64,000 nt of DNA from an uncultured Latescibacterota bacterium (GTDB lineage Bacteria > Latescibacterota > UBA2968), in contig OY282377.1 of NCBI GenBank assembly GCA_958295785.1, positions 2,308,394-2,372,393 of the forward strand, in the 5' to 3' direction. Position numbers and translations under genes: made by a program. The notes under the pieces were generated by a model that was not told the DNA's origin, ran no database searches, and saw nothing but the letters and a program-made list of their open reading frames with translations. Below are positions 1 through 64,000 of this stretch, one piece after another (positions within the stretch are counted from its first letter, which is position 1; each line of letters starts with the position of its first letter).

Positions 1-540
1 CGGCAAACGCTCGCAATCCATCCACTGCCGCCGAAAGACGACCACGAGACAAAAATTGGCCGTAAAAAACGCGACAAAAAAACAACCCCACCAGAAAAGC
101 GGCGACATCCAACTCACCCACGGGAAAGGCGCACCCGGCGACAGACCCTCATAAAAGGCAATCGCGGCGTGGCGATCTGCAACGACAGACCATTCGGGCA
201 AGCGCGTAAGCAGCGTATCGGCCCAGCCATTTTCCGGAGACGCAAAATAGACCGGCGCGGTGATGACCCCGAGAAAGTACCCCGCAAGCCATTCGCCCTG
301 TGCAAGCGCGGCAACCATCCCCATCGAAGCGATGAGAATGAGTTCGGAAGGCGCGAGTCCCCTTTGCGTGCGCGAAAAACAGCTATTGACGAGGAGCAAT
401 GCGAGAAACGGCAGGAGAATGGCAACGGAGAGATGCGCGTAATCTGCACGCGCAGAACGCAAGATATACGTGGTATAAGCGGGCCAGAGGCTAACGAGAA
501 CAGATGTGAATAACCCGATGAGAAAAGCGCGTAGCGTCAA
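1..540 (-). CDS. DUF6785-type multipass membrane protein (partial, N-terminal 180 residues)
   Basis: The reverse strand is open from a TTG at 540 to the window edge, so the gene is cut by the boundary. GGAGA lies about 8 nt before the TTG; no in-frame ATG gives a comparable N-terminus. The translation has an N-terminal membrane segment, a second hydrophobic stretch (about residues 40-55), a conserved-looking block with GEWLAGYF, PVYFASPENGW and AIAFYEGLSPGAPFPW, then a long hydrophobic segment ending FRRQWMDCERLP. This order (GEW..GYF, F.EGL..G.PIPW, membrane segment, RQW..ERLP) is what I recall of the DUF6785 family, found in Poribacteria, Planctomycetes and relatives, with no known function. 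Family is recall, not a search; the reality of the gene is well supported. Confidence 0.8.
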   Translation of the reverse strand, partial: MTLRAFLIGLFTSVLVSLWPAYTTYILRSARADYAHLSVAILLPFLALLLVNSCFSRTQRGLAPSELILIASMGMVAALAQGEWLAGYFLGVITAPVYFASPENGWADTLLTRLPEWSVVADRHAAIAFYEGLSPGAPFPWVSWMSPLFWWGCFFVAFFTANFCLVVVFRRQWMDCERLP

Positions 541-907
541 GAGAAAGTCTCCTCAAACAGTCAGCAGTCAGCAGTCAGCGGTTAGTCCCTACCCATCCAC
601 CCACAAAAGCGAGACACGAGACTGTAGGGGCGATGCCCCCGTGCTCGCCCAAAGATACAAAAAGCAGGGGTCAGGAGGCAATCCCCATCGGTTTTGCCTT
701 TCGCGTCGTGAACTGCTGGTGAAGCGTCGCAGTTGTACCCCGCTCCGCGTCTTTGGTAGTGGTCAGTGGTCAGTCCACCCATCCACACGCAAAAACGAGA
801 CGTGAGACCGTAGGGGCGATGCCCCCGTGCTCGCCCAAAGAGACAGACAAGATGCGCGGATAGAAACATAGGGCAATGCCCCCGTGCTCGCCTGAAAGCA
901 AAAACAA
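541..907. repeat. Gene-free spacer with dispersed GTAGGGGCGATGCCCCCGTG repeats
   Basis: No convincing coding frame. It holds three degenerate copies of a GC-rich unit (about 625-659, 810-843 and 868-895), CAGTCAGCAGTCAG/GGTCAGTGGTCAG simple repeats (about 555-585 and 752-775), and an AGTTGTACCCCG motif at 731-742. The same units recur in spacers across the window (for example 21.8, 22.4, 30.5, 46.9 and 52.7 kb), so this behaves like a REP-type spacer. Confidence 0.75.
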
Positions 908-936
908 AAGCCCGAGTTCACTGCGAACCCGGGCTT
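908..936 (-). terminator. Rho-independent terminator
   Basis: 12-bp arms AAGCCCGAGTTC / GAACCCGGGCTT (one G:T pair). On the minus strand it is followed by TTTTGTTTTTG. It lies about 100 nt past the stop of the Ig-like/dockerin reading frame. Confidence 0.7.
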
Positions 937-1032
937 GTTTTGTGGCGAGTAGCGATTTTATTTTTCGCACTCGTTCCTACGAAAATGATGGCAGAGCATC
1001 TCCCCTTCCCGTTGCGGGGGAGGGGTCAACGG

Positions 1033-2118
1033 TCACTCCCCAAAACTGGCGTCGAAGATCCAGAAATCGTCAGTCCCAATTACGCCATCGCCATTGAGAT
1101 CGTAGCGAGCGTCATATCCGTCTTCACCGAGCCGCGTCCCATACTTGCCGACAAAGCCGATGAAGTCCGCGAAATTGACTTGACCATTGCCGTCGAAATC
1201 GGGCGAGGGCAAACGCACTTCCATGACGAAGGTCAGCGAGACGAAGTCGCCATCCGCGTCCGAGGCGGTGACTATGTACTCGGTTTCGGCCATCGCTTTG
1301 AGCGGCATGCCGGAAAGGGTGCGCGTGGTCGGGTCGAAACTCAGGGCATCCGGTAGGTACGGGAATATGAAGTAGGTGAGGGGGCCATCGCCACCGGTCG
1401 CTTGGGGTAGCGTTAGGGGATCGATCTCCTGATTGACGAGATAGCTCTGTGCGGCAATGCTCGTATCGCCAAATGTCGGCATCAAGTCCGCCATGACCGC
1501 GACGGTGAACGCGAATGTCGCCGCATCGCCATCTTTATCTGTTGCGGTCAGCGTATAGGTCATTTCTCCCATCGCCTTGATCGGTGTGCCAGATACCCCG
1601 AACGTCTCGGCGTCAAAGGTCAGGCCAGCGGGCAGGTCGGGCGTCAGCGCGTAGGCCAATGCGCTATCGCCACCGGTGGCTCGCGGTAGGGTCAGGGTCT
1701 CGATTTCTCGATTCTGCACATAAACCTGCGCGGCGATGGTCGTGTCGCCAAACGAAGGCAACAAATCCCTATCTATGACGATGAAGAAGGATGCGGATCC
1801 CTCGTCTTGGTTTTCGTCCGTCACGGTCAGGTTGTAGCGCGTCTTGGCCTGCGGCTCGGTCGGAGTGCCGGACAGGATGCCGCTGTGTTTGTCCTCATCC
1901 CCCGGTGCCGTGTAGGTCAGGCCGGGCGGGAGGTCGGGCAACGAGTAGGTCAGTTTTCCGTCGCCGTCGGTCACTGTTGGGAATATCACTGGGGTGATGG
2001 GCGTGCCTTGTTGGTAGCGTTGAAAATCCACGGCATCCGTGAATGACGGGGCTGAATTTGGCGTCTCTGGCTCCGGCTCTGGCTCTGGCTCTGTGTCATA
2101 TCCGACTGCATAGGTTGT
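1033..2118 (-). pseudogene. Ig-like (He_PIG) triple domain plus C-terminal dockerin-like module, lacking a start
   Basis: The open frame encodes an EPEPEPEPET linker, three roughly 90-100-residue cadherin/Ig-like repeats (LP.GL.F....SGTP....Y..T.TA.D.DGD) and a C-terminal pair of EF-hand-like loops (DFDGNGQVNFADF and DLNGDGVIGTDDF), as in type I dockerins. It is bounded upstream by TAG at 2119-2121, and no ATG, GTG or TTG occurs until GTG at 2031, which falls inside the first Ig domain. There is no signal peptide. An extracellular modular protein should have one, so this is probably the 3' part of a longer gene whose 5' end was lost; translation from GTG 2031 (332 residues) is the alternative. 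No cohesin gene is present here. Confidence 0.65.
2065..2094. repeat. Hexanucleotide repeat coding for Glu-Pro linker
   Basis: Five units close to CTCTGG, one varied to CTCCGG, read on the minus strand as EPEPEPEPET. The unit is six bases, so copy changes would alter linker length without shifting frame. Confidence 0.8.
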
Positions 2119-2169
2119 CTAACTCTCTCTTTTATGATATGGCAATTAAAAAGCCTTTGCAAAAAAAAT

Positions 2170-2213
2170 ATAAGAGGCTCTATTAAAATTATCTGTGTCC
2201 CCTGCTCTCTTAT
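2170..2213 (-). terminator. Probable terminator of the aminotransferase-GWxTD operon
   Basis: On the minus strand ATAAGAGAGC pairs with GCCTCTTAT (one bulge, about 25-nt loop) and is followed by a run of eight T. It starts 20 nt after the GWxTD stop codon. The loop is long, so confidence is moderate. Confidence 0.5.
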
Positions 2214-2232
2214 GGGACCTCCCCCCTCCCGT

Positions 2233-5200
2233 CTATTCGCGAATAAAAAACGTCGCGGTTTTCTCCGCGCTTTGTTCCGCATTGTGATCGGTCACGATAA
2301 CCGCGATTTCACAACGCCCCGGTGCCGAATCGCCGGGGTCAATTTCCAGATAATGGTACTCATCTGCCGCGTTGCCCGCGTGCTGATAGGAGATCGTCAC
2401 AACGGCTTTTTCCTCGATGCCGAGCAAGCGACCGATGGCGCGAAGGACGCGCACGCCGCTCAGTTTGCCTTCTCGGGGCGTCATGCGATAATCCACGCGG
2501 TATTGGGTATAGCCCAAATCATCGCGTTGCAGGCCATACACTTCGTAGTAAATCACAATGGGTTGCCCCGCCTTATAGGTGCGCGATGGTAGCGCAATGA
2601 CCTCGATGCCCCCGGCAACTGAAGAATCCACTTTGACCTGCCCTGCGATCTCGATATCGCTGATCTTCAAACCGGGCGCCGCGTAGTCTTCCACGATGAG
2701 TTCCTGCGTATAGCCCCCGGACCGTGCGGACGCGGGATGGTCAATTTGGAGGCCCAAATAGTATTTGCCCGGCAACAACTCGAGCGCGAGTTCATCTATC
2801 GCCAAGGTTCCGGCTTCAATGCCTGTTGCATCCACCTGCACGGGCATGGGGGCCAACTTGCGATAAACCGGCGTCCAAGTGCTGTCGAACAGCGCGATGC
2901 CCCGTTCAAACGCGACCTCGGTTTGCCCCGCGTCTATCGCGTCCAAAACCGGCACCCCGTAATACACCTCGAGACGAGACCGATCCCCCGTGCCTCTGAA
3001 ATCGGCATAAGCGTAGTGAAAATCCAGCGCGTTGACCGGCGCGTAGCGGTCGGGTTGTGCGTTTATGGCCCGTGCGATAACGACCTCGGCGCGCGTGTCT
3101 TCCCAAAGCCGCTGGTTAAATCGGGCGATTTTTCGCCCCTGCGAGACATCGGGAAAATCAAAATCCCCCTTTGGCGTCAGCGCGGTAAAAACGACCTCAA
3201 TGCCTCCGGCCACATTGGGATAGATCCAATACGCCCACGGCGCGCTGCCATCAACCGGATAGAGTGGAATGCCCCGCAAGGCGCGGTCGCTCATGCCCGG
3301 GCGGTCTCGGCCAAAGAGTTCTTTGCCGCGCACATACGTGTTGACATCATCGCTGCCTGCGGCGAAGAACACGCGATTGGGATTCATCTCAAAGTCAATG
3401 GACTCAAAATCGCCAATGGCAACTGTTTCTGCCAATTCGGATTCGATCTCGACATCGCGCGTGGAGGTTCGCAACCGCCCGATGCGCGCGAGGATTTCCT
3501 GCTTGGCCTCGGCAAAGAGCGACGCGGCCAACCGCTCTTTGACCCGCACGACCTCCCGATCTGTTTCAAACCGAATGTCTGAACGCGCGCTGATGTGCGC
3601 GGGCTCGCCATAGCGGATGTACACGTCCCCGCGCCTGTCCCATGTCTGCCCGTCTTTTGAGTAATTGTGCAATGCGTACACCACGCGCCGATAGTGCTCG
3701 ACCAAGCGTTCATTGCCCGGCGTTGCCGGCGTGGGGTCGCGTTTTTGCCAGAACGCCCGAACAAATCGCGCCCGGTCTTCGGGCGACAATCGCCGGTACG
3801 CGACGCCTTCCTCTTTCCCGGCCACGAGAGAAATATCTTCCACGCGAGCGCGTGCCTCATCGCTCAAGGTGCGGAGTTCTTCCGCGATCAACGCCTGCGC
3901 TTTGCCGGTTTCCCCGATGTTGAGATAGGCCGATAGGAGCGGATGCACACAGACCCTGCGAAAATCCGGCCGCGCTTCCATGAGTTCCCGCCACACAGTC
4001 GCAGCCGAATCGACATGCCCTCGTTTGAACAGCACGCGCCCAAAGTCGAACTGCGCCCGCGCATCTAACGGGTTGACCGCGATTTGTCGTTTGTGCGCCG
4101 CCGCGCCTTCGGCGAGTTCGCCTTCGCGCTCTAGCACGCGGCCCATCGCGTAGTGGAAATACGGATGATCCGGGTCTTGTGCAACCGCCGTTTGCAGGGG
4201 TTCTAGGCCCTTGCCGGATAGAAACCGCGCCAGCGCGACATTGCCCGGTTGCGCGGCTTTTTGAAAGTGTTGGACCGCGCCATCCCAATCGCGCCGCGCC
4301 AGTTTCACAATGCCCATCGCACGCTGTGCATCGGGCAACGCGGGGGCGATCTCAAGTGCCTTTCGGGCAGCCTCCTCGCCGCGGGCCAACGCGCCGATTT
4401 CCAGCGCGAGCACGGCTTTGGCGGTCAGCGCGTAGGGGGCGCGGGCATCTTCGCGCAAAACAAAATCGACCCTATCGTGTGCCATTCGCACCGCGAGTGT
4501 ATCCGGCAATGGCAACCGCTCGCCAAAGGTCTTATCCACGCGCTTTTTGAGGGTTTTCTCGTGACCGATAGCCCGTAGCAAAGACAGCCCGATGTGCGGA
4601 TCGCCCATGCCCATCATCGGCGCAATGTAACTCTGGGCAAAAAGTGGCAGGTGCTCGACAAAGTGTCCGTAAGCAAAAACAGCGCGTTCCCCTGCGCCGA
4701 GAGCAGCGTATTGCTCGGCGATCTCGGGCGGCGAAAAGCGCGTTAAAATTTTCGCCACTATCGGCATTGTGGGCGATGATACAACGGGAGAACCCGAAAT
4801 GCGAAATGCGCGTTGCGCGTGTGCGACCTGTTCGCCGGCACGGGCTTCAACGCGCAGCGCGTATTCCCCCGGCGGCAAACCGCGCAGCGGGATGCCCTCG
4901 ACGAATTTGGCATGCTCTCGGTACGCGGGAAATTCGCGCTCGTGGTCAAACACGCGATGCCCGAAACGGTCGTGGACCTGAAACCGCACGCGATGGGCGA
5001 GGCGACCGATTTCGTAGAGTTCCACGTAATAGCGCAGGACATCCGAAAATTCGCGGGCAGGCGCGGGCAAGAGAACATGGCCCGCCTTGCGAAACGGCTC
5101 AAATTGCTCGCCGGGCGGGTCGAGGTCGCGCACGAAAAACAAATCGCTCAACGCGAGTTGCCCGGTTTTGTATTCGGGCACCACAATGGGAAATACCGCA

Positions 5201-5592
5201 CGGCCCGACCGATCACTGCCCGAGGCTTTGACCTCGAGAACCGCGTGGTAATACCCCGGTGGCAGGTGAAATCGCGCGATGTCGCAGACCGCGTCCCGAC
5301 TCTGTGCGGCCATAGAAACAACGCGCTCGCCCGCGATCTTTTTTATTGCGTTGCCCCGTTCATCGAACACTTCGAGATTCGGGACATACCGCGCGACAAA
5401 AAGGCTATCGCCTTGGGGTTCATACGCGAGATGTGCGGCGGGAAAACGGATGACGACCTCTTCATAAGGCCCGTCATTGCCGCGAAAGCTACACACATCG
5501 ACTTCGAGCGCGAGATCGCCTTCTGAATGCAGCGGCCCATCTTCGGCACGCACGGGGGATAGAAACAGGAGGAGGACAAAAAGCCAGCGCAC
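2233..5592 (-). CDS. Secreted GWxTD domain / TPR protein (1119 aa)
   Basis: Start chosen at GTG 5592, 8 nt after GGAG; it gives a signal peptide (VRWLFVLLLFLSPVRA), whereas an upstream in-frame ATG at 5787 lies inside the aminotransferase gene and gives a non-secretory N-terminus. Residues about 25-330 are beta-rich, about 400-590 hold TPR-like helical pairs (ALEIAPALPDAQRAMG, AVAQDPDHPYFHYAMG), about 645-662 carry the GWxTD-type block (GQTWDRRGDVYIRYGEP), and the C-terminal third is beta-sandwich-like. GWxTD proteins occur in Bacteroidetes, Acidobacteria and allied phyla; their role is unknown. It begins 2 nt after the DegT stop, so the two are one transcription unit. A shorter paralogue is at 60057-62462. 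Confidence 0.85.
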   Translation of the reverse strand: MRWLFVLLLFLSPVRAEDGPLHSEGDLALEVDVCSFRGNDGPYEEVVIRFPAAHLAYEPQGDSLFVARYVPNLEVFDERGNAIKKIAGERVVSMAAQSRDAVCDIARFHLPPGYYHAVLEVKASGSDRSGRAVFPIVVPEYKTGQLALSDLFFVRDLDPPGEQFEPFRKAGHVLLPAPAREFSDVLRYYVELYEIGRLAHRVRFQVHDRFGHRVFDHEREFPAYREHAKFVEGIPLRGLPPGEYALRVEARAGEQVAHAQRAFRISGSPVVSSPTMPIVAKILTRFSPPEIAEQYAALGAGERAVFAYGHFVEHLPLFAQSYIAPMMGMGDPHIGLSLLRAIGHEKTLKKRVDKTFGERLPLPDTLAVRMAHDRVDFVLREDARAPYALTAKAVLALEIGALARGEEAARKALEIAPALPDAQRAMGIVKLARRDWDGAVQHFQKAAQPGNVALARFLSGKGLEPLQTAVAQDPDHPYFHYAMGRVLEREGELAEGAAAHKRQIAVNPLDARAQFDFGRVLFKRGHVDSAATVWRELMEARPDFRRVCVHPLLSAYLNIGETGKAQALIAEELRTLSDEARARVEDISLVAGKEEGVAYRRLSPEDRARFVRAFWQKRDPTPATPGNERLVEHYRRVVYALHNYSKDGQTWDRRGDVYIRYGEPAHISARSDIRFETDREVVRVKERLAASLFAEAKQEILARIGRLRTSTRDVEIESELAETVAIGDFESIDFEMNPNRVFFAAGSDDVNTYVRGKELFGRDRPGMSDRALRGIPLYPVDGSAPWAYWIYPNVAGGIEVVFTALTPKGDFDFPDVSQGRKIARFNQRLWEDTRAEVVIARAINAQPDRYAPVNALDFHYAYADFRGTGDRSRLEVYYGVPVLDAIDAGQTEVAFERGIALFDSTWTPVYRKLAPMPVQVDATGIEAGTLAIDELALELLPGKYYLGLQIDHPASARSGGYTQELIVEDYAAPGLKISDIEIAGQVKVDSSVAGGIEVIALPSRTYKAGQPIVIYYEVYGLQRDDLGYTQYRVDYRMTPREGKLSGVRVLRAIGRLLGIEEKAVVTISYQHAGNAADEYHYLEIDPGDSAPGRCEIAVIVTDHNAEQSAEKTATFFIRE

Positions 5593-5594
5593 GG

Positions 5595-6860
5595 TTAGCA
5601 CTCCTTTGCGATTTTGGACAACCGGTCGCGGTGGGCAACCACTTTGGCAAATGCCTGCGCGGTTTGCTCCACCCATTCGGCACTGGGCGCGACCGGCGTG
5701 GCGAGCCAAAAACTGGTCGCTTGCAATGCCTCGCTCACCGGCAGGCTGCACATGGGCCGCCGCGCATCTGGGGGCAAATCCGCCCACGGCCCGCCCAAGC
5801 CACGGAACGAGAAATCATTAAAGAGCGGTTCCAAGTGCATCGCGCTATACCCCCAAGACGTGGTCTCGCTGATATAAACCCCCTCTGCCATCAAGGCTTT
5901 GACGATGACCGAGAGCGGCGCGCCAAACACCTCGGGATTCACCGTGCCCGAGTAGAGCAACATGCCGCCCCGCGTGGCCTTTGGATAGGTTTTTTGCGGC
6001 GCAATGCCTGGGATCGCGTTGAGCAGGCTGTCCATGCGGTTGAACCACGCCAACCGCTGTTCGTTGAGCATCGGCAGGCGTTCCAGTTGGGCACGCGCCA
6101 TGGCAATGCCCAATGGATTTGCGCGGTACTTGACGCCCAAGCCCATGTTGCGAAGTGCTGTGAAGCGGTCTGTTTGCCACAGCGCGCCGCACCTGCCGCT
6201 TTGTCCCAGGGCGAGCATGCGGTCGTACAGATCGTCATCATTTGTCGTGGCAACGCCCGCTTCCAGACCGGATACGGGTTTTTTTTCCTGCATGCTAAAG
6301 CAGCCGATATGCCCGATAGAACCGACCCTTTTGTTTTCCCACATCGCCCCATGCGCGTGGGACGCATCTTCGATCAGCGCGATATCCGTGCCATCAACGA
6401 TCTCCAAGAACGCATCCATATCCGCCGGGTTGCCGTAGAGATGCGTCACGACAATCGCACAGGTGCGCGCCGTGATCCGCTTTTTGACATCCTCGGGATC
6501 GGCGCAAAACGTTTGCGGATCGATATCGCAGAACACGGGCGTGGCATTGCAATGCAAAATGGGCGTAATGGTCGCATGCCATGTCGCGGTGGGCGCGATC
6601 ACCTCTTTCCCCGCGCACGCGCCTGCGGCAAAAATCGCCGAGTGCAACGCCGCGGTGCCATTGCACATGCAAAGCGCGTGTTTGCTGCCCACAAAAGCCC
6701 GATACGCTTCGTCGAACAGGTCAAGTTGGGCATACGCGTCGTCCTGGTTGTCCAACACCTGATTGACGTATTGCCTCTCCTGGTCGCTCACATCTTGCCA
6801 CGAATCATTCATCGAAGCGGCAACGGCTTTGGGACCTCCATCAATTGCCAGATCAGACAT
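5595..6860 (-). CDS. DegT/DnrJ/EryC1/StrS family PLP aminotransferase (421 aa)
   Basis: Start ATG 6860 (MSDLAIDGGPKAVA) follows GGAGGG with 5-nt spacing; an upstream ATG at 6983 has no ribosome binding site. The chain contains CNGTAALHSAIFAAGA (phosphate-binding turn), IEDASHAHGA (cofactor Asp) and CFSMQEKKPVSGLEAG (Schiff-base Lys region), the standard order in sugar aminotransferases of this fold. Such enzymes aminate keto sugars for surface glycans or antibiotics, but no other nucleotide-sugar gene is adjacent, so the substrate is unknown. It is followed at once by the GWxTD gene. Its first 95 codons and leader are duplicated at 14907-15410. Confidence 0.9.
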   Translation of the reverse strand: MSDLAIDGGPKAVAASMNDSWQDVSDQERQYVNQVLDNQDDAYAQLDLFDEAYRAFVGSKHALCMCNGTAALHSAIFAAGACAGKEVIAPTATWHATITPILHCNATPVFCDIDPQTFCADPEDVKKRITARTCAIVVTHLYGNPADMDAFLEIVDGTDIALIEDASHAHGAMWENKRVGSIGHIGCFSMQEKKPVSGLEAGVATTNDDDLYDRMLALGQSGRCGALWQTDRFTALRNMGLGVKYRANPLGIAMARAQLERLPMLNEQRLAWFNRMDSLLNAIPGIAPQKTYPKATRGGMLLYSGTVNPEVFGAPLSVIVKALMAEGVYISETTSWGYSAMHLEPLFNDFSFRGLGGPWADLPPDARRPMCSLPVSEALQATSFWLATPVAPSAEWVEQTAQAFAKVVAHRDRLSKIAKEC

Positions 6861-6895
6861 TTTATCCCTCCTACACAATGGAACCGGCGAATATA

Positions 6896-6912
6896 CGGAA
6901 CGGGGTACAATT
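6896..6912 (-). promoter_or_regulatory. Conserved leader motif AATTGTACCCCGTTCCG
   Basis: 17-base motif ending 35 nt before the DegT start. Near-identical copies lie 30-35 nt before three other minus-strand starts (15190, 47810, 52635) and about 170 nt before 44808. Operator, 5' UTR element or dispersed repeat; function unknown. Confidence 0.45.
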
Positions 6913-6978
6913 GCGAATGTGCGAAAGATGTGGAAAATTTTTTGTTTTGATGCAATTGGATCGTCATATATATTTTTG

Positions 6979-7006
6979 CACATAGATTTTCACAAATCAA
7001 TGTCAA
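6979..7006 (-). promoter_or_regulatory. Putative sigma70-type promoter for the DegT operon
   Basis: TTGACA (7006-7001), 16-nt spacer, TATGTG (6984-6979) in an AT-rich stretch upstream of DegT. The -35 is a consensus match, the -10 is weak. The duplicate at 15.3 kb has TATGTA at the -10. Confidence 0.4.
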
Positions 7007-7039
7007 AGTGAACCGCGTCAATCGGCTATGGGCACAAAA

Positions 7040-7067
7040 AACGGGACTGAAAATATCCAGTCCCGTT
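7040..7067 (-). terminator. Bidirectional-looking terminator after the thioredoxin gene
   Basis: Perfect 10-bp arms AACGGGACTG / CAGTCCCGTT with T-runs on both sides (TTTTTTG on the minus strand). It lies 30-55 nt past the thioredoxin stop and separates it from the DegT promoter. Confidence 0.85.
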
Positions 7068-7095
7068 CGCTTTTTTGCCTCTGCGGAACGCGAGA

Positions 7096-7527
7096 TCACT
7101 CGGCCATTTCTTCAGTTGTGGCAATATGCTCCTTGATTTTGCCGACCATCTCGTCGTCGGAATTTTTCCGCGTCAGGGTTTCTAACAGGGCATTGTCGCC
7201 GGGGTTGATGAGCAACACCAGCCCCGTCTTGTTGTTGGCCTTGAGGTGGTCTTCGATGCCGAGGGCAACGGCCAGCAACCGGGCTTGGGCCGTGCGGGCC
7301 TCATCGGTAACGTCCAATTCCAAGAAGAGAACGGGATCGTCTGCCAGGGCCTCGCGGACTTCCTCGAGCACGGGCGTCAGGGCCTTGCAGGATCCGCACC
7401 AGTCCGCATGCACCTTGACCACGTACAGAGCAGGACTGCCTTCGCCATCTACTTGGACCGTGCCGGCAAGTGCCGGGGACGCCATCAGCAAAAGGGCGAG
7501 AGAGAACAACACACATCGCGTCTGCAT
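7096..7527 (-). CDS. Secreted thioredoxin-like protein (143 aa)
   Basis: Signal peptide (residues 1-21, cleavage after ALA), then a thioredoxin core with WCGSCK (Cys44, Cys47) after the strand LYVVKVHADW. The cis-proline region common in reductases is not clear. A C-terminal acidic helix ends the protein. A role in periplasmic thiol-disulfide exchange is inferred. AGGAG stands 6 nt before ATG. It follows two other exported-protein genes on the same strand and is closed by a strong terminator. Confidence 0.85.
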   Translation of the reverse strand: MQTRCVLFSLALLLMASPALAGTVQVDGEGSPALYVVKVHADWCGSCKALTPVLEEVREALADDPVLFLELDVTDEARTAQARLLAVALGIEDHLKANNKTGLVLLINPGDNALLETLTRKNSDDEMVGKIKEHIATTEEMAE

Positions 7528-7555
7528 AAATTACTCCTCGTGAAAAATGAACACC

Positions 7556-7650
7556 GCCGCGCTTTGCGGCAACCGCGCTTTTAACGCATCAACGGGCCGT
7601 TGGGTTCCCGCTGAACCCCATCTCCGGACCGCGAATACAATCCTAAAATT
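7556..7650. repeat. Dispersed spacer repeat, GCCGCGCTTTGCGGC family (copy a)
   Basis: Begins with the hairpin-forming GCCGCGCTTTGCGGC and continues through GGGCC.TTGGGTTCCCG to AATCCTAAAATT. Related copies are at 9555-9607 and 15474-15570. The last bases run into the 3' end of the barrel-protein gene. Confidence 0.75.
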
Positions 7651-8704
7651 CCACGTTCAAATCAAATGACGCGCTTTGCCGGAGGGGGTAGTGGTAAAAC
7701 TCGTCGTTTGAGCGATTGCGGGAAATGCCATAGCCCAATGAGGTCGTGACGCGCTGCGTGAGGGGCAACTCCAAGAGCGCGTCAAAAAACGAATGCGCGT
7801 CTCGGCGCAATACGCCCGTTGGCAAAACCGCACCGCCGAGGTCAAGGGCGAGGTCGTCTTTGTAAGACCGGGTTTCGCGCCCGGCTTCGAGGATGATCCG
7901 AACCTGCAAGGGCAAGTGTTGCGTCAGGCGTGCGGTGATCTCACCCCCGCTGTAATCGTAGCGGTCGCGCAAAATATCGTCGTTCCCATAAATCAGGGCG
8001 ATGAACCGCGTGGGATCGCCATTCGCCGCCCGCAAATTGATCCGCCGCTGATAGCGTGCGCGGATGCCCGTGTTGCGCGTGATGGCCTGCGCGACTTGCA
8101 CTCCCAAAACCACCTGTCCTTCCGCGCCTTCCCGCAATTTGTACCCCAAGCCCAAGTCGCCTCGCAAGGTCGTGCGCGTGGGCAAGAACCTGTTGATCTG
8201 AAAAAATGCGTAGTGATCGACATAGCGCGTCACAGCCAAATTTTGATATGATCGCCAGTTAAATTGATACCCCACTCGTTGCAAGGTCTGCTCCCCGCTG
8301 TACCATTTGCCCTGCGCGTACCCGAACAGCCCGGTATAATTGTACACATCGTAAATCGACCGGTTGGCACGCGCCGCAAGTGCAAGCCCTGCAAACAACT
8401 TATCGCGCTCCCCGGCGTTGAGATTGCGCGCGAAATCCACGCCCAAGCGGTTGGTGGCAAAGGTTCGCTCCCCATACCGTCCAAACAAAAACCCATCGCC
8501 CGAATAAAAAAGCCGCAGATGCGATGCGTCCATGTCGATGAGGCGCGTCACGGAAACGGAAAGCCTGGTCACAACCGCGCTCGCCCCGGCATAGACGCCA
8601 TCCACATTCGTATCGTAAGTCGTGCCCACGGTCACATCTGTCAACACATCCGCCTCTGCTGTTGCCAGCCCCATGAGCAATGCGATGATCGCCAGTCGTT
8701 TCAT
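7643..8704 (-). CDS. Outer-membrane beta-barrel protein (353 aa)
   Basis: Start ATG 8704 (MKRLAIIALLMGLATAEA) gives a signal peptide; a longer frame from 8881 runs through the preceding terminator and gene end and is rejected. The mature chain alternates polar and aromatic/hydrophobic residues in about 10-residue strands with Arg/Tyr-rich turns, typical of outer-membrane barrels, and ends in ...SFDLNVEF with a terminal Phe as required by BAM-dependent porins. No family recognised. No strong ribosome binding site is visible. Confidence 0.75.
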   Translation of the reverse strand: MKRLAIIALLMGLATAEADVLTDVTVGTTYDTNVDGVYAGASAVVTRLSVSVTRLIDMDASHLRLFYSGDGFLFGRYGERTFATNRLGVDFARNLNAGERDKLFAGLALAARANRSIYDVYNYTGLFGYAQGKWYSGEQTLQRVGYQFNWRSYQNLAVTRYVDHYAFFQINRFLPTRTTLRGDLGLGYKLREGAEGQVVLGVQVAQAITRNTGIRARYQRRINLRAANGDPTRFIALIYGNDDILRDRYDYSGGEITARLTQHLPLQVRIILEAGRETRSYKDDLALDLGGAVLPTGVLRRDAHSFFDALLELPLTQRVTTSLGYGISRNRSNDEFYHYPLRQSASFDLNVEF

Positions 8705-8720
8705 ATTCTCAACCAAAAAA

Positions 8721-8744
8721 GGGGAAAGGCGTTTGCCCTTCCCC
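8721..8744 (-). terminator. Rho-independent terminator between the repeat protein and the barrel protein
   Basis: GGGGAAGGGC / GCCTTTCCCC arms (one mismatch) followed on the minus strand by TTTTTT. It ends 16 nt before the barrel-protein start, so it may attenuate read-through from the upstream gene. Confidence 0.75.
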
Positions 8745-8756
8745 GGTGAGTGATGA

Positions 8757-9464
8757 TTATGAGCCAGAAGCTCTGAATCTCCTGAACCCGCTTCGCCTGC
8801 CGTGTCCATTTCCTCGGCGGCAGTGCCCGCCTCTGTGCAACCCCTCGGGCCGCTCAATGCCCCATGCTTCGAGTTGAGCATCCACCGCAGCGCGAATGTC
8901 TGAACGGGAAGCGTCCGATGCTTTCAAGCCATCGGTGAGGGTTCTGAGTTCGGTTTCTTGATCTTCGGTCAACAGAGCATCCAAACCGCGCTCGGGCCGC
9001 TCAACGCCCCATTCGGTCAACTGGGCATCCACCGCAACGCGAATGTCTGAACGAGATGTCTCGGATGCGCGCAACCCCTCGATCAACGCCGTCAATTCGG
9101 CCTGTTGATCCTCGGTCAGCACGCCCGCCAGATGGGGCGAAATAACAGAGCGTTCGGGAAGTTCAATGCCCCACTCGGTCAACTTGGCGTTCACCGCAGT
9201 GTGAATATCTTCCCGCGATGCCTCCGACGCGCGCAAATCATCCACCAGCGTCTTCAACTCCGCACGCTGCTCTTCGGTCAACGACGAAGATGTACCATGC
9301 CGCCCCAAAATGCCTCGGGACCCCCGATGGTACAAGGTTCGCACATTGTCATCGATGCCATCGGCATTTTCATCCATAAAGGCTTGCGCTGCCTGCGCGT
9401 CTCGCCCACTCCACAGGGCGCATGTCAGCGCGAGCGCGAGGCTATAGATCATCCACTTCTTCAT
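8757..9464 (-). CDS. Secreted protein with three tandem LTE(D/E)Q helical repeats (235 aa)
   Basis: Signal peptide (residues 1-25, ...GRDAQA), then a calcium-loop-like DENADGIDD at about residue 31, then three repeats of about 45-50 residues (about 61-108, 115-160 and 164-200). Each has the pattern LTE-Q--EL--L---L+AS--SR-DI--AV-A-L-EWGIE-PE. The tail is rich in Gly, Arg and His (HRGGHCRRGNGHGRRSG). It vaguely recalls Spy/CpxP-type LTEEQ helices, but I do not assign it to them. AAAGGAG precedes ATG by 6 nt. Confidence 0.8.
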   Translation of the reverse strand: MKKWMIYSLALALTCALWSGRDAQAAQAFMDENADGIDDNVRTLYHRGSRGILGRHGTSSSLTEEQRAELKTLVDDLRASEASREDIHTAVNAKLTEWGIELPERSVISPHLAGVLTEDQQAELTALIEGLRASETSRSDIRVAVDAQLTEWGVERPERGLDALLTEDQETELRTLTDGLKASDASRSDIRAAVDAQLEAWGIERPEGLHRGGHCRRGNGHGRRSGFRRFRASGS

Positions 9465-9554
9465 CTTCTACTCCTTTCAGTTGGGTTGTAACCCCTCCCA
9501 GTTGCTCTGATCGGTTTTGTCCGGCCGGTGCCAAATCCAATCCGAGCCATAACT

Positions 9555-9607
9555 GCCGCGCTTTGCGGCGATAGTGCTCTTAACGCACATAGGGCCATTC
9601 GGTTCCA
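9555..9607. repeat. Dispersed spacer repeat, GCCGCGCTTTGCGGC family (copy b)
   Basis: Short, diverged copy of the repeat at 7556 and 15474, upstream of the LTE-repeat gene. The rest of the 9465-9723 spacer holds only a hairpin and no gene that I can support. Confidence 0.65.
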
Positions 9608-9641
9608 CCAAACGTGTCTCGCATTATTACACAAAAAAACA

Positions 9642-9664
9642 ACCCCTCGCGTTCCGCTAAGGGG
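9642..9664 (-). terminator. Possible terminator hairpin
   Basis: CCCCTTAGCG / CGCGAGGGG (imperfect) followed on the minus strand by TTGTTTTTTT. No intact gene now ends here; the IS lies upstream, so it may be the terminator of a gene displaced by the insertion. Confidence 0.5.
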
Positions 9665-9723
9665 CCAAAAAGGATCGGGATTTTTTTTCAGGATTTTCAA
9701 AATGAAAACGGAAAGCAACTACA

Positions 9724-10814
9724 TAGGACTTACGCAATCTCCATTGGAATATGAGGTGCTTTGAGTTGTTGTCTCAAGAAGTCAGCCACCCCCCGGTATT
9801 TGACTTGATAAATGGTTTGTCCTGTTTGATAGGCCACCTGCGCGAGTCGAATCCAAACGAACATCGCACACCCCATATGATTTCGTACCATGCGTGCCAA
9901 CCGACATTGACACTTTTCAAGCCCGGTCACCTGTTTGACTTCGCGGTGAAAGGGCTCAATTTTCCATCGTTGGTGACACACCTGTTGTACCCCTGAAGAA
10001 TCGTTTTGAGCATGGTCGTTGGTCACGACCTACGCCGTGCGTCTATCAGAAGACGCCCCCCGGAATCATTTCACTTTGTGGTCTTTGGGGCCCCCTCTGA
10101 TTTTAATGGGCTTGCCTTGTTTGCGTTGCGCTTGAGTCCAAGTTAAGCTATCTACGCGCTGGTAGGGGATTGTGCCTGCCGAATCGTCCACGCGCCGGTT
10201 CGTCTTGAGGGGACAATAATAGGTTTTTTGCATCTGCTCTATGTGTAACATGACCGTTTTGGTCGCATACCCACTGTCCATCAAGACCCCGGTAAAAGGA
10301 AGGCGCTTCTGATAGACCCACACAGAGAGCATGTCCTTGAGATGATCCCATTTGGTTTTGCCATCGCCTTGCGGGTCATAAATCCGATCGTCAATCAGCC
10401 AGAACCGATCCTGTTGCGGATTGACATAGACACATGTGACCACCCCAATGCCATTGATGACGCCTTGGGCGTTGCCGCTCTCTTGACGACGCACTAACGC
10501 GATCTTGCGCGCGTGGCGCTTGTCTAAAACCGGGTCATCAAAGATCACATCGCCTTTGGGCGTCAACGCGATGGGGGCTTTGACGTGTTCCCACACCAAG
10601 CGGGGGGGATACGCGCACCGGCGAGATAGCGGTTGATCCTCTCATGACTGAACCCTTCGCTATGGTCGGCGAAAGGGGTCAGGGTATCGTTGAGGGGACT
10701 GCTAAGCAGATACTGACAGTAATCCAAACGCGTCGGTTGGCGCATTGACACCTCCTCAAAGTGATAAATTTTACGGAATTGCACCCTTTTTTAACTCAGC
10801 ATGCGTAAGTCCTA
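9724..10814 (-). mobile_element. IS701-type insertion sequence, copy 1 (1091 bp, decayed)
   Basis: Bounded by 13-bp perfect inverted repeats TAGGACTTACGCA. One transposase-derived region on the minus strand. No clear target-site duplication in the flanking bases. Copy 2 (13463-14553) has exactly the same length and orientation. The insertion cuts a gene at its right side (10815-10923). Confidence 0.85.
9730..10745 (-). pseudogene. IS701-family transposase, frameshifted (copy 1)
   Basis: ATG 10745 (MRQPTRLDYCQYLLSS) is preceded by GAGGAGG. The frame shifts at a C7 tract near 10602 (eight C would keep frame), then runs through DDPVLDKRHARKIALVRRQ and YATKTVMLHIEQ, stops near 10066 after KDHKVK, and resumes in another frame with RWKIEPFHREVKQVTGLEK, the C-terminal catalytic region of IS4/IS701 DDE enzymes. 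The reconstructed protein is about 335 residues, the usual size. At least two disruptions, so inactive unless the C7 shift is bypassed. Confidence 0.85.
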
Positions 10815-10923
10815 CCGTTATCAGATCGAGTTGACGCCGATGATCAGGGGTTGTATGAGCTTCTAACGCCTCGACAACCAGCCATTTATTGGGATAATTT
10901 CTACATATCTCGGACCAGTGCAT
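10815..10923 (-). pseudogene. 5' fragment of a conserved hypothetical gene truncated by the IS
   Basis: ATG 10923, 10 nt after GGAGG, begins MHWSEICRNYPNKWLVVEALEAHT and runs into the IS at residue 36. The start resembles a family of about 90-residue hypothetical proteins that I recall (MTW.EICE.YPNQW...EALEAHT). The 3' part is not found beyond the other IS end, so the insertion came with, or was followed by, a deletion. Confidence 0.6.
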
Positions 10924-10945
10924 ATCGCGTATGCCTCCATGTCTT

Positions 10946-11035
10946 TTAGTTCGCTTGGACGTAATACCCGTTCCGATCAACCGAAAATGGAACCGTTTTC
11001 TTCTCCATCGTTCCTCTGCAATACATGCACTTCAT
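10946..11035 (-). CDS. 29-residue YgiT-type zinc-finger N-terminus (truncated antitoxin-like)
   Basis: ATG 11035 with GAGGGG 9 nt upstream encodes MKCMYCRGTMEKKTVPFSVD and stops after 29 codons (TAA at 10946). The CxxC knuckle and following strand match the start of YgiT/MqsA-type zinc-finger proteins, which normally run about 70 residues with a second CxxC; that half is missing. A promoter-like pair sits upstream and the MHWSE fragment starts 22 nt downstream. Probably a decayed antitoxin gene, though it could be expressed as a short peptide. Confidence 0.5.
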   Translation of the reverse strand: MKCMYCRGTMEKKTVPFSVDRNGYYVQAN

Positions 11036-11066
11036 CGCACGTTCCCCTCGTTCAAAGTCAGCGATC

Positions 11067-11094
11067 AAGATACGCGAATCCACTTGCGCGTCAA
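11067..11094 (-). promoter_or_regulatory. Putative promoter for the YgiT-like/MHWSE pair
   Basis: TTGACG (11094-11089), 16-nt spacer, TATCTT (11072-11067), 31 nt before the ATG at 11035. It lies just beyond the terminator of the upstream gene, where a new transcription unit should begin. The rest of the 10924-11228 stretch shows nothing else. Confidence 0.4.
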
Positions 11095-11154
11095 GTTATA
11101 GTTACGCGGCTCTCCAAAACGGCGATGGAAAATCGTTTTCCACAGACCAAAAAA

Positions 11155-11184
11155 ACGCCCCGGCATCTTAAAATGCCAGGGCGT
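11155..11184 (-). terminator. Rho-independent terminator of the beta-repeat protein gene
   Basis: 12-bp arms ACGCCC[T]GGCAT / ATGCC[G]GGGCGT around TTTAAG, followed by TTTTTTT on the minus strand, about 45 nt past the stop codon. Confidence 0.85.
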
Positions 11185-11228
11185 GCTTTCAGTCAGCGGG
11201 TCAAACCGCTTTGATGTATCTGTCTCTG

Positions 11229-12317
11229 CTACCCGCTTCTTTTACCAAAATTCGCGGCAAACGTCAAAAAGTCGGCGAAATCCACATCTCCATCGTTATC
11301 AAAATCACCCATCAGCCCGGATGACGTGCCTCCTCCTCCAGAATCAGATTCAGAAGACCACAGGAGGTTTTGAGTTCGGCCTCGCGTCTCTGCGACGCCA
11401 TTGCCCGAAGCATCGACAAAAGCTCTGAATTTGCCGCCATCAATCCCCAACGTCCCGTTGCCAGACGCATCGGCTGCCATCGCCGCAATGTCCCGCCCAG
11501 AGGCGTTGCGAATACCCAAGACGCCGTGCCCTTTTTCATCGACACCTAACGCGGAAGCCAAACCGCCGTTTCTGTTGGTCACCAACACGGCAACATCTCC
11601 CGCCTCATCAACGCCGAGTGCCGCGAGAGAACCAGATGTACTCGCGGCACTCACCACGCCATTGCCGGCATCATTAACGCCTAAAAATGCCGCACTCCCG
11701 CTCGATCCGGACCCACTGGCGACGACCACACCCGCAAGACCTGACTCATCAGTACCGAGAACCGCGAGCGAACCGGAGGTACTCAAGGTCGTTACCAGAC
11801 CATTGCCGGCATCATCAACGCCCAAAAACGTTGCATTCACGCTCGATTCGGATCCTCTAATAACGCCCATCCCGTCGCTACTGAGAGCCGCAAAAGATTC
11901 TGAGGTGCCTGTAATAACCACTATGCCATCGCCCACTTGATCGGCCCCCACACTCACTACTGGCTCGGCATCCGCTCGCCTTACGACTAGTGCCCCGTCT
12001 CCAACATTATCCGACCCAATTACTGCGACGACAGTCCCCGTTGCATTCACAATTTGCAGTTGTCTCGTCGCCAAGACATCGGACACAACTTGTTGCGCCT
12101 GTTTGCTCGATCTCGGCGCCTCGTTCCAGCGCGACAGCGTCTTGTCGAGAAAATCGCGACCACTTTGTCCGCGTCTGAGTGCCCGTGCCCGGTGTGACGA
12201 AACATCCGGAAGATCCGCATTGCCCTCGCTTGCGTCAGGCGACAAGTTGATAGAAGTCAACTTCGGTGGGAGCAATCGGTGAAACCACTTTGACGTAAAA
12301 GCAGGCGAAGCGTTCAT
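11229..12317 (-). CDS. Repetitive beta-structured protein with C-terminal dockerin-like EF-hand motif (362 aa)
   Basis: Residues about 85-310 consist of irregular repeats of about 18-22 residues with the pattern A.LGVD.AGNGVV.......GS; units AFLGVNDAGNGVV, FLGVDDAGNGLV and ALGVDEAGDVAV are clearest. This suggests a stacked beta-helix or beta-prism. The C-terminus carries GDFDNDGDVDFADFLTFAANFGK, one dockerin/EF-hand-like half, similar to the module at 1033-2118. There is no signal peptide and no good ribosome binding site; TAA lies 27 nt upstream in frame, so no longer start is available except non-standard codons. Family unknown. Confidence 0.7.
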   Translation of the reverse strand: MNASPAFTSKWFHRLLPPKLTSINLSPDASEGNADLPDVSSHRARALRRGQSGRDFLDKTLSRWNEAPRSSKQAQQVVSDVLATRQLQIVNATGTVVAVIGSDNVGDGALVVRRADAEPVVSVGADQVGDGIVVITGTSESFAALSSDGMGVIRGSESSVNATFLGVDDAGNGLVTTLSTSGSLAVLGTDESGLAGVVVASGSGSSGSAAFLGVNDAGNGVVSAASTSGSLAALGVDEAGDVAVLVTNRNGGLASALGVDEKGHGVLGIRNASGRDIAAMAADASGNGTLGIDGGKFRAFVDASGNGVAETRGRTQNLLWSSESDSGGGGTSSGLMGDFDNDGDVDFADFLTFAANFGKRSG

Positions 12318-12478
12318 CGGAACTGAAATTTTATCATCGCCTCTTTATTCGACGATATTTTCGACATCTTTTTTTTTAACAGTTGCCACTTGGCGAAATC
12401 GCTTTTCATCCTTCTTGTCCAAGCGCAAGAAAAGAAATGCCTTTGTGCTGTCCTCGAGTTCATAATGAGGCGCGAGGG

Positions 12479-12649
12479 TTACTTTCCCTTCCTCTCATCG
12501 GCCTCTTTTATGAGGCGTAGCGGGGGAAATTTTATCTCGCTATGGGTATTGGGACTAGCTACAAGGACTTCCGGGGTTTCGGCCTGATCTCTCGATGCGT
12601 TAGCAGTGCTGTTGTTCGGAGTATCAGGTCTTGCTTGTTGTTTGCTCAT
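12479..12649 (-). CDS. Small hydrophilic protein (56 aa), unknown
   Basis: ATG 12649 stands 8 nt after GGAGG, a good start; a longer frame from 12790 overlaps the upstream gene and is less likely. The product (MSKQQARPDTPNNSTANASR...) is low-complexity and polar with a basic end (LIKEADERKGK), probably disordered. It lies 49 nt after the membrane-protein gene on the same strand. No function can be assigned. Confidence 0.5.
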   Translation of the reverse strand: MSKQQARPDTPNNSTANASRDQAETPEVLVASPNTHSEIKFPPLRLIKEADERKGK

Positions 12650-12698
12650 TTTTGACACCTCCACAGGTGAAATATGTGACGGAATAGTCACTTGGTGC

Positions 12699-13292
12699 TC
12701 AACGTTTTTTGGCCGCCGAGAGAGAAATACATCTGCATTCATCTGCGGGCAGTCTATCGTGTAACGTAAAAAAGAAACTGGGAAACGCAAAGAGAAAAAA
12801 AAGTATCGAAATTAGGGAGGCTCTTAAAGAAGAAAATACATAGCCAGTTCTTTTTTCATTGTTTAGTTGGTTACGAGTAGCAGCTTCGGAATATTGTTTA
12901 GATAAATTTTGTATATAAAAATTTCTAACAACATTCTCGTCCGACTCAGTTTGGTTAGCTTTTTCAAATTTGTCGATGACATCTCTAATCTCTTCAGTCG
13001 TTGGAATATAGGCGTATTCCCTTCCCTCAAATATATAACGGAGTAAATAAAAGAAAGCTATAAAGGCGAAAAGAATACCAAGAAAAAAAGGAACATAAAA
13101 CCCGAGATGTGCGAAGCTAAAAGGAAAAAACTGAAATTTAAAAAGATAATAATAGGCACTATTGCCCAGTAATGCTAAGACCGCAATCGCTAGGCCCAAT
13201 TGTTTGCGGATTTCGTCTTTGCGACCTATCTCGTGGTAATAGGACTCTTTGTAGAATTGAAATAACTCGTCTTTAAGGGGTAGATCGGCCAT
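12699..13292 (-). CDS. Hypothetical membrane protein, three predicted TM segments (197 aa)
   Basis: An N-terminal amphipathic stretch (FQFYKESYYHEIGRKDEIRK) precedes TM1 (about 33-53), TM2 (about 60-86) and, after an acidic-basic soluble segment of about 70 residues, TM3 (about 155-177). The gene is clearly more AT-rich than its neighbours (AAA, TTT and ATA codons common), suggesting transfer. The helix-TM-TM layout is reminiscent of SLATT-type effectors, but nothing specific supports that. A weak AGGCGAG precedes ATG. Confidence 0.7.
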   Translation of the reverse strand: MADLPLKDELFQFYKESYYHEIGRKDEIRKQLGLAIAVLALLGNSAYYYLFKFQFFPFSFAHLGFYVPFFLGILFAFIAFFYLLRYIFEGREYAYIPTTEEIRDVIDKFEKANQTESDENVVRNFYIQNLSKQYSEAATRNQLNNEKRTGYVFSSLRASLISILFFLFAFPSFFFTLHDRLPADECRCISLSAAKKR

Positions 13293-13462
13293 AATTTACT
13301 CGCCTCGCTTCTCCGGTGCAGGTGAAAACATTTCGCTCTTAGGCGACGATCTTCTCCTGATTGTAGTAGTTCTACCAGCGGCTATACTCCGATACGACAG
13401 CTATAAGTTTAACAAAATCGCGATTGTTTGCAAGCCGATTAGGCAAAGGGAAATTTTAAAAA

Positions 13463-14553
13463 TAGGACTTACGCAATCACCATTGGAATATGAGGTGCTT
13501 TGAGTTGTTGTCTCAAGAAGTCAGCCAGCCCTCGGTATTTGACTTGATAAATGGTTTGTCCTGTTTGATAGGCCCCCTGCGCGAGTCGAATCCAAACGAA
13601 CATCGCACACCCCATATGATTTCGTACCATGCGTGCCAACCGACATGGACCCTTTTCAAGCCCGGTCACTTGTTTGACTTCGCGGTGAAAGGGCTCAATT
13701 TTCCATCTTTGGTGACACACCTGTTGTACCCCTGAAGAATCGTTTTGAGCATGGTCGTTGGTCACGACATACGCCGTGCGTCTGGCAGCAGACGCCACCC
13801 GGAATAATTTCACTTTGTGGTCTTTGGGAAACCCTCTGATTTTAATTGGCTTGCCTTGTTTGCGTTGCGCTTTCGTCCAAGTTAAGCTATCTACGCGCTG
13901 GTAGGGGGTTGTGCCTGCCTACTCGTCCACGCGCCGGTTCGTCTTGAGGGGACAAGAATAGGTTTTTTGCATCTGCTCTATGTGTAGCATGACCGTTTTT
14001 GTCGCATACCCACTGTCCATCAAGACCCCAGTAAAAGGGAGGCCCTTCTGATAGACCCATACAGAGAGCATGTCCTTGAGATGATCCCATTTGGTTTTGC
14101 CATCGCCTTGCGGGTCATAAATCCGATAGTCAATCAGCCAGAACCGATCCTCTTGCGGATTGACATAGACACATGTGACCACCCCAATGCCGTTGATGAC
14201 GCCTTGGGCGTTGCCGCTATATTGACGACGCACTCACGCGATCTTGCGTGCGTGTCGCTTGTCTAAAACCGGGTCATCAAAGATCACATCGCCTTCAGGC
14301 GTCAACGCGATGGGGTCTTTGACGTGTTCCCACACTAAGCGGGGGGGATACGCGCACCGGCGAGATAGCGGTTGATCCTCTCATGACTGAACCCTTCGCT
14401 ATGGTCGGCGAAAGGGGTCAGGGTATCGTTGAGGGGACTGCTAAGCAGATACTGACAGTAATCCAAACGCGTCGGGTGGCGCATTGACACCTCCTCAAAG
14501 TGATAAATTTTACGGAATTGCACCCTTTTTTAACTCAGCATGCGTAAGTCCTA
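13463..14553 (-). mobile_element. IS701-type insertion sequence, copy 2 (1091 bp, decayed)
   Basis: Same 13-bp inverted repeats, length and orientation as copy 1, with scattered substitutions. Copies 1 and 2 flank 10815-13462 as a composite-transposon-like unit. No target-site duplication visible. The PhyH/DegT chimera begins within 75 bp of its right end. Confidence 0.85.
13469..14484 (-). pseudogene. IS701-family transposase, frameshift plus two stops (copy 2)
   Basis: ATG 14484 with the same GAGGAGG leader. It shares the C7-tract frameshift of copy 1 (near 14341), then has TGA after KIA (near 14236) and TAG within the DDSAGT block (near 13920). The C-terminal part, from KLFRVASAARRTAYVVTNDH to the RWKIEPFHREVK motif, is intact here although broken in copy 1. 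The copies have therefore decayed separately after sharing the C7 state. Confidence 0.85.
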
Positions 14554-14622
14554 CTCCAGATGAACGCGGATGAACGCATGTGCTGAAGCGATTTATTCAG
14601 TAGCGATAAAGCCAGTCCATCG

Positions 14623-14906
14623 TCACTCCGGCAAAAATTGGAACCAGTGATTTCCCGGCGGGATTGGGCGGGGAACTGACCACTGACAACCACCTCTTAG
14701 GGCCGGCCTCAAAACTTTATACTGATCCCCATTGCCGCGCGGCACAGTTGCTTCTTGGTACGAGACGATGAACGCCCGGCGCACGCGGGCTGTTTGATTG
14801 CCTTTGGAATGATGCCACAGGCAAGCTTGGAACAGCAACATATCCCCGGCCTTTACGGGACGGGGAATCGCGTCGTCGAACATCAGCTCGGCCGGCCCCA
14901 TACACT
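14623..14906 (-). pseudogene. C-terminal fragment of a PhyH-family (phytanoyl-CoA dioxygenase) protein
   Basis: Frame reading AIPRPVKAGDMLLFQACLWH..SKGNQTARVRRAFIVSYQ matches the end of 2-oxoglutarate/Fe(II) dioxygenases of the PhyH family: GD..LF, the distal metal His in WHHS, and the 2-oxoglutarate-binding Arg in RRAFIVSYQ. The N-terminal two-thirds with the HxD are missing; they are replaced upstream by the DegT duplicate, out of frame. After about YKVLRP the reading runs into GGTCAGTGGTCAG repeat, so the natural end may also be lost. Confidence 0.7.
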
Positions 14907-15190
14907 TGCCATGTCGCGGTGGGCGCGATCACCTCTTTCCCCGCGCACGCGCCTGCGGCAAAAATCGCCGAGTGCAACGCCGCGGTGCCATTGCACATGC
15001 AAAGCGCGTGTTTGCTACCCACAAAAGCCCGATACGCTTCGTCGAACAGGTCGAGTTGGGCATACGCGTCGTCCTGGTTGTCCAACACCTGATTGACGTA
15101 TTGCCTCTCCTGGTCGCTCACATCTTGCCACGAATCATTCATCGAAGCGGCAACGGCTTTGGGACCTCCATCAATTGCCAGATCAGGCAT
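14717..15190 (-). pseudogene. Chimeric DegT aminotransferase 5' fragment
   Basis: From ATG 15190 the first 95 codons match the intact DegT protein (MPDLAIDGGPKAVA to IAPTATW), then the frame enters PhyH-derived DNA at 14906 out of register and ends as about 60 unrelated residues. It lacks the cofactor Asp and Lys regions, so it cannot be an aminotransferase, but it keeps the GGAGGG ribosome binding site and upstream promoter region and could be transcribed. Confidence 0.8.
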
Positions 15191-15225
15191 TTTATCCCTC
15201 CTACGCAATGGAACCGGCGAATATA

Positions 15226-15242
15226 CGGAACGGGGTACAACT
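15226..15242 (-). promoter_or_regulatory. Leader motif AGTTGTACCCCGTTCCG (duplicate copy)
   Basis: Same position relative to the chimeric start (35 nt) as in the DegT leader, since it lies in the duplicated segment. Confidence 0.4.
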
Positions 15243-15369
15243 GCGAATGTGCGAAAGATGTGGAAAATTTTTTGTTTTGATGCAATTGGATCGTCATATA
15301 TATTTTTGTACATAGATTTTCACAAATCAATGTCAAAGTGAACCGCGTCAATCGGCTATGGGCACAAAA

Positions 15370-15397
15370 AACGGGACTGAAAATATCCAGTCCCGTT
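15370..15397. terminator. Duplicate of the 7040-7067 terminator
   Basis: Identical 10-bp arms and flanking T/A runs. On the plus strand it precedes the ABC transporter region and may insulate it from rearranged DNA. Confidence 0.8.
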
Positions 15398-15473
15398 CGC
15401 TTTTTTGCCTAAAGCGAGGCTCCTCAACGCGGCACACTCATTGGGTATCTGACCGCAAAGCGCGACCTTTGTT

Positions 15474-15570
15474 GCCGCGCTTTGCGGCGGTCGTGATTTT
15501 AACTATCATCGGGCCATTTGGTTCCCGAATGAACGCCATCTGCTCACCCCTGACACAATCCTAAAATTCG
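15474..15570. repeat. Dispersed spacer repeat, GCCGCGCTTTGCGGC family (copy c)
   Basis: Aligns with 7556-7650 over about 95 bp including the end ACAATCCTAAAATT; ends 35 bp before the ABC ATPase start. Confidence 0.75.
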
Positions 15571-15605
15571 CTTTTCGCGCTTCATTCACATTGATAACCC
15601 ATCCT

Positions 15606-16292
15606 ATGAACACGCCAAACATCGCGCTTTCAGCCCAAAACCTCACCTGCATCTACACGAGCGGGGGACGGCCTCTCACCGTTTTAGACCGCGTCACGTT
15701 CAGCATTCCCACGGGTCAAACCTGCGCGATTGTGGGGCCTTCGGGCAGTGGCAAGACCACGTTGCTCGGCCTGTGTGCTGGGCTTGACCGCCCAACCTCG
15801 GGCGCGGTCACACTTTACGGTGTGGCCCTCGACAGCCTCGATGAAGACCAACGCGCAGCCATCCGCAATGAATACGTGGGCTTTGTCTTTCAGAGCTTTC
15901 AACTCATCCCCACCCTCACCGCGATTGAAAATGTGATGGTACCCCTCGAATTGCGCGGCGAAACCGGCGTGTTTGACCACGCCAAAGAATTGCTCGACCG
16001 CGTGGGATTGGGCGACCGGCTGACGCATTATCCCGCGCAACTCTCAGGCGGCGAACAACAGCGCGTAGGGATTGCGCGCGCTTTTATCAACCGCCCGCGC
16101 ATCCTGTTTGCCGACGAACCCACGGGCAACCTCGACGCGGATACCAGCCAAACCATTGTCGATCTGCTCTTTGACCTCAACCGCGAATCGGGCACGACCC
16201 TCATCCTCGTCACCCACGACCACGACCTCGCCGCACGCACGCAGCGCGTCATTCGCCTGCAAGGTGGCGCGTTGATAGATCGGGATGACTAA
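15606..16292 (+). CDS. ABC transporter ATP-binding protein, LolD/YbbA type (228 aa)
   Basis: Complete ABC ATPase: Walker A GPSGSGKTT (about 42-50), Q-loop in VFQSFQLIPTLTAIENV, signature LSGGEQQR, Walker B ILFADEP, D-loop GNLD and switch VTHDHD. The pattern FQ.F.LIPTLTA.ENV is typical of the MacB/LolD/YbbA group. ATG 15606 is preferred over TTG 15591; neither has a clear ribosome binding site. It is followed 29 nt later by an FtsX-type permease and surely forms a complex with it. Confidence 0.93.
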   Translation: MNTPNIALSAQNLTCIYTSGGRPLTVLDRVTFSIPTGQTCAIVGPSGSGKTTLLGLCAGLDRPTSGAVTLYGVALDSLDEDQRAAIRNEYVGFVFQSFQLIPTLTAIENVMVPLELRGETGVFDHAKELLDRVGLGDRLTHYPAQLSGGEQQRVGIARAFINRPRILFADEPTGNLDADTSQTIVDLLFDLNRESGTTLILVTHDHDLAARTQRVIRLQGGALIDRDD

Positions 16293-16321
16293 CCGAGTGT
16301 ATTGAATCCGGAGAGATCAGT

Positions 16322-18934
16322 TTGGACGCGATAAACCACCCACCGGCCCCCTCAGTCAAGGCCATCGATCAAAGCCACCATGCCCTTCTGCCATCTCAGC
16401 GGGCAGGCATCCCACTTTTCCGCGCATGGACATGGCGCATGGCGTGGCGCGACAGCCGCACGTATCGCAAGCGGTTGTTGCTCTTTATTTCGTGCATCTC
16501 GCTCGGCGTGGGCGGCCTCGTGGCGGTGCGCTCTTTGGGCGACAACTTGCAGCGCGTTGTCGATAGCGAAGCGCGCACGCTCTTAGGGGCTGATCTGCGC
16601 GTCAGCAGCCAACGCGCATTCGCGCCGGCAATCGATTCTTTGTTCGCCTCGTGGGACGGCGCGCAATCCCGCGAAGTGCGCTTTGCCTCAATGGTCTTTT
16701 TCCCCAAAACCGGCGGTACGCGTCTCGTGCAAGTGCGCGCGCTTCAAGGCGGCTTTCCCTATTACGGCGCGTTTGAAACCGATCCCCTATCCGCAGCGCG
16801 GTCATTCCAGCGCGAAGCGACAGCCCTGCTCGACGATGGCTTGCTCGTTCAATTTGGCGTTCAAGTCGGCGATTCTGTACGCATTGGCAATCACGCCTTT
16901 GTCATTGGCGGGCGCATCAAAAAAATATCGGGCGAGACCATGGCCTTTGCCACGGTGGCGCCGCGCGTGTACATCCCCTTGTCTCATCTCGACAAAACGG
17001 GCCTCATCAAATTCGGCAGCATGGCGTCTTATGCGGCCTATTTCAAATTCGATGAGGGCGCGCAACCCGCATCGTTTCGCAACCAACTTCGCCCCTATCG
17101 CCAAAAACACAATCTGCGTACCGAGACCGTTGTCAGTCGTCAACAAAGCCTCAACAGCACCTTGGGCAACCTCTATATTTTTCTCAGCCTGGTCGCTTTT
17201 GCCGCGCTCTTGCTCGGCTGTATCGGCATTGCCAGCGCCATTCATGTGTACGCGCGCCAAAAAATAGGTACGGTCGCGATCATGCGCTGCATGGGCGCGC
17301 AGTCGGGGCAGGTCTTGTGCATCTACGCCATCCAGGCCCTTGCCATGGGCTTGATCGGCACGGGTTGTGGCGCATTGCTCGGCGTGGGCATTCAGTATCT
17401 CTTGCCCGGCGTCCTCGCGCAAATTCTGCCCGTTGAACTCGCGATTCAACTCTCCTATTGGGCGATCATTCAGGGCTTTGGCATTGGGCTTTCGCTCTCC
17501 CTGCTCTTTGCCCTGCTCCCCTTGTTGCCCGTCCGCCACACCTCGCCGCTGCACACCTTGCGCGCCTCCTTTGAAGATGTGCGTTCTAAAATTGACCCCG
17601 TGCAAGTGGTGGTGGTCGGGGGCATCTTCCTCATCGTCGCGGGATTGGGCATTGTGCAAACCGACAGCGTTCGCATGGGACTCGGCATTGCCGGGGGATT
17701 TGTCATTGCCTTTGGCGCGCTCATCGGCGCGTCGTGGCTCATCGTCAAAACCGTGCGCCGCTTCTTTCCCACCACATGGCAATACGTGTGGCGGCAGGGC
17801 CTGGCCAACCTCTATCGCCCGCACAATCAAACGACCATTTTGATGCTCGCGCTGGGCCTGGGCACCTTTCTCGTTGCCACGCTCTACATTGCCCAACATG
17901 CGATCCTCGCGCAAATCGCCATTGCAGGGCGCGACAATCGCCCCAATTTCGTGCTCGTGGATGTGCAAACCGATCAGATCGAAGGCGTGAGCGCGTTGCT
18001 CGACAACCAGGGCCTGCCCGTCATCCACCGTGCGCCCATCGTCACCATGCGCCTCAAGACCATCAAAGGCCGAGACGCGCGGGCCTACGGGCGAGAAAAT
18101 GATGTGCCGCGCTGGGCCACGCAACGCGAATACCGCTCGACCTATCGCGATCACCTCTTCGACTCGGAACGCCTCGTGGCCGGCACCTGGATCGCTGCGG
18201 AACGCACGGAAGAACCCATCCCCATTTCCATTGAACGCGACATTGCCCACTCCCTTCGCGTTTCACTGGGCGACACCCTGGGCTTTGACGTTCAAGGCGT
18301 GCCGGTTCAGACCGAGGTCCACAGCATGCGCGAAGTGGATTGGCAACGCATTCAGCCCAATTTTTTTGTGGTGTTTCCCAAAGGCGTGCTCGAATCCGCG
18401 CCGCAGTTCCACGTCTTGACCACGCGCGTTCAAACGACCGAACAATCTGCCGCGCTGCAACGCACCCTGGTTCAACACTACCCCAATGTCTCGGCGGTCG
18501 ATCTCGGCCTCATTCTCAAGACCATCGATGACGTGCTCTCTCAAGTCGCCTTTGTCGTGCGCTTTATGGCGCTCTTCAGCGTGGTCACCGGCCTCATGGT
18601 GCTGGCCGCGGCGGTCACAACGAGCCGATATCAACGCATTCGGGAAGCCGTTTTGCTGCGCACACTGGGCGCGTCCCAAAAACAAATTCGCCGCATTCTC
18701 CTGCTCGAATACACCTTCTTGGGCGCGCTCGCCGCCCTGACTGGCCTGCTCTTGTCTATCGGCGGCGCGTGGGCCATCACGTATTTTGTGTTCGATATCG
18801 ACTTTGCCCTGCCCACTTGGGCCATTGCCGGCGTCTTTGCCCTGGTCACCGCGCTCACCATCTCGGTCGGCATGCTCAACAGCCGCGGCATTGCCAACCG
18901 CCCTCCGCTCGAAATCCTCCGCGCTGAGGAGTGA
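16322..18934 (+). CDS. FtsX-like ABC permease, YbbP type (870 aa)
   Basis: TTG 16322 follows GGAGAG by 7 nt. The layout is TM1 (about 52-72), a large periplasmic domain, three TMs with the FtsX core (about 285-415), two central TMs (about 430-480), another TM near 505, a second periplasmic domain and a final FtsX triplet (about 735-855). That 10-TM arrangement, at 800-870 residues, matches YbbP-type permeases paired with YbbA ATPases, proposed to extract lipids or lipoproteins from the inner membrane. Substrate not determinable. Confidence 0.9.
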   Translation: MDAINHPPAPSVKAIDQSHHALLPSQRAGIPLFRAWTWRMAWRDSRTYRKRLLLFISCISLGVGGLVAVRSLGDNLQRVVDSEARTLLGADLRVSSQRAFAPAIDSLFASWDGAQSREVRFASMVFFPKTGGTRLVQVRALQGGFPYYGAFETDPLSAARSFQREATALLDDGLLVQFGVQVGDSVRIGNHAFVIGGRIKKISGETMAFATVAPRVYIPLSHLDKTGLIKFGSMASYAAYFKFDEGAQPASFRNQLRPYRQKHNLRTETVVSRQQSLNSTLGNLYIFLSLVAFAALLLGCIGIASAIHVYARQKIGTVAIMRCMGAQSGQVLCIYAIQALAMGLIGTGCGALLGVGIQYLLPGVLAQILPVELAIQLSYWAIIQGFGIGLSLSLLFALLPLLPVRHTSPLHTLRASFEDVRSKIDPVQVVVVGGIFLIVAGLGIVQTDSVRMGLGIAGGFVIAFGALIGASWLIVKTVRRFFPTTWQYVWRQGLANLYRPHNQTTILMLALGLGTFLVATLYIAQHAILAQIAIAGRDNRPNFVLVDVQTDQIEGVSALLDNQGLPVIHRAPIVTMRLKTIKGRDARAYGRENDVPRWATQREYRSTYRDHLFDSERLVAGTWIAAERTEEPIPISIERDIAHSLRVSLGDTLGFDVQGVPVQTEVHSMREVDWQRIQPNFFVVFPKGVLESAPQFHVLTTRVQTTEQSAALQRTLVQHYPNVSAVDLGLILKTIDDVLSQVAFVVRFMALFSVVTGLMVLAAAVTTSRYQRIREAVLLRTLGASQKQIRRILLLEYTFLGALAALTGLLLSIGGAWAITYFVFDIDFALPTWAIAGVFALVTALTISVGMLNSRGIANRPPLEILRAEE

Positions 18935-18982
18935 GTATCCGCAGCGGAAGTCGCTTTTTTTGTGCATGCATCGGAGGTTGAC

Positions 18983-21166
18983 ATGGTTCAGCTTCGCGGG
19001 GTTGTGGATCGCATTACATTTCAAAATGAAGAGAGCGGATACACGGTTGCCCGGCTGCAGGTGGAGAGGGTTGCCCGTGCAGAATACACAGATGGTGGTC
19101 TGGCGACCATTGTGGGCGAAATGCTGTCGATCAACCCGGGCGAGACCGTGGTTTTGGAAGGCGAATGGACAACCCACAAACAATACGGCGCGCAATTCAA
19201 AATCGCATCCTATCAGACCGTGCATCCCTCGACCGTGGAGGGGATGCGGCGGTATTTGGGGTCGGGGTTGATCAAAGGCGTAGGGCCGGTGATGGCCGAG
19301 CGGATTGTGGATCACTTCGGGAGCGACGCCTTGTGCGTGATCGAAAGCGATCCCGAGCGGTTGGTCGAAGTCGAGGGCCTGGGGGCCAAGCGCGCAAAGT
19401 GGATCGTCAAGGCGTGGGAGGAACAGCGCGAAATTCACAATGTGATGCTGTTCTTGCAATCGCACCAAGTGGGCACGGGATACGCCGTCAAAATTTGGAA
19501 GCGATACGGGCAGGAAGCCGTTCACTTGATTCGAGAGAATCCATACCGCCTGTCTGCGGATGTTTGGGGCATTGGATTTTTGACCGCTGATCGCATCGCG
19601 CAAAAAATGGGCATCCCCGCGCATTCGGACCGGCGCATTCAGGCCGGCATTTTGCATGTGTTGCACGAGGCCGCAGACAAAGATGGGCATGTGTTTCTGC
19701 CCGAAGAGGTGCTCATCGAATCAGGCGCGCAGGCCCTCGGCGTGCCCGTTGAGGCCATCCCCCCGTGCGTGGCGCAATTGACGCGCGACGAGGCCATCGT
19801 CGCAACCGACGGCCGGGTGTATTTGCCGCATTTGTACTACGCCGAACAAGGCGCGGCAACGCGGTGCTATCAGTTGTCGCAGGTGGCGCGCATTGAACTG
19901 GGCGATATTCCGAACGAGATCGCGGCGATAGAACAGCGCGATGGCGTGGTCTTCGCGCCCCGTCAAAAACTTGCTCTGCAAAAGGCATTGTCGCACAATT
20001 TGCTGGTGCTGACGGGCGGGCCGGGCACGGGCAAAACAACGGCGATTAAGGGGTTGATCGCGCTGTTGGGGGCGCGAAAAAAGAAGATCGCGCTGGCAGC
20101 CCCCACGGGGCGCGCGGCCAAGCGGATGTCTGAGGCCACGGGGCACGAGGCCAAAACGATTCACAGATTGCTGAAGTTTAGCCCGTCTGAGATGGCTTTT
20201 GAGAAGAATTTCGAAAATCCGCTGGAGATCGACGCCCTGATTGTGGATGAAATCTCTATGGTCGATACGGTGTTGATGAACAGCCTGTTGCGCGCCGTTC
20301 CCATCCGCGCATCGGTGGTTTTGGTGGGCGATGTGGATCAGTTGCCTTCGGTTGGCGCGGGCAATGTGTTGAAAGACGTCATTGCATCTGGCATTGTGGA
20401 AGTCGTGGCACTCAACGAGATTTTTCGGCAGGCACAAACGAGTCGCATCATCATCAATGCCCATGCGATCAACCGCGGCAAGATGCCCGAGGTGCAAAAT
20501 GACCGAAACGCCGATTTCTTTTTTCTCGAGGTGGCCGAACCCGCCGAGGTCGTGGAAACCCTGTGTGGCTTGTGTGCTTCGCGCTTGCCGCGCACTTATG
20601 GCTTGGACAGCATCGAAGATATCCAAGTGCTGGTGCCGATGTATCGGGGCGAGACGGGCGCGAACAATCTCAATCGCGTCTTGCAAGACCGCTTGAACGC
20701 CCGCGGGCATGAACTCGCCCGGGGCGGCACGCTGTTTCGCGTGGGGGACAAAGTGATGCAGGTGCGGAACAACTATGACCGCGATGTTTTTAACGGGGAT
20801 ATCGGGCGCGTTCACGCCATAGAAGACGAGGAACTACAGGTGCGGTTTCAGCAGCGCGTTGTGAAATACGAGCTTTCGGAATTGGACGAGTTGGTGCTGG
20901 CCTACGCGATGAGTGTCCACAAGAGCCAAGGCGCGGAATTTCGCGCGGTGGTGATGCCCCTGACCACGCAACACTATATGATGTTGCAGCGCAATTTGCT
21001 GTACACGGCAATCACCCGGGCGCGAGAACTGGTGGTAATTGTGGGGACCAAACGCGCACTCGGCATGGCGGTTCGCAACAATCAGGTCGCCATGCGACAC
21101 ACGACCTTGGCGCAACGCATCCGCGCAGGGTTGGTGGATGAAGTTGCACAAGAGACTTTGTTATAG
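18983..21166 (+). CDS. recD2: RecD-like ATP-dependent DNA helicase RecD2 (727 aa)
   Basis: ATG 18983 is 5 nt after GGAGG; an ATG 21 nt upstream lacks a site. The N-terminal OB-like region (VQLRGVVDRITFQNEESGYTV) and helix-hairpin-helix block (GSGLIKGVGPVMAERIV, VEGLGAKRAKWI) are features of RecD2 and absent in RecBCD RecD. Helicase motifs follow: Walker A GGPGTGKTT (about 345-353), APTGRAAKRM (Ia), VDEISMVD (II), GDVDQLPSVGAG (III), and YAMSVHKSQGAEF and YTAITRAR near the end. SF1B 5'-3' helicase. It overlaps convergently the last 6 nt of tsaC. Confidence 0.95.
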   Translation: MVQLRGVVDRITFQNEESGYTVARLQVERVARAEYTDGGLATIVGEMLSINPGETVVLEGEWTTHKQYGAQFKIASYQTVHPSTVEGMRRYLGSGLIKGVGPVMAERIVDHFGSDALCVIESDPERLVEVEGLGAKRAKWIVKAWEEQREIHNVMLFLQSHQVGTGYAVKIWKRYGQEAVHLIRENPYRLSADVWGIGFLTADRIAQKMGIPAHSDRRIQAGILHVLHEAADKDGHVFLPEEVLIESGAQALGVPVEAIPPCVAQLTRDEAIVATDGRVYLPHLYYAEQGAATRCYQLSQVARIELGDIPNEIAAIEQRDGVVFAPRQKLALQKALSHNLLVLTGGPGTGKTTAIKGLIALLGARKKKIALAAPTGRAAKRMSEATGHEAKTIHRLLKFSPSEMAFEKNFENPLEIDALIVDEISMVDTVLMNSLLRAVPIRASVVLVGDVDQLPSVGAGNVLKDVIASGIVEVVALNEIFRQAQTSRIIINAHAINRGKMPEVQNDRNADFFFLEVAEPAEVVETLCGLCASRLPRTYGLDSIEDIQVLVPMYRGETGANNLNRVLQDRLNARGHELARGGTLFRVGDKVMQVRNNYDRDVFNGDIGRVHAIEDEELQVRFQQRVVKYELSELDELVLAYAMSVHKSQGAEFRAVVMPLTTQHYMMLQRNLLYTAITRARELVVIVGTKRALGMAVRNNQVAMRHTTLAQRIRAGLVDEVAQETLL

Positions 21167-21790
21167 GGATTTCGGATGGAGGGGAATGCATGTGCGGAGT
21201 TCTGACACGGAGACAGCCCCCTCGCGCAACAGGATGGCGCGATCCGCAGAGACATCGACCAACGTGGAGGGCGTTGTGCTGGCGGACGGGCCGCCGTCGA
21301 GAATCAGATCGAGGTGATCGCCCAGCGCGTTTTGCACTTCATAAGCGGAACGCGCTGGCGGAGTGTTAGAGCGATTGGCACTGGTGCTGGTGAGAGGGCC
21401 GCCCAACGCGGTCAGCAGTTGCGCGGCAATGGGGGAACTGGAATGGCGCAGGGCAATGGTGTCGCGTCCACCGAGCAAGGCGGGCGGCAGATCGGGACGC
21501 GCTCGAAAAACCAGGGTGAGCGGCCCCGGCCAAAACGCGCGGATGAGCGTTCGCGCGGTCGGCGAGATGGCGCGGACGAGTGTTGCGAGATCGGCTGCCC
21601 CGCGAATTAAGAGGATGATGCCCTTGGTTTCCTCGCGCCCTTTGGCAATGAAAATTTTTTGCACCGCTTCCCTGCGATACGGATCCGCACCGAGGCCATA
21701 GACCGTCTCGGTCGGATAGGCAATCAGGCCGCCGTTTTTGATCTGCTCGGCAGCGCGCTGGATGTTTTGAGGGGTTGGCAAAGCGATCAT
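21161..21790 (-). CDS. tsaC: L-threonylcarbamoyladenylate synthase, Sua5/YciO/YrdC family (209 aa)
   Basis: ATG 21790 (MIALPTPQNIQRAAEQIKNG). Signature elements: GGLIAYPTETVYGLGADP, K.R, GPLTLVFRA, and LTSTSANRS, which bind threonine, bicarbonate and ATP to make the t6A37 tRNA intermediate. The length fits the short TsaC form without the Sua5 C-terminal domain. The frame could extend upstream to 21868, but that part is spacer repeat. No good ribosome binding site. The first bases of this gene are duplicated at 22324-22388, where they truncate a toxin gene. Confidence 0.9.
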   Translation of the reverse strand: MIALPTPQNIQRAAEQIKNGGLIAYPTETVYGLGADPYRREAVQKIFIAKGREETKGIILLIRGAADLATLVRAISPTARTLIRAFWPGPLTLVFRARPDLPPALLGGRDTIALRHSSSPIAAQLLTALGGPLTSTSANRSNTPPARSAYEVQNALGDHLDLILDGGPSASTTPSTLVDVSADRAILLREGAVSVSELRTCIPLHPKSL

Positions 21791-21818
21791 AGTGGTCAGT
21801 GGTAAAAGGTAAGACGCG
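21754..21818. repeat. 65-bp duplication, source copy at the tsaC start
   Basis: Includes tsaC codons 1-12 and 28 bp of leader; identical to 22324-22388 as far as I can read. Confidence 0.85.
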
Positions 21819-21869
21819 GCCCCATCATCCGTAGGGGCGATGCCTCCGTGCTCGCCCATTTTCATCATT

Positions 21870-21915
21870 CCGGCGCACGCGCAAGCACAGGCGTAGCCAA
21901 CGCCGGAATCCAGTG
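21870..21915. repeat. Hairpin-forming dispersed repeat with ends CCGGCG/CGCCGG
   Basis: Unit from CCGGCGCACGCG through AGCACAGGCGTAGCCAACG to CGCCGGAATCCAGTG. A near-identical copy is at 30580-30625, and its CACAGGCGTAGCCAACGC core also occurs in the MITE-like elements. The six-base ends are inverted and can pair. Confidence 0.75.
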
Positions 21916-21955
21916 AATGACGATCTTAGAAAAATTATCATAGCCTGCTGCTTTA

Positions 21956-22180
21956 CTACGCGGCAAAGTTGAGCATTTCGATGATGATGCCGCGCTCCCA
22001 TTGCTCTTGTGCTTGGCGAAGAAGTACCTTATTCACTGCTTCGGAAACGTATTCTTCGCCACAATTGTCACAAATTTGTGCCGGTACTTTTTTGAAGACG
22101 ACGGTTGTCTGGCCGCGCTCCAAGACAACAGTGGTATATCCCTCTGTGGTAATCCCGTGGCGACAAATCGCGCATTTCAT
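21956..22180 (-). CDS. YgiT-type zinc-finger antitoxin (74 aa)
   Basis: Four cysteines in two CxxC pairs (Cys3/Cys6 and Cys37/Cys40) around a beta segment, then a helix (SEAVNKVLLRQAQEQWERG): the standard YgiT/MqsA N-terminal zinc-finger fold, at the usual length for small antitoxins paired with DUF4258 toxins. GGAGGAG lies 5 nt before ATG 22180. The ATG overlaps the TGA of the toxin remnant (ATGA), the typical coupled toxin-antitoxin order. Confidence 0.85.
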   Translation of the reverse strand: MKCAICRHGITTEGYTTVVLERGQTTVVFKKVPAQICDNCGEEYVSEAVNKVLLRQAQEQWERGIIIEMLNFAA

Positions 22181-22323
22181 ATTCTCCTCCTCCGCGAAAA
22201 ATTATTGACCCACTGGAGCGGGTCAGGCTCGTATGTTGTGATGACAACCAATTTCTGCTCATTTATATTTATGCCAACGACGACATGTAAAGGCCGATTG
22301 GCTAACGCAAGACCGTTTAGCAA
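22177..22323 (-). pseudogene. DUF4258-type toxin, C-terminal 48 residues only
   Basis: Frame ending at TGA 22177 reads NGLALANRPLHVVVGININ, then EQKLVVITTYEPDPLQWVNN, the characteristic end of DUF4258 (RPLHVVV....LVIVT.YEP...W...F..R). The N-terminal half, with the expected catalytic His, is gone: at 22324 the DNA switches to a 65-bp duplicate of the tsaC start in another frame. No start codon other than a TTG at the junction. The toxin is almost certainly dead while its antitoxin is intact. Confidence 0.75.
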
Positions 22324-22388
22324 CGCGCTGGATGTTTTGAGGGGTTGGCAAAGCGATCATAGTGGTCAGTGGTAAAAGGTAAGACGCG
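22324..22388. repeat. 65-bp duplication of the tsaC start, inserted copy
   Basis: Identical to 21754-21818. It brings a tsaC ATG and 12 codons upstream of the toxin remnant, out of frame with it. It is followed by GCGAGAGGCGAGAGG simple repeat and another GTAGGGGCGATGCCCCCGTG unit (22428-22460). Confidence 0.85.
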
Positions 22389-22585
22389 AGAGGCGAGAGG
22401 CGAGAAGGCCACCCGGCCCCATCACCCGTAGGGGCGATGCCCCCGTGCTCGCCCAAAGATACAAGATACAAGGGCATTGTCACTTGAAATGGCAGGCTCT
22501 CGATATTTTATTTTCGCGGTTGACACATCTTGCCCGTTTGCTTACGCTATTGAAAACCGAGTCGTTTCCACAGACGGGAGTTGTT

Positions 22586-23470
22586 GTGAAACACATTATC
22601 TTGGGCATTCTCATTTTGACCTGCGGCTCGTTCTCCGCCGAGGCCAGCACATCGGCGCGCAAGGTCGGTTTTGTGCTGTTGCGCGAGGGCGTGGGCGCGC
22701 GGGCGGCTGCGATGGGCGAGGCTCAAACCGCTGTGGTGGGCGATCAGACCGCGGCAGTTTGGAATCCGGCAGGCGTTGCGGCAATGCGGGGCAAACACTT
22801 TGTTTTGGCGCACCACCGCTCGTTTCAGGGGATCAAACAGGGCTATGGCGGGTGGGCCTACGGCAATGACAAACGCGGGATCGCGCTGAGTTTGGGCGTG
22901 TATGGGACAGGGGGATTGGAAGCGCGCCGAGAACCGACCGCGACGCCGGCGGGCGCGTTTGGCGTTTACGACCTCAATGCGGGGCTGTCTTATGCACAAA
23001 AAATAGGGCGGCGAATCTACTTGGGATTTTCGGTTCGGGCATTGCACGAAAACATCGGCCCAGAAAGCGCGTGGGGAATGAGCGTGGACATGGGCGCGTT
23101 GTATCGCCTGTCTGAACACTTGATGCTGGGGGTGGCGTATCGAAATTTGGGACGCATGGCGCGATTAGACCGCGAGCGCATTCCCTTGCCCCGGGTATTT
23201 CGCATGGGCATTGCGTGGTCTTGGCGGGCGTGGACAACATCAGCCGATTTTCGCCTGCCAGCAATGGGCAACAGAGGGGCGCATGTCGGCATCGAGTACG
23301 GGCTTATGGACAAGCTATTTTTGCGCGGTGGCCTGCAAACCGGGCACGACACGCGCACCCTGTCATTTGGGCTGGGCATTGCGCGTGGCGCGTGGCGCGT
23401 GGATTACGCCTTTGTGCCCGCATCGCACGGATTGGGCAACGCGCATCGCATTGCGGTGGGGATCAGGTGA
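22586..23470 (+). CDS. PorV/PorQ-type outer-membrane protein (294 aa)
   Basis: GTG 22586 (VKHIILGILILTCGSFSAEA) follows GGGAG by 5 nt and gives a signal peptide. The mature start has FLLREGVGARAAAMGEAQTAVVGDQTAAVWNPAG, the hallmark of PorV/PorQ and UPF0164-like barrels (R..AMG.A..A..DD..A.YWNPAG), followed by alternating barrel strands and the end HRIAVGIR. PorV homologues shuttle type IX secretion substrates in Bacteroidetes; in other phyla the role is unknown, and no por genes are in this window. Confidence 0.85.
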   Translation: MKHIILGILILTCGSFSAEASTSARKVGFVLLREGVGARAAAMGEAQTAVVGDQTAAVWNPAGVAAMRGKHFVLAHHRSFQGIKQGYGGWAYGNDKRGIALSLGVYGTGGLEARREPTATPAGAFGVYDLNAGLSYAQKIGRRIYLGFSVRALHENIGPESAWGMSVDMGALYRLSEHLMLGVAYRNLGRMARLDRERIPLPRVFRMGIAWSWRAWTTSADFRLPAMGNRGAHVGIEYGLMDKLFLRGGLQTGHDTRTLSFGLGIARGAWRVDYAFVPASHGLGNAHRIAVGIR

Positions 23471-23478
23471 AGGACGTA

Positions 23479-23950
23479 ATACCAATTTGATTTTCTGTTG
23501 ACCTGATGCGACCCGCAAATGATTCCCAGTCATTCAGAGAAGCCATTGCAACCAGGCCATCCCAAAAGACCATCAGACAAAACCATCGCGCACAGCGCGC
23601 AAGGCCGTCTCGCAACGCACATCCATTTTGCAACCCACCTTGCAGGCCAACGCATGTTGTGCGACCCGCAAAGCGATTTGCGCTGTGCCAGCCTCTCGGC
23701 GTTTGAGAGCGGCATTTTTGAACTGCTGGGGCAGTTGTACCCCGCTCGCTTCCTTTTTTTAGCTGTTGAAAAAAAGGAAGTCGCCGAAGGAGGCATCGAA
23801 GGCAACAAACGACGCTTTAGAACCAAACGCTTGAGACGAGCCATGCAGGGCCTAAGTTGCGCGTAACATCCGTTAGGAATTACGAATGCCCATGCCACCC
23901 CCAATTCCCAATTTGCATCACATTAGGCCAAGATCAATTCAATTTGGTAT
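23479..23950. mobile_element. MITE-like element, copy A (472 bp)
   Basis: Starts ATACCAATTTGA and ends TCAATTTGGTAT-like (TTCAATTTGGTAT), i.e. inverted termini, with no transposase. The interior has GCAAAGCGATTTGC, a CTCTC...GAGAG hairpin, GGGGCAGTTGTACCCC and the long stem CTTCCTTTTTTT / AAAAAAAGGAAG. Homologous copies: 28211-28603, 46604-46860 and 56661-57174. Its right end is 25 bp before the glnE start. Open frames inside it are not conserved between copies. Confidence 0.75.
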
Positions 23951-23974
23951 GACCACCAACATCTCGAGGTTCAA

Positions 23975-26900
23975 ATGGACATTTTTGACTTCAACACAGC
24001 ATCCCTTGCACGGGCGGGGTTTCGAGATGCGGAACGCGCGTTGCAAAATCTCGAAGGTCTGGTTGACCCGAGCGTTTACGGTCAACTGCCAGACGGGTTT
24101 TTGCAGGCGTTGACCGACGCGCCCGATCCCGATTTGGCACTGAACAATTTTGATCGCGTGGCGCGGGCAATAGGCCGTCGCGAAGCGTTTGCGCGCCAAC
24201 TCAACGCAACCCCCGAGTTGTGCCGAATGCTGGTGTATGTGCTCGGTGGCAGTTCGTTTATGACCGATGTTTTGGTGCGCGATTCCGAGACTTTTTTTTG
24301 GTTGACAGACTCCCCCAATCGGATCGCAGAATCGTCCGACAAAAAGCAATTGCGCACGTCATTTGATCGGGATATCGCGGCGGCGGATACGCGCGAGGAC
24401 AAATTCAATGCCATTCGGCGCGCGGCGCGGCGCGAGTTGTTGCGAATCGGCATCGGGGATTTGGCTGGCAACCGCGCCATCCAATACGTCGCGGCCGATT
24501 TGTCGATTTTGGCGGATGTGTGTTTGCAAAAGCTGATCGATATTTTGTTGCCCGATTTGCAAGCGCGTTACGGCGTGCCCCGAGATGTAAAAGGGCAACC
24601 CGCGGAGTTTGCGATTATTGGATTGGGCAAACTGGGGGGGATGGAGCTCAATTTTAGTTCGGATATCGACTTGATGTTTGTGTACAGCGCGGGGGGAAAT
24701 ACAGATGGGGCAAAGTCCACGACCAATCAGGAATTTTTCACCCGATTGTGCGAGCAAATTGTGCGCGCCGCAACAGACGTGACCCAAGAGGGATTCTTGT
24801 ATCGCATGGACATGCGCTTGCGGCCCGATGGCGCGGCCGGCGCGCTGGTGATGCCCCTGAGCGGATACGAGAGCTATTACATGTTGCGGGGCGAATTGTG
24901 GGAGCGGCAGATGCTGATCAAAGCGCGGTGTTGCGCCGGGTCAAGCCGCTTGGGAGAGCGGTTTTTGGACATGGTAAAACCCTTTGTTTATCCGCGCCAT
25001 TTCGATATGAGCCCGGCCGCCGAGATCAACCGCATCAAAGGGCGCATTGAAGAGGGCATTGGGCGCAAGGGCCAGCGCGACACGCATTTGAAATTGCGTT
25101 CGGGCGGCATTCGGGATGTCGAGTTTATCGCGCAGTGCCTACAACTGCTGGTGGGGCGCGTACACGAAAATGCGCGTTCAGACAATACGCTCGAGGCCCT
25201 CAGGCAGTTGCAAGGGGTGTCTGCCCTGTCGGACAGAGAAGCCGATAAGTTGAGAAATGCCTATATCTTTTTCAGGCGTTTGGAACACCGCTTGCAAATG
25301 ATGCACAACCGCAGCGATTATTCCCTGCCCGAAACAGAGGATGAACAGCGCGTTATGGCGCGCGCAATGGATGTGGCGTCTGCCCGGGCGTATCGCAATA
25401 TCTTAGATGCCCATTTGAAAGCCGTGCAAGAGGTGTATGCCGAGGTCTTTGCCGAGGCGCGAGAAAGCGAAGGCCGTTCTATCGGCGCGCTGGTCAATAT
25501 GGAAGTCGGCGATGCAGAGGCCATCGGGCTGCTAGAAGAGATTGGATTTGCTCGCCCGACAGAAGCGCACCGCAACCTCATCTATTTGGCTTATGGACAC
25601 GTGCCGCGGCTTATGGGCACACAAGCGCGGCAGAGCTTTGCGGAATTGGCGCCCGCATTGATGCGGGCACTCCAGGATTCGCCGGATCAGGGGTTGAGCA
25701 ACTTGGAAAGTCTGGTGTCTGCCTATGGCGCGGGCGATATGTTTTTTCGCATTTTGACTGTCCATGACGGGTTTCGCAAGTTGGTGCTGTCTCTGTGCGT
25801 TGGCAGCCAATTTTTGGTGCAGGTGATCACGCGCAACCCCGGCTTGCTCGATTGGCTGGTTCGGCCAGAGGTTTTGTATTTCGATTCCGAGGCGGAAATT
25901 TTGCATCTGAGCCCCGGTGCCGATGCCTTGCGCGAACAACTTCGCGTGCAAATTGATCGGTACGGCGACACGCCCGAATTGGTCGGCGCGTTGAATGGGG
26001 TCAAAAACCGCGAGTTGCTGCGCTTTGGCACGCGCAATTTGGTGGATTTGACCGACACGTTTGAAACATTTGAAGCCCTGACCATGTTGGCCGATGCCGT
26101 CGCGCAGGTGGTTTACGAGGTGGTGTATGCGCGCTTGGTCGAAAAGCGCGGGGTGCCGCGCAATAAGCAAGGCGATGAGGTCGGGTTTGTGGTATTGGGC
26201 CTGGGCAAGATGGGCGGGGGCGAATTGAGCTTTGGTTCGGATTTGGATATCGTATTTGTGTATGGCGAAGATGGCGAAACAGACGGCGCGCGCGCGCAGG
26301 GAAATCTGCAATTTTTCATCGATCTGGCGCAGCAGATGATCGCGATGTTGGGGCAAAACACCCCGCAGGGCAAGCTCTATACGGTGGATGCGCGGTTGCG
26401 CCCCGAGGGGTCGGGCGCGCTCTTGGCCCTGTCTTTGGAGGCGTATGGCAAGTATTTGGACACGCGCGCATCCACATGGGAACGCCTCGCGCTTTCCCGC
26501 AGCCGAATCGTCGCAGGCGATCCGGCTTTGGGCGAAAAGTTGCTGAACCTGTTCGAGCCGTTTGTCGTGGGCACCGGATTTTCAGATGCCGAGGTCGCCA
26601 CCATGCTGGCTATTCGCAAGAAAATGGAACGCAAAGACGGCCCAAAATCCGGCAAGACCTTGAGCATCAAAACAGACCCGGGCGGCATTGTGGATATCGA
26701 GTTTATCGCCCAAATTTTGCAGTTGAGGTTCGCCAAAGATCATCCCGCGCTACGCAGTGCCAATACGCTCGACGCGCTTTGGCGATTGGTCGGTGCCGGG
26801 TTTTTGGCAGCCGAAGACGCCCGCGATCTCCAGCAGGCATTTGTGTTTTTGCGTACAGTTGAAAAAGTGATCAGACGCCAAGACGAACAAGCGCGCACCC

Positions 26901-27040
26901 GCCTGCCCACCGAAGACCGCGCCCTGACCGCATTGGCGCGCGCCATGGGATTTGAGACAGCCGAGACGTTTGGCGATGCCCTAAAAAAAGAAATGACCCA
27001 AACGCGGGCGATTTTCGAGCGGGTGGTCAGAAGCGAATAG
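23975..27040 (+). CDS. glnE: Bifunctional glutamine synthetase adenylyltransferase/deadenylase (1021 aa)
   Basis: Two tandem nucleotidyltransferase domains with the GlnE signatures GLGKLGGMELNFSSDIDL (about 213-230) and GLGKMGGGELSFGSDLDI (about 741-758), each followed by MRLRPDG / ARLRPEGSG and an alpha-helical bundle with GGI.DVEFIAQ / GGIVDIEFIAQ. The N-half removes and the C-half adds AMP on glutamine synthetase. Length slightly above the E. coli enzyme (946). GAGGT lies before ATG 23975. The MITE-like element directly upstream may carry or replace its promoter. Confidence 0.95.
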   Translation: MDIFDFNTASLARAGFRDAERALQNLEGLVDPSVYGQLPDGFLQALTDAPDPDLALNNFDRVARAIGRREAFARQLNATPELCRMLVYVLGGSSFMTDVLVRDSETFFWLTDSPNRIAESSDKKQLRTSFDRDIAAADTREDKFNAIRRAARRELLRIGIGDLAGNRAIQYVAADLSILADVCLQKLIDILLPDLQARYGVPRDVKGQPAEFAIIGLGKLGGMELNFSSDIDLMFVYSAGGNTDGAKSTTNQEFFTRLCEQIVRAATDVTQEGFLYRMDMRLRPDGAAGALVMPLSGYESYYMLRGELWERQMLIKARCCAGSSRLGERFLDMVKPFVYPRHFDMSPAAEINRIKGRIEEGIGRKGQRDTHLKLRSGGIRDVEFIAQCLQLLVGRVHENARSDNTLEALRQLQGVSALSDREADKLRNAYIFFRRLEHRLQMMHNRSDYSLPETEDEQRVMARAMDVASARAYRNILDAHLKAVQEVYAEVFAEARESEGRSIGALVNMEVGDAEAIGLLEEIGFARPTEAHRNLIYLAYGHVPRLMGTQARQSFAELAPALMRALQDSPDQGLSNLESLVSAYGAGDMFFRILTVHDGFRKLVLSLCVGSQFLVQVITRNPGLLDWLVRPEVLYFDSEAEILHLSPGADALREQLRVQIDRYGDTPELVGALNGVKNRELLRFGTRNLVDLTDTFETFEALTMLADAVAQVVYEVVYARLVEKRGVPRNKQGDEVGFVVLGLGKMGGGELSFGSDLDIVFVYGEDGETDGARAQGNLQFFIDLAQQMIAMLGQNTPQGKLYTVDARLRPEGSGALLALSLEAYGKYLDTRASTWERLALSRSRIVAGDPALGEKLLNLFEPFVVGTGFSDAEVATMLAIRKKMERKDGPKSGKTLSIKTDPGGIVDIEFIAQILQLRFAKDHPALRSANTLDALWRLVGAGFLAAEDARDLQQAFVFLRTVEKVIRRQDEQARTRLPTEDRALTALARAMGFETAETFGDALKKEMTQTRAIFERVVRSE

Positions 27041-27077
27041 ACGAATCGCAGGGACGCTGCCCCCGTGCCCGTCCGAC

Positions 27078-27105
27078 AAGGCGATCCCTCTGTGTGGGTC
27101 GCCTT
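27078..27105 (+). terminator. glnE terminator
   Basis: AAGGCGATCC / GGGTCGCCTT arms (one mismatch), then TATTTGTTTTT on the plus strand. It overlaps the last two bases of the convergent APH-like gene. The preceding 27041-27077 contains a variant GGGACGCTGCCCCCGTGCCC repeat. Confidence 0.65.
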
Positions 27106-28099
27106 ATTTGTTTTTAAAATACGCACGCAATTTGCACACGGTGGGATGATCGGATAGGGGCTGGGAAATCTGACGCCGGTGTTGTGCCATGCGGCCTTCG
27201 ATATCCCGCCATGATTTTGGTGCTGCGAGGCAAAGTCGCGCTGCGAAGAGATGATAGACGAGGTGATGGGCGTCGAGGCGCGCGCGGATGGTTTCGACCG
27301 GGCGTTGGTATAATTGGGCTGTAAAATTCGCGTAGTATCGCACGAGCGATGGCGTGAGCAGGCCAACGACGCGACCGTTGGGATGGTGCGCGCCGAGGGA
27401 GGTCGTGTATTGCACCAGCCGGCGTTCGGGCCAATCACAGCCGATTTTGGCGAGTTCGAGAACGGTCGCTGTCGCGCTGTTTGGGCACGCGATGTTGCGG
27501 GCGTTGTAATCGGTGGGGCCGAGCGCGGGCGTTGCGCGGGCGAGTTCCTCGACCAGTGCTGTCCAGGTCGGCAAGAGGTCGGGCGCGTCGGGCGTTGCGA
27601 GTGCGGGCAGTGTTTCCCCAAGCGATTGCGCGATGCGCCGCCAGTGTTCGCGCACTGCATCCGCCCCACAGCCTGGCGCGATGCGTGAGGCGAAGTTGGG
27701 CGGGTGATGGTGAAATGCTTTTTCAAGGGCGCAAAGGGTGTGGATGACGCTGCGGGCGAATGGGTTGGGATCCGCGGTTTGACAGATATCGTCGAGGGTT
27801 TGATCCCCGCACCATTCGCAGACGACCAAGCCCGCATCCGGGTCCGCTGTGATGATGCGCGGCACAGCAACGCCATGGGCGAGCAGGTGGTCCGTGACCC
27901 GTTGTTCAACCGCGAGCAGGTCGTAGGGCTTTCCCCGCGTGAGCGGTGCAAAAAGGTGGTGTTTAACCGCGAATGCGGATTTGCCAGTGGTGACTTTCCA
28001 AACCGCATGGGCACGCGATTCGGAAACGGGTTCGATTTTCTCAATCCCCTGTTGGTCGGGCAATTTGTCGCGGAACAAGCGGTGGATGGCTTCGGTCAT
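27104..28099 (-). CDS. APH-like (protein-kinase-fold) phosphotransferase (331 aa)
   Basis: Kinase-fold features: N-lobe Lys in KSAFAVKHHLF, a hydrophobic hinge (GLVVCEWCGDQTLDDI) and a C-lobe catalytic-loop-like LGPTDYNARNI, followed by VLELAKIGCDWPERRLVQY. In APH/ChoK enzymes the loop is HGD...N and the metal loop is DFE/DWE; here His is Thr and the metal-loop motif is altered, so activity or substrate may differ. Convergent with glnE. No ribosome binding site is obvious before ATG 28099; alternative starts are possible. Confidence 0.7.
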   Translation of the reverse strand: MTEAIHRLFRDKLPDQQGIEKIEPVSESRAHAVWKVTTGKSAFAVKHHLFAPLTRGKPYDLLAVEQRVTDHLLAHGVAVPRIITADPDAGLVVCEWCGDQTLDDICQTADPNPFARSVIHTLCALEKAFHHHPPNFASRIAPGCGADAVREHWRRIAQSLGETLPALATPDAPDLLPTWTALVEELARATPALGPTDYNARNIACPNSATATVLELAKIGCDWPERRLVQYTTSLGAHHPNGRVVGLLTPSLVRYYANFTAQLYQRPVETIRARLDAHHLVYHLFAARLCLAAPKSWRDIEGRMAQHRRQISQPLSDHPTVCKLRAYFKNK

Positions 28100-28210
28100 G
28101 GGGCAAGTGGGGAAAGATCGCGGGGATCATAGATTGACATTCGAGGGCGCGGGGTATATTTTGGGCTGTACCCTGTATGTTGTGGAAATTCGTTGGCACG
28201 CGCAAGGACA

Positions 28211-28603
28211 ATACCAAATTGAATAGCTGTTGTCCTATTGCCGTTACCCAGTCATTCAGAGAAGCCATTGCAACAAGGCCAGCGCAAAAGACCATCAGAC
28301 AAACCCCATCACGCACAGCGCGCAAGGCCGTCTCGCAACCAACAGCGATTATGTAGCCAACCTCGCAGGCCGGCGCATGTCGTGCGACCCGCAAAGCGTT
28401 TTGCGCTGTGCCAGCCTCTCGGCGCATGAGAGCGGCATTTTTCGCCTACTTTTTTTGCTGTTGAAAAAAAGTAGGTCGCCGCACGCCGTAGGCACAGGCG
28501 TAGCCAACGCATCGAAGGCAACCCACCCGGAGGCAGAACCAAACGCTTGAGACGAGCAACGCATGATCTCTACGGAACGTCTGTTCCTCATTTCTCATTA
28601 CCC
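28211..28603. mobile_element. MITE-like element, copy B (right end lost)
   Basis: Left terminus ATACCAAATTGAATAG at 28211. Shares the core with copy A through GAGACGAGCAACGCATGATC (also in copy D) but has no right terminus. Its stem is CTACTTTTTTT / AAAAAAAGTAG, differing from copy A by paired changes. The remainder of the 28604-28705 spacer is a GC-rich repeat unit (AGGGGCAGTGCCCCTCG). Confidence 0.7.
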
Positions 28604-28705
28604 CAAAAGGCGCGAGACATGCAAAGTGAGAACGCAGGGGCAGTGCCCCTCGATTTAGGCATTCGAGGGCAGGCCCCGTGCCCGCCCTTAAATTCGGGGC
28701 GAAAG

Positions 28706-29449
28706 GTGTTGGTTTTTGACGTGGGCAATTCGCGGTTGAAGGCCGCGTTATACGACCGGGGGCGTTCCGTTGTGCGGGCGTCTTTGGTTGCAAAGCGGAT
28801 AGAAGTAGGCGCGTGCCGGCACATGCTCACATCGCGTTTTGCCCCTGTGGGAACGCCCGACCGCTGTTTGATCGCGTCAGTGGTGCGCGGCGCAGAAGGG
28901 GTGATTCAGCGGGCAGTGCAAGAGGTGTGGGCACGCACGCCCATCGTTGTGGATGCGGAAATGGATTTGGGAATTGAGATCGCTGTGCCGCGTCCCGACC
29001 ATGTGGGCATCGACCGGTTGCTGGCGGGCAGCGAGGCGTTTCGCATCGCGCGAGGTGCCGTGGTTGTCGCTGCGCTTGGCTCTGCAATGACCGTGGATCT
29101 GGTGAGTGCAGAGGGTGTTTTTCGCGGGGGAACTATCGCGCCCGGTTTGGGCATGGGATTGCGCGCGTTGCATGTTGAAACGAGTTTGCTTCCCCGTGTG
29201 GCACTGCAACCGCCGGCATCGGCTGTTGGGACAGATACGGCGTCTTGCATCCGCGCAGGCGTCGTTTATGGGGCTGCCGGTGCTGTCGAGCGGTTGTTTC
29301 GAGAGCTGGCCCCCGATGATCGCGCCACGCTCGCACTGACCGGAGGCGATGCCGAGTTGATATCGCCGTTCATCGCATTGCCCCACCGCGTCGAGGCCGA
29401 TTTGGCACTCCGCGCGTTGGTCGCTTTAGACCGCAGACTTTTTGGCTAA
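28706..29449 (+). CDS. coaX: Type III pantothenate kinase CoaX (247 aa)
   Basis: VLVFDVGNSRLKAALY at the N-terminus is the ASKHA phosphate-1 motif (D.GN(S/T)); GIDRLLAGSEAF and the phosphate-2 block GSAMTVDLVSAEGVFRGGTIAPGLGMGLRAL are diagnostic of CoaX. GTG 28706 begins right before this block; an ATG at 28619 is possible but would add about 29 residues coded by spacer repeat. First step of CoA synthesis. Ends 22 nt before the epimerase start, so probably co-transcribed with it. Confidence 0.9.
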   Translation: MLVFDVGNSRLKAALYDRGRSVVRASLVAKRIEVGACRHMLTSRFAPVGTPDRCLIASVVRGAEGVIQRAVQEVWARTPIVVDAEMDLGIEIAVPRPDHVGIDRLLAGSEAFRIARGAVVVAALGSAMTVDLVSAEGVFRGGTIAPGLGMGLRALHVETSLLPRVALQPPASAVGTDTASCIRAGVVYGAAGAVERLFRELAPDDRATLALTGGDAELISPFIALPHRVEADLALRALVALDRRLFG

Positions 29450-29471
29450 ATTTGGACAATGGAGGATTCGC

Positions 29472-30509
29472 ATGAAAAAACAGCAAACAGCAGCGACAAT
29501 GTGCGACAAAGACGATCTGATCGTCATTTGCGGCGCCGGAGGGTTTATTGCCGGCGCATTGACGCGATACTTTTGCGAACAGGGATTTACGCGCCTCCGC
29601 GCCGTGGATAAAAAACCCCTGCCCGAATGGTACCAGCGCGTGCCGGGTGTGGAAAACCTGTCTTTGGATTTGAGCGATGAAGCCCATTGCAAACGCGCTG
29701 TTGAAGGTGCTGTCGAAGTCTATAATCTCGCAGCCGATATGGGCGGCATGGGCTTTATCGAGCGATTCAGAGTCGAATGTTTACGCAGTGTCCTCATCAA
29801 TACCCATCTGATCGAAGCGGCTTATTGGGCGGGTGTTGAGCGGTATTTCTTCGCGTCTTCTGCCTGTGCGTACAACACCGAATTGCAAAAAGACCCGCAT
29901 GTGCGAGCGCTCATGGAATCAGACGCCTATCCCGCCATGGCCGAACGCGGGTACGGGTGGGAAAAATTGATCTCGGAAATGTTTTGCCAAGAATACCATG
30001 CGGAACGCGGCATGAAAACCGCGATAGCGCGATTCCACAATGTGTATGGGCCTTATGGCACATGGGATGGCGGGCGCGAAAAAGCCCCCGCCGCGCTGTG
30101 CCGCAAAGCCATTGAAGCCAAAGACAGCGGCAAACTCGAAATTGATATTTGGGGCGATGGCAACCAGACGCGCAGCTTTATGTACATTGACGATTGCATC
30201 AAGGGCGTGGATATGATCATGCACAGCGACGACCTCATTGCAACGCCCATCAACCTCGGATCGAGCGAACTCGTTTCCATCAATGAACTGGTCAGCGCGA
30301 TAGAAGACATCGCCGATGTGAAACTCAAACGCACGTATGACCTGACCGCGCCTCAGGGCGTTGCCGGGCGCAACAGCGATAACACAATGATCGAGAAAAT
30401 CCTCAACTGGGAGCCAGACACCCCCCTGCGCGATGGCATGGGCAAAACATACACATGGATCGCCCGACAATACGCGGACCGCAAAGCGGGCAAGCGCACG
30501 GTGAGTTAG
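29472..30509 (+). CDS. GDP-mannose 3,5-epimerase-like NAD-dependent epimerase (345 aa)
   Basis: ATG 29472 is 6 nt after GGAGG. Extended SDR: NAD motif GAGGFIAG, catalytic SSACAYN...YGWEK, and substrate-binding RFHNVYGPYGTWDGGREKAPAA, GDGNQTRSF and GRNSDN. The GTW.GGREKAPAA and GRNSDN blocks closely resemble plant and bacterial GDP-mannose 3,5-epimerases. Likely makes GDP-L-galactose or a related sugar. The neighbouring GHMP kinase and cytidylyltransferase suggest one sugar-nucleotide pathway. Confidence 0.88.
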   Translation: MKKQQTAATMCDKDDLIVICGAGGFIAGALTRYFCEQGFTRLRAVDKKPLPEWYQRVPGVENLSLDLSDEAHCKRAVEGAVEVYNLAADMGGMGFIERFRVECLRSVLINTHLIEAAYWAGVERYFFASSACAYNTELQKDPHVRALMESDAYPAMAERGYGWEKLISEMFCQEYHAERGMKTAIARFHNVYGPYGTWDGGREKAPAALCRKAIEAKDSGKLEIDIWGDGNQTRSFMYIDDCIKGVDMIMHSDDLIATPINLGSSELVSINELVSAIEDIADVKLKRTYDLTAPQGVAGRNSDNTMIEKILNWEPDTPLRDGMGKTYTWIARQYADRKAGKRTVS

Positions 30510-30523
30510 GCGCGGAAAAGAAA

Positions 30524-30625
30524 ATGTAGGGGCGATGCCCCTGTGCTCGCCCAAAGCGAGACGCCCGCCCATCATCACTCCGGCGCACGCGCAAGCACAG
30601 GTGTAGCCAACGCCGGAGTCCAGTG
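30524..30625. repeat. Two dispersed repeat units in tandem
   Basis: A GTAGGGGCGATGCCCCTGTG unit (30524-30556), then a CCGGCG...CGCCGG hairpin repeat (30580-30625) almost identical to 21870-21915. The same two units adjoin each other in the same order near 21.85 kb. Confidence 0.8.
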
Positions 30626-30656
30626 ACTTTTGGGTTTTTATTTTTCGGAGCAATTT

Positions 30657-31445
30657 ATGCACACAGACATAACGAGCGCGATTGGCGAGATGCCCTTTCG
30701 CATGGCCCTTGCGGGCGGGTGGATCGATCAGCCCTTTCTCTCGCGGCACAATCCATCGCCGCCCGGATCGATGGTCGTGGTCTCGCTCGAACCCACTTGT
30801 CGGTTTATGAATCGCTGCGGCATGGCGACCAGCACCCGAGAGATCGCCATGCGGCTTTGGGGGGACGACATTCCGCAAGGCAAGCCCCATGATCTCGTCA
30901 AAGAACTGTACACAGCCGAAAACCAGGGCAAAGCAGAACCATCGGGGTCGCAAGACATGATTGGGTTGATCCATCCGGGGGTGAGCAGGCTCGACTACGA
31001 TAGTAACTATGAGGGCGGCTATTTTCCCGTTCACATCGAATCCAACAATGACCCCGAGATCGCGCACTGGCTCGAAGAGGTGATTCACATGGTGCCCATT
31101 GCTCCGCGGCCAGATGGGTACGCGCCTTTGGGCAAAAAAAATCTCGATCCAAACTGGATCGAAAAATTGGGTCAGTCCGGCAAAAATTGTTACCGCGCGA
31201 TCCTCGCCAAAGACGCACAGGGCTTGGGCGCGTCTTTGAATGAATGTATGATCTGTTGGGAAATCCTGTTGCCACACACCTTGCGACACCCCACCATCGA
31301 GATCGATCTCATGGGCATTTTGGAATACTACCAATCCCGATACATCGGCGCAATGTATTCGGGTTGCGGCGGCGGGTATATCTACGTCGTATCCGATGAA
31401 CCCGTGCCCGGCGCGCTCCGCGTCAATGTCCGATACGGGGCATAA
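30657..31445 (+). CDS. GHMP-family sugar kinase-like protein (262 aa)
   Basis: ATG 30657 follows GGAG by 6 nt. N-terminal RMALAGGWIDQPF resembles the GHMP start (AP.RI.L.GG.TD.P), EPSGSQDMIGLIHPGVSRL matches the fucokinase/HddA-type GGKQDQY..., and SGCGGGYIYVV is motif 3 (GAGGGG). The glycine-rich ATP loop is shorter or altered (NRCGMATST), and the protein is shorter than typical 320-350-residue members. Sugar 1-kinase activity is inferred. Separated from the cytidylyltransferase at 33364 by a type II R-M cassette. Confidence 0.7.
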   Translation: MHTDITSAIGEMPFRMALAGGWIDQPFLSRHNPSPPGSMVVVSLEPTCRFMNRCGMATSTREIAMRLWGDDIPQGKPHDLVKELYTAENQGKAEPSGSQDMIGLIHPGVSRLDYDSNYEGGYFPVHIESNNDPEIAHWLEEVIHMVPIAPRPDGYAPLGKKNLDPNWIEKLGQSGKNCYRAILAKDAQGLGASLNECMICWEILLPHTLRHPTIEIDLMGILEYYQSRYIGAMYSGCGGGYIYVVSDEPVPGALRVNVRYGA

Positions 31446-31496
31446 TACTCGTCTCGCATCCTCAATGGGGCAATCTCAAGAAATGTGAGGAAAGCA

Positions 31497-32621
31497 ATGC
31501 CTTATGATATATCGGAGGCCAAACGAGATTGGTACCGAAAAATTTCTGTTCGGTCCAGACAAAGAAAAAAAGCCGCAATCAACGGGGAATTGCAACATGA
31601 TCTAAACAGGATCAACGCGCCTATCCTCAAGCCCGAAAAACTGATGCCACAGCAAAAGCCTCACGGCTTGAGAGCACTTTCTCTTTTTGCTGGTGGTGGC
31701 GGTCTCGACCTCGGTTTTGAACGCGCGGGGTTTGAACATATTGCCAGTTTCGACATCATGGAAATTTGCGGCGCGACACTGCGGCGAAATCGGCCGCAAT
31801 GGCGGGTTCTATGTGGCTCAAGTGGTGATGTCGCAAAAGCTGATTGGTCAGCATATAAAGGTCGCGTCGATCTCATTCACGGCGGCCCTCCGTGCCAGCC
31901 TTTTTCCATTGCGGGAAAACAGAATGGGAATAAGGATGATCGGGATATGTGGCCTGCGTTCATTCGCGCCGTGCTGACGCTGTTGCCCGAGGCATTCGTC
32001 GCTGAAAATGTTCCCGGTCTGCTCAGTCCAAAATTCAGGCAGTATGTCGATGAAGTGATCCTCGCGCCGCTGACACCGCATTACCACATCGCGACGTTCA
32101 AAGCTGTCGCATCCGACTTTGGCGTGCCACAAATGAGGAAACGAGTTATTTTTGTTGGCTTTCGGTCTCCCCATGCCGCCAGTTGCTACGACATACCTGA
32201 ACCGACTCATTTTCCCCAAGACAGCTTGTTTTATTTCGATCAATATACGATGGGGGCGAGGGTTGCATTGGGGTTAGAAAACATTGGGTTCGATTGCTTC
32301 GCGCCTACCCTGCGGTCTGGCTTCACGGGTCCCAGAAAATCGACGAGCGTACTCAATAGCAAAGCAAGTCAAAAGGTGTGGGAAGAACTCAGGATTTGGC
32401 CTAACGGTGTGCAAAAGTCCAGAGAAGACGCCATCAGGTTTCCGCCCGAGAACGGTCATTTCAGGCTTTCTGTCCAAGATTGCGCCCTTCTTCAGGGATT
32501 TCCAGACGATTGGGTCTTTCAGGGCGCAACTTACCAAATGCTCGGGCAGATCGGCAATTCTGTTTGTCCACCCGTGGGTTATGCAATTGCAAAATCCGTA
32601 TCAAAAGCTCTGGGGGTCTAA
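31497..32621 (+). CDS. DNA (cytosine-5-)-methyltransferase (374 aa)
   Basis: ATG 31497 with AGGAA 5 nt upstream; a GTG at 31485 is an alternative. Motif I LSLFAGGGGLDLGF (about 61-74), motif IV GGPPCQPFS (Cys133), motif VI AENVPG, motif VIII QMRKRVIFVG and motif X GQIGNSVCPPVGYAIA, all in order. A roughly 55-residue basic N-terminal extension precedes motif I. Stop and next start overlap (TAATG) with the nuclease gene, so the pair is translationally coupled. The target-recognition region (about 245-300) matches no specificity I can name. Confidence 0.93.
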   Translation: MPYDISEAKRDWYRKISVRSRQRKKAAINGELQHDLNRINAPILKPEKLMPQQKPHGLRALSLFAGGGGLDLGFERAGFEHIASFDIMEICGATLRRNRPQWRVLCGSSGDVAKADWSAYKGRVDLIHGGPPCQPFSIAGKQNGNKDDRDMWPAFIRAVLTLLPEAFVAENVPGLLSPKFRQYVDEVILAPLTPHYHIATFKAVASDFGVPQMRKRVIFVGFRSPHAASCYDIPEPTHFPQDSLFYFDQYTMGARVALGLENIGFDCFAPTLRSGFTGPRKSTSVLNSKASQKVWEELRIWPNGVQKSREDAIRFPPENGHFRLSVQDCALLQGFPDDWVFQGATYQMLGQIGNSVCPPVGYAIAKSVSKALGV

Positions 32622-33292
32622 TGGCTGTTCAAGACGATCGACGAGAAAGAGAAATGTGTCAGATCATAGGGCTTAGAAAAGGCGAAGGTCGTTCTGATGT
32701 GGATGCGTTTTTCGATTTTGAGTCGCGGGGAAAATTCTATTCCGCGCCAATAGAACTCAAATCGACGACGGGCGGTGCGGTTTCAACAGCAAGAGATGTA
32801 GGTCCCGCTCACATATCGAAATGGCGCGCTCGAATATGGGTGTTCGGATTTTACAACTCGTCTGGCAGCAAGCTACAAAAATTGCTCACACTTGGGCCCG
32901 ATGATATGGAAGCGTGGATCGGAAAAATCGAGCGTTATATAGCACCTGATCTTGCGATAGGAGAGCGTATTGCAAATAAACTCACTATCGAAGATTTGCA
33001 CATTATTTGCGGTGAGAAGCGCGAATACAGCCTGAGCGATGCACAGGCATTGCACAAGCGACAGTGGCGTCGGGCCAAGTATTTTGAGGAGATGGACGAT
33101 GTAGCGGGCTACACGCCATTGAAAATGCTCGAGATACTCAAATTGCGAGCCATTTATCTCAACCAACGCGGTTCGACTTTGAACAATCCGCACATACCCA
33201 GTTCGTTTTTTAAGCGGTTTAGCGACCAAATAATTGACGTAGTCCAGAGCGGTGTTGTCGAAGTCGCAGACGCGACAAAAAAAGATACGTGA
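32621..33292 (+). CDS. Probable type II restriction endonuclease, PD-(D/E)xK type (223 aa)
   Basis: ATG 32621 overlaps the methyltransferase stop. Near the N-terminus DVDAFFDFES...APIELKSTT fits the D-x(n)-ExK catalytic core of PD-(D/E)xK nucleases. A C-terminal helical part with QRGSTLNNPHIP follows. Its position directly after a solitary C5 methyltransferase is the main evidence. Codon use is more AT-rich than flanking genes, in line with transfer as a cassette. Family not identified. Confidence 0.75.
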   Translation: MAVQDDRREREMCQIIGLRKGEGRSDVDAFFDFESRGKFYSAPIELKSTTGGAVSTARDVGPAHISKWRARIWVFGFYNSSGSKLQKLLTLGPDDMEAWIGKIERYIAPDLAIGERIANKLTIEDLHIICGEKREYSLSDAQALHKRQWRRAKYFEEMDDVAGYTPLKMLEILKLRAIYLNQRGSTLNNPHIPSSFFKRFSDQIIDVVQSGVVEVADATKKDT

Positions 33293-33363
33293 CTTGACCC
33301 TTGCCAACAAAGTGCTACGGCATAGCTGATGTTTTTTTGTCTCTTAATTTTTTGGATGCGCCC

Positions 33364-34179
33364 ATGAAAACCGTCATTATCTCTGGCAGTTTTGACGACA
33401 TGCGCGCGTGCGACGTGCGTTTTTTGGAAGAAGCATCCAAATATGGATGCCTTCACGCGCTCGTATGGTGCGACGACATCGTCAAAGCGCGTACCGGAGC
33501 AAGTCCCAAATTTCCCGAAGCAGAGCGCGTGTATATGGTCGATGCGAGTCGCTATGTCCACCGCGTCACGCGCATCGCGGAATTGGCAGACAAAGACAGC
33601 CTGCCCCGCGCTGTCCATGCCGATATGTGGGTGGTGCATGAACGAGACCATACCCCGCAAAAACGACGCTATTGCGACTCGCACGACATCGCGTACCGCG
33701 TTTTGACCGCGAGCGATACAACGGGGTATCCGCCCTTAAAAACAGATATTCCCAATGGAAATGCAAAAAGTAAAAAGGTCATGGTCACGGGTTGCTTTGA
33801 CTGGTTTCACTCTGGGCACATTCGATTTTTTGAGGAAGTATCCACATTGGGCGATCTATACGTGGTTGTGGGGCACGATGCCAATGTCCGCCTGCTCAAA
33901 GGCGAAGGCCATCCCATGTTCAGCGCGACTGAACGCCGCTATGTCGTACAATCCATCCGCTTTGTCAAACAGGGCCTCATTTCCTCTGGCGACGGATGGA
34001 TGGATGCCGCCCCGGAAATAGCGATGATAAAACCCGATATTTACGCGGTGAACGAAGATGGCGACAAAGCGGAAAAACGGGCTTTCTGCCGCGAACACGG
34101 CTTGGAATACGTCGTCCTAAAACGCGCGCCCAAACCGGGATTGCCCCGCAGGGAAAGCACGGCACTGCGCGGATTTTGA
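33364..34179 (+). CDS. Tandem cytidylyltransferase-like protein (271 aa)
   Basis: Two HIGH-superfamily domains. The second (about 140-271) is complete: VMVTGCFDWFHSGHIRFFEE (HxGH), VVVGHD, and RRESTALRG as the ISSTxIR-equivalent. The first (about 1-130, VIISGSFDDMRACDVRFLEE) keeps the fold but has RACD instead of HxGH, so only one active site is expected. Likely activates a sugar 1-phosphate or polyol phosphate. ATG 33364 gives a clean start; no strong ribosome binding site. Confidence 0.8.
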   Translation: MKTVIISGSFDDMRACDVRFLEEASKYGCLHALVWCDDIVKARTGASPKFPEAERVYMVDASRYVHRVTRIAELADKDSLPRAVHADMWVVHERDHTPQKRRYCDSHDIAYRVLTASDTTGYPPLKTDIPNGNAKSKKVMVTGCFDWFHSGHIRFFEEVSTLGDLYVVVGHDANVRLLKGEGHPMFSATERRYVVQSIRFVKQGLISSGDGWMDAAPEIAMIKPDIYAVNEDGDKAEKRAFCREHGLEYVVLKRAPKPGLPRRESTALRGF

Positions 34180-34342
34180 CAGCCTGACAACAACTGTTCA
34201 GCCGAGACGTGAAACCCCATTGCGATCCGCTCTGTCTTTTGATGAGAAGCCCTCAGCCCCCGCCGCGCCACCGCTGATTGCTCGTTTTGCTGACTGCTGA
34301 TCGCTGACCCCCAACTACTGACCACAACAAAAGGATCGCGCA

Positions 34343-35884
34343 ATGGCAACTGTTCTTCCCGACGAGATCGAATTGCACTTTGAGGCACTCGGCGTCGATT
34401 CGGTGGTGGCGTACAAACTTTGGTGTTATCGCCATGGGCTGGGCACCGGGCTGGACAAAACCCCGGATCAGCGCAGGGCGGAACTCGCCCTTGTGAAAGC
34501 CGAGCGACCCGATCCCGACATCAGCCCGCGACACAACGCCCGCCGCGCCGAATTTATCGCCCGCATCTTCAAAGGCGAACTCCAAAACGAAACGGTCTCG
34601 GATTTGCTCTTTCGCATTCGCGCGATGTACGGCAACCTCGATGGCGATCCCGATGCCCAACGCGCCCTCGGTCGCCTCGTGCTTCACGTTGAAAAATACG
34701 GCGACTTGATGCGGCCCGCACGCGCTTGCAAACGCTTTGGGCACACGGTTGTCAACACCTACATCGCCGCCCTCGAGCAACTCGCCCGCAATCACACCGA
34801 TTGGATTCGGCCCATAGAAGATTGGCGTCCGCAGAGTTGGACACATCGTCATCGCGGTGCCAAACCCGCACGCCAATTCAACAGCCTCGCGCGCCACCTC
34901 TTGACCCAATACGACGTGCCGGAATTTTTTGACACCGCATTCCTCCAGGGCAACACCCCACAGGCGCGGCAACAACAAGCGTGGTTCAAACACATTGGCA
35001 TGGGCCAAAACATCCGCACAGCCGACGTGCCCATGCGGATTACAAAACGCATGGCCCATCTGCTTTTGCAACAGCGCGGCACGCATCACACCATCGTCCA
35101 AGCACTTCGCAAAGTTCAGTACGAAGCTTATGGCGGCGTGCAATCCTCTGCATGGACCATCGCGCACGGGCCTTTGGGCGAGACACTCGAAAACGAAGAT
35201 TTTTGGGAAACGGTCGTGCAATTCCTCGCCAATCAGGCCCTTCTCGACCGCAGCTACATCAACCCCATCATCGACTATATTCGCAATCAAAAATTCACCC
35301 CTCAGCGCGTCCCACAGCCGGATGGCACAGAGGCCGAGGCGCCGCCGCCGCATCCCAACTTTTGCATGAAAGGCCGCAGCATCAACAAACTCATCCGCCA
35401 AGTTGACCTGTGGCATCAGGAACTCACGGGCATGGAAGATGTCGCGTTTGAGACTTGGAAATCCTCCGGGTTTAGAGAATTTGAACATGTGTCATTGGAT
35501 CCCAAAATAAAACGCCATATCCAGTGGACGGTGCGCGAACTCATCACGTCGCAGCAACTCTACGCCGAAGGCCGCATCATGCACCACTGCGCGGGGTCGT
35601 ATACCAAACGCTGCGCCGCGGGCGAAAAATCCCTCTGGTCACTCCGCGCGCTCGACCTCGACGCGGCCGAAGAAAACCAAGTGCAAGAACACGTTCTCAC
35701 CATTGAGGTCGATAACAAAAAAAAGGCCGTCGTTCAAAACGCCGGCAAATTCAATCTCAAACCCTTTGGCAAAAAACACATGGCCAAACAACGCAAAACG
35801 GGCAATATCTACCTCCACCTCCTCCGCCAAGCCCCCACGGTCATGCGCCTGTGGATGGATCTCGAGGGGTTGTCGCAGGGATAA
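34343..35884 (+). CDS. PcfJ-like protein (513 aa)
   Basis: The C-terminal half has LYAEGRIMHHCAGSYTKRCAAGEKSLWSLR, then VLTIEVDNKKKAVVQNAGKFN, the pattern of the PcfJ domain (G..M.HCVG.Y...C..G.S.I.S.R......TIE......I.Q..G..N). PcfJ proteins were first seen on conjugative plasmids and are widespread on chromosomes; function unknown. The N-half is helical with no recognised domain. AAAGGA precedes ATG. The 34180-34342 spacer has a CTGACTGCTGATCGCTGA-type simple repeat. Next gene starts 5 nt after its stop. Confidence 0.8.
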   Translation: MATVLPDEIELHFEALGVDSVVAYKLWCYRHGLGTGLDKTPDQRRAELALVKAERPDPDISPRHNARRAEFIARIFKGELQNETVSDLLFRIRAMYGNLDGDPDAQRALGRLVLHVEKYGDLMRPARACKRFGHTVVNTYIAALEQLARNHTDWIRPIEDWRPQSWTHRHRGAKPARQFNSLARHLLTQYDVPEFFDTAFLQGNTPQARQQQAWFKHIGMGQNIRTADVPMRITKRMAHLLLQQRGTHHTIVQALRKVQYEAYGGVQSSAWTIAHGPLGETLENEDFWETVVQFLANQALLDRSYINPIIDYIRNQKFTPQRVPQPDGTEAEAPPPHPNFCMKGRSINKLIRQVDLWHQELTGMEDVAFETWKSSGFREFEHVSLDPKIKRHIQWTVRELITSQQLYAEGRIMHHCAGSYTKRCAAGEKSLWSLRALDLDAAEENQVQEHVLTIEVDNKKKAVVQNAGKFNLKPFGKKHMAKQRKTGNIYLHLLRQAPTVMRLWMDLEGLSQG

Positions 35885-35888
35885 TTCA

Positions 35889-36920
35889 ATGATCGGTCAA
35901 ACATTTCCCCTTATCGAAGTATCGGGCAGCGCGTACAACATGGGCTATCAGCACGGCAGGCAGGCCGCGGGCCTCGTTCACAAGTACCTCTTGTGGATTG
36001 AAAAACTCACGGGCAAGTCCCGCGAGGAACTCTGTCAAAAGGCGCGTGCTTTTCGGCCTTTGATCGAAAAGTTGAGTCCGCCACTCCTCGAAGAAATTCA
36101 AGGGCTTGCCGACGGCGCGGGCATTTCCTTTGACGAAGCCCTTCTGTGTCAGGCGCGCGGAGAGGCCGCTCGCGTTTCTTCCGAAGGCTGCACGGCTTTT
36201 GCACTGACCGGATCTGCTACGGCTGATGGCGCGCCCTTGGCCGGCCAAAATCAGGACCTCGCGCCCGAATACGCCGATGTCGCCATTTTATTGCGCGTCT
36301 GTCCGTCCGACGGCCGCCCCCGCGCATTGCTTTTCACCTTTGCCGGGCAACTGGGCTATTCGGGCATGAACGAGTATGGCCTCGCCCACTTTGCCAATGC
36401 CCTCTACGACAGCCCCTGGCAAATGGGCCTGCCCCACTACCCGCTCAAACGCATTGCGCTCGAACAGAACAACTTGGCGTCTTGCATCCGAATCCTCAAA
36501 CAGCACCCCACCTGCTCGGCTGGGAACATGGTTTTTTGTTTTGGCGACGGCCAAATCGCCGATCTCGAAATCCGCCCCGAAGGCATCGCGCGGTTCACCG
36601 ATACACACCCCGATGCGATCATCCACGCCAACCACTATCTCACCCCGGAATTTGCCCCTTGCGAAACCCATAGCCTCGCGGATTCTTGCCCGCGCCGCGA
36701 CCGCATGCGCGACCTCGTTCACACGCATTGGGGCAACATCACCGCAGACACCATGAAAACCATTCTCGCGGATCACGAAGGCGACCCCGCAGCAATCTGC
36801 CGCCACGGCGCAGCGGACATGTATTCCATCTCGGGTTATATCGCCGAACCCGCAAAAGGCCAACTCCACGTCAGACGCGGCCTGGGCTGCACGGGAACAT
36901 GGACGACCTATCGGGTCTAA
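35889..36920 (+). CDS. C45-family Ntn hydrolase / acyltransferase-like (343 aa)
   Basis: N-terminal VSGSAYNMGYQHGRQAA, then SSEGCTAFALTGSATADGAPLAGQNQDL: Cys101 would become the N-terminal nucleophile after autoprocessing, as in isopenicillin-N acyltransferase (MEROPS C45), where GC(T/S).FA and GQN.D are conserved. GLNE-like GMNEYGL and the late GCTGTW also fit. Likely hydrolyses or transfers acyl groups on amines; substrate unknown. Starts 5 nt after the PcfJ-like stop, so the two are co-transcribed. The 36921-37102 spacer contains only a short ATGCAACAGC direct repeat. Confidence 0.82.
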   Translation: MIGQTFPLIEVSGSAYNMGYQHGRQAAGLVHKYLLWIEKLTGKSREELCQKARAFRPLIEKLSPPLLEEIQGLADGAGISFDEALLCQARGEAARVSSEGCTAFALTGSATADGAPLAGQNQDLAPEYADVAILLRVCPSDGRPRALLFTFAGQLGYSGMNEYGLAHFANALYDSPWQMGLPHYPLKRIALEQNNLASCIRILKQHPTCSAGNMVFCFGDGQIADLEIRPEGIARFTDTHPDAIIHANHYLTPEFAPCETHSLADSCPRRDRMRDLVHTHWGNITADTMKTILADHEGDPAAICRHGAADMYSISGYIAEPAKGQLHVRRGLGCTGTWTTYRV

Positions 36921-37102
36921 TCTTGCGTCATGCAACAGCATGCAACAGCATTGGGACACTTTCAAAAAATAATATATAGGGAATCTCAGTAGCAAATTTG
37001 ACAGATGTGCCTTCAATAGGTATTTTAATCGATAAATTCGTCCGCCTAACGCCACCAGCAGGGAAATTTCCTGTATGATACAATATGGAGGAAAAGACAC
37101 TA

Positions 37103-39046
37103 ATGGCTTGGGATAAAGATCTACTACCAGACCAAAAAACAGCCGCTATGCATGTAGGCAATCATGCAAGACTGTTGGCCGGTCCTGGCACAGGTAAGAC
37201 GCTCACTTTGACGCGCCGTATTTGCTTCTTGGTTAAAGAAAAAAATGTACCGGCTGAAAGCATTCTGGCTCTCACATTCACTCGGGCGGCGGCGCAGGAA
37301 CTTCGCCAACGCGTCGCTAATGAGTTAGGTAATGACCAAAACCCTCACATCTCCACACTTCATTCCTTTGCCCTCCGGCAACTCATCACGAATAGAACGA
37401 AAATCACGGACTTGCCTCAACCTCTTCGGATCGCAGATGATTGGGAAGAACGCAAAATCATTCTGGAAGACCTAAAGGCCCTGCTTGGCTTGAACCGCAT
37501 CAGCAAAGCACGCGACCTCTTGAATCATCTGTCTGCCGATTGGCAAAGTCTTACTGAGGATGAGGAAGATTGGGAAAAACGCCTCCTTGATCCGCGTTTT
37601 CTGGGTACTTGGCGAGAGCATCGGAAAATCTACGGCTACACCTTGAGAGCGGAACTCGTCTATCAATTGAAGAAAGCTCTTGAACAACGAGGAGATTTCC
37701 AACTCGAAGGTTCGATTAAACATCTTTTCGTGGATGAATACCAAGACTTGAATCGTTGTGATCTGGCAGTGGTGAAAAATATCGCATCGCGTGGAGTTGA
37801 GCTATTCGTTGCAGGAGATGATGACCAGAGCATCTATGGTTTCCGCAAAGCCCACCCGGAAGGCATCCGCAGATTTTCCTGTGATTACTCAGGGACAACA
37901 GAACTTGAACTTGAAATATGTAAAAGATGTGACCGAAATATTCTTGAGTTGGGTCTTTTCGTTGTCAAACAAGATCACCGACGCAAAAATAAAAGACTTC
38001 GGACCGAAGATTCAGCAAAAGAAGGCGAGGTTGCACTTCTCCGTTTTAACGATCAGGATTCAGAAGCCACAGGTATTGCTGACCTTTGTGCTCACCTTAT
38101 GGAGCAATGTGGACTGGAGCCCAATGACATCCTGATCCTTCTTCGATCTGACAACAAAGGTGCGTTTTCTCGCCCAATCCGGAAGGAGTTGGAAAAAGCA
38201 AACATACCAGTTTCGGATACGGATACGACAAACCCATTAGATGAATCGAAAGGAAGAGCTTTTTTTGCTTTCTTGCGATTAGCGGCAAGCATTGAGGACA
38301 GCTTGGCGTGGCGCTCATTGCTTCAGGTTTGGTGTAACGGTGTAGGCTCGGGAGCAATTAAGGCTGTCTATGAACTTGCCCGCAGTCGTGGTGAAAACTT
38401 TGCCCAAACAGTGATTGCCGCTCGGTCCGATTCCGGCATTCTTCCCTCAAAACACAGGTCCCGTCTTTTCAATGCTATTAGCGACGTGTTGAAGAAACTT
38501 AACGTCCTATTTCCAGAAGATAGTCGTGGGGATTATGAAACATGTGATGATCTGATGAAAGTGATTCGGTCTGCCACAAAATCCATAATTGCGAATGCCA
38601 GAGAGCGGGAGGCTATTCTACTCAAAGCAGAAGGGTTTAGAGCGACTTCCATCAAGACCTTAGTTCAGGCAATAGGAGTAGCGAATGAAGACATTGAGCA
38701 GGAGCAGGAACTTGAAAAAGACAAAGTCAATATCCTGACAATGCACCGTGCAAAAGGGCTTACTGCTGAGGCAGTCATCATAGCCGCAGCAGAAGATCAG
38801 TATATCCCAGGGCGAGCCCAAGGTGGAGGAGAGATAGACGATGAGCGACGTCTTTTTTACGTTTCACTAACACGCGCAAAACACCATCTTTTTGTGACGT
38901 ACTGCGACAGGCGGACAGGGCAACAAAGCCACGCTGGTAGGGATAGCGGAACCCCTATTAGGTCTCTTAGCCAGTTCTTGATAGATTGCCCGCATACGCC
39001 TCAAGATGGCAGAGAATTTCTGCGTCGTTTGAAAGAGAAAGCGTGA
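37103..39046 (+). CDS. UvrD/Rep-type SF1A DNA helicase (647 aa)
   Basis: Motifs in order: Q-motif LLPDQKTAA, Walker A AGPGTGKTLTLTRR, TFTRAAAQELRQRV (Ia), DEYQDLN (II), VAGDDDQSIYGFR (III), VNILTMHRAKGLTAEAVIIAAA (V) and RRLFYVSLTRAKHHLFVTY (VI). Shorter than UvrD/PcrA (about 720), with a reduced 2B domain. ATG 37103 follows GGAGG (11-nt spacing); ATG 37085 is an alternative. Codon use is less GC-biased than neighbours. Convergent with the type I R-M operon (73-bp gap), so it may belong to the same defence island. Confidence 0.9.
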   Translation: MAWDKDLLPDQKTAAMHVGNHARLLAGPGTGKTLTLTRRICFLVKEKNVPAESILALTFTRAAAQELRQRVANELGNDQNPHISTLHSFALRQLITNRTKITDLPQPLRIADDWEERKIILEDLKALLGLNRISKARDLLNHLSADWQSLTEDEEDWEKRLLDPRFLGTWREHRKIYGYTLRAELVYQLKKALEQRGDFQLEGSIKHLFVDEYQDLNRCDLAVVKNIASRGVELFVAGDDDQSIYGFRKAHPEGIRRFSCDYSGTTELELEICKRCDRNILELGLFVVKQDHRRKNKRLRTEDSAKEGEVALLRFNDQDSEATGIADLCAHLMEQCGLEPNDILILLRSDNKGAFSRPIRKELEKANIPVSDTDTTNPLDESKGRAFFAFLRLAASIEDSLAWRSLLQVWCNGVGSGAIKAVYELARSRGENFAQTVIAARSDSGILPSKHRSRLFNAISDVLKKLNVLFPEDSRGDYETCDDLMKVIRSATKSIIANAREREAILLKAEGFRATSIKTLVQAIGVANEDIEQEQELEKDKVNILTMHRAKGLTAEAVIIAAAEDQYIPGRAQGGGEIDDERRLFYVSLTRAKHHLFVTYCDRRTGQQSHAGRDSGTPIRSLSQFLIDCPHTPQDGREFLRRLKEKA

Positions 39047-39119
39047 TGATCCCAGGAAATGCTCACGCTTGCTGAAAAGTACTGTCCGTTTTCCGAGGTC
39101 TCTAACATCATATATCTCA

Positions 39120-41324
39120 TTAGCCGACCAATTCACGGTGGTTCGCTTCCAGTGCCAATGCCTCGTGTAGCAGGGCATCGAGCAGGCGTTGCTTGGTGTC
39201 GTTCCCGGTAGCGAGACTCGCCTCCAGCCGATCACACAGTGCCATCAGTTCATCCACTTTGGCGACGATGCGGTGTTGTTCGGCGAGAGGGGGGAGGGGA
39301 AATGGAAGTATCGAGAAGTCAGCGTCATTGATTGCAGGGTAAGCCTGCCCACGCATGTCCTTTTCTACGCATGCGATCATGAAGGGACTGCGAAGAACGA
39401 TCCATAGATATTTGGACAAAACCAATCCATATCCGTTCAGAATAGCGAACGCTGTACTGGCAATCGGTTTGGGATCAAAGCCTTCACTGACGATTGCTAC
39501 ATTCAAGAGGTAGGGACGAACGCAGGAATAGATGACGTCGCCCTTGCAAACAATTTTCCGTGCCCTGCTTGGTGCTTCATCTGCCTGAAGCACCTTTGGA
39601 TCAACAATCGTTCCGTTCTCTTTGTCTATGGTCGTCACGTCAATGTAGGTAAACGCGGCTTCGGGCTTGCATTGCCCGCGGTCACTGGTTATTTCCCTAA
39701 TACGGGCCCAGTACCAAAGGTGAGGAATCGGATAGGGTATTTCGTCGATGATGGGAAGCTTCTTTGGCTTCCTTATTTTTTTTGCCTTCACCAACCGCGC
39801 CCTCTCCACTGCGATGCGCTTCAATAATTCCGACGCTGGCTCATCATTCGGGTCTTGCGGCACGAGTTTGCCGCGCACTGCGAGGTCGAGAATGAATCCG
39901 CGCAGGCGTGGGATGGCGTCTGGTGCGTCTGCGACTTGTTCAAAGTGGGTGAGCAGTTGATCGGTGGTCATCGCCGCAGTATCCAAAACTGTTTTTAGCT
40001 GGTCGCGCAAGGTCGCGGTTTCCGATTCGGTAGCGGTCAGCATGGTCAAAAGTTCCTCGGGATCGCCATAATCGTCTTCGGCTGTGTGTGGGTTCTTGAT
40101 GTCGAGGTTGTAGCCACGCGCCTTGACTTCTTCCGCCGTGACTTTCCAAGCGCGTTCTGTTTCCCTGCGGCCCGTGTGTTCTGGCCCGCCCCACCAATCA
40201 ATGCAGTCTTGCAAGTGTTCTATCCGGATCGGCTTGGTCTTGGAATAGGCTTTCTGGCCTTTGGGCACGAGGTGTTCGTAAAACCATATACGCTCGGTTG
40301 GCGCGCCCTTCTCGAAGAACAGCAAGTTGGTGCCGATAGAGGCATAGGGCTGGAACACGGAGTTGGGCAATCGGACAATGGTGTGGAGGTTGCATTCATC
40401 CATCAGGTGTTCCTTGATCCGGGTTTTGACGCCTTCGCCAAATAACGACCCGTCGGGCAGAACCACTGCGGCGCGCCCGCCCGGCTTTAAGACGCGGATG
40501 ATGAGGGCGAGGAACAAATCCGCGGTTTCCTTTGTGCGAAAATGTTGCGGGAAATTGCTCTCGATCCCATCCTCTTCTTTGCCGCCAAAGGGCGGATTGG
40601 TGAGCACAATATCTACCCGATCCCGCTTTTCCCAACTGATATAGGGCCGCGCCAAGGTGTTGTCGTGGGTGACAAAGCTCGGATTTTTAATTTTGTGCAA
40701 CAGCATGTTGGTGACGCAAAGCATGTGCGGCAGTTGTTTCTTGTCAACGGCTCGGAGCGCGGTCTGTATTCTTTCCTCGTCTTCGGGCCGTTTCGCGTAA
40801 TGCTCGCGCATGTGGCGCAAGGAACACGTCAGAAAGCCACCCGTGCCGCAGGCCGGATCAAATAGGATTTCCCCGGGCTTGGGGTCAATGCGGTTGACCA
40901 TGAAGGCGGTGACAGCGCGTGGCGTGTAGTACTCACCGGCATTGCCAGCGGATTGCAGGTCGTTCAAGATCTGTTCGTAGATGTCGCCAAAGTGCTGGAT
41001 TTCGGCCATGTCGTTGAAGTCGATCTCGTTGATCTTGTTCACCACTTGGCGCATCAACTGCCCGGATTTCATGTAGTTGTAGGCGTCTTCAAACACACTT
41101 CGCACCACGCGGTGGCGGTCGCCGGATGGGCCGGTCGCGTGGAGATTTTTCATCGCCGGGAACAGGTCGTCGTCGATAAAGGCGATCAGTTTTTCGCCGG
41201 TGATGCCCTCGGGGTCGCCCGCCCAAGTGCGCCACCGAAACCGCTTTGGGATTGGGGATGTGTAGTTTTCCTCGGTCAACTCCAATTCTTTGTCCTGATC
41301 GTCGATGATTTTGAGAAAGAACAT
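39120..41324 (-). CDS. Type I R-M modification-specificity fusion HsdM-HsdS (734 aa from the internal ATG)
   Basis: Residues about 1-455 are HsdM: YYTPRAVTAFMV, SAM motif FDPACGTGGFLTC and catalytic NPPFGG (m6A). Without a stop the chain continues as HsdS: TDQLLTHFEQVADAPDAIPRLRGFILDLAVRGKLVPQDPNDEPASELLKRI-like conserved region (written here as a description), one target-recognition domain (about 560-700), and the ...PPLAEQHRIVAKVDELMALCDRLE spacer helix. Only one TRD is present where HsdS usually has two. The true N-terminus begins at 41420 but is cut off by an in-frame TAG at 41327-41325, directly before this ATG; reinitiation is possible. Confidence 0.88.
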   Translation of the reverse strand: MFFLKIIDDQDKELELTEENYTSPIPKRFRWRTWAGDPEGITGEKLIAFIDDDLFPAMKNLHATGPSGDRHRVVRSVFEDAYNYMKSGQLMRQVVNKINEIDFNDMAEIQHFGDIYEQILNDLQSAGNAGEYYTPRAVTAFMVNRIDPKPGEILFDPACGTGGFLTCSLRHMREHYAKRPEDEERIQTALRAVDKKQLPHMLCVTNMLLHKIKNPSFVTHDNTLARPYISWEKRDRVDIVLTNPPFGGKEEDGIESNFPQHFRTKETADLFLALIIRVLKPGGRAAVVLPDGSLFGEGVKTRIKEHLMDECNLHTIVRLPNSVFQPYASIGTNLLFFEKGAPTERIWFYEHLVPKGQKAYSKTKPIRIEHLQDCIDWWGGPEHTGRRETERAWKVTAEEVKARGYNLDIKNPHTAEDDYGDPEELLTMLTATESETATLRDQLKTVLDTAAMTTDQLLTHFEQVADAPDAIPRLRGFILDLAVRGKLVPQDPNDEPASELLKRIAVERARLVKAKKIRKPKKLPIIDEIPYPIPHLWYWARIREITSDRGQCKPEAAFTYIDVTTIDKENGTIVDPKVLQADEAPSRARKIVCKGDVIYSCVRPYLLNVAIVSEGFDPKPIASTAFAILNGYGLVLSKYLWIVLRSPFMIACVEKDMRGQAYPAINDADFSILPFPLPPLAEQHRIVAKVDELMALCDRLEASLATGNDTKQRLLDALLHEALALEANHRELVG

Positions 41325-41420
41325 CTAGCACAGTTGACCGATGCGCTGGGCGTCGCCATCGACGCCGGTGTCTTGGCGCATAATGTTCTGGATGGATTTG
41401 ACCAACGTGTTGACGGACAT
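41325..41420 (-). pseudogene. Detached N-terminal 31 codons of HsdM, ended by amber codon
   Basis: GGAGGT 7 nt before ATG 41420 gives MSVNTLVKSIQNIMRQ, then DTGVDGDAQRIGQLC and TAG. HsdM proteins read on as ...QLxWM.FLKI, so the TAG sits at the usual Trp codon (TGG to TAG is one base). The hsdR stop is 1 nt upstream. The main part of hsdM continues in the same frame from the next codon (ATG). Confidence 0.85.
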
Positions 41421-41421
41421 G

Positions 41422-43821
41422 TTAAGCGACCTCCGGATAAAGTGCGGATTGCAGATCGTGAACGGCTTCCAAAAATTCGTTTCTGCCGCCAAAGGCATTG
41501 ATCAACTGCACTGGGGTGCCGAGTTCGGTAAACGGCGAAATGCGTAGCACATTGGTATCATCGAGGTTGATGACGCCCTCGTCGGCGTACTTGTCGAGGA
41601 GCGCGTTGAGCACGGTGCGGGCCTGATCCCCGTACTTGGCAAACGCATTTTGCTTTCTGACATTCTCGGCGCGCTCGCGGCGGGTCAGGGGCTCGGCGTC
41701 GAAGGCGAGATGGCAAATGAGGTCGAAGGGATCGAGATTCTTGCCCAGTTCATCGGCAATAATATCGAGTGCCAGCCCTCGCTCCTTCAATTCTTCAATA
41801 ACCGCTTGCTTGTGCTCTGCCGCACGCCATTGCCCGAGAAAGTCGTCGAGGCTGGCGAAGTGCTTTTTCAGTTCCTTTTTGGTGAAGTCGCGCAAGGACT
41901 CGGTGATCAGCCTGCCTTCCTTGTCGAGGTATTCCACGCGCTCGGCAACGATTGTCACGCTGACCCCATCTACATACACTTTCTGCGTGCCACTAAGACG
42001 GGGCAGTTGAACGGGGTCTAAGGGTATGGGATCATCGCTGTCATCTAGAGGCGGCACATCGTCAGGCGGAATCATGGGATCGCCATCGCCCGGTTCGTAA
42101 ATTTGCACGGGGTCACCATCGAAATCCGGGTCCGCGAAATGGCTCGTCGCGCCCCGAAAATCCATTAGGGCAAAATAAAACTTGCAGGTGTCCTCGTGTA
42201 CGCGCGTGCCGCGTCCGACGATCTGTTTGAACTCGGTCATAGAACCGACGATGCGGTCGAGCACAATCAAGCGGCAGGTTTGGACATCGACGCCGGTGGA
42301 AAGCAAGCGCGAAGTCGTGACCAATACGGGGTATTTGGATTCCGGGTCCATAAAGTTATCGAGTTGGGCCTGACCTTCCGGGTCGTTGCCGGTGATACGC
42401 ATGACATAGTGGTGGTTCTGGTCCACCAAATCGGCGTTTTCATTGACGAGGGCCTGTCTCATGCGGCCGGCGTGTTCTTGGTCAATGCAAAAGATGATCG
42501 CTTTCTGGAACCGGTCGCCGCTTTCCTTCAGAAATTCTGTCACCTTGCGGGCGACCACCTCGGTGCGCTCATCGAGCACTAGGGTGTGGTCAAAGTCTCT
42601 GGCGTTGTAGATGCGGTCTTCGACCTCATTGCCGTACCGGTCGAGTTGGCCTCTTTCCGGACGGTAGCCTTCCACATCCCGGTCAATATGGACCTTGATG
42701 ACCTTGTAGGGCGCGAGGAAGCCGTCGCGGATGCCTTGTTTCAAGGAGTAGGAATAGACCGGCTCGCCAAAGTAATGGGTGTTGGAGTCGTACTCGGTTT
42801 CCTTGGGTGTGGCGGTCAGGCCGATCTGCGTGGCGGCAGAGAAATACTCCAGAATTTCCCGCCAAGCCGAATCTTCGGCAGCACTGCCCCGATGGCACTC
42901 GTCAATCACAATCAAATCAAAAAAGGTGGGCGATAACTCGCGGAAAACTTTCTGGTGTTCCTCCGGCCCCGTGATTGCCTGATAAAGGCCGAGATAGATT
43001 TCGTAAGCCGTGTCAATGCGGCGATTTTTCGCGGTGCCATCCCCGCGTTCAATGGTTCCTGCACGGGTCGAGAGCTTGGCCATTGCCGGGCCGAATGGTC
43101 GGAAATCGTTGCTTTGGGTCTGATCGATCAGCACATTGCGGTCAGCTAAAAACAAGACGCGCTTTTTGATGCCCGCCTTCCACAGCCGATAGATGATCTG
43201 AAAGGCGGTATAGGTTTTGCCGGTGCCCGTTGCCATAACGAGCAAAATGCGGTCGCGCCCGCGGGCAATGGCTTCGATGGCGGCGTTGATGGCGTTGACT
43301 TGGTAATAGCGCGGCTCTTTGCCACTGGGACTGGGGTCGTGGAAGTAGTCTTGGAGGACGATTTTCTCGGCTTCGGGCGTCCAGTCCTTCCAAATGCGAT
43401 AGCGCGTCCCTAGATCATCGGGCGATGGGAACGCGTCGAGACCGAGGGTTGTTTCTCGTTTTGAGGCGAGGCCGGTTCGGTCGTGAAACACAAAGCCATC
43501 GCCATTGGAGGAAAACACAAAGGGAATGTCCAGGGCGGCGGCGTAGTCGAGGGCTTGTTGCATGCCGTCACCGATGGCGCAGGTGTTCTTCTTGGCTTCG
43601 ATGAGCGCGATGTGGATGTTGGGTTTGTTTTTGTAATGGAGGATGTAGTCGGCCCGTTTGACTTCGCCTCGGGAAACCAACTTGCCGCGCACGGCAATAC
43701 GCCCCTTAGTGAACGTGTACTCCTCGCGGATTTGCGACCTTTCATCCCATCCCGCCCGTCGCAAGGCTGGCGTGATGAACTTGGTGCAGATGTCGCGCTC
43801 GCTCAAACTCTTTTTGTCCAT
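41422..43821 (-). CDS. hsdR: Type I restriction endonuclease subunit HsdR (799 aa)
   Basis: N-terminal nuclease domain with ADYILHY...IALIEAKK (D...ExK), then SF2 helicase motor: ATGTGKTYTAFQ (about 196-207), DECHRGS (about 305), LTATP, LVTTSRLLSTGVDVQTC, QIVGRGTR. The C-terminus (LIC.LAFD..PLTRRERAENVRK) resembles the EcoEI/type IB HsdR end. Length typical for this subgroup. AGGA precedes ATG. Gene order hsdR-hsdM/S on the minus strand with minimal gaps indicates one operon. Confidence 0.93.
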   Translation of the reverse strand: MDKKSLSERDICTKFITPALRRAGWDERSQIREEYTFTKGRIAVRGKLVSRGEVKRADYILHYKNKPNIHIALIEAKKNTCAIGDGMQQALDYAAALDIPFVFSSNGDGFVFHDRTGLASKRETTLGLDAFPSPDDLGTRYRIWKDWTPEAEKIVLQDYFHDPSPSGKEPRYYQVNAINAAIEAIARGRDRILLVMATGTGKTYTAFQIIYRLWKAGIKKRVLFLADRNVLIDQTQSNDFRPFGPAMAKLSTRAGTIERGDGTAKNRRIDTAYEIYLGLYQAITGPEEHQKVFRELSPTFFDLIVIDECHRGSAAEDSAWREILEYFSAATQIGLTATPKETEYDSNTHYFGEPVYSYSLKQGIRDGFLAPYKVIKVHIDRDVEGYRPERGQLDRYGNEVEDRIYNARDFDHTLVLDERTEVVARKVTEFLKESGDRFQKAIIFCIDQEHAGRMRQALVNENADLVDQNHHYVMRITGNDPEGQAQLDNFMDPESKYPVLVTTSRLLSTGVDVQTCRLIVLDRIVGSMTEFKQIVGRGTRVHEDTCKFYFALMDFRGATSHFADPDFDGDPVQIYEPGDGDPMIPPDDVPPLDDSDDPIPLDPVQLPRLSGTQKVYVDGVSVTIVAERVEYLDKEGRLITESLRDFTKKELKKHFASLDDFLGQWRAAEHKQAVIEELKERGLALDIIADELGKNLDPFDLICHLAFDAEPLTRRERAENVRKQNAFAKYGDQARTVLNALLDKYADEGVINLDDTNVLRISPFTELGTPVQLINAFGGRNEFLEAVHDLQSALYPEVA

Positions 43822-43833
43822 AGCGCATCCTTT

Positions 43834-44808
43834 TTAGACATACCGAATATTCTTCCCCAGCGTTGCCACCATCTCGCCGCTCGCCACCATGGGGCGCGCA
43901 TTTTCCGACCAGAAAATCGATTCCTCTGGCGCGCGCAGTGTTTCGAGCGCATTGCCAAATGGGTCGGTGATGTCTGCAATGGGGGCGCCTTTTTGCAAGT
44001 GATCGTAGCGTTGCGCGTGAAATTCGATAAAGCCGCCCCGATTGGACAACACGGTCAAAAATCCGTCCACCACCACCTGTTTTTCGGGAATGTGCGGCTT
44101 GCCCGGCAGAACCCCGTAGTACTTCAACAGATTCTCAACGCCCACAATCCCCTTTTGAATGCTCGCTCTGTCCCAGCCCTGGCAACCGCCGAGTTCGGGA
44201 TCAATCGTCGGAATCCCCTCATCGGGGGCGGCGCGCGCCAGTTGCCCTTCAGGGCCGCGCTGGTCGAGAATATAGCCGATGCCGAACACCTGTGCCATTT
44301 CCAGACACGCGCGGTGAATGCGTTTGCGCCGATCCACGCGCACGCGCACCTCGTCGATCATGGGCCGTTGCCCGCCTTGGTGCAAATCGATGCAGTAATC
44401 GGCCTGCCGCACCGCATTGTGAAACAACCGATAGGCAACGCGCTCGCTCGATGTCCCGTCTTTCCGCCCGGGAAAACACCGATTCATCTTTTTTTCATCG
44501 ACCGGACTAAATGCCTGATGCGCGTGGAATGCGTGGAAATTGGCGATCAGCACCGCGATGATCTGCCCGTCCATGGCGGTTGGATCCAGCCGCTTCAACA
44601 CCTGCCGAATCACGGCCACGCCATTTAACTCATCCCCATCGCTGATGGCCTGCAAGTAAAAGGTCGGGCCTTCCCGAACCCCATTGATCAGGGACACGGG
44701 AATGCGCGCAGGCGACCCATCCTGCATCTCGGCCACTTTCAAATAGCCATCCATACGCTGCCCCGGATCGGCCATGAGATGTTCAACGCGAAGCCGTTCA
44801 CCCATCAT
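43834..44808 (-). CDS. Succinylglutamate desuccinylase/aspartoacylase-family deacylase (324 aa)
   Basis: ATG 44808 is 8 nt after AGGAG; upstream ATGs are badly spaced. M14-type fold features: SDGDELNG (57-62, normally HGDE.NG), NRCFPG (about 109-114), CIDLHQGG (His143), and a late GGFIEFHAQRYDHLQKG biotinyl-like segment. The first zinc ligand His appears replaced by Asp57; Glu60 and His143 are kept. Aspartate can bind zinc, but activity is uncertain. Located just upstream of hsdR on the same strand with only 12 nt between, but function appears unrelated. Confidence 0.82.
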   Translation of the reverse strand: MMGERLRVEHLMADPGQRMDGYLKVAEMQDGSPARIPVSLINGVREGPTFYLQAISDGDELNGVAVIRQVLKRLDPTAMDGQIIAVLIANFHAFHAHQAFSPVDEKKMNRCFPGRKDGTSSERVAYRLFHNAVRQADYCIDLHQGGQRPMIDEVRVRVDRRKRIHRACLEMAQVFGIGYILDQRGPEGQLARAAPDEGIPTIDPELGGCQGWDRASIQKGIVGVENLLKYYGVLPGKPHIPEKQVVVDGFLTVLSNRGGFIEFHAQRYDHLQKGAPIADITDPFGNALETLRAPEESIFWSENARPMVASGEMVATLGKNIRYV

Positions 44809-44980
44809 GTTCATCGCTCCTGAAAAAAGCCCATTGCCATCTAATTCAAAATAAAAAACAGGGGAATGCATGTGGTGTCAACGCAAACTTGACGCCAGTC
44901 ATGCAGTACATTTCGCCAAGCCGCTTTAACCCTCGCAAAAGTCCGCGGTCCCAGAATACGCGACAAAAAGTGAGGATAGA

Positions 44981-44997
44981 CGGAACGGGGTACAACT
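44981..44997 (-). promoter_or_regulatory. AGTTGTACCCCGTTCCG motif
   Basis: Exact motif on the minus strand, 172 nt before the deacylase start, farther than at other sites. The rest of 44809-45171 shows an isolated ATACCAATTTGC (45131-45142, like the MITE terminus) and no gene. Confidence 0.35.
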
Positions 44998-45171
44998 CGC
45001 CGTTTCTCAAGCCAGTTCATAGACGAATAGACGAACCCTGCCCAACCCCAAAATCAATAGTCAGCAGTCAGTTCGATCCGCTGTCCCAAAACATTACAAA
45101 CAACGCTGATTCGTAGATTCGCTCGCTGTAATACCAATTTGCTTTTAAGACAACTTCTAAAAAAAAGAAAA

Positions 45172-45196
45172 GCCCCGTCTCAACTGAGATAGGGGC
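45172..45196 (-). terminator. Rho-independent terminator
   Basis: GCCCCTATCTC / GAGACGGGGC with a small internal mismatch, followed on the minus strand by TTTTCTTTTTTTT. Follows the small membrane-peptide remnant. Confidence 0.7.
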
Positions 45197-45218
45197 CTTT
45201 GTATGGTATGGAGATGGC

Positions 45219-45338
45219 TTAAAAAGCCTGTTTCAAAATTGCAAGAACCGCAAAGGGCGCGATAAGCCAATATATGGTTGTTTGAAGTCTGCCGATATCT
45301 GCCCGAATACCCGCCAGTTGGTCAAAGATACGTTCCTC
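45219..45338 (-). pseudogene. Remnant of a small coiled-coil/TM protein (39 codons)
   Basis: The frame EERIFDQLAGIRADIGRLQT, then TIYWLIAPFAVLAILKQAF, ending at TAA 45219, has a heptad-like helix followed by one TM helix, as in small phage-holin-associated or XhlA-like proteins. There is no ATG, GTG or TTG in frame; upstream it merges into GGTCAGTGG spacer repeat. Probably a 5'-truncated gene; a strong terminator still follows it. Confidence 0.45.
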
Positions 45339-45397
45339 TCTTGTATCTCGCGCCTTTCTCGCGGGATGGCGCAGAGGCCGGACTGACCACTGGCCCC

Positions 45398-45808
45398 CTA
45401 CTTGAATATCTCCAACCCCTCATAATCGCGCCCAATGATGATGGTCACTTCCTCAATGCGAAAGGGATCGGGTGTTTTTTGCTGAATCACATTGGGTGTG
45501 CCGAGAAGAGCGGCAACTTGCCGGGCGTATTCTATCTTGCCCAGGCGATCCATGACAAGGGTCTCGGGAAAGTTGAAATTTTCAGCATTGCCCAAGGTCA
45601 TGACATCAACGCCAAAATCGCGCAGTTTCTCCCCGACTGCACCTGCAATGCCACTTGTGCCGCATCCATTGAGAATTTCAACGCGAATATTTTGCGCGAT
45701 TTGTGGCGCGGACCGCGGCGGCGGTGGTGGCGGCTTCCAAAAGGCGTTTGCCGCAAAGATCAGCCCGGCGATGATCGGGCCGCCGAGAACCCATAACCAG
45801 CGTTTCAT
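45398..45808 (-). CDS. LytR_C-domain envelope protein (136 aa)
   Basis: ATG 45808 gives MKRWLWVLGGPIIAGLIFAANAF (single N-terminal TM anchor), a poly-Pro linker (KPPPPPPRS), then VRVEILNGCGTSGIAGAV-type LytR_C fold (VEILNG.G..G.A......L...G..V.....A....... T.V.......  A..L.....). LytR_C domains are found at the end of LCP ligases; here it stands alone, probably cell-wall or envelope-facing. No ribosome binding site seen. Confidence 0.75.
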   Translation of the reverse strand: MKRWLWVLGGPIIAGLIFAANAFWKPPPPPPRSAPQIAQNIRVEILNGCGTSGIAGAVGEKLRDFGVDVMTLGNAENFNFPETLVMDRLGKIEYARQVAALLGTPNVIQQKTPDPFRIEEVTIIIGRDYEGLEIFK

Positions 45809-45833
45809 AATGTTGAATATAAGAAAAAAACAA

Positions 45834-45860
45834 GGGCGCCAACCGTACGCGCTGGCGCCC
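45834..45860 (-). terminator. Rho-independent terminator
   Basis: GGGCGCCA / TGGCGCCC arms, followed on the minus strand by TTGTTTTTTT; 22 nt past the stop of the next gene upstream. Confidence 0.85.
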
Positions 45861-45881
45861 CTGCTTGTCCATGCCGCTCGT

Positions 45882-46343
45882 TCAATAGCGTCTGTATGGA
45901 TCTCGATAATAATAGGGATAGCCATAGCCGTTGAAGGTGCTGAATCCAAATTCAATGTGGAGATTGGGCTTGGGCTTGTACAACAGGCTGACATTGGGAA
46001 CCACGACTTGAACACCGCCAGAGGAAGTAGAACCGTAGCGCGCATGGCCCGACATTTTATTGACCAAGCCGACCTGTGCCCTGACGATGAGCGGTTTGGA
46101 TATCTGATAGGTGATGTCGTTGAGATAATACTGGCTCAGGCCACCGCCGTATCCCGAACCATAGCTGATCCCAATGGTGTGGTTGAATTTGAGCTTTTTG
46201 AGGTCAAACAAACCACCGGTGATTTTGCCTCCTTGTGCGAATGCCTCGCTGAGTGGGATTTTGTTTTTCGGCTGAATGCCGATTTCCGCCCGCGCGCCCG
46301 TGGCTATCAAAGCGACAACTGCCAGTGCAATCCATCTGTGCAT
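45882..46343 (-). CDS. Small secreted protein, barrel-like (153 aa)
   Basis: ATG 46343 follows AGGAGG with 6-nt spacing, then a signal peptide (MHRWIALAVVALIATGARA). The mature part starts EIGIQPKNKIPLSEAF and has alternating strands (FNHTIGISYGSG, ITYQISKPLIVRAQVG, VVPNVSLLYKPKPNLHIEFGFSTF) and a Tyr-rich end. Probably an outer-membrane or periplasmic beta protein. Family unknown. Confidence 0.75.
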   Translation of the reverse strand: MHRWIALAVVALIATGARAEIGIQPKNKIPLSEAFAQGGKITGGLFDLKKLKFNHTIGISYGSGYGGGLSQYYLNDITYQISKPLIVRAQVGLVNKMSGHARYGSTSSGGVQVVVPNVSLLYKPKPNLHIEFGFSTFNGYGYPYYYRDPYRRY

Positions 46344-46603
46344 GTGAAACCTCCTGTTAATTCGTTTGGTGATAGGCGTTATTGCGTTCGATTTGACCTT
46401 TCGCATCCCCTCATCCGCTTTTCAATATTTCTTTCGACATTTCACACCAATTTTGAAAAAATCCAACTCTGTTGGCTTACCATTAAAACATAGCATACAT
46501 CAACCAAACAGAACTGTCAAGCGTTCTTTCAATCAGATGCTTGAGCGGGCAAACAGTTCCAAAATCGCAATCGCGCTTGATATGCTAAATGGAGCGGAGC
46601 AAG

Positions 46604-46860
46604 TTCGCAACCCACATTCATCTTGCAACCCCACCTTGCAGGCCAGCGCATGTCGTGCGACCCGCAAAGCGCTTTGCGCTGTGCCAGCCTCTCAGCGCAT
46701 GAGAGCGGCATTTTTGAACTGCTGGGGCAGTTGTACCCCGCTCGCCTACTTTTTTTTGCTGTTGAAAAAAAGTAGGTCGCCGCACGCCGTAGGCACAGGC
46801 GTAGCCAACGCATCAAAGGCAACAAACGATGCTGTAAGGCCAAACGCTTGAGACAAGCAA
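46604..46860. mobile_element. MITE-like element, copy C (core only)
   Basis: Core matching copies A, B and D, with perfect GCAAAGCGCTTTGC palindrome, CTCTCAGCGCATGAGAG and CTACTTTTTTTT / AAAAAAAGTAG stem; neither terminus is present. The 46344-46603 stretch before it holds nothing I can support. Confidence 0.65.
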
Positions 46861-46916
46861 GCCTGTGCTGATGCGTCAGGTCAGTCAGCCACAAACAATG
46901 CCATCCCCTATCGTAT

Positions 46917-47012
46917 CTTTGGGCGAGCACGGGGGCATCGCCTCTACACACACTGCACGCCTTCCATCTTGTATCTTGCCTTTTCGGGCGGGCACGGGGG
47001 CCGCGCCCCTAC
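46917..47012. repeat. Two GC-rich dispersed repeat units (reverse orientation)
   Basis: GGGCGAGCACGGGGGCATCG (about 46920) and GGGCGGGCACGGGGGCCGCG (about 46986) are reverse-strand versions of the unit seen at 0.6, 21.8, 22.4 and 30.5 kb. Confidence 0.7.
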
Positions 47013-47063
47013 GTTTTTGTGGGGTTGGTTTTCGCCTTTCATCCGCGCAATCCGCGATCCATC

Positions 47064-47810
47064 TTACCTCTCACCGCTTTTCCACGCCTCGTATTCAACC
47101 CGCGCTTCGTCCGTGAGGGGGTAATACTTCCGCAAGTCGCCGCCTTCGGCGAGTTTCATCCGGCTAAAGACCTCCCACTCGGCGTGTTCGGTCGCCTTTT
47201 CGGCCAATTCGGGCGCGAACTTGATCGGCACGACCACCGCGCCATCATCATCGGCGATCACAATATCGCCGGGCATGACGAGCGTGCCCCCACACGCGAT
47301 TGGCACATTGACGCCAAAGGGAAAAATATCGGTTTGCGCGTGAAAATTGGGCGTTGTGCCCTTGAGCCACAACCCGAGATCGAGTTCCCGCGCTTGGGGA
47401 AAATCCCGAATACAACCATCGATGACTGCCCCTTGACCGCCCTGACCGCAAAAATAGGTCAGCATCATCTCGCCAAAAACGCCGCTGCTCATGTCGCCGC
47501 GCGCATCCACCACAATCACATCGCCCGGTTGCGTGTGATACAGCGCGTGGCGATGCAACTGTCGTTCAGGCCCTTGGTATTCGCCCGATGCATGCAAATC
47601 TTCTCGTTTGGGCATAAATTGCAACGTCAGCGCCGGCCCGCAGATAGATTTGCCCGGGGTTCTGGGCAAGATGCCCAAAATCTGCGGGTCTCGGATGCCC
47701 AGTTTGAACAACTCGCCGCTGGCTGTGGCACTGCCAATATGGGACAGCGCGTCAACCAACTCCTTTGGCGGCCGCTCTATATCTCGCGTTTGAATGGGTT
47801 CCAAACTCAT
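47064..47810 (-). CDS. RraA-family protein / HMG aldolase-like (248 aa)
   Basis: The central GDMSSGVFGEMML and GAVIDGCIRDF give the G..A..GE and DG..RD elements of RraA and 4-hydroxy-4-methyl-2-oxoglutarate aldolases (class II pyruvate aldolases). GDIVIADDDGAVVVP is the typical C-terminal strand pair. AGGAG lies 6 nt before ATG. As the divergent neighbour of a dehydrogenase and an amidohydrolase, an enzymatic role in acid catabolism is more likely than RNase E inhibition. Confidence 0.85.
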   Translation of the reverse strand: MSLEPIQTRDIERPPKELVDALSHIGSATASGELFKLGIRDPQILGILPRTPGKSICGPALTLQFMPKREDLHASGEYQGPERQLHRHALYHTQPGDVIVVDARGDMSSGVFGEMMLTYFCGQGGQGAVIDGCIRDFPQARELDLGLWLKGTTPNFHAQTDIFPFGVNVPIACGGTLVMPGDIVIADDDGAVVVPIKFAPELAEKATEHAEWEVFSRMKLAEGGDLRKYYPLTDEARVEYEAWKSGER

Positions 47811-47840
47811 TGTTCACTCCTGTTTTGAATGTGGGTGGAC

Positions 47841-47857
47841 CGGAACGGGGTACAACT
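47841..47857 (-). promoter_or_regulatory. AGTTGTACCCCGTTCCG motif upstream of the RraA-like gene
   Basis: Exact motif ending 30 nt before ATG 47810. Confidence 0.45.
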
Positions 47858-48000
47858 ATCTGTTTCTCAGAAGTCGTCTTAAAACAACTTCTAATCAACG
47901 AAACGGGGTTCAACGCCATTTTTCGCAGTTGACAAAAATTTGATTGTTCGGTTTGTTCAGTATAAGCATTCATTTTTCGTCATTGCCCATAGGAGGTCCC

Positions 48001-48873
48001 ATGCTCGGTCTTATTGGACTTGGACTTGTTGGATCAGCGCTGATTGAACGCTTTCGCAAGCGCGGCTTAGAAATTGCGGGATACGACATTGATCCCCAAA
48101 AAATAAAAGCCCACGAAGGCGACGGTTTTACGCCCTGCACGTCGCCCGCCGATGTCGCTGGCAAAGCGCGGCGCATCGTCCTATCGCTTCCCGATTCTCA
48201 TGTGGTTGACGACGTGGTCACCGGTGATAAGGGCATTTTGTCTGTGGCATTTCCCGGCGCGATCATCGTGGATACCACCACAGCCGATCCCCAAATGTCA
48301 ACCGCCCTGGCCAAACGCCTCGAAAGCCGAAGCATTCGCTTTTTAGACGCCACCATCCTCGGCTCCAGCAAGCAGGTGCGCGAGGGCGATGTCCTCGTGA
48401 TGGTGGGCGGCACTTTGCCCGTTTTTGAACTGTGTACGGATATTTTTGACGCCTTTGCCCTCAAAACCTTTCACATGGGCTCTTCGGGCAAGGGGGCGGA
48501 AGCCAAACTCATCGTCAATCTCGTGCTCGGTCTCAACCGCCTCGTCTTGGCCGAGGGTCTGGTCTTGGCGCAAAAAACAGGCGTTGACATTGACGTTTTG
48601 CTCGACGTGTTCAAAATGGGCGGCGCGTATTCGCGCGTGATGGATATCAAAGGCGAAAAAATGATCCACAGCGATTTTACCACGCAAGCCGCATTGGATC
48701 AGCACCTCAAAGACGTGGAACTCATCCTCGACTTGGGCGCGCGCACCGAAACGCCATTGCCCGTCACCGGTCTCCACGCGCAACTCCTCCGCACGGGCAT
48801 CGCGCTCGGCCTCGCAGAACAGGACAACTCCGCCATTGTCGAAGTTTTGAGAAAAATGGCGGGCATTGCCTGA
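48001..48873 (+). CDS. NAD-binding 3-hydroxyisobutyrate dehydrogenase-family enzyme (290 aa)
   Basis: ATG 48001 follows AGGAGG by 4 nt. Rossmann motif GLIGLGLVGSAL, DIDPQK after strand 2, substrate loop DATILGSSKQVREGDVLVMVGG, and catalytic Lys in SSGKGAEAKLIVNLVLG, all in the usual beta-hydroxyacid dehydrogenase order. Ends 24 nt before the amidohydrolase, probably an operon. Confidence 0.9.
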   Translation: MLGLIGLGLVGSALIERFRKRGLEIAGYDIDPQKIKAHEGDGFTPCTSPADVAGKARRIVLSLPDSHVVDDVVTGDKGILSVAFPGAIIVDTTTADPQMSTALAKRLESRSIRFLDATILGSSKQVREGDVLVMVGGTLPVFELCTDIFDAFALKTFHMGSSGKGAEAKLIVNLVLGLNRLVLAEGLVLAQKTGVDIDVLLDVFKMGGAYSRVMDIKGEKMIHSDFTTQAALDQHLKDVELILDLGARTETPLPVTGLHAQLLRTGIALGLAEQDNSAIVEVLRKMAGIA

Positions 48874-48897
48874 TATATCACACCAAAGGAATATCCC

Positions 48898-49737
48898 ATG
48901 ATCATCGACACCCACGTTCACTTTTACGACCCGACGCGGCCCGGCGGCGTTCCGTGGCCGCCAAAAGACAACGCCTTGCTCTATCGCCCCATTTTGCCGC
49001 GCCACTTTGTCGAGCGCACAAAAAACATGGGCATAACGGGCACGGTCGTGGTTGAAGCCAGCAAATGGGTCGAGGACAACCAGTGGATTTTGGACCTCGC
49101 AACAGACAACCCCTGCATCGTCGGCTTTGTGGGCAGCTTGGATCCCAAATCCGCTGACTTTGAAAAAAACCTCGACCGCTTTTCCGCCAACCCCCTCTAT
49201 CGCGGGATTCGCTTGGGCCTTCAGCGCGGCAGCCTGCAAGACCAAGACGCCCTCATGCCGCAACTCCAACAACTGGCGGACCGCGATTTGCAACTCGACC
49301 TCATGACCAATGGCAAACAACTCCCCATCAACGCCGCCATTGCCGCGCAACTCCCCACTCTGCGCTTGGTCATCGACCATGTGGGGCACGTTGAAGTCAC
49401 CGGTGAAGCCCCCGATCCCGAATGGGTGCATGGCATGCTAACTATCGCCCAATACCCCAATGTGTATTGCAAAGTATCGGGCATGGTCGAACGCGCGGCC
49501 CAACAGCCGGCCCCGGACGACCCGGCCTATTACGCGCCTACTCTGGACATTCTGTGGGATGCCTTTGGCGAAGACCGCTTGATCTACGGCAGCAACTGGC
49601 TCGTGTGCGAACGCGCAGCCCCTTATGAAACCGTGCTTTCCATCGTCACCCACTACATCGAAACCAAGGAGCCGGAAGCGATGGAGAAATTCTTCTGGAA
49701 AAACTCCAAAGCCGCGTACAAATGGATCGAGAGATGA
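48898..49737 (+). CDS. Amidohydrolase_2 family metal-dependent hydrolase (279 aa)
   Basis: N-terminal IDTHVHFYDP (HxH), GIRLGLQ, VIDHVGH and RLIYGSNWLVCE near the C-terminus. This is the TIM-barrel layout of 2-pyrone-4,6-dicarboxylate lactonase/L-fuconolactonase-like enzymes; the usual GSDWP Asp is Asn here (GSNW), a known variation. GGAAT precedes ATG. Likely lactone or ester hydrolysis next to the dehydrogenase. Confidence 0.85.
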   Translation: MIIDTHVHFYDPTRPGGVPWPPKDNALLYRPILPRHFVERTKNMGITGTVVVEASKWVEDNQWILDLATDNPCIVGFVGSLDPKSADFEKNLDRFSANPLYRGIRLGLQRGSLQDQDALMPQLQQLADRDLQLDLMTNGKQLPINAAIAAQLPTLRLVIDHVGHVEVTGEAPDPEWVHGMLTIAQYPNVYCKVSGMVERAAQQPAPDDPAYYAPTLDILWDAFGEDRLIYGSNWLVCERAAPYETVLSIVTHYIETKEPEAMEKFFWKNSKAAYKWIER

Positions 49738-49824
49738 GGATCTGATAGCCCTGTATGGAAGGGATATGCACAATTCGTTTCTCAAAACTATTACGAAGGA
49801 CATAATTCTGCCGAGGAGACACAA

Positions 49825-50943
49825 ATGAACTTCAAAATTGGAGAGCTTTTCTGCGGTCCTGGCGGCTTGGCATTAGGGGCTATGCGGTCATCTGTCGAGA
49901 AAAATGGCCAACAATACGCTATCAGCCACGCCTGGGCCAACGACTTTGACGAGGATTCATGCGAAACGTACAGGCAGAATATCGCGCGGGATTCTATTAT
50001 ATGTCGCGATGTCGAGCAACTGGACTTTTCAAGCCTTGCTCCAATTGATATTTTAGCATTTGGATTCCCGTGCAATGATTTTAGTGTAGTGGGAGAAAAA
50101 AAGGGCATAAACGGCGTGTACGGGCCACTCTATTCCCATGGTGTTCGCGCGCTGGAACATTTTGGTCCAAAATGGTTTCTCGCAGAGAATGTTGGCGGAC
50201 TTAGAAATGCAAACGACGGGCGTGCATTCCAAACCATTCTCAAAGAACTTCAAGAGGTGGGATACGTCATAACGCCGCATCTGTACCGCTTTGAAGAATA
50301 CGGCGTTCCACAAGCGAGACACCGCATAATCATAATTGGCATACGGTCAGATATCCCTGTAACATTCAAAGTGCCCGCGCCGTTTTCAAAGCCGCTTCGC
50401 ACATGCAAAGAGGCGGTTGAAGAACCACCTATACCCGCTGACGCGCCAAACAACGAGCGCACAAAACAAGCTACATGGGTCATTGAGCGTCTGAAACACA
50501 TCAAGCCTGGGGAGAACGCATTTACGTCCGACCTTCCCGAACATCTGAAGTTAAACGTTAAGGGCGCGAAAATCAGCCAAATCTACAAAAGATTAGACCC
50601 AAACAAGCCCGCCTACACTGTTACAGGAAGCGGCGGCGGCGGAACACATGTGTATCATTGGAGCGAAGACAGGGCATTGACAAACCGCGAGAGAGCGAGG
50701 CTTCAGACATTCCCTGATAATTTTGTTTTTTCTGGTACAAAAGAAAGTGTCAGAAGACAAATAGGTATGGCACTTCCACCGCTAGGATCGCAGGTAATTT
50801 TTGATGCTACCCTGAAGTGTTTCGCAGGTATAAACTATCTCTCAGTTAAACCGAATATCACTCCGGGGGGTGATACGATTCGATCTCGTCCTATGCAACT
50901 TAGCCTTTTGGAGAGACGTTGTGCTTACGGAAAATCTATTTGA
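49825..50943 (+). CDS. DNA (cytosine-5-)-methyltransferase, NgoFVII-partner type (372 aa)
   Basis: GAGGAG is 6 nt before ATG. Motif I IGELFCGPGGLALGA, motif IV FGFPCNDFSVVG (Cys83; FPCN instead of PPCQ), motif VI LAENVGG, motif VIII QARHRIIIIG and motif X RRQIGMALPPLG. The target domain is about 195-300. The last 23 nt overlap the nuclease gene. AT-richer than neighbours. Confidence 0.92.
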   Translation: MNFKIGELFCGPGGLALGAMRSSVEKNGQQYAISHAWANDFDEDSCETYRQNIARDSIICRDVEQLDFSSLAPIDILAFGFPCNDFSVVGEKKGINGVYGPLYSHGVRALEHFGPKWFLAENVGGLRNANDGRAFQTILKELQEVGYVITPHLYRFEEYGVPQARHRIIIIGIRSDIPVTFKVPAPFSKPLRTCKEAVEEPPIPADAPNNERTKQATWVIERLKHIKPGENAFTSDLPEHLKLNVKGAKISQIYKRLDPNKPAYTVTGSGGGGTHVYHWSEDRALTNRERARLQTFPDNFVFSGTKESVRRQIGMALPPLGSQVIFDATLKCFAGINYLSVKPNITPGGDTIRSRPMQLSLLERRCAYGKSI

Positions 50944-51898
50944 AAAGGTCCTCATAGAACCTGCCATGCAGAATTTTGACACTCTTTGCATCGTCTCTGG
51001 CTATGCAAGTGCAACGATGGTGTCGAGACACTTTGATCATCTTCGCAGAGGTAAAAGGGAAGTGCGTATTCAGTTGATAGTCGGGATGGCTATTCGGGAT
51101 GGCATATCTGAAAAAGACCATAAGGGATTTCAGGAACTTGCCAGCGAATACAAAGATGTGTTTATCTGCCGCTATGTCGCAGGCAATCCGCCTGTCCATT
51201 CAAAAACTTATGCGTGGTGCAATGGTGACATTCCGAGGCTTGCCTTTATTGGCTCTGCAAACTACACACAAGTAGCGTTCAGTACTTCGCGCAGAGAAGC
51301 CATGATCGAGTATGATGCAGAACGAGTTCGGGACTATTTTGATCTCATCCAGCGAGATACGATTAACTGTCTAGATCCACGGGCAAAAAATCTTATCGCC
51401 ATTTACAGCGAACCGCGATATTCAATGCGTATGCCTCTTGGAAATGTGGAGGAGTCTGACGAAGATGAAGATACAGATAGAATAGCAGACGACTTAGCAC
51501 AACTTCCTCGGGCAAGCGTGAGTTTCCTCGACGGCTGGGGAGATTTACCTCAACGGTCCGGACTGAATTGGGGGCAACGACCGGGACGCGAGCCCAACCA
51601 AGCGTACATAAGGCTCCCCATAGAACTGACAAAGACAGGTTTCTTCCCACCCAGAGGAGAACACTTTACGATACTTACAGATGATAACAAATCGTTAAGA
51701 TGTGTACGCCGGCAAGACGCCGGCAAGGCAATACATACCCCCGATAACAATAGCCGTATAGGGCTTTATTTTCGGTACAGACTCAACGTGCCGGAAGGCA
51801 TGAATATCACAAAAGAAGACATGGAGCACTACGGACGCACAGATGTCAATTTCTACAAAATAGATGAAGAAACCTACTATATGGATTTTTCCGTTTGA
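50921..51898 (+). CDS. NgoFVII-type restriction endonuclease, PLD superfamily (325 aa)
   Basis: GTG 50921 follows GGAGAG by 5 nt and lies within the methyltransferase gene. The phospholipase-D core is clear: PPVHSKTYAW...GDIPRLAFIGSANYTQ (His93, Lys95, GSxN at 111-114), as in RE_NgoFVII and BfiI nucleases, which use one HKD site per chain as a dimer and need no metal. The C-terminal half is the likely DNA-recognition part. NgoFVII recognises GCSGC; whether this one does is not known. Confidence 0.88.
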   Translation: MLTENLFEKVLIEPAMQNFDTLCIVSGYASATMVSRHFDHLRRGKREVRIQLIVGMAIRDGISEKDHKGFQELASEYKDVFICRYVAGNPPVHSKTYAWCNGDIPRLAFIGSANYTQVAFSTSRREAMIEYDAERVRDYFDLIQRDTINCLDPRAKNLIAIYSEPRYSMRMPLGNVEESDEDEDTDRIADDLAQLPRASVSFLDGWGDLPQRSGLNWGQRPGREPNQAYIRLPIELTKTGFFPPRGEHFTILTDDNKSLRCVRRQDAGKAIHTPDNNSRIGLYFRYRLNVPEGMNITKEDMEHYGRTDVNFYKIDEETYYMDFSV

Positions 51899-51915
51899 GG
51901 GATACCCCCCATCCG

Positions 51916-52635
51916 CTAATACGTCGCCCCGGTCGAATCCACCATTGGCACGAACCGCACGGGAATAATGAGATCCCGCCGCAACTTGCCCATCCGTTTG
52001 GTCAGCAGCACCAACTCCTGTGCATCGCTTTCACCCACTGGAATCGCCATGCGCCCCCCCTCGGCGAGTTGATCGCGAAGGGGTTGGGGCACTTGCGTTG
52101 GCGAACACGTCACGATAATCGCGTCAAAAGGCGCGTGTTCTGCCCATCCCTTGTACCCATCGCCAATTTTCACCTTGACATTCTCATACCCCAACTCGTC
52201 CAGCAAATCCGCCGCGCGATTGCCCAGCACTTCTACGATCTCGATGGTATAAACACTGTCGCACAACTCGCCCAAGATCGCCGCCTGATACCCCGAACCC
52301 GTCCCAATTTCCAGCACCTTATCCGACCGCTCCAAGTTCAGCACCTCCGTCATCAGCGCGACAATGTACGGTTGCGAAATGGTCTGCCCCTCGCCGATAG
52401 GCAACGGGTGATCGTCGTACGCGCGCGAAACATAAGACGCGGGCACAAACCGATGGCGTTCCACCTTTCGCATCGCCGCGAGCACGGCCGGATCCTCAAT
52501 CCCTCGATTTTCAATCTGTGTTTTTACCATGCGTTCTCGCAATCGCTCCATCAGATCCTGCGCCCACGCCGAGGTGAGCAGCATTGATAAGAGCACCAAA
52601 ACGATTGTTTTCTCCAGCACTCGCATCTTCCGCAC
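51916..52635 (-). CDS. pcm: Periplasmic protein-L-isoaspartate O-methyltransferase (239 aa)
   Basis: GTG 52635 is 5 nt after AGGAGGT. Signal-like N-terminus (VLEKTIVLVLLSMLLTSAWA) followed by the PCMT fold: QTISQPYIVALM, SAM motif VLEIGTGSGYQAAIL, GDGYKGWAEHAPFDAIIVT. Most PCMTs are cytosolic; exported forms with signal peptides are known in some bacteria. Repairs isoaspartyl damage. Its SAM supply in the periplasm is an open question for such forms. Confidence 0.88.
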   Translation of the reverse strand: MRKMRVLEKTIVLVLLSMLLTSAWAQDLMERLRERMVKTQIENRGIEDPAVLAAMRKVERHRFVPASYVSRAYDDHPLPIGEGQTISQPYIVALMTEVLNLERSDKVLEIGTGSGYQAAILGELCDSVYTIEIVEVLGNRAADLLDELGYENVKVKIGDGYKGWAEHAPFDAIIVTCSPTQVPQPLRDQLAEGGRMAIPVGESDAQELVLLTKRMGKLRRDLIIPVRFVPMVDSTGATY

Positions 52636-52666
52636 CTGACACCTCCTAAAGAAAAGAGCGAATGGA

Positions 52667-52683
52667 CGGAACGGGGTACAACT
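52667..52683 (-). promoter_or_regulatory. AGTTGTACCCCGTTCCG motif upstream of pcm
   Basis: Exact motif ending 31 nt before GTG 52635; a variant GC-rich repeat (CGCAGGGGCGTGGGCCCGTG) follows at about 52751. Confidence 0.45.
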
Positions 52684-52813
52684 GTGTAGCAGTTCGTCAA
52701 CGAATCAATGAACCCCCTCCACTCCATCCCAAAAGACGCGAAACAAATCAATCGCAGGGGCGTGGGCCCGTGCCTGTCCGAATAGACGAACGCCGCCCGC
52801 CGATGCGCCCCCG

Positions 52814-54403
52814 TCACGTCACCACAAATGTCGCTTCAACTTCCGCGCTCTCTTTGTATCCAATCCGAATGGCCCTCGCCCGAATCCTCGTCTCGCCTTT
52901 GGGCAGTCGAATGGGGTGGGAATACAGCCGCCAGCGATCATCTCCGTCGAGTTGATACGCCATAGACGCGCCCTGTGTCCCGCAATAAAACTGCACCATC
53001 ATCGGCCCTTGAAACGTGCCTCCTTCGGGCGCGGCGCGTTGTCCGGGGCTTTCTTCACAAATGGGCACAAAGACCGGCAAGCCCGTCTGCGGTTGCCGCG
53101 TGCCCTGCCACATGCGAAACACCATCTGATCTTCGGGCACATCGCCCCAGGTGTCGTACTTGTCGCGCCACTCGTCCAATGCGCGGCGCAAGCGTGCCAG
53201 GGTTTCGGCATGCGCGGGGTCGTCTGCCAGATTGTTGACCTCAAACGGATCGGCCTCCGTATCGTACAATTCTTCAACCGGGCGTTTTTGAAACATCGCA
53301 TTTTGCACGCCTTTCAGATCGCCCGACAGATGCAGCCGCCACATCTCTTGCAAGGCCGGGTGCCGGTTGCGATAGGGAATCCACAGCAAATACGGATTTT
53401 CCGGCATGTAATTTCGGATGTACTTAAACCGCGTGTCGCGCACGGCGCGCATCATATCGTAAGATTCGTCATAGCGATCCCGCGTCGCAAAAACGTATTC
53501 CCGGTCTCTTTCTTGCGGCCCTACAAACGGTTGCCCCTGCATGTGCGCGGGGATCTGCACGCCGGCCAATGACAGCACCGTAGGCCCGAGATCGACCATG
53601 CTCACCAACCGCTCATTCACGCTACCGGCTTTCAACGCGCCCGGCCAGCGCACAATGCACGGCACGCGAATGCCCGCATCGTAAGGCCAGCGCTTGGCGC
53701 GCGGCAAGCCCTCGCCGTGATCGCTCCAGATAAACACTATCGTATTGTCCGCCAAGCCATCGTCTTCCAACTGCTGCAACATCTCGCCGACCCACGCATC
53801 GTTGTCCGCGATGTTGTCGTAATGCCGCGCCAATGCCAGCCGCGCTTTGGGCGTATCGGGAATGTAGGGGGGCAGGGTGACCGAATCGGGGTCGGTCGCC
53901 ACCTCGGCCCGTTTCTCGGGCCACATGCCGCTCTCGTGCGACACCGTGCGGTTAAACACCGCAAAAAACGGCGCGCCTTTGGGGCGATTGCGCCAGTGGG
54001 CCTGCGCGCTCAATTCATCCCAAGCCGTGATCGGCGGGGCGAACTGGTAATCGGTCTTGGTGTTGTTCGTGCAATAATACCCGGCCATCCGCAAATACTC
54101 TGGAAAACACTTCACGTAATGCGGGGGCACCGCGTCGTAGGGCGTGGGCATTTGCGGCGCGTATTCATTGGTGTGGCGCACGCGCATGTGGTGCGCGCCA
54201 ATGGCCGTTTGATACATGCCCGTAATAATCGCCGCGCGGCTCGGCGCGCACACGCCCGCGGTCGAAAACGCATTGGGATACCGACAGCCCTCTGCGGCCA
54301 GTTGATCCAGGTTCGGCGTGCGCGCCACCTCATCGCCATAACACCCAAACCGCGGGCTCGTATCCTCTAATGACAACCACAAAATATTCGGCCTCTCGCT
54401 CAT
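52814..54403 (-). CDS. Type I (FGly) sulfatase (529 aa)
   Basis: Formylglycine motif CAPSRAAIITG with Cys52, N-terminal metal region NILWLSLEDTSPRFGCYG, IWSDHGEGL (second metal site) and KRWPYDAGIRVPCIVRWPG. No signal peptide at the N-terminus, so cytoplasmic as annotated. The C-terminal about 75 residues (FYCGTQGASMAYQLDGDD..., RIRARAIRIGY) look like a chitobiase/FN3-like add-on (fn3_5). Related to heparan/N-sulfoglucosamine-type sulfatases. AAGGA precedes ATG. Confidence 0.93.
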   Translation of the reverse strand: MSERPNILWLSLEDTSPRFGCYGDEVARTPNLDQLAAEGCRYPNAFSTAGVCAPSRAAIITGMYQTAIGAHHMRVRHTNEYAPQMPTPYDAVPPHYVKCFPEYLRMAGYYCTNNTKTDYQFAPPITAWDELSAQAHWRNRPKGAPFFAVFNRTVSHESGMWPEKRAEVATDPDSVTLPPYIPDTPKARLALARHYDNIADNDAWVGEMLQQLEDDGLADNTIVFIWSDHGEGLPRAKRWPYDAGIRVPCIVRWPGALKAGSVNERLVSMVDLGPTVLSLAGVQIPAHMQGQPFVGPQERDREYVFATRDRYDESYDMMRAVRDTRFKYIRNYMPENPYLLWIPYRNRHPALQEMWRLHLSGDLKGVQNAMFQKRPVEELYDTEADPFEVNNLADDPAHAETLARLRRALDEWRDKYDTWGDVPEDQMVFRMWQGTRQPQTGLPVFVPICEESPGQRAAPEGGTFQGPMMVQFYCGTQGASMAYQLDGDDRWRLYSHPIRLPKGETRIRARAIRIGYKESAEVEATFVVT

Positions 54404-54440
54404 CGCTCATCCTTATGTGAGGGGTGATATGTCTCAACGC

Positions 54441-55241
54441 CTATGGATTATCCAATCTCAGGCGGTAATTTGCCAATTCCCCATCAGTAAGCCGTTCTTG
54501 AGAAACCAACTGATAATGCCGCTCAGAGACTTTTCGCACTTCGCCATCCACGATCTCCAATTCAAATAGGGCAATGACATTTTTTGCCAAAAATTGAGCC
54601 GCTATTGATCTGCAAACCAAAGTAGAAAACCTGTGGTGACACAATGCTATATCTTGTTCAATCTGGACAACGCCCAGAGCATCCTTGCCACCTTTTGCCT
54701 GAACGGGAAACACATAGTGAACGCCCCTTTTATCTATTCCAACATAGATTTCATCTGTTTCAATTTGTCCGATGCCAGGAACCGTTGTGCGTAAATGGTT
54801 TTGCAAAGAATAACAGGCGACGCCAGTAAAAATGTCAAGCATGCGATTATAGCGCAGTTTGGTCAATAATGCTTGCTCATCATCCAAAGAATATTTAGCG
54901 ACAATTCCGGGGGTCGCATCGGGAATTTTGGTGATGGTCAGCATTGGATCGGGCAAAATCCTCGATGCTCCCTTCAACTCAAATGCGTATCGAGCCCTTC
55001 CCTTATTTACAATCACCCATTCTTTATTGAGGGGGGCTGTTTCTTTGATTGAGTCGGGGAGTTGGTTGCGAAATTTGAATGAGTAAACGACATCTCCCAA
55101 GTTTTTGGGCAATTCAATTCCCAAATCTATCGCGGTGCTAACAATCTCGGTCCTTTCAAAACGGATCACTTTTTTGCCTTCTCGAAATTTTTTTTCGAAA
55201 ATTTTTGCCATAATCTGTGAATAGCGCGGATCGTGAGACAT
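54441..55241 (-). CDS. Probable type II restriction endonuclease (266 aa)
   Basis: ATG 55241 is 4 nt after the methyltransferase stop, with GGGGTG upstream. Residues about 165-195 (ETDEIYVGIDKRGVHYVFPV, then QAKGGKD) fit a PD-(D/E)xK core with E...(Q)AK, followed by a helix ALGVVQIEQDIALC. Context with a DNA methyltransferase is the main support. Specificity unknown. Confidence 0.75.
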   Translation of the reverse strand: MSHDPRYSQIMAKIFEKKFREGKKVIRFERTEIVSTAIDLGIELPKNLGDVVYSFKFRNQLPDSIKETAPLNKEWVIVNKGRARYAFELKGASRILPDPMLTITKIPDATPGIVAKYSLDDEQALLTKLRYNRMLDIFTGVACYSLQNHLRTTVPGIGQIETDEIYVGIDKRGVHYVFPVQAKGGKDALGVVQIEQDIALCHHRFSTLVCRSIAAQFLAKNVIALFELEIVDGEVRKVSERHYQLVSQERLTDGELANYRLRLDNP

Positions 55242-55245
55242 ATCT

Positions 55246-56568
55246 TCACCCCTTAGATTGGCCTTCCCAACGCAGCAATACAACCTCTTCTCGAATATGT
55301 TGCTGAGTCGCGGTAGAGAACCTTTGTCTGAACAGATCGATATCCAACACTTTGTACCCCAATCGCTCTGCAATTTCTGTCAACAGTTTTCCGGTTTTGA
55401 TTAAAACGCGAAAATAAGAAGCCTGATCACCAACGACATAAGCGAGGAAAGCTCCCGGTTTCAAAATGGGTTTAATATTTTCCAAATGCCGAGTCAGGCC
55501 TCCAAAATAATGACAAACAACATGGGCGTATAATTTTTCAAATCCCGATGTTTTGTTCAATGCGATCCGGCGATTTTCTATGGCTTCTGCCAATTTTTGT
55601 ACGCTGTCAAATTTTGCGACCCAGTCTCTATCCCTATCCTTTTTGTACACACCTCGCGTATTGGATCTTATCAACCTATTCTTATGCGTTCTCAAGTCTT
55701 TTCGATCTGACATAAATCCCAACAACACGGATTCTAAACGGGTCGTTCGAGTATAATCCTTTTCGTTGGGATATGGAGGCGACGTGATAACCGCATCGAT
55801 AGATCGGGGTTGCAAAAGTTCGCTCAAATTGCGCGCATCGCCAAAACGAACGACCGAGGCAACATGGGCATGGGGTTTTACTTTGATCAAATCCTTACAC
55901 ATACTCCTAACCCCCGCCAACCAAGGCTCGACAACAGGCGCATCGGACTTCGCCTTACCCACGCCAACTTCTGGCCCAAAGCGCAAATTGCTCGCGGTAT
56001 AAACCAACTGTTTGGCGAGTGCTAAACGTTCATAGCCATAACATCTCGTGTGCTTTAATTGGTCAATTTTTTCCAAAAGAGCCAAAACCTTGTGCAGCGG
56101 TTTGGGGCTGATTGAGTTTGTAATGATCAACTTTTCTCGTTCGGGGCTGAGTGTCCGCAGCTTTGCGGTCTCATCTTTATCGAGGGGGTGAAAGAGCGGG
56201 GCGTCATCCACGCCTTCCAACAACAGCAACTTTGATGTTTCTGCGGCAATCATTTCTGCGTGATCGATGAGAACATCGGGGTCTATATCCCAATCCGTCT
56301 TCACACTTGCGGCGAATTTGACAACGGGATTGGCCTCAATACCGAAACTCTTTATACCCTGTTTCTTACAAGCCACCAAAGTCGTGCCCGTGCCACAAAA
56401 GGGATCTAAAACAGAACTCTTTTCATTGAGTTCAAAACGCGCGATATAATTTTTTACGAGATGCGGTGGATATGACAAAATAAACCGATACCACTCGTTG
56501 ACAGGGCGATCTTCGGGATACAGTCGATTGCGTTCTTCGCCTTTATTGGTTTGCGTCGAATATGGCAT
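55246..56568 (-). CDS. Type II DNA methyltransferase, N4-cytosine/N6-adenine class (440 aa)
   Basis: ATG 56568 follows AAGGAAAT; a frame extension to 56625 is less likely. Motif I VLDPFCGTGTTLVACKKQG and motif IV AVITSPPYPNEKDY (SPPY) place it in the amino-methyltransferases; TSPPY favours m4C but does not prove it. The motif order here is I then IV (class alpha/zeta-like arrangement not resolved). Partner nuclease follows immediately. Confidence 0.88.
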   Translation of the reverse strand: MPYSTQTNKGEERNRLYPEDRPVNEWYRFILSYPPHLVKNYIARFELNEKSSVLDPFCGTGTTLVACKKQGIKSFGIEANPVVKFAASVKTDWDIDPDVLIDHAEMIAAETSKLLLLEGVDDAPLFHPLDKDETAKLRTLSPEREKLIITNSISPKPLHKVLALLEKIDQLKHTRCYGYERLALAKQLVYTASNLRFGPEVGVGKAKSDAPVVEPWLAGVRSMCKDLIKVKPHAHVASVVRFGDARNLSELLQPRSIDAVITSPPYPNEKDYTRTTRLESVLLGFMSDRKDLRTHKNRLIRSNTRGVYKKDRDRDWVAKFDSVQKLAEAIENRRIALNKTSGFEKLYAHVVCHYFGGLTRHLENIKPILKPGAFLAYVVGDQASYFRVLIKTGKLLTEIAERLGYKVLDIDLFRQRFSTATQQHIREEVVLLRWEGQSKG

Positions 56569-56660
56569 TGTATTTCCTTCATCTGTGATATGGCGCAAAA
56601 ATTCAATCGAAGACAACGCATTCAACTTCTCTCAAGATATGCGGGCCGAGATATGGACTT

Positions 56661-57174
56661 ATACCAATTTGATTTTCTGTTGGCCTAATGTGATGCGATT
56701 TGCGACCCGCAAATGATTCCCTTGACGTTCCGCAGTCATTCAGAGAAGCCATTGCAACCAGGCCATCCCAAAAGACCATCAGATAAACCCATCGCGCACA
56801 GCGCGCAAGGCTGTCTCGCAACCAACCTCCCTCTTGCAACTTCCTTCGCAGGCCAGCATATGTCGTCCTATTACAAAAGCGCTTTGCGCTGTGCAGAGCA
56901 CCCCTCGGCGCATGAGAGCGGCATTTTTGAACTGCTGGGGCAGTTGTACCCCGCTCGCCTACTTTTTTTGCTGTTAAAAAAAAGTATGAAAACGCGAATA
57001 ATTTGAGCGTTTGACGCCGCACGCCGTAGGCACAGGCGTAGCCAACGCATCACGGGCAACCGGAGGCAGAACCAAACGCTTGAGACGAGCAACGCATGAT
57101 CTCTACGGAACGCTTGTTCCTCATTCCTCCCTGATGGGAGGCAAGATACGGAAAAATAAAAATCAAATTGGTAT
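56661..57174. mobile_element. MITE-like element, copy D (514 bp, both termini)
   Basis: ATACCAATTTGATTTTCTGT at the left and AAATCAAATTGGTAT at the right. Contains the shared core; its long stem is partly lost (CTACTTTTTTT / AAAAAAAAGTATG). Stops about 270 bp before the transglutaminase gene and starts about 90 bp from the methyltransferase start. Confidence 0.75.
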
Positions 57175-57446
57175 TACAAGGGAGATCAACTCATCCTTTG
57201 ATTGAATCGCCGTATCCACGCGCACAACCTCCATTTCGACGAATAGACACACCATCCAAATTTGAAACATCATGCACAATTTTTCAATGCCAAGCAATCC
57301 CTGTTTGCCTTGCCTCAGCACGGGAATATTGTATTTTGCCACAGTACACGACGCCTAAAAAGTTGTAGAGCAGTCCGAGAATGGGTTCCCTTAGTGAAAT
57401 CAACAACAGGATCTTTTGAAAGGGTCCAAAAATCGAGCGTGTGACT
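57175..57446. other. Spacer without recognisable gene
   Basis: Moderately AT-rich. A minus-strand frame (about 57175-57356) is open for 59 codons but is ended by the MITE terminus and has no family resemblance. No terminator or repeat of the window's families seen. Confidence 0.5.
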
Positions 57447-59879
57447 ATGGTGAAATTGCGGGTACTGAAGGTTGCGGTCAATTGTGTGAAGTTAGGGGTG
57501 AACCTCGAGGGGCACACTGGGGCGCGGATTTACAGGTCGCGCCGGGCATCCGGACCTTGCGAAGAAGTGGGACTGGCGTTTGAGGAGACATATACCGATG
57601 CGGTGTATTTAGAGCCGGGAAAGACCTATTTTTATCGCGCGGTGGCATGGCGGGGGCCCAGCCTGTATCCGGAGATGGACAGCCTGATCGGAGGCAGGCC
57701 AGTTTCCGCGAGAGTGCCTCGAGCCTCAAAGGAACGGCGCGGGGTGCTCACGCGAAAGCACCAGGAATTTTCGGTGAATATGGACGGGTACTTAGACGAG
57801 TCGAACACAGTGACGGTGGGACCGAAGATTTACTGTCCAGGTCCGAATGCGAGCATGCCGCCGTACGAGCAAGCCTTTGAGCCGAACCTGTATGTGACTA
57901 TCGAGAACCTGGGCGAGACAGATGTAAAGAACCCGTGGGTGGTGGTCAACGGGCAGCGGGACTGGTGGTCTGTGGAGACGATGATCCGGGAGATTGCCAG
58001 CATTGCCGGGGGCGGTCAGATAAGGGATAACGATAAGATGATGGCGATCTGGAAGTTCGTGGTGGACGAGCTCTACGACAGCCGGATCGGAATGTCGTGG
58101 TACGACGGGACAAGCGATCCGGTCAAACTGTTCAATGTTTACGGGTTCGAAGGCTGTGTGGCAAACGCGATCACAAGCCGGCGTCTGGCCGAGGCGATGG
58201 GTTTGAAAGCCAGGGAGATCTGGCTGGGAGGCACCCTTGACGGCCATGGCCGGGGGCGCAGCTGTGGGCACGATATTTTCGAGGCATACTCGGATGGCGC
58301 GTGGCATTTTCTGGATACGGATTTGATGGTGTTTTTTCTCAAGCGGGACAATGCGACCGTGGCTGGCTCGGAGGATCTCGCCTGGGACATCGACCTGTTG
58401 CGCCGGTCGCATCGAAACCTGGGGCTGTGCGGACGGGATTTGCCGGAAAAGGAGTATTACGACACACAATTCCGGGAGGGACAGTTTGTGTATCCGCCGA
58501 ACAAGGGCTGTGCCTGGGCGGATAATGCAGGGGAGATCACGCAAGATCCGGACAGATATCCAGGGCCTCACACAATGGGGTTGCGGCTGCGTCCCGGAGA
58601 AAAGCTGGTGCGCTACTGGGACAATGTGGGGAAAAGTGTGATCCGAGGGAAGCGACTGCATCCAGACGTGCGGTTTTCCAACGGCAAGTTGGTCTATCGC
58701 CCGGACTTGCGCCGCCCGCTTTCTTTGAAAGGCACCGAGGAGATGAAGGGCGTGGTTCAAGAGACATCCGAGCGGCGCATCGCGCTGCATCCGGCGAAAA
58801 CGGGCGCAGTGTCGGAAGTGGTGTGGAAGGTCGCGGCTCCGTATGCGATTGCCGGAGCGCAGGTGGGGATCAGGTGCCGCCGAGAGACGCGGGAGGATGG
58901 CTTAGAGGTCCTGTTTTCAAAGGATGGCAAGAACTGGCGGTCTGTGTGGGTTGCCATCGGACAGCGGCTGGACGCCTGTGTGGCGTTGGACTGGTACCTG
59001 AACCCGGCACTGAACGACTGGCGAGAGGAGAAGGACCTCGGATGGCGGATGGGGCCGTGCTACAAATACTACGTCAAGGTGGCGATGTGGGCGGGGTCGA
59101 AACCTGATAATGTGGGGCTGGATGCGATCCGTTTCGATACAGACATCCAGTGTGCCACGCGGTCCTTGCCGTCTCTGTTTTGTGGGAAGAATGCGGTCGC
59201 TTATAGGGATGAGAGTTGCGGAAAGCGAAAGGTGCAGGTGACGTATGGGTGGCAGGAGGAGCATTCGATTCGCCCTCCCGGAGTGCCAGAGCCAGTATAT
59301 CCCAGGAATGGAGCAAATGTGAACCGGCTGGATTTCGAGTTCCGATGGAAGCGTCCTAATGGGCGCAGTGCCAAAGTGGACGATTACCATATTCAGGTGA
59401 GCCGATATCCGGATTTCAGGTGGTGTGTCTGTCCCGCGTTCGACCGGTATGTGGGGAGGACAAGATATGCAGGTAAGACGCGCTGGCAGGCAGAGTTTCC
59501 GAATCTGCTGAATCCGGACGAGATCTATTACTGGCGAGTACGGGCGCGGAATGCGAAGGGGGTTTGGGGAGACTGGGGTGAGGTAAGGTCATTGGTGCCG
59601 CACGGCCCGAGGCATCCGGTTGATCTTGAGATCAAACCGCGCGGCAGAGGCCGGATGCTGGTGTGGGCGGCGAATGCGGAAGGAAATCGGGTGGCGAAGT
59701 ACCGCGTTCACGGTTCTCTAAAACCCGGAGGATTTTCGGCGACGCAACAGAATTTGCTCGGAGAAGTTGAAGCCCCCTGCTACCCGTTGAATGGCGTGCA
59801 GAAGGGGATGTCCTACCGGGTGGTGGCGGTGGATGCAAAGGGGGTGCCGAGCACACCGTCGGATTATGTGGTGGACTGA
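57447..59879 (+). CDS. Transglutaminase-like protein with FN3-type domains (810 aa)
   Basis: No signal peptide. Residues about 1-95 resemble an FN3 sandwich (TYFYRAVAW). The core holds GCVANAITSRRLAEAMGLKA (Cys about 237), GHDIFEAYSDGAWHFLDTD (His about 273, Asp about 288): the Cys-His-Asp order of transglutaminase-like proteases. Further beta domains follow, and the C-terminal 200 residues include DYHIQVSRYPDF..., YYWRVRARNAKGVWGDWGEV and a last FN3. Such proteins occur in Poribacteria, Planctomycetes and relatives, with no known role. Start ATG 57447 or GTG 57441; no clear ribosome binding site. Confidence 0.75.
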   Translation: MVKLRVLKVAVNCVKLGVNLEGHTGARIYRSRRASGPCEEVGLAFEETYTDAVYLEPGKTYFYRAVAWRGPSLYPEMDSLIGGRPVSARVPRASKERRGVLTRKHQEFSVNMDGYLDESNTVTVGPKIYCPGPNASMPPYEQAFEPNLYVTIENLGETDVKNPWVVVNGQRDWWSVETMIREIASIAGGGQIRDNDKMMAIWKFVVDELYDSRIGMSWYDGTSDPVKLFNVYGFEGCVANAITSRRLAEAMGLKAREIWLGGTLDGHGRGRSCGHDIFEAYSDGAWHFLDTDLMVFFLKRDNATVAGSEDLAWDIDLLRRSHRNLGLCGRDLPEKEYYDTQFREGQFVYPPNKGCAWADNAGEITQDPDRYPGPHTMGLRLRPGEKLVRYWDNVGKSVIRGKRLHPDVRFSNGKLVYRPDLRRPLSLKGTEEMKGVVQETSERRIALHPAKTGAVSEVVWKVAAPYAIAGAQVGIRCRRETREDGLEVLFSKDGKNWRSVWVAIGQRLDACVALDWYLNPALNDWREEKDLGWRMGPCYKYYVKVAMWAGSKPDNVGLDAIRFDTDIQCATRSLPSLFCGKNAVAYRDESCGKRKVQVTYGWQEEHSIRPPGVPEPVYPRNGANVNRLDFEFRWKRPNGRSAKVDDYHIQVSRYPDFRWCVCPAFDRYVGRTRYAGKTRWQAEFPNLLNPDEIYYWRVRARNAKGVWGDWGEVRSLVPHGPRHPVDLEIKPRGRGRMLVWAANAEGNRVAKYRVHGSLKPGGFSATQQNLLGEVEAPCYPLNGVQKGMSYRVVAVDAKGVPSTPSDYVVD

Positions 59880-60056
59880 GCGCAGAAAAGCGGCAGACTT
59901 AGATCTGCTGAACGGGGTAGTGCAACTGCCATCGCTGCGGGAGATCCATCTGAGCGATGAGGCGACGATGGGATTTTCCAACGGGGACGTCGGCTGTTAT
60001 TGTGTGTTTTGCGCGTCGGAATGCGAACGCGAATTTGGAGTTTCACGAGAAAGAGT

Positions 60057-62462
60057 ATGGATATCAAGAGCCATAGCCACATCTGGTCGGTCTGCCTGTG
60101 TTTCTATGTCTGGGTTCTGGGTTCCCTTGTGGCATCGGAAATTTCCGCTACAGAACGGGACTCACTCATTTTCCGGGCCGAGCAACAGATGCGTTCGAGA
60201 GCGTTCGAGGAAGCCGTCGATATCTTCCAACGCCTCGTTGAAACTTTTCCAGAAGACGCCCGCCTGCTGACCCGTCTGGGTTACGCCTATCTGAAAAAGG
60301 GAGATTTGAGGGCGGCCAGGCAGGCTTTTGACGCGGCTAAAAAATGCGATAATGGCCTTCCTGACGCCTATGTAGGCCTCGGGCTGTCCTATGTGAAACG
60401 CCCGGCCAGAGGGATGGAGGCCTATTATAACTTTCGCCGGGCCATAGGCGAGGGCAAAAAGGCCATCGATATCGATGCTGTGTACGGCCCGGCGTATCGG
60501 CTCATAGGCGAGGCTTACGAGCGTTTTGAAGAAGACCACGAAAAGGCCATTGAGTACTTTGTGAAATACATCGAATTGGAGCCAGATAACCCGGACGGCC
60601 TCTACGAATTTGGGCTTGCCTGTATCCAAGCCGGGCAGTTCGACAAGGTCAACACATATATCGCGCCCTTTGTGGAGAAATACCCACAGGAGACGCAGCT
60701 CATTCCTCTATCTGCACAGGCGCATTTCTTTTTTGAACGCTATGAACGCGCACGGGAATATTTCGAGCGCTATTTACAGACGCTGGACGAGGCGGAGCGG
60801 GAACTCTATACCGATATCTCTCTGATCGCCTCCCAAGAGGAACTCGAGGACTACCGAGCGGCTCCTGAAGCGAAAGCTTATCTCGAGCGGTTCTGGATAA
60901 GACGGGATTCCGATATTCTGACCGAGATCAACGAACGCGTTATCGAACACTGCCGCCGCGTTTGGTACGCCCGCACCTTTTTTGCCAATGGAGTCCATCC
61001 CTGGGACAAGCGGGGAGAGGTCTATATTCGGTATGGAGAGCCCGACTATCGCTCCCGGTCCACAAAGAGGCAGTTTGTAAAAAATTCGAAGGTTCAGGCC
61101 GTGCGCGATCAGATGGCCGTTGCCCTGTATGGCCCTGAGGCCGCGCTGCTGACCTTTACCGGCCCGGTATTTCCGGTTCGGGCCAGTCGCAATCCGTTTG
61201 CCGCTTCGCTTATCGACCGGGATGAGGAGGTGCCTGTGGAGGAGGCCCTTGAGGATGAGGATGCCTCGGAAGCGTCGGCCGCAGCGAGCGGGGTACAGGA
61301 TCCTCTTGGGGCTGTTCGGACGGATAGCCGCTTCGACGAGTTCGGGAATTTGAAGACCCAACTCAATTTTGGTGGGTATGCCCCCATCACCATGGGCGAT
61401 GAAGGCGGAACAGTGCCATGGGAAACGTGGACCTACACACAGGTCGGGAACGGCATCGAGATCACTTTTACGGATGAAGCGAGCAACGGACGGTTCGATT
61501 TCGCGCCTATTCCACCCCCTTCACCGGATGGAGATGTGTCCAAGCTGTCCCGTTTCACCAAATATGCCCCCGGCGTGGTCTTTCAGAATGCCGTGGATCG
61601 AGTACCCGATGTTTATCACCCGAGTTTCCAGCATCCCCCGCTCGATTTCTATTTTGATCTGGCCGATTTTCGGGCGACGGATGGCCGCACCATGCTGGAG
61701 GTTTATTACGGGCTTCCAGTTGCACAGGTGGCGATGGCGCGAAAAAAGGGGGTGCCCTATATCCAAGTAAAATGTGCGCTGGCCTTAGCCGATGCAGATT
61801 ATACGACCATTCACCGGGCCGCGTCTAGACGCGCCTATCGGGTCGCCGGCGATTTTACACGGTCTCAAAGAGCCTTTATGCCGGAACTGCTCAAGCTCCA
61901 AGTGCCGCCCGGCAAATACGACCTCCAAGTTCAGATTAGGGATCTGATTTCCGGGCATACGGGGATTTACAGGCAGGCGGTAGAGGTAAAGGACTATCCC
62001 AAAGATCGGCTTCGGATTAGTGATATTCAACTTGCTGCTGCAATTGAAGACCGAGGCCCGCACAACAGGTTCAAAAAAGGAGATGTGTGGGTTGTGCCGA
62101 TGCCAACCCGGAACTACAAAGGGGCGCAGAAGGTGTACGCCTACTACGAGATTTACAACCTCGAGAAGAATGCCTTCGGTCAGACGCATTTCAAGGTGCA
62201 ATACCTGGTTCGATCTGTTTCAAAACCCATCCGGGGGGCACTCGGATCAGTTGCCACTGGCCTGCGCTCGCTTTTAGGAGGCAAGAACCCCCAGGTTTCG
62301 ATTGGCTACGAACACGCCGGATTGGAGCCGAACGAACAGGGATATGTGGAGATCGATCTGAGCGAGGTCAAACGCGGGGTGAATATTCTCGAGGTTAAAA
62401 TTGAGGACCTCGTCGTCGGCAAGCGTGAAACCCGCGAGATTCGGTTTCAATACGGAGAGTGA
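60057..62462 (+). CDS. Secreted GWxTD domain / TPR protein, shorter paralogue (801 aa)
   Basis: ATG 60057, then IWSVCLCFYVWVLGSLVASE as signal segment. TPR-like helices at about 35-250 (AFEEAVDIFQRLVETFPEDA, AIEYFVKYIELEPDNP), the GWxTD-type block HPWDKRGEVYIRYGEPDYRS (about 317-335), a 60-residue acidic linker, and a C-terminal beta region ending in EVKIEDLVVGKRETREIRF. Shares module order with 2233-5592 (YNARDF-like FYFDLADFRATDGRTMLEVYYG vs DFHYAYADFRGTGDRSRLEVYYG-type block; each under 25 residues and quoted in parts), so the two are paralogues of different size. Confidence 0.85.
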   Translation: MDIKSHSHIWSVCLCFYVWVLGSLVASEISATERDSLIFRAEQQMRSRAFEEAVDIFQRLVETFPEDARLLTRLGYAYLKKGDLRAARQAFDAAKKCDNGLPDAYVGLGLSYVKRPARGMEAYYNFRRAIGEGKKAIDIDAVYGPAYRLIGEAYERFEEDHEKAIEYFVKYIELEPDNPDGLYEFGLACIQAGQFDKVNTYIAPFVEKYPQETQLIPLSAQAHFFFERYERAREYFERYLQTLDEAERELYTDISLIASQEELEDYRAAPEAKAYLERFWIRRDSDILTEINERVIEHCRRVWYARTFFANGVHPWDKRGEVYIRYGEPDYRSRSTKRQFVKNSKVQAVRDQMAVALYGPEAALLTFTGPVFPVRASRNPFAASLIDRDEEVPVEEALEDEDASEASAAASGVQDPLGAVRTDSRFDEFGNLKTQLNFGGYAPITMGDEGGTVPWETWTYTQVGNGIEITFTDEASNGRFDFAPIPPPSPDGDVSKLSRFTKYAPGVVFQNAVDRVPDVYHPSFQHPPLDFYFDLADFRATDGRTMLEVYYGLPVAQVAMARKKGVPYIQVKCALALADADYTTIHRAASRRAYRVAGDFTRSQRAFMPELLKLQVPPGKYDLQVQIRDLISGHTGIYRQAVEVKDYPKDRLRISDIQLAAAIEDRGPHNRFKKGDVWVVPMPTRNYKGAQKVYAYYEIYNLEKNAFGQTHFKVQYLVRSVSKPIRGALGSVATGLRSLLGGKNPQVSIGYEHAGLEPNEQGYVEIDLSEVKRGVNILEVKIEDLVVGKRETREIRFQYGE

Positions 62463-62590
62463 TTGTGGATTGTAAGCTGGTGATTCAGGAGACCGGATTC
62501 CGCTTTGCTTCTTGCGAAATTGGAATATAAGAAGCCGTTAGCCACTCACTCGATAGGCGGATTTTCTATTTTGAGAGGTCGGAGGATCTG

Positions 62591-64000
62591 ATGGGCGAAT
62601 ACACTTTGCAGGCCGGGGCGGCTCGGCGAGTGATTACACCGCCGGTGGGGGTGTCCATGTCTGGGTGGAATCCCCGAGCAGCGGGGGATATTCAAGCGCG
62701 CTATGTGCATGATGCGCTCTATGCCAAGGCGCTCGTTTTGCAGCGGGGAGACCGGGCATGGGCCCTGGTTGCGGTCGATCTGACGGGTGTGGATGCGGTT
62801 GCTACGGCGCAGATCCGGAAAGGTGTGGCGGCAGAAATCGGGCTGGTTCCCGAAGCGATTATGATTTGCGCGACCCACACGCATTCGGGGCCTGCGTTCT
62901 GCCCTGTGGCAACGACTTACACCCCGGAAGATATGGCGCGAAGGCCAATGAGGGGCGATGGGCCTGCGCCCGCGTCCATGGGCCGGGTGACAACGGTCTC
63001 GTCCTCGGCAAGTTGGGTGGGCGAGACGGCCATGGACTGGAAGGCGTGGTTTGTGACCCAAGCAGTCGAGGCGGTGGTTGAGGCGCATGGCGCACTGAGG
63101 CCGGCAGAGGTGGGGTTCGGGCAGGCAGAGGTGGAGGGGGTGGCGAGTTCGAGGCGGGTGCTGATGTCGGATGGGAGTTGGGGAGATCCGAGGCGGGACC
63201 CGGTTGCGGGGATCCGAGTGGCTGCGCGCACGAAGATCGATCCGCTGGTGCGGGTTTTCACAGTGCGGAATCAGGAGACAGAATTGCCACTGGCGGCGGT
63301 GATCAACTACGGCTCGCACCCGTGGATCTTCTGTGGATCGGGCATTTCGGCGGAGATCGCCGGCGCCACGGCTGATCGGGTGGCGACAGCGTGGGCACCC
63401 GAAGGCACCGAAGCACCGGTTGTCCTTTATACCGCCGGTCCAGAGGGAGATGTGAGCCTGATTTGGAATATCGATATCGAGCAAGTCTGGAAGACCCGAC
63501 CAGGGGAAAACCCCGAGGAAAGCCTGACCAGACGGGAGCGGGGATTTGAGCGGGAACTCGCACGCTTGAGCAAGCGGCTGGCGGACGGGGTCATGGCGGC
63601 GATTACTGGGGTCGAACGCTGGGATGCCATACCCGAGATGTGGGCCTGCCGGCGGGAAGTGGCACTGCCTTTGAAGGAGGGATACCGCCCGCCGGCCGAG
63701 GTGCTACTGGCCGACTGGCAGAAGGCGGCCCCGGAGTCCCACCACCTGACGGAGGTGCAGGTTCTAGGGGCAGGCGAAGGTGCCTTACTCGGGCTTCCGG
63801 GAGAGCCATTCGCTTCTCTTGGAAGGGCAATTCAGGCCCGATCGCAGTTCCGGTACTTGCTGATCGCCGCACTGGCGAATGAGTTCGGCGCAATCAGCTA
63901 TATCGGTGATCGGGAAGCGTACGAGTTGGGGGGATACGAGATGGCATTCACGCCAGTCGGCCCGGGGGCAGGAGAGGTGCTGGTGGACCGGGCGACGGCA
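62591..64000 (+). CDS. Neutral/alkaline ceramidase-like hydrolase (partial, 470 residues)
   Basis: ATG 62591 is 5 nt after GGAGG; the frame is open to the window end, so the C-terminus is missing. It begins LQAGAARRVITPPVGVSMSG, then HDALYAKALVLQ, ATHTHSGPA (HxH zinc site, about 98-106) and INYGSHPW further on, the order of neutral ceramidase (PF04734) N-terminal domains. Many bacterial members act on unknown amides. No signal peptide. It lies 128 nt past the GWxTD stop. Confidence 0.82.
   Translation, partial: MGEYTLQAGAARRVITPPVGVSMSGWNPRAAGDIQARYVHDALYAKALVLQRGDRAWALVAVDLTGVDAVATAQIRKGVAAEIGLVPEAIMICATHTHSGPAFCPVATTYTPEDMARRPMRGDGPAPASMGRVTTVSSSASWVGETAMDWKAWFVTQAVEAVVEAHGALRPAEVGFGQAEVEGVASSRRVLMSDGSWGDPRRDPVAGIRVAARTKIDPLVRVFTVRNQETELPLAAVINYGSHPWIFCGSGISAEIAGATADRVATAWAPEGTEAPVVLYTAGPEGDVSLIWNIDIEQVWKTRPGENPEESLTRRERGFERELARLSKRLADGVMAAITGVERWDAIPEMWACRREVALPLKEGYRPPAEVLLADWQKAAPESHHLTEVQVLGAGEGALLGLPGEPFASLGRAIQARSQFRYLLIAALANEFGAISYIGDREAYELGGYEMAFTPVGPGAGEVLVDRATA

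Follow-up and report, generated by a model that had tools for sequence, protein, structure and literature searches.

A natural hsdM–half-hsdS fusion interrupted by an amber codon in a type I restriction–modification operon of an uncultured Latescibacterota bacterium

Evolutionary models of restriction–modification (R-M) systems place the form in which HsdM is joined to half of an HsdS (M–half-S) between the type I and the type IIG enzymes; this form was reportedly made in the laboratory in 2018. The engineered SauSTORF499P CC398-1 fusion (M1/2Sfus) methylates the palindrome ACCN5GGT as a dimer and restricts together with HsdR (PMC6158711). An MS fusion of EcoKI that carries two target-recognition domains (TRDs) is also active; "Type IMS," the name put forward by its authors, covers one-TRD fusions with a separate HsdR as well (PMC3510504). 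One-TRD type I systems work by dimerising (PMC3874165).

Here, we describe an M–half-S locus in a window of 64,000 nucleotides, i.e., the whole stretch of DNA that was analysed (positions 2,308,394 to 2,372,393 of contig OY282377.1 from an uncultured Latescibacterota bacterium). The fusion is natural here, and its layout is mainly known from engineered enzymes. The amber codon that lies within this natural M–half-S fusion is real.

Layout and origin of the operon

The first gene of the operon is hsdR (41422–43821, minus strand), which encodes an EcoEI-type type I restriction subunit of 799 aa. Its frame is whole, in agreement with an earlier sequence-only reading of this DNA that had described hsdR as intact, and full-length matches to Pfam (ResIII, EcoEI_R_C, and HSDR_N) and PADLOC (REase_I) models identify both the HSDR_N nuclease and the ATP motor of a type I system. 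HsdR is 70–79% identical to its relatives, with a dN/dS of about 0.1 or lower. The ATG of hsdM (41420) starts two bases past the last base of hsdR (43821–41422) and is preceded, at a distance of 8 nt, by the Shine–Dalgarno sequence GGAGGT (41434–41429, minus strand), which overlaps the end of hsdR; the start of hsdM proposed from the letters alone was thus confirmed.

The frame that begins at this ATG encodes an HsdM fused to a half-length HsdS rather than HsdM alone, with Pfam domains in the order HsdM_N, N6_Mtase, and Methylase_S. Residues 1–483 (39972–41420, minus strand) form the HsdM part, in which HsdM_N and N6_Mtase (PF02384, 7e-74) were identified and alignment showed the motifs DPACGTGG and NPPF (residues 275–278; 40587–40598, minus strand) to be intact. 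Residues 484–766 (39120–39971, minus strand) correspond, by Pfam and comparison with relatives, to a half-length HsdS that has one TRD instead of the two of a two-TRD type I HsdS, and the former hsdS ATG is located at 39971. In close relatives, hsdM and hsdS are separate genes and HsdS is mostly two-domain; in L010–L016, the TGA that ends hsdM overlaps the hsdS ATG in a different frame. The M–S junction of the window is 5 nt shorter than that of its relatives, so that the hsdS ATG is in frame with hsdM. The locus therefore has hsdM and hsdS in one frame and a separate hsdR, as in the Type IMS layout. No fused M–S relative of this HsdM family was found among the matches inspected (47 genomes of the class, and plasmids), in which M and S are separate open frames or separately annotated genes.

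The HsdS part of the window aligns twice, to the two homologous halves of HsdS in L010–L014 and L016, and represents a single half in which both conserved ends are kept. A half-size HsdS also occurs in L017 and, with a different TRD, in the Candidatus Binatia MAG L009 (OX638322.1), so that this size probably goes back to an earlier state of the lineage. In L017 (G046), of the same class, the natural half-length HsdS (2907–3734) adjoins an HsdM that is separate and intact, and this further case suggests that half-S systems recur in this group.

The neighbouring AstE/AspA-like gene (43834–44871, minus strand) is 84–87% conserved in nine of the 10 other genus members, and homology stops at its 3′ end. 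When five loci were compared, similarity stopped at the stop codon of the AspA-like gene, exactly at the start of the R-M segment, and the 3′ end of this gene marks one edge of the foreign segment. The R-M operon is absent from the AspA-like gene neighbourhood of the other genus members, and neither hsdMS nor the UvrD/GajB-like helicase gene has a close copy in any of them. This helicase gene, recognised by Pfam and PADLOC (37085–39046, plus strand), is convergent with hsdMS and is probably part of the same acquired segment. These comparisons indicate that the type I R-M operon is a recent arrival acquired by horizontal transfer.

Two side observations concern other genes of the window. The UvrD-family helicase gave its best scores against GajB models. 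At 49825–51898 on the plus strand, a gene for a C5-cytosine methyltransferase overlaps one for an NgoFVII-type restriction endonuclease (PLD and B3-like DNA-binding domain), and the two likely form a type II R-M pair.

The amber codon and its possible readings

Codon 32 of hsdM is TAG (41325–41327, minus strand), in frame with the ATG at 41420 and preceded by 31 codons (41328–41420, minus strand). The codon that follows is ATG (41322–41324, minus strand), from which the frame is open for 734 codons, to 39120. Position 32 is Trp in all 12 aligned relatives and in the HsdM proteins of T. tengcongensis (TTE) and Vibrio in the PDB; across a wider tblastn set, it is Trp except in the two most distant homologues (28–30% identity), which have Tyr. 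The TAG in place of a family Trp, and the in-frame ATG and long open frame behind it, had both been noticed in the sequence-only reading and were verified here. Relative to the relatives, the sole coding change at codon 32 is TGG to TAG, a single base. No second disabling lesion is present across the 734 codons past the amber and the 799 codons of hsdR, and HsdM_N is whole only on read-through of the TAG. The amber is not conserved among relatives, with no stop at this codon in L010–L022 and the TAG of L009 at another codon. The same TAG–ATG string was matched 16 times in viral contigs, never within an HsdM homologue.

A premature stop at a conserved codon, for which no decoding system was found, characterises a nonsense-mutated (pseudo)gene. 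We consider it likely that a type I R-M system gained by horizontal transfer was silenced, wholly or almost so, by a recent nonsense mutation. Inactivation of the modification subunit, one of the outcomes envisaged earlier, is the best-supported reading in view of the TAG at an invariant Trp, the lack of a CUA tRNA, and the lack of a Shine–Dalgarno sequence at the restart. Loss of function fits because hsdM has been independently broken more than once in relatives. The hsdM of L009, whose product is 80% identical, has its own amber (Gln125), accompanied by a partial hsdR deletion and by an insertion between hsdM and the half-length hsdS, and the hsdM of L014 has a frameshift following codon 39. 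From its sequence, L009 would be a later decay stage of the same kind of system. To judge from its translation, the L009 insertion (L009:5353–6266) may encode a Phd-type antitoxin and PIN-domain toxin pair.

Against silencing, the catalytic motifs are all intact, the shared history gives a dN/dS of about 0.1, and a still-expressed gene would equally well show no further lesions. For a dead gene, the lack of further lesions limits neutral substitutions since inactivation to roughly 2–5% per site; as to relaxed selection after the stop, the divergence from relatives is too large to reveal a recent relaxation. The remaining uncertainty mainly concerns read-level error or polymorphism and low-level restart.

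If the TAG were an error of assembly or consensus, or an allele carried by a minority of the sampled population, the true or prevailing gene would encode Trp and the fused system would be intact. Such an origin would agree with a lone single-base difference in an otherwise perfect frame under strong past purifying selection, and with a contig that resembles a long-read metagenome assembly of one population, as inferred from its being a single contig of 5.66 Mb. However, the amber is a substitution and not an indel, the site is outside any homopolymer, interrupted coding stretches are few in 464 kb of the same genome, and in a second genome, that of L009, this gene carries an amber of independent origin together with further lesions. 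We regard this explanation as unlikely.

Alternatively, ribosomes that terminate at the TAG might reinitiate at the adjacent ATG and produce a working M–half-S protein of 734 residues, 32 residues shorter than the full-length form. Reinitiation had been suggested in the sequence-only reading; the adjacent, in-frame pair is indeed present, such close stop/start pairs commonly reinitiate in bacteria (PMC5972666), and the frame 3′ of the amber is undamaged. A productive restart is nevertheless unlikely because the ATG has no Shine–Dalgarno sequence, in contrast to the GGAGG ahead of the real start, and because the restart cuts into a helix that TTE HsdM needs for assembly. The restart ATG also encodes an ordinary residue of the family, Met33, which is Met in L009–L012 and L014–L016 and Leu in L013. 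AlphaFold places W32 within helix 23–49 (mean pLDDT 82.9), so that the restart product is predicted to lose residues 1–32 and to start inside this helix. Residue 39 of TTE HsdM is the counterpart of W32 in the PDB alignment, and a TTE HsdM with deletion 1–30 assembles, whereas one with the nearly equivalent deletion 1–40 does not (PMC3047542). This result may not transfer fully to a covalent fusion because the dimer could be held together by the half-S helices even if M–M contacts fail, and the covalent half-S link could thus soften the N-terminal loss. On balance, a working restart product seems quite improbable. More doubtful still is a natural one-TRD Type IMS that functions at a low level through this stop-restart, with the amber as a switch of dose and N-terminus that leaves a homodimeric M–half-S methyltransferase without its first 32 residues.

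Decoding of the amber into a full-length protein by a suppressor tRNA, an alternative code, or programmed read-through is barely credible: although L009 hsdM also contains a TAG and many copies of a multicopy transposase of this genome have an internal TGA or TAG, no CUA-anticodon tRNA occurs among the 47 tRNA hits of the genome (46 of them standard tRNAs), TAG is an ordinary stop that, in 464 kb of the genome, terminates 35 of 190 ORFs of at least 300 codons and shows no in-frame excess inside coding stretches, and the TAG of L009 is at a different codon, for Gln instead of Trp, beside other lesions. The suppression of TAG raised in the sequence-only reading was accordingly not supported, as neither a CUA tRNA nor a genome-wide reassignment of TAG was detected. 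The 47th hit (RF00005; L072, G000:C1:2242246–2242327) is weak, has neither an ARAGORN call nor a CUA anticodon, and is a tRNA-like element among short repeats that resemble a CRISPR array.

The multicopy transposase is IS701-like, with about 111 matches in the whole genome (G000), most of them 88–100% identical (e.g., G000:C1:666449–667111, L125; L129–L188). In-frame stops were found in 25 of the 47 full-length copies checked; they are confined to three shared positions (TTA to TGA at two of them and TCG to TAG at the third), and no frameshift between the motifs used was seen. Stop-bearing transposase lineages have clearly multiplied, and this may have proceeded by trans-mobilisation or read-through. 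RIP-like or deaminase hypermutation was rejected as the source of these stops in view of the three shared positions and of the TTA and TCG codons, and the copies have too few private changes for a selection test on the stop-bearing ones.

Consequences for the R-M operon

The acquired operon consists of hsdR followed by hsdM fused to a one-TRD hsdS, and we favour its silencing by a recent nonsense mutation. The M–S chain was probably a homodimer before the mutation, in which two M and two half-S domains would rebuild the M2S1 geometry and recognise a palindromic split site. A recent G-to-A change that turned the codon for the invariant Trp32 in the M part into a nonsense codon would then have introduced the stop, yielding a 31-residue peptide and at most a trace of a 734-residue product in which the HsdM N-terminal domain lacks its first helix and the beginning of its second. 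This shortened product may have weak residual activity. Without a working M–S chain, HsdR could not assemble a cleaving enzyme, and the resulting r−m− state would be harmless, with decay only beginning.

An intact hsdR without HsdM had been considered normally hazardous in the sequence-only reading, a view that the literature does not support. Type I HsdR is inactive by itself and works solely on the M2S core, M or S alone binds no DNA, and HsdM is needed for restriction and modification alike (PMC3874165, PMC12707154). An hsdR without HsdM is harmless because HsdR is inactive when the M2S core is lacking. A group A Streptococcus strain with an hsdM deletion is viable, with less methylation and an increase in transformants of about 500-fold (PMC8597746). 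The amber in hsdM would be an ordinary decay event, and it illustrates why breakage of hsdM does no harm while hsdR stays intact.

Comparison with known systems

The natural hsdM–half-hsdS fusion is the part of this locus worth keeping, as it has the form of the proposed intermediate between type I and type IIG enzymes. Prior activity of the fusion is plausible because engineered fusions of the same layout and the two-TRD EcoKI fusion are active, and by analogy the ancestral fused allele may have worked as a homodimer. If intact fusion alleles exist in the same population, they would allow a direct test of whether nature uses this homodimeric form.

Similar to the window, M1/2Sfus joins HsdM and a single-TRD HsdS in one frame, with HsdR separate (PMC6158711). 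M1/2Sfus is engineered and active, whereas the gene of the window occurs naturally, has an interruption at codon 32, is a member of an EcoEI-like family, and retains the conserved C-terminal region of HsdS. The EcoKI fusion resembles the window in that the frameshift between overlapping hsdM and hsdS has been lost, but it has two TRDs and requires extra HsdM in vitro (PMC3510504). NgoAV shares with the window a natural truncated HsdS, and its specificity is symmetric; different from the window, it is a type IC system with unfused M and S and is active (PMC3874165). L009 has a half-length HsdS with the same conserved ends and, like the window, an amber in a closely similar hsdM, but its M and S are split by the insertion, its hsdR is partly deleted, its TRD is another one, and its amber lies at Gln125.
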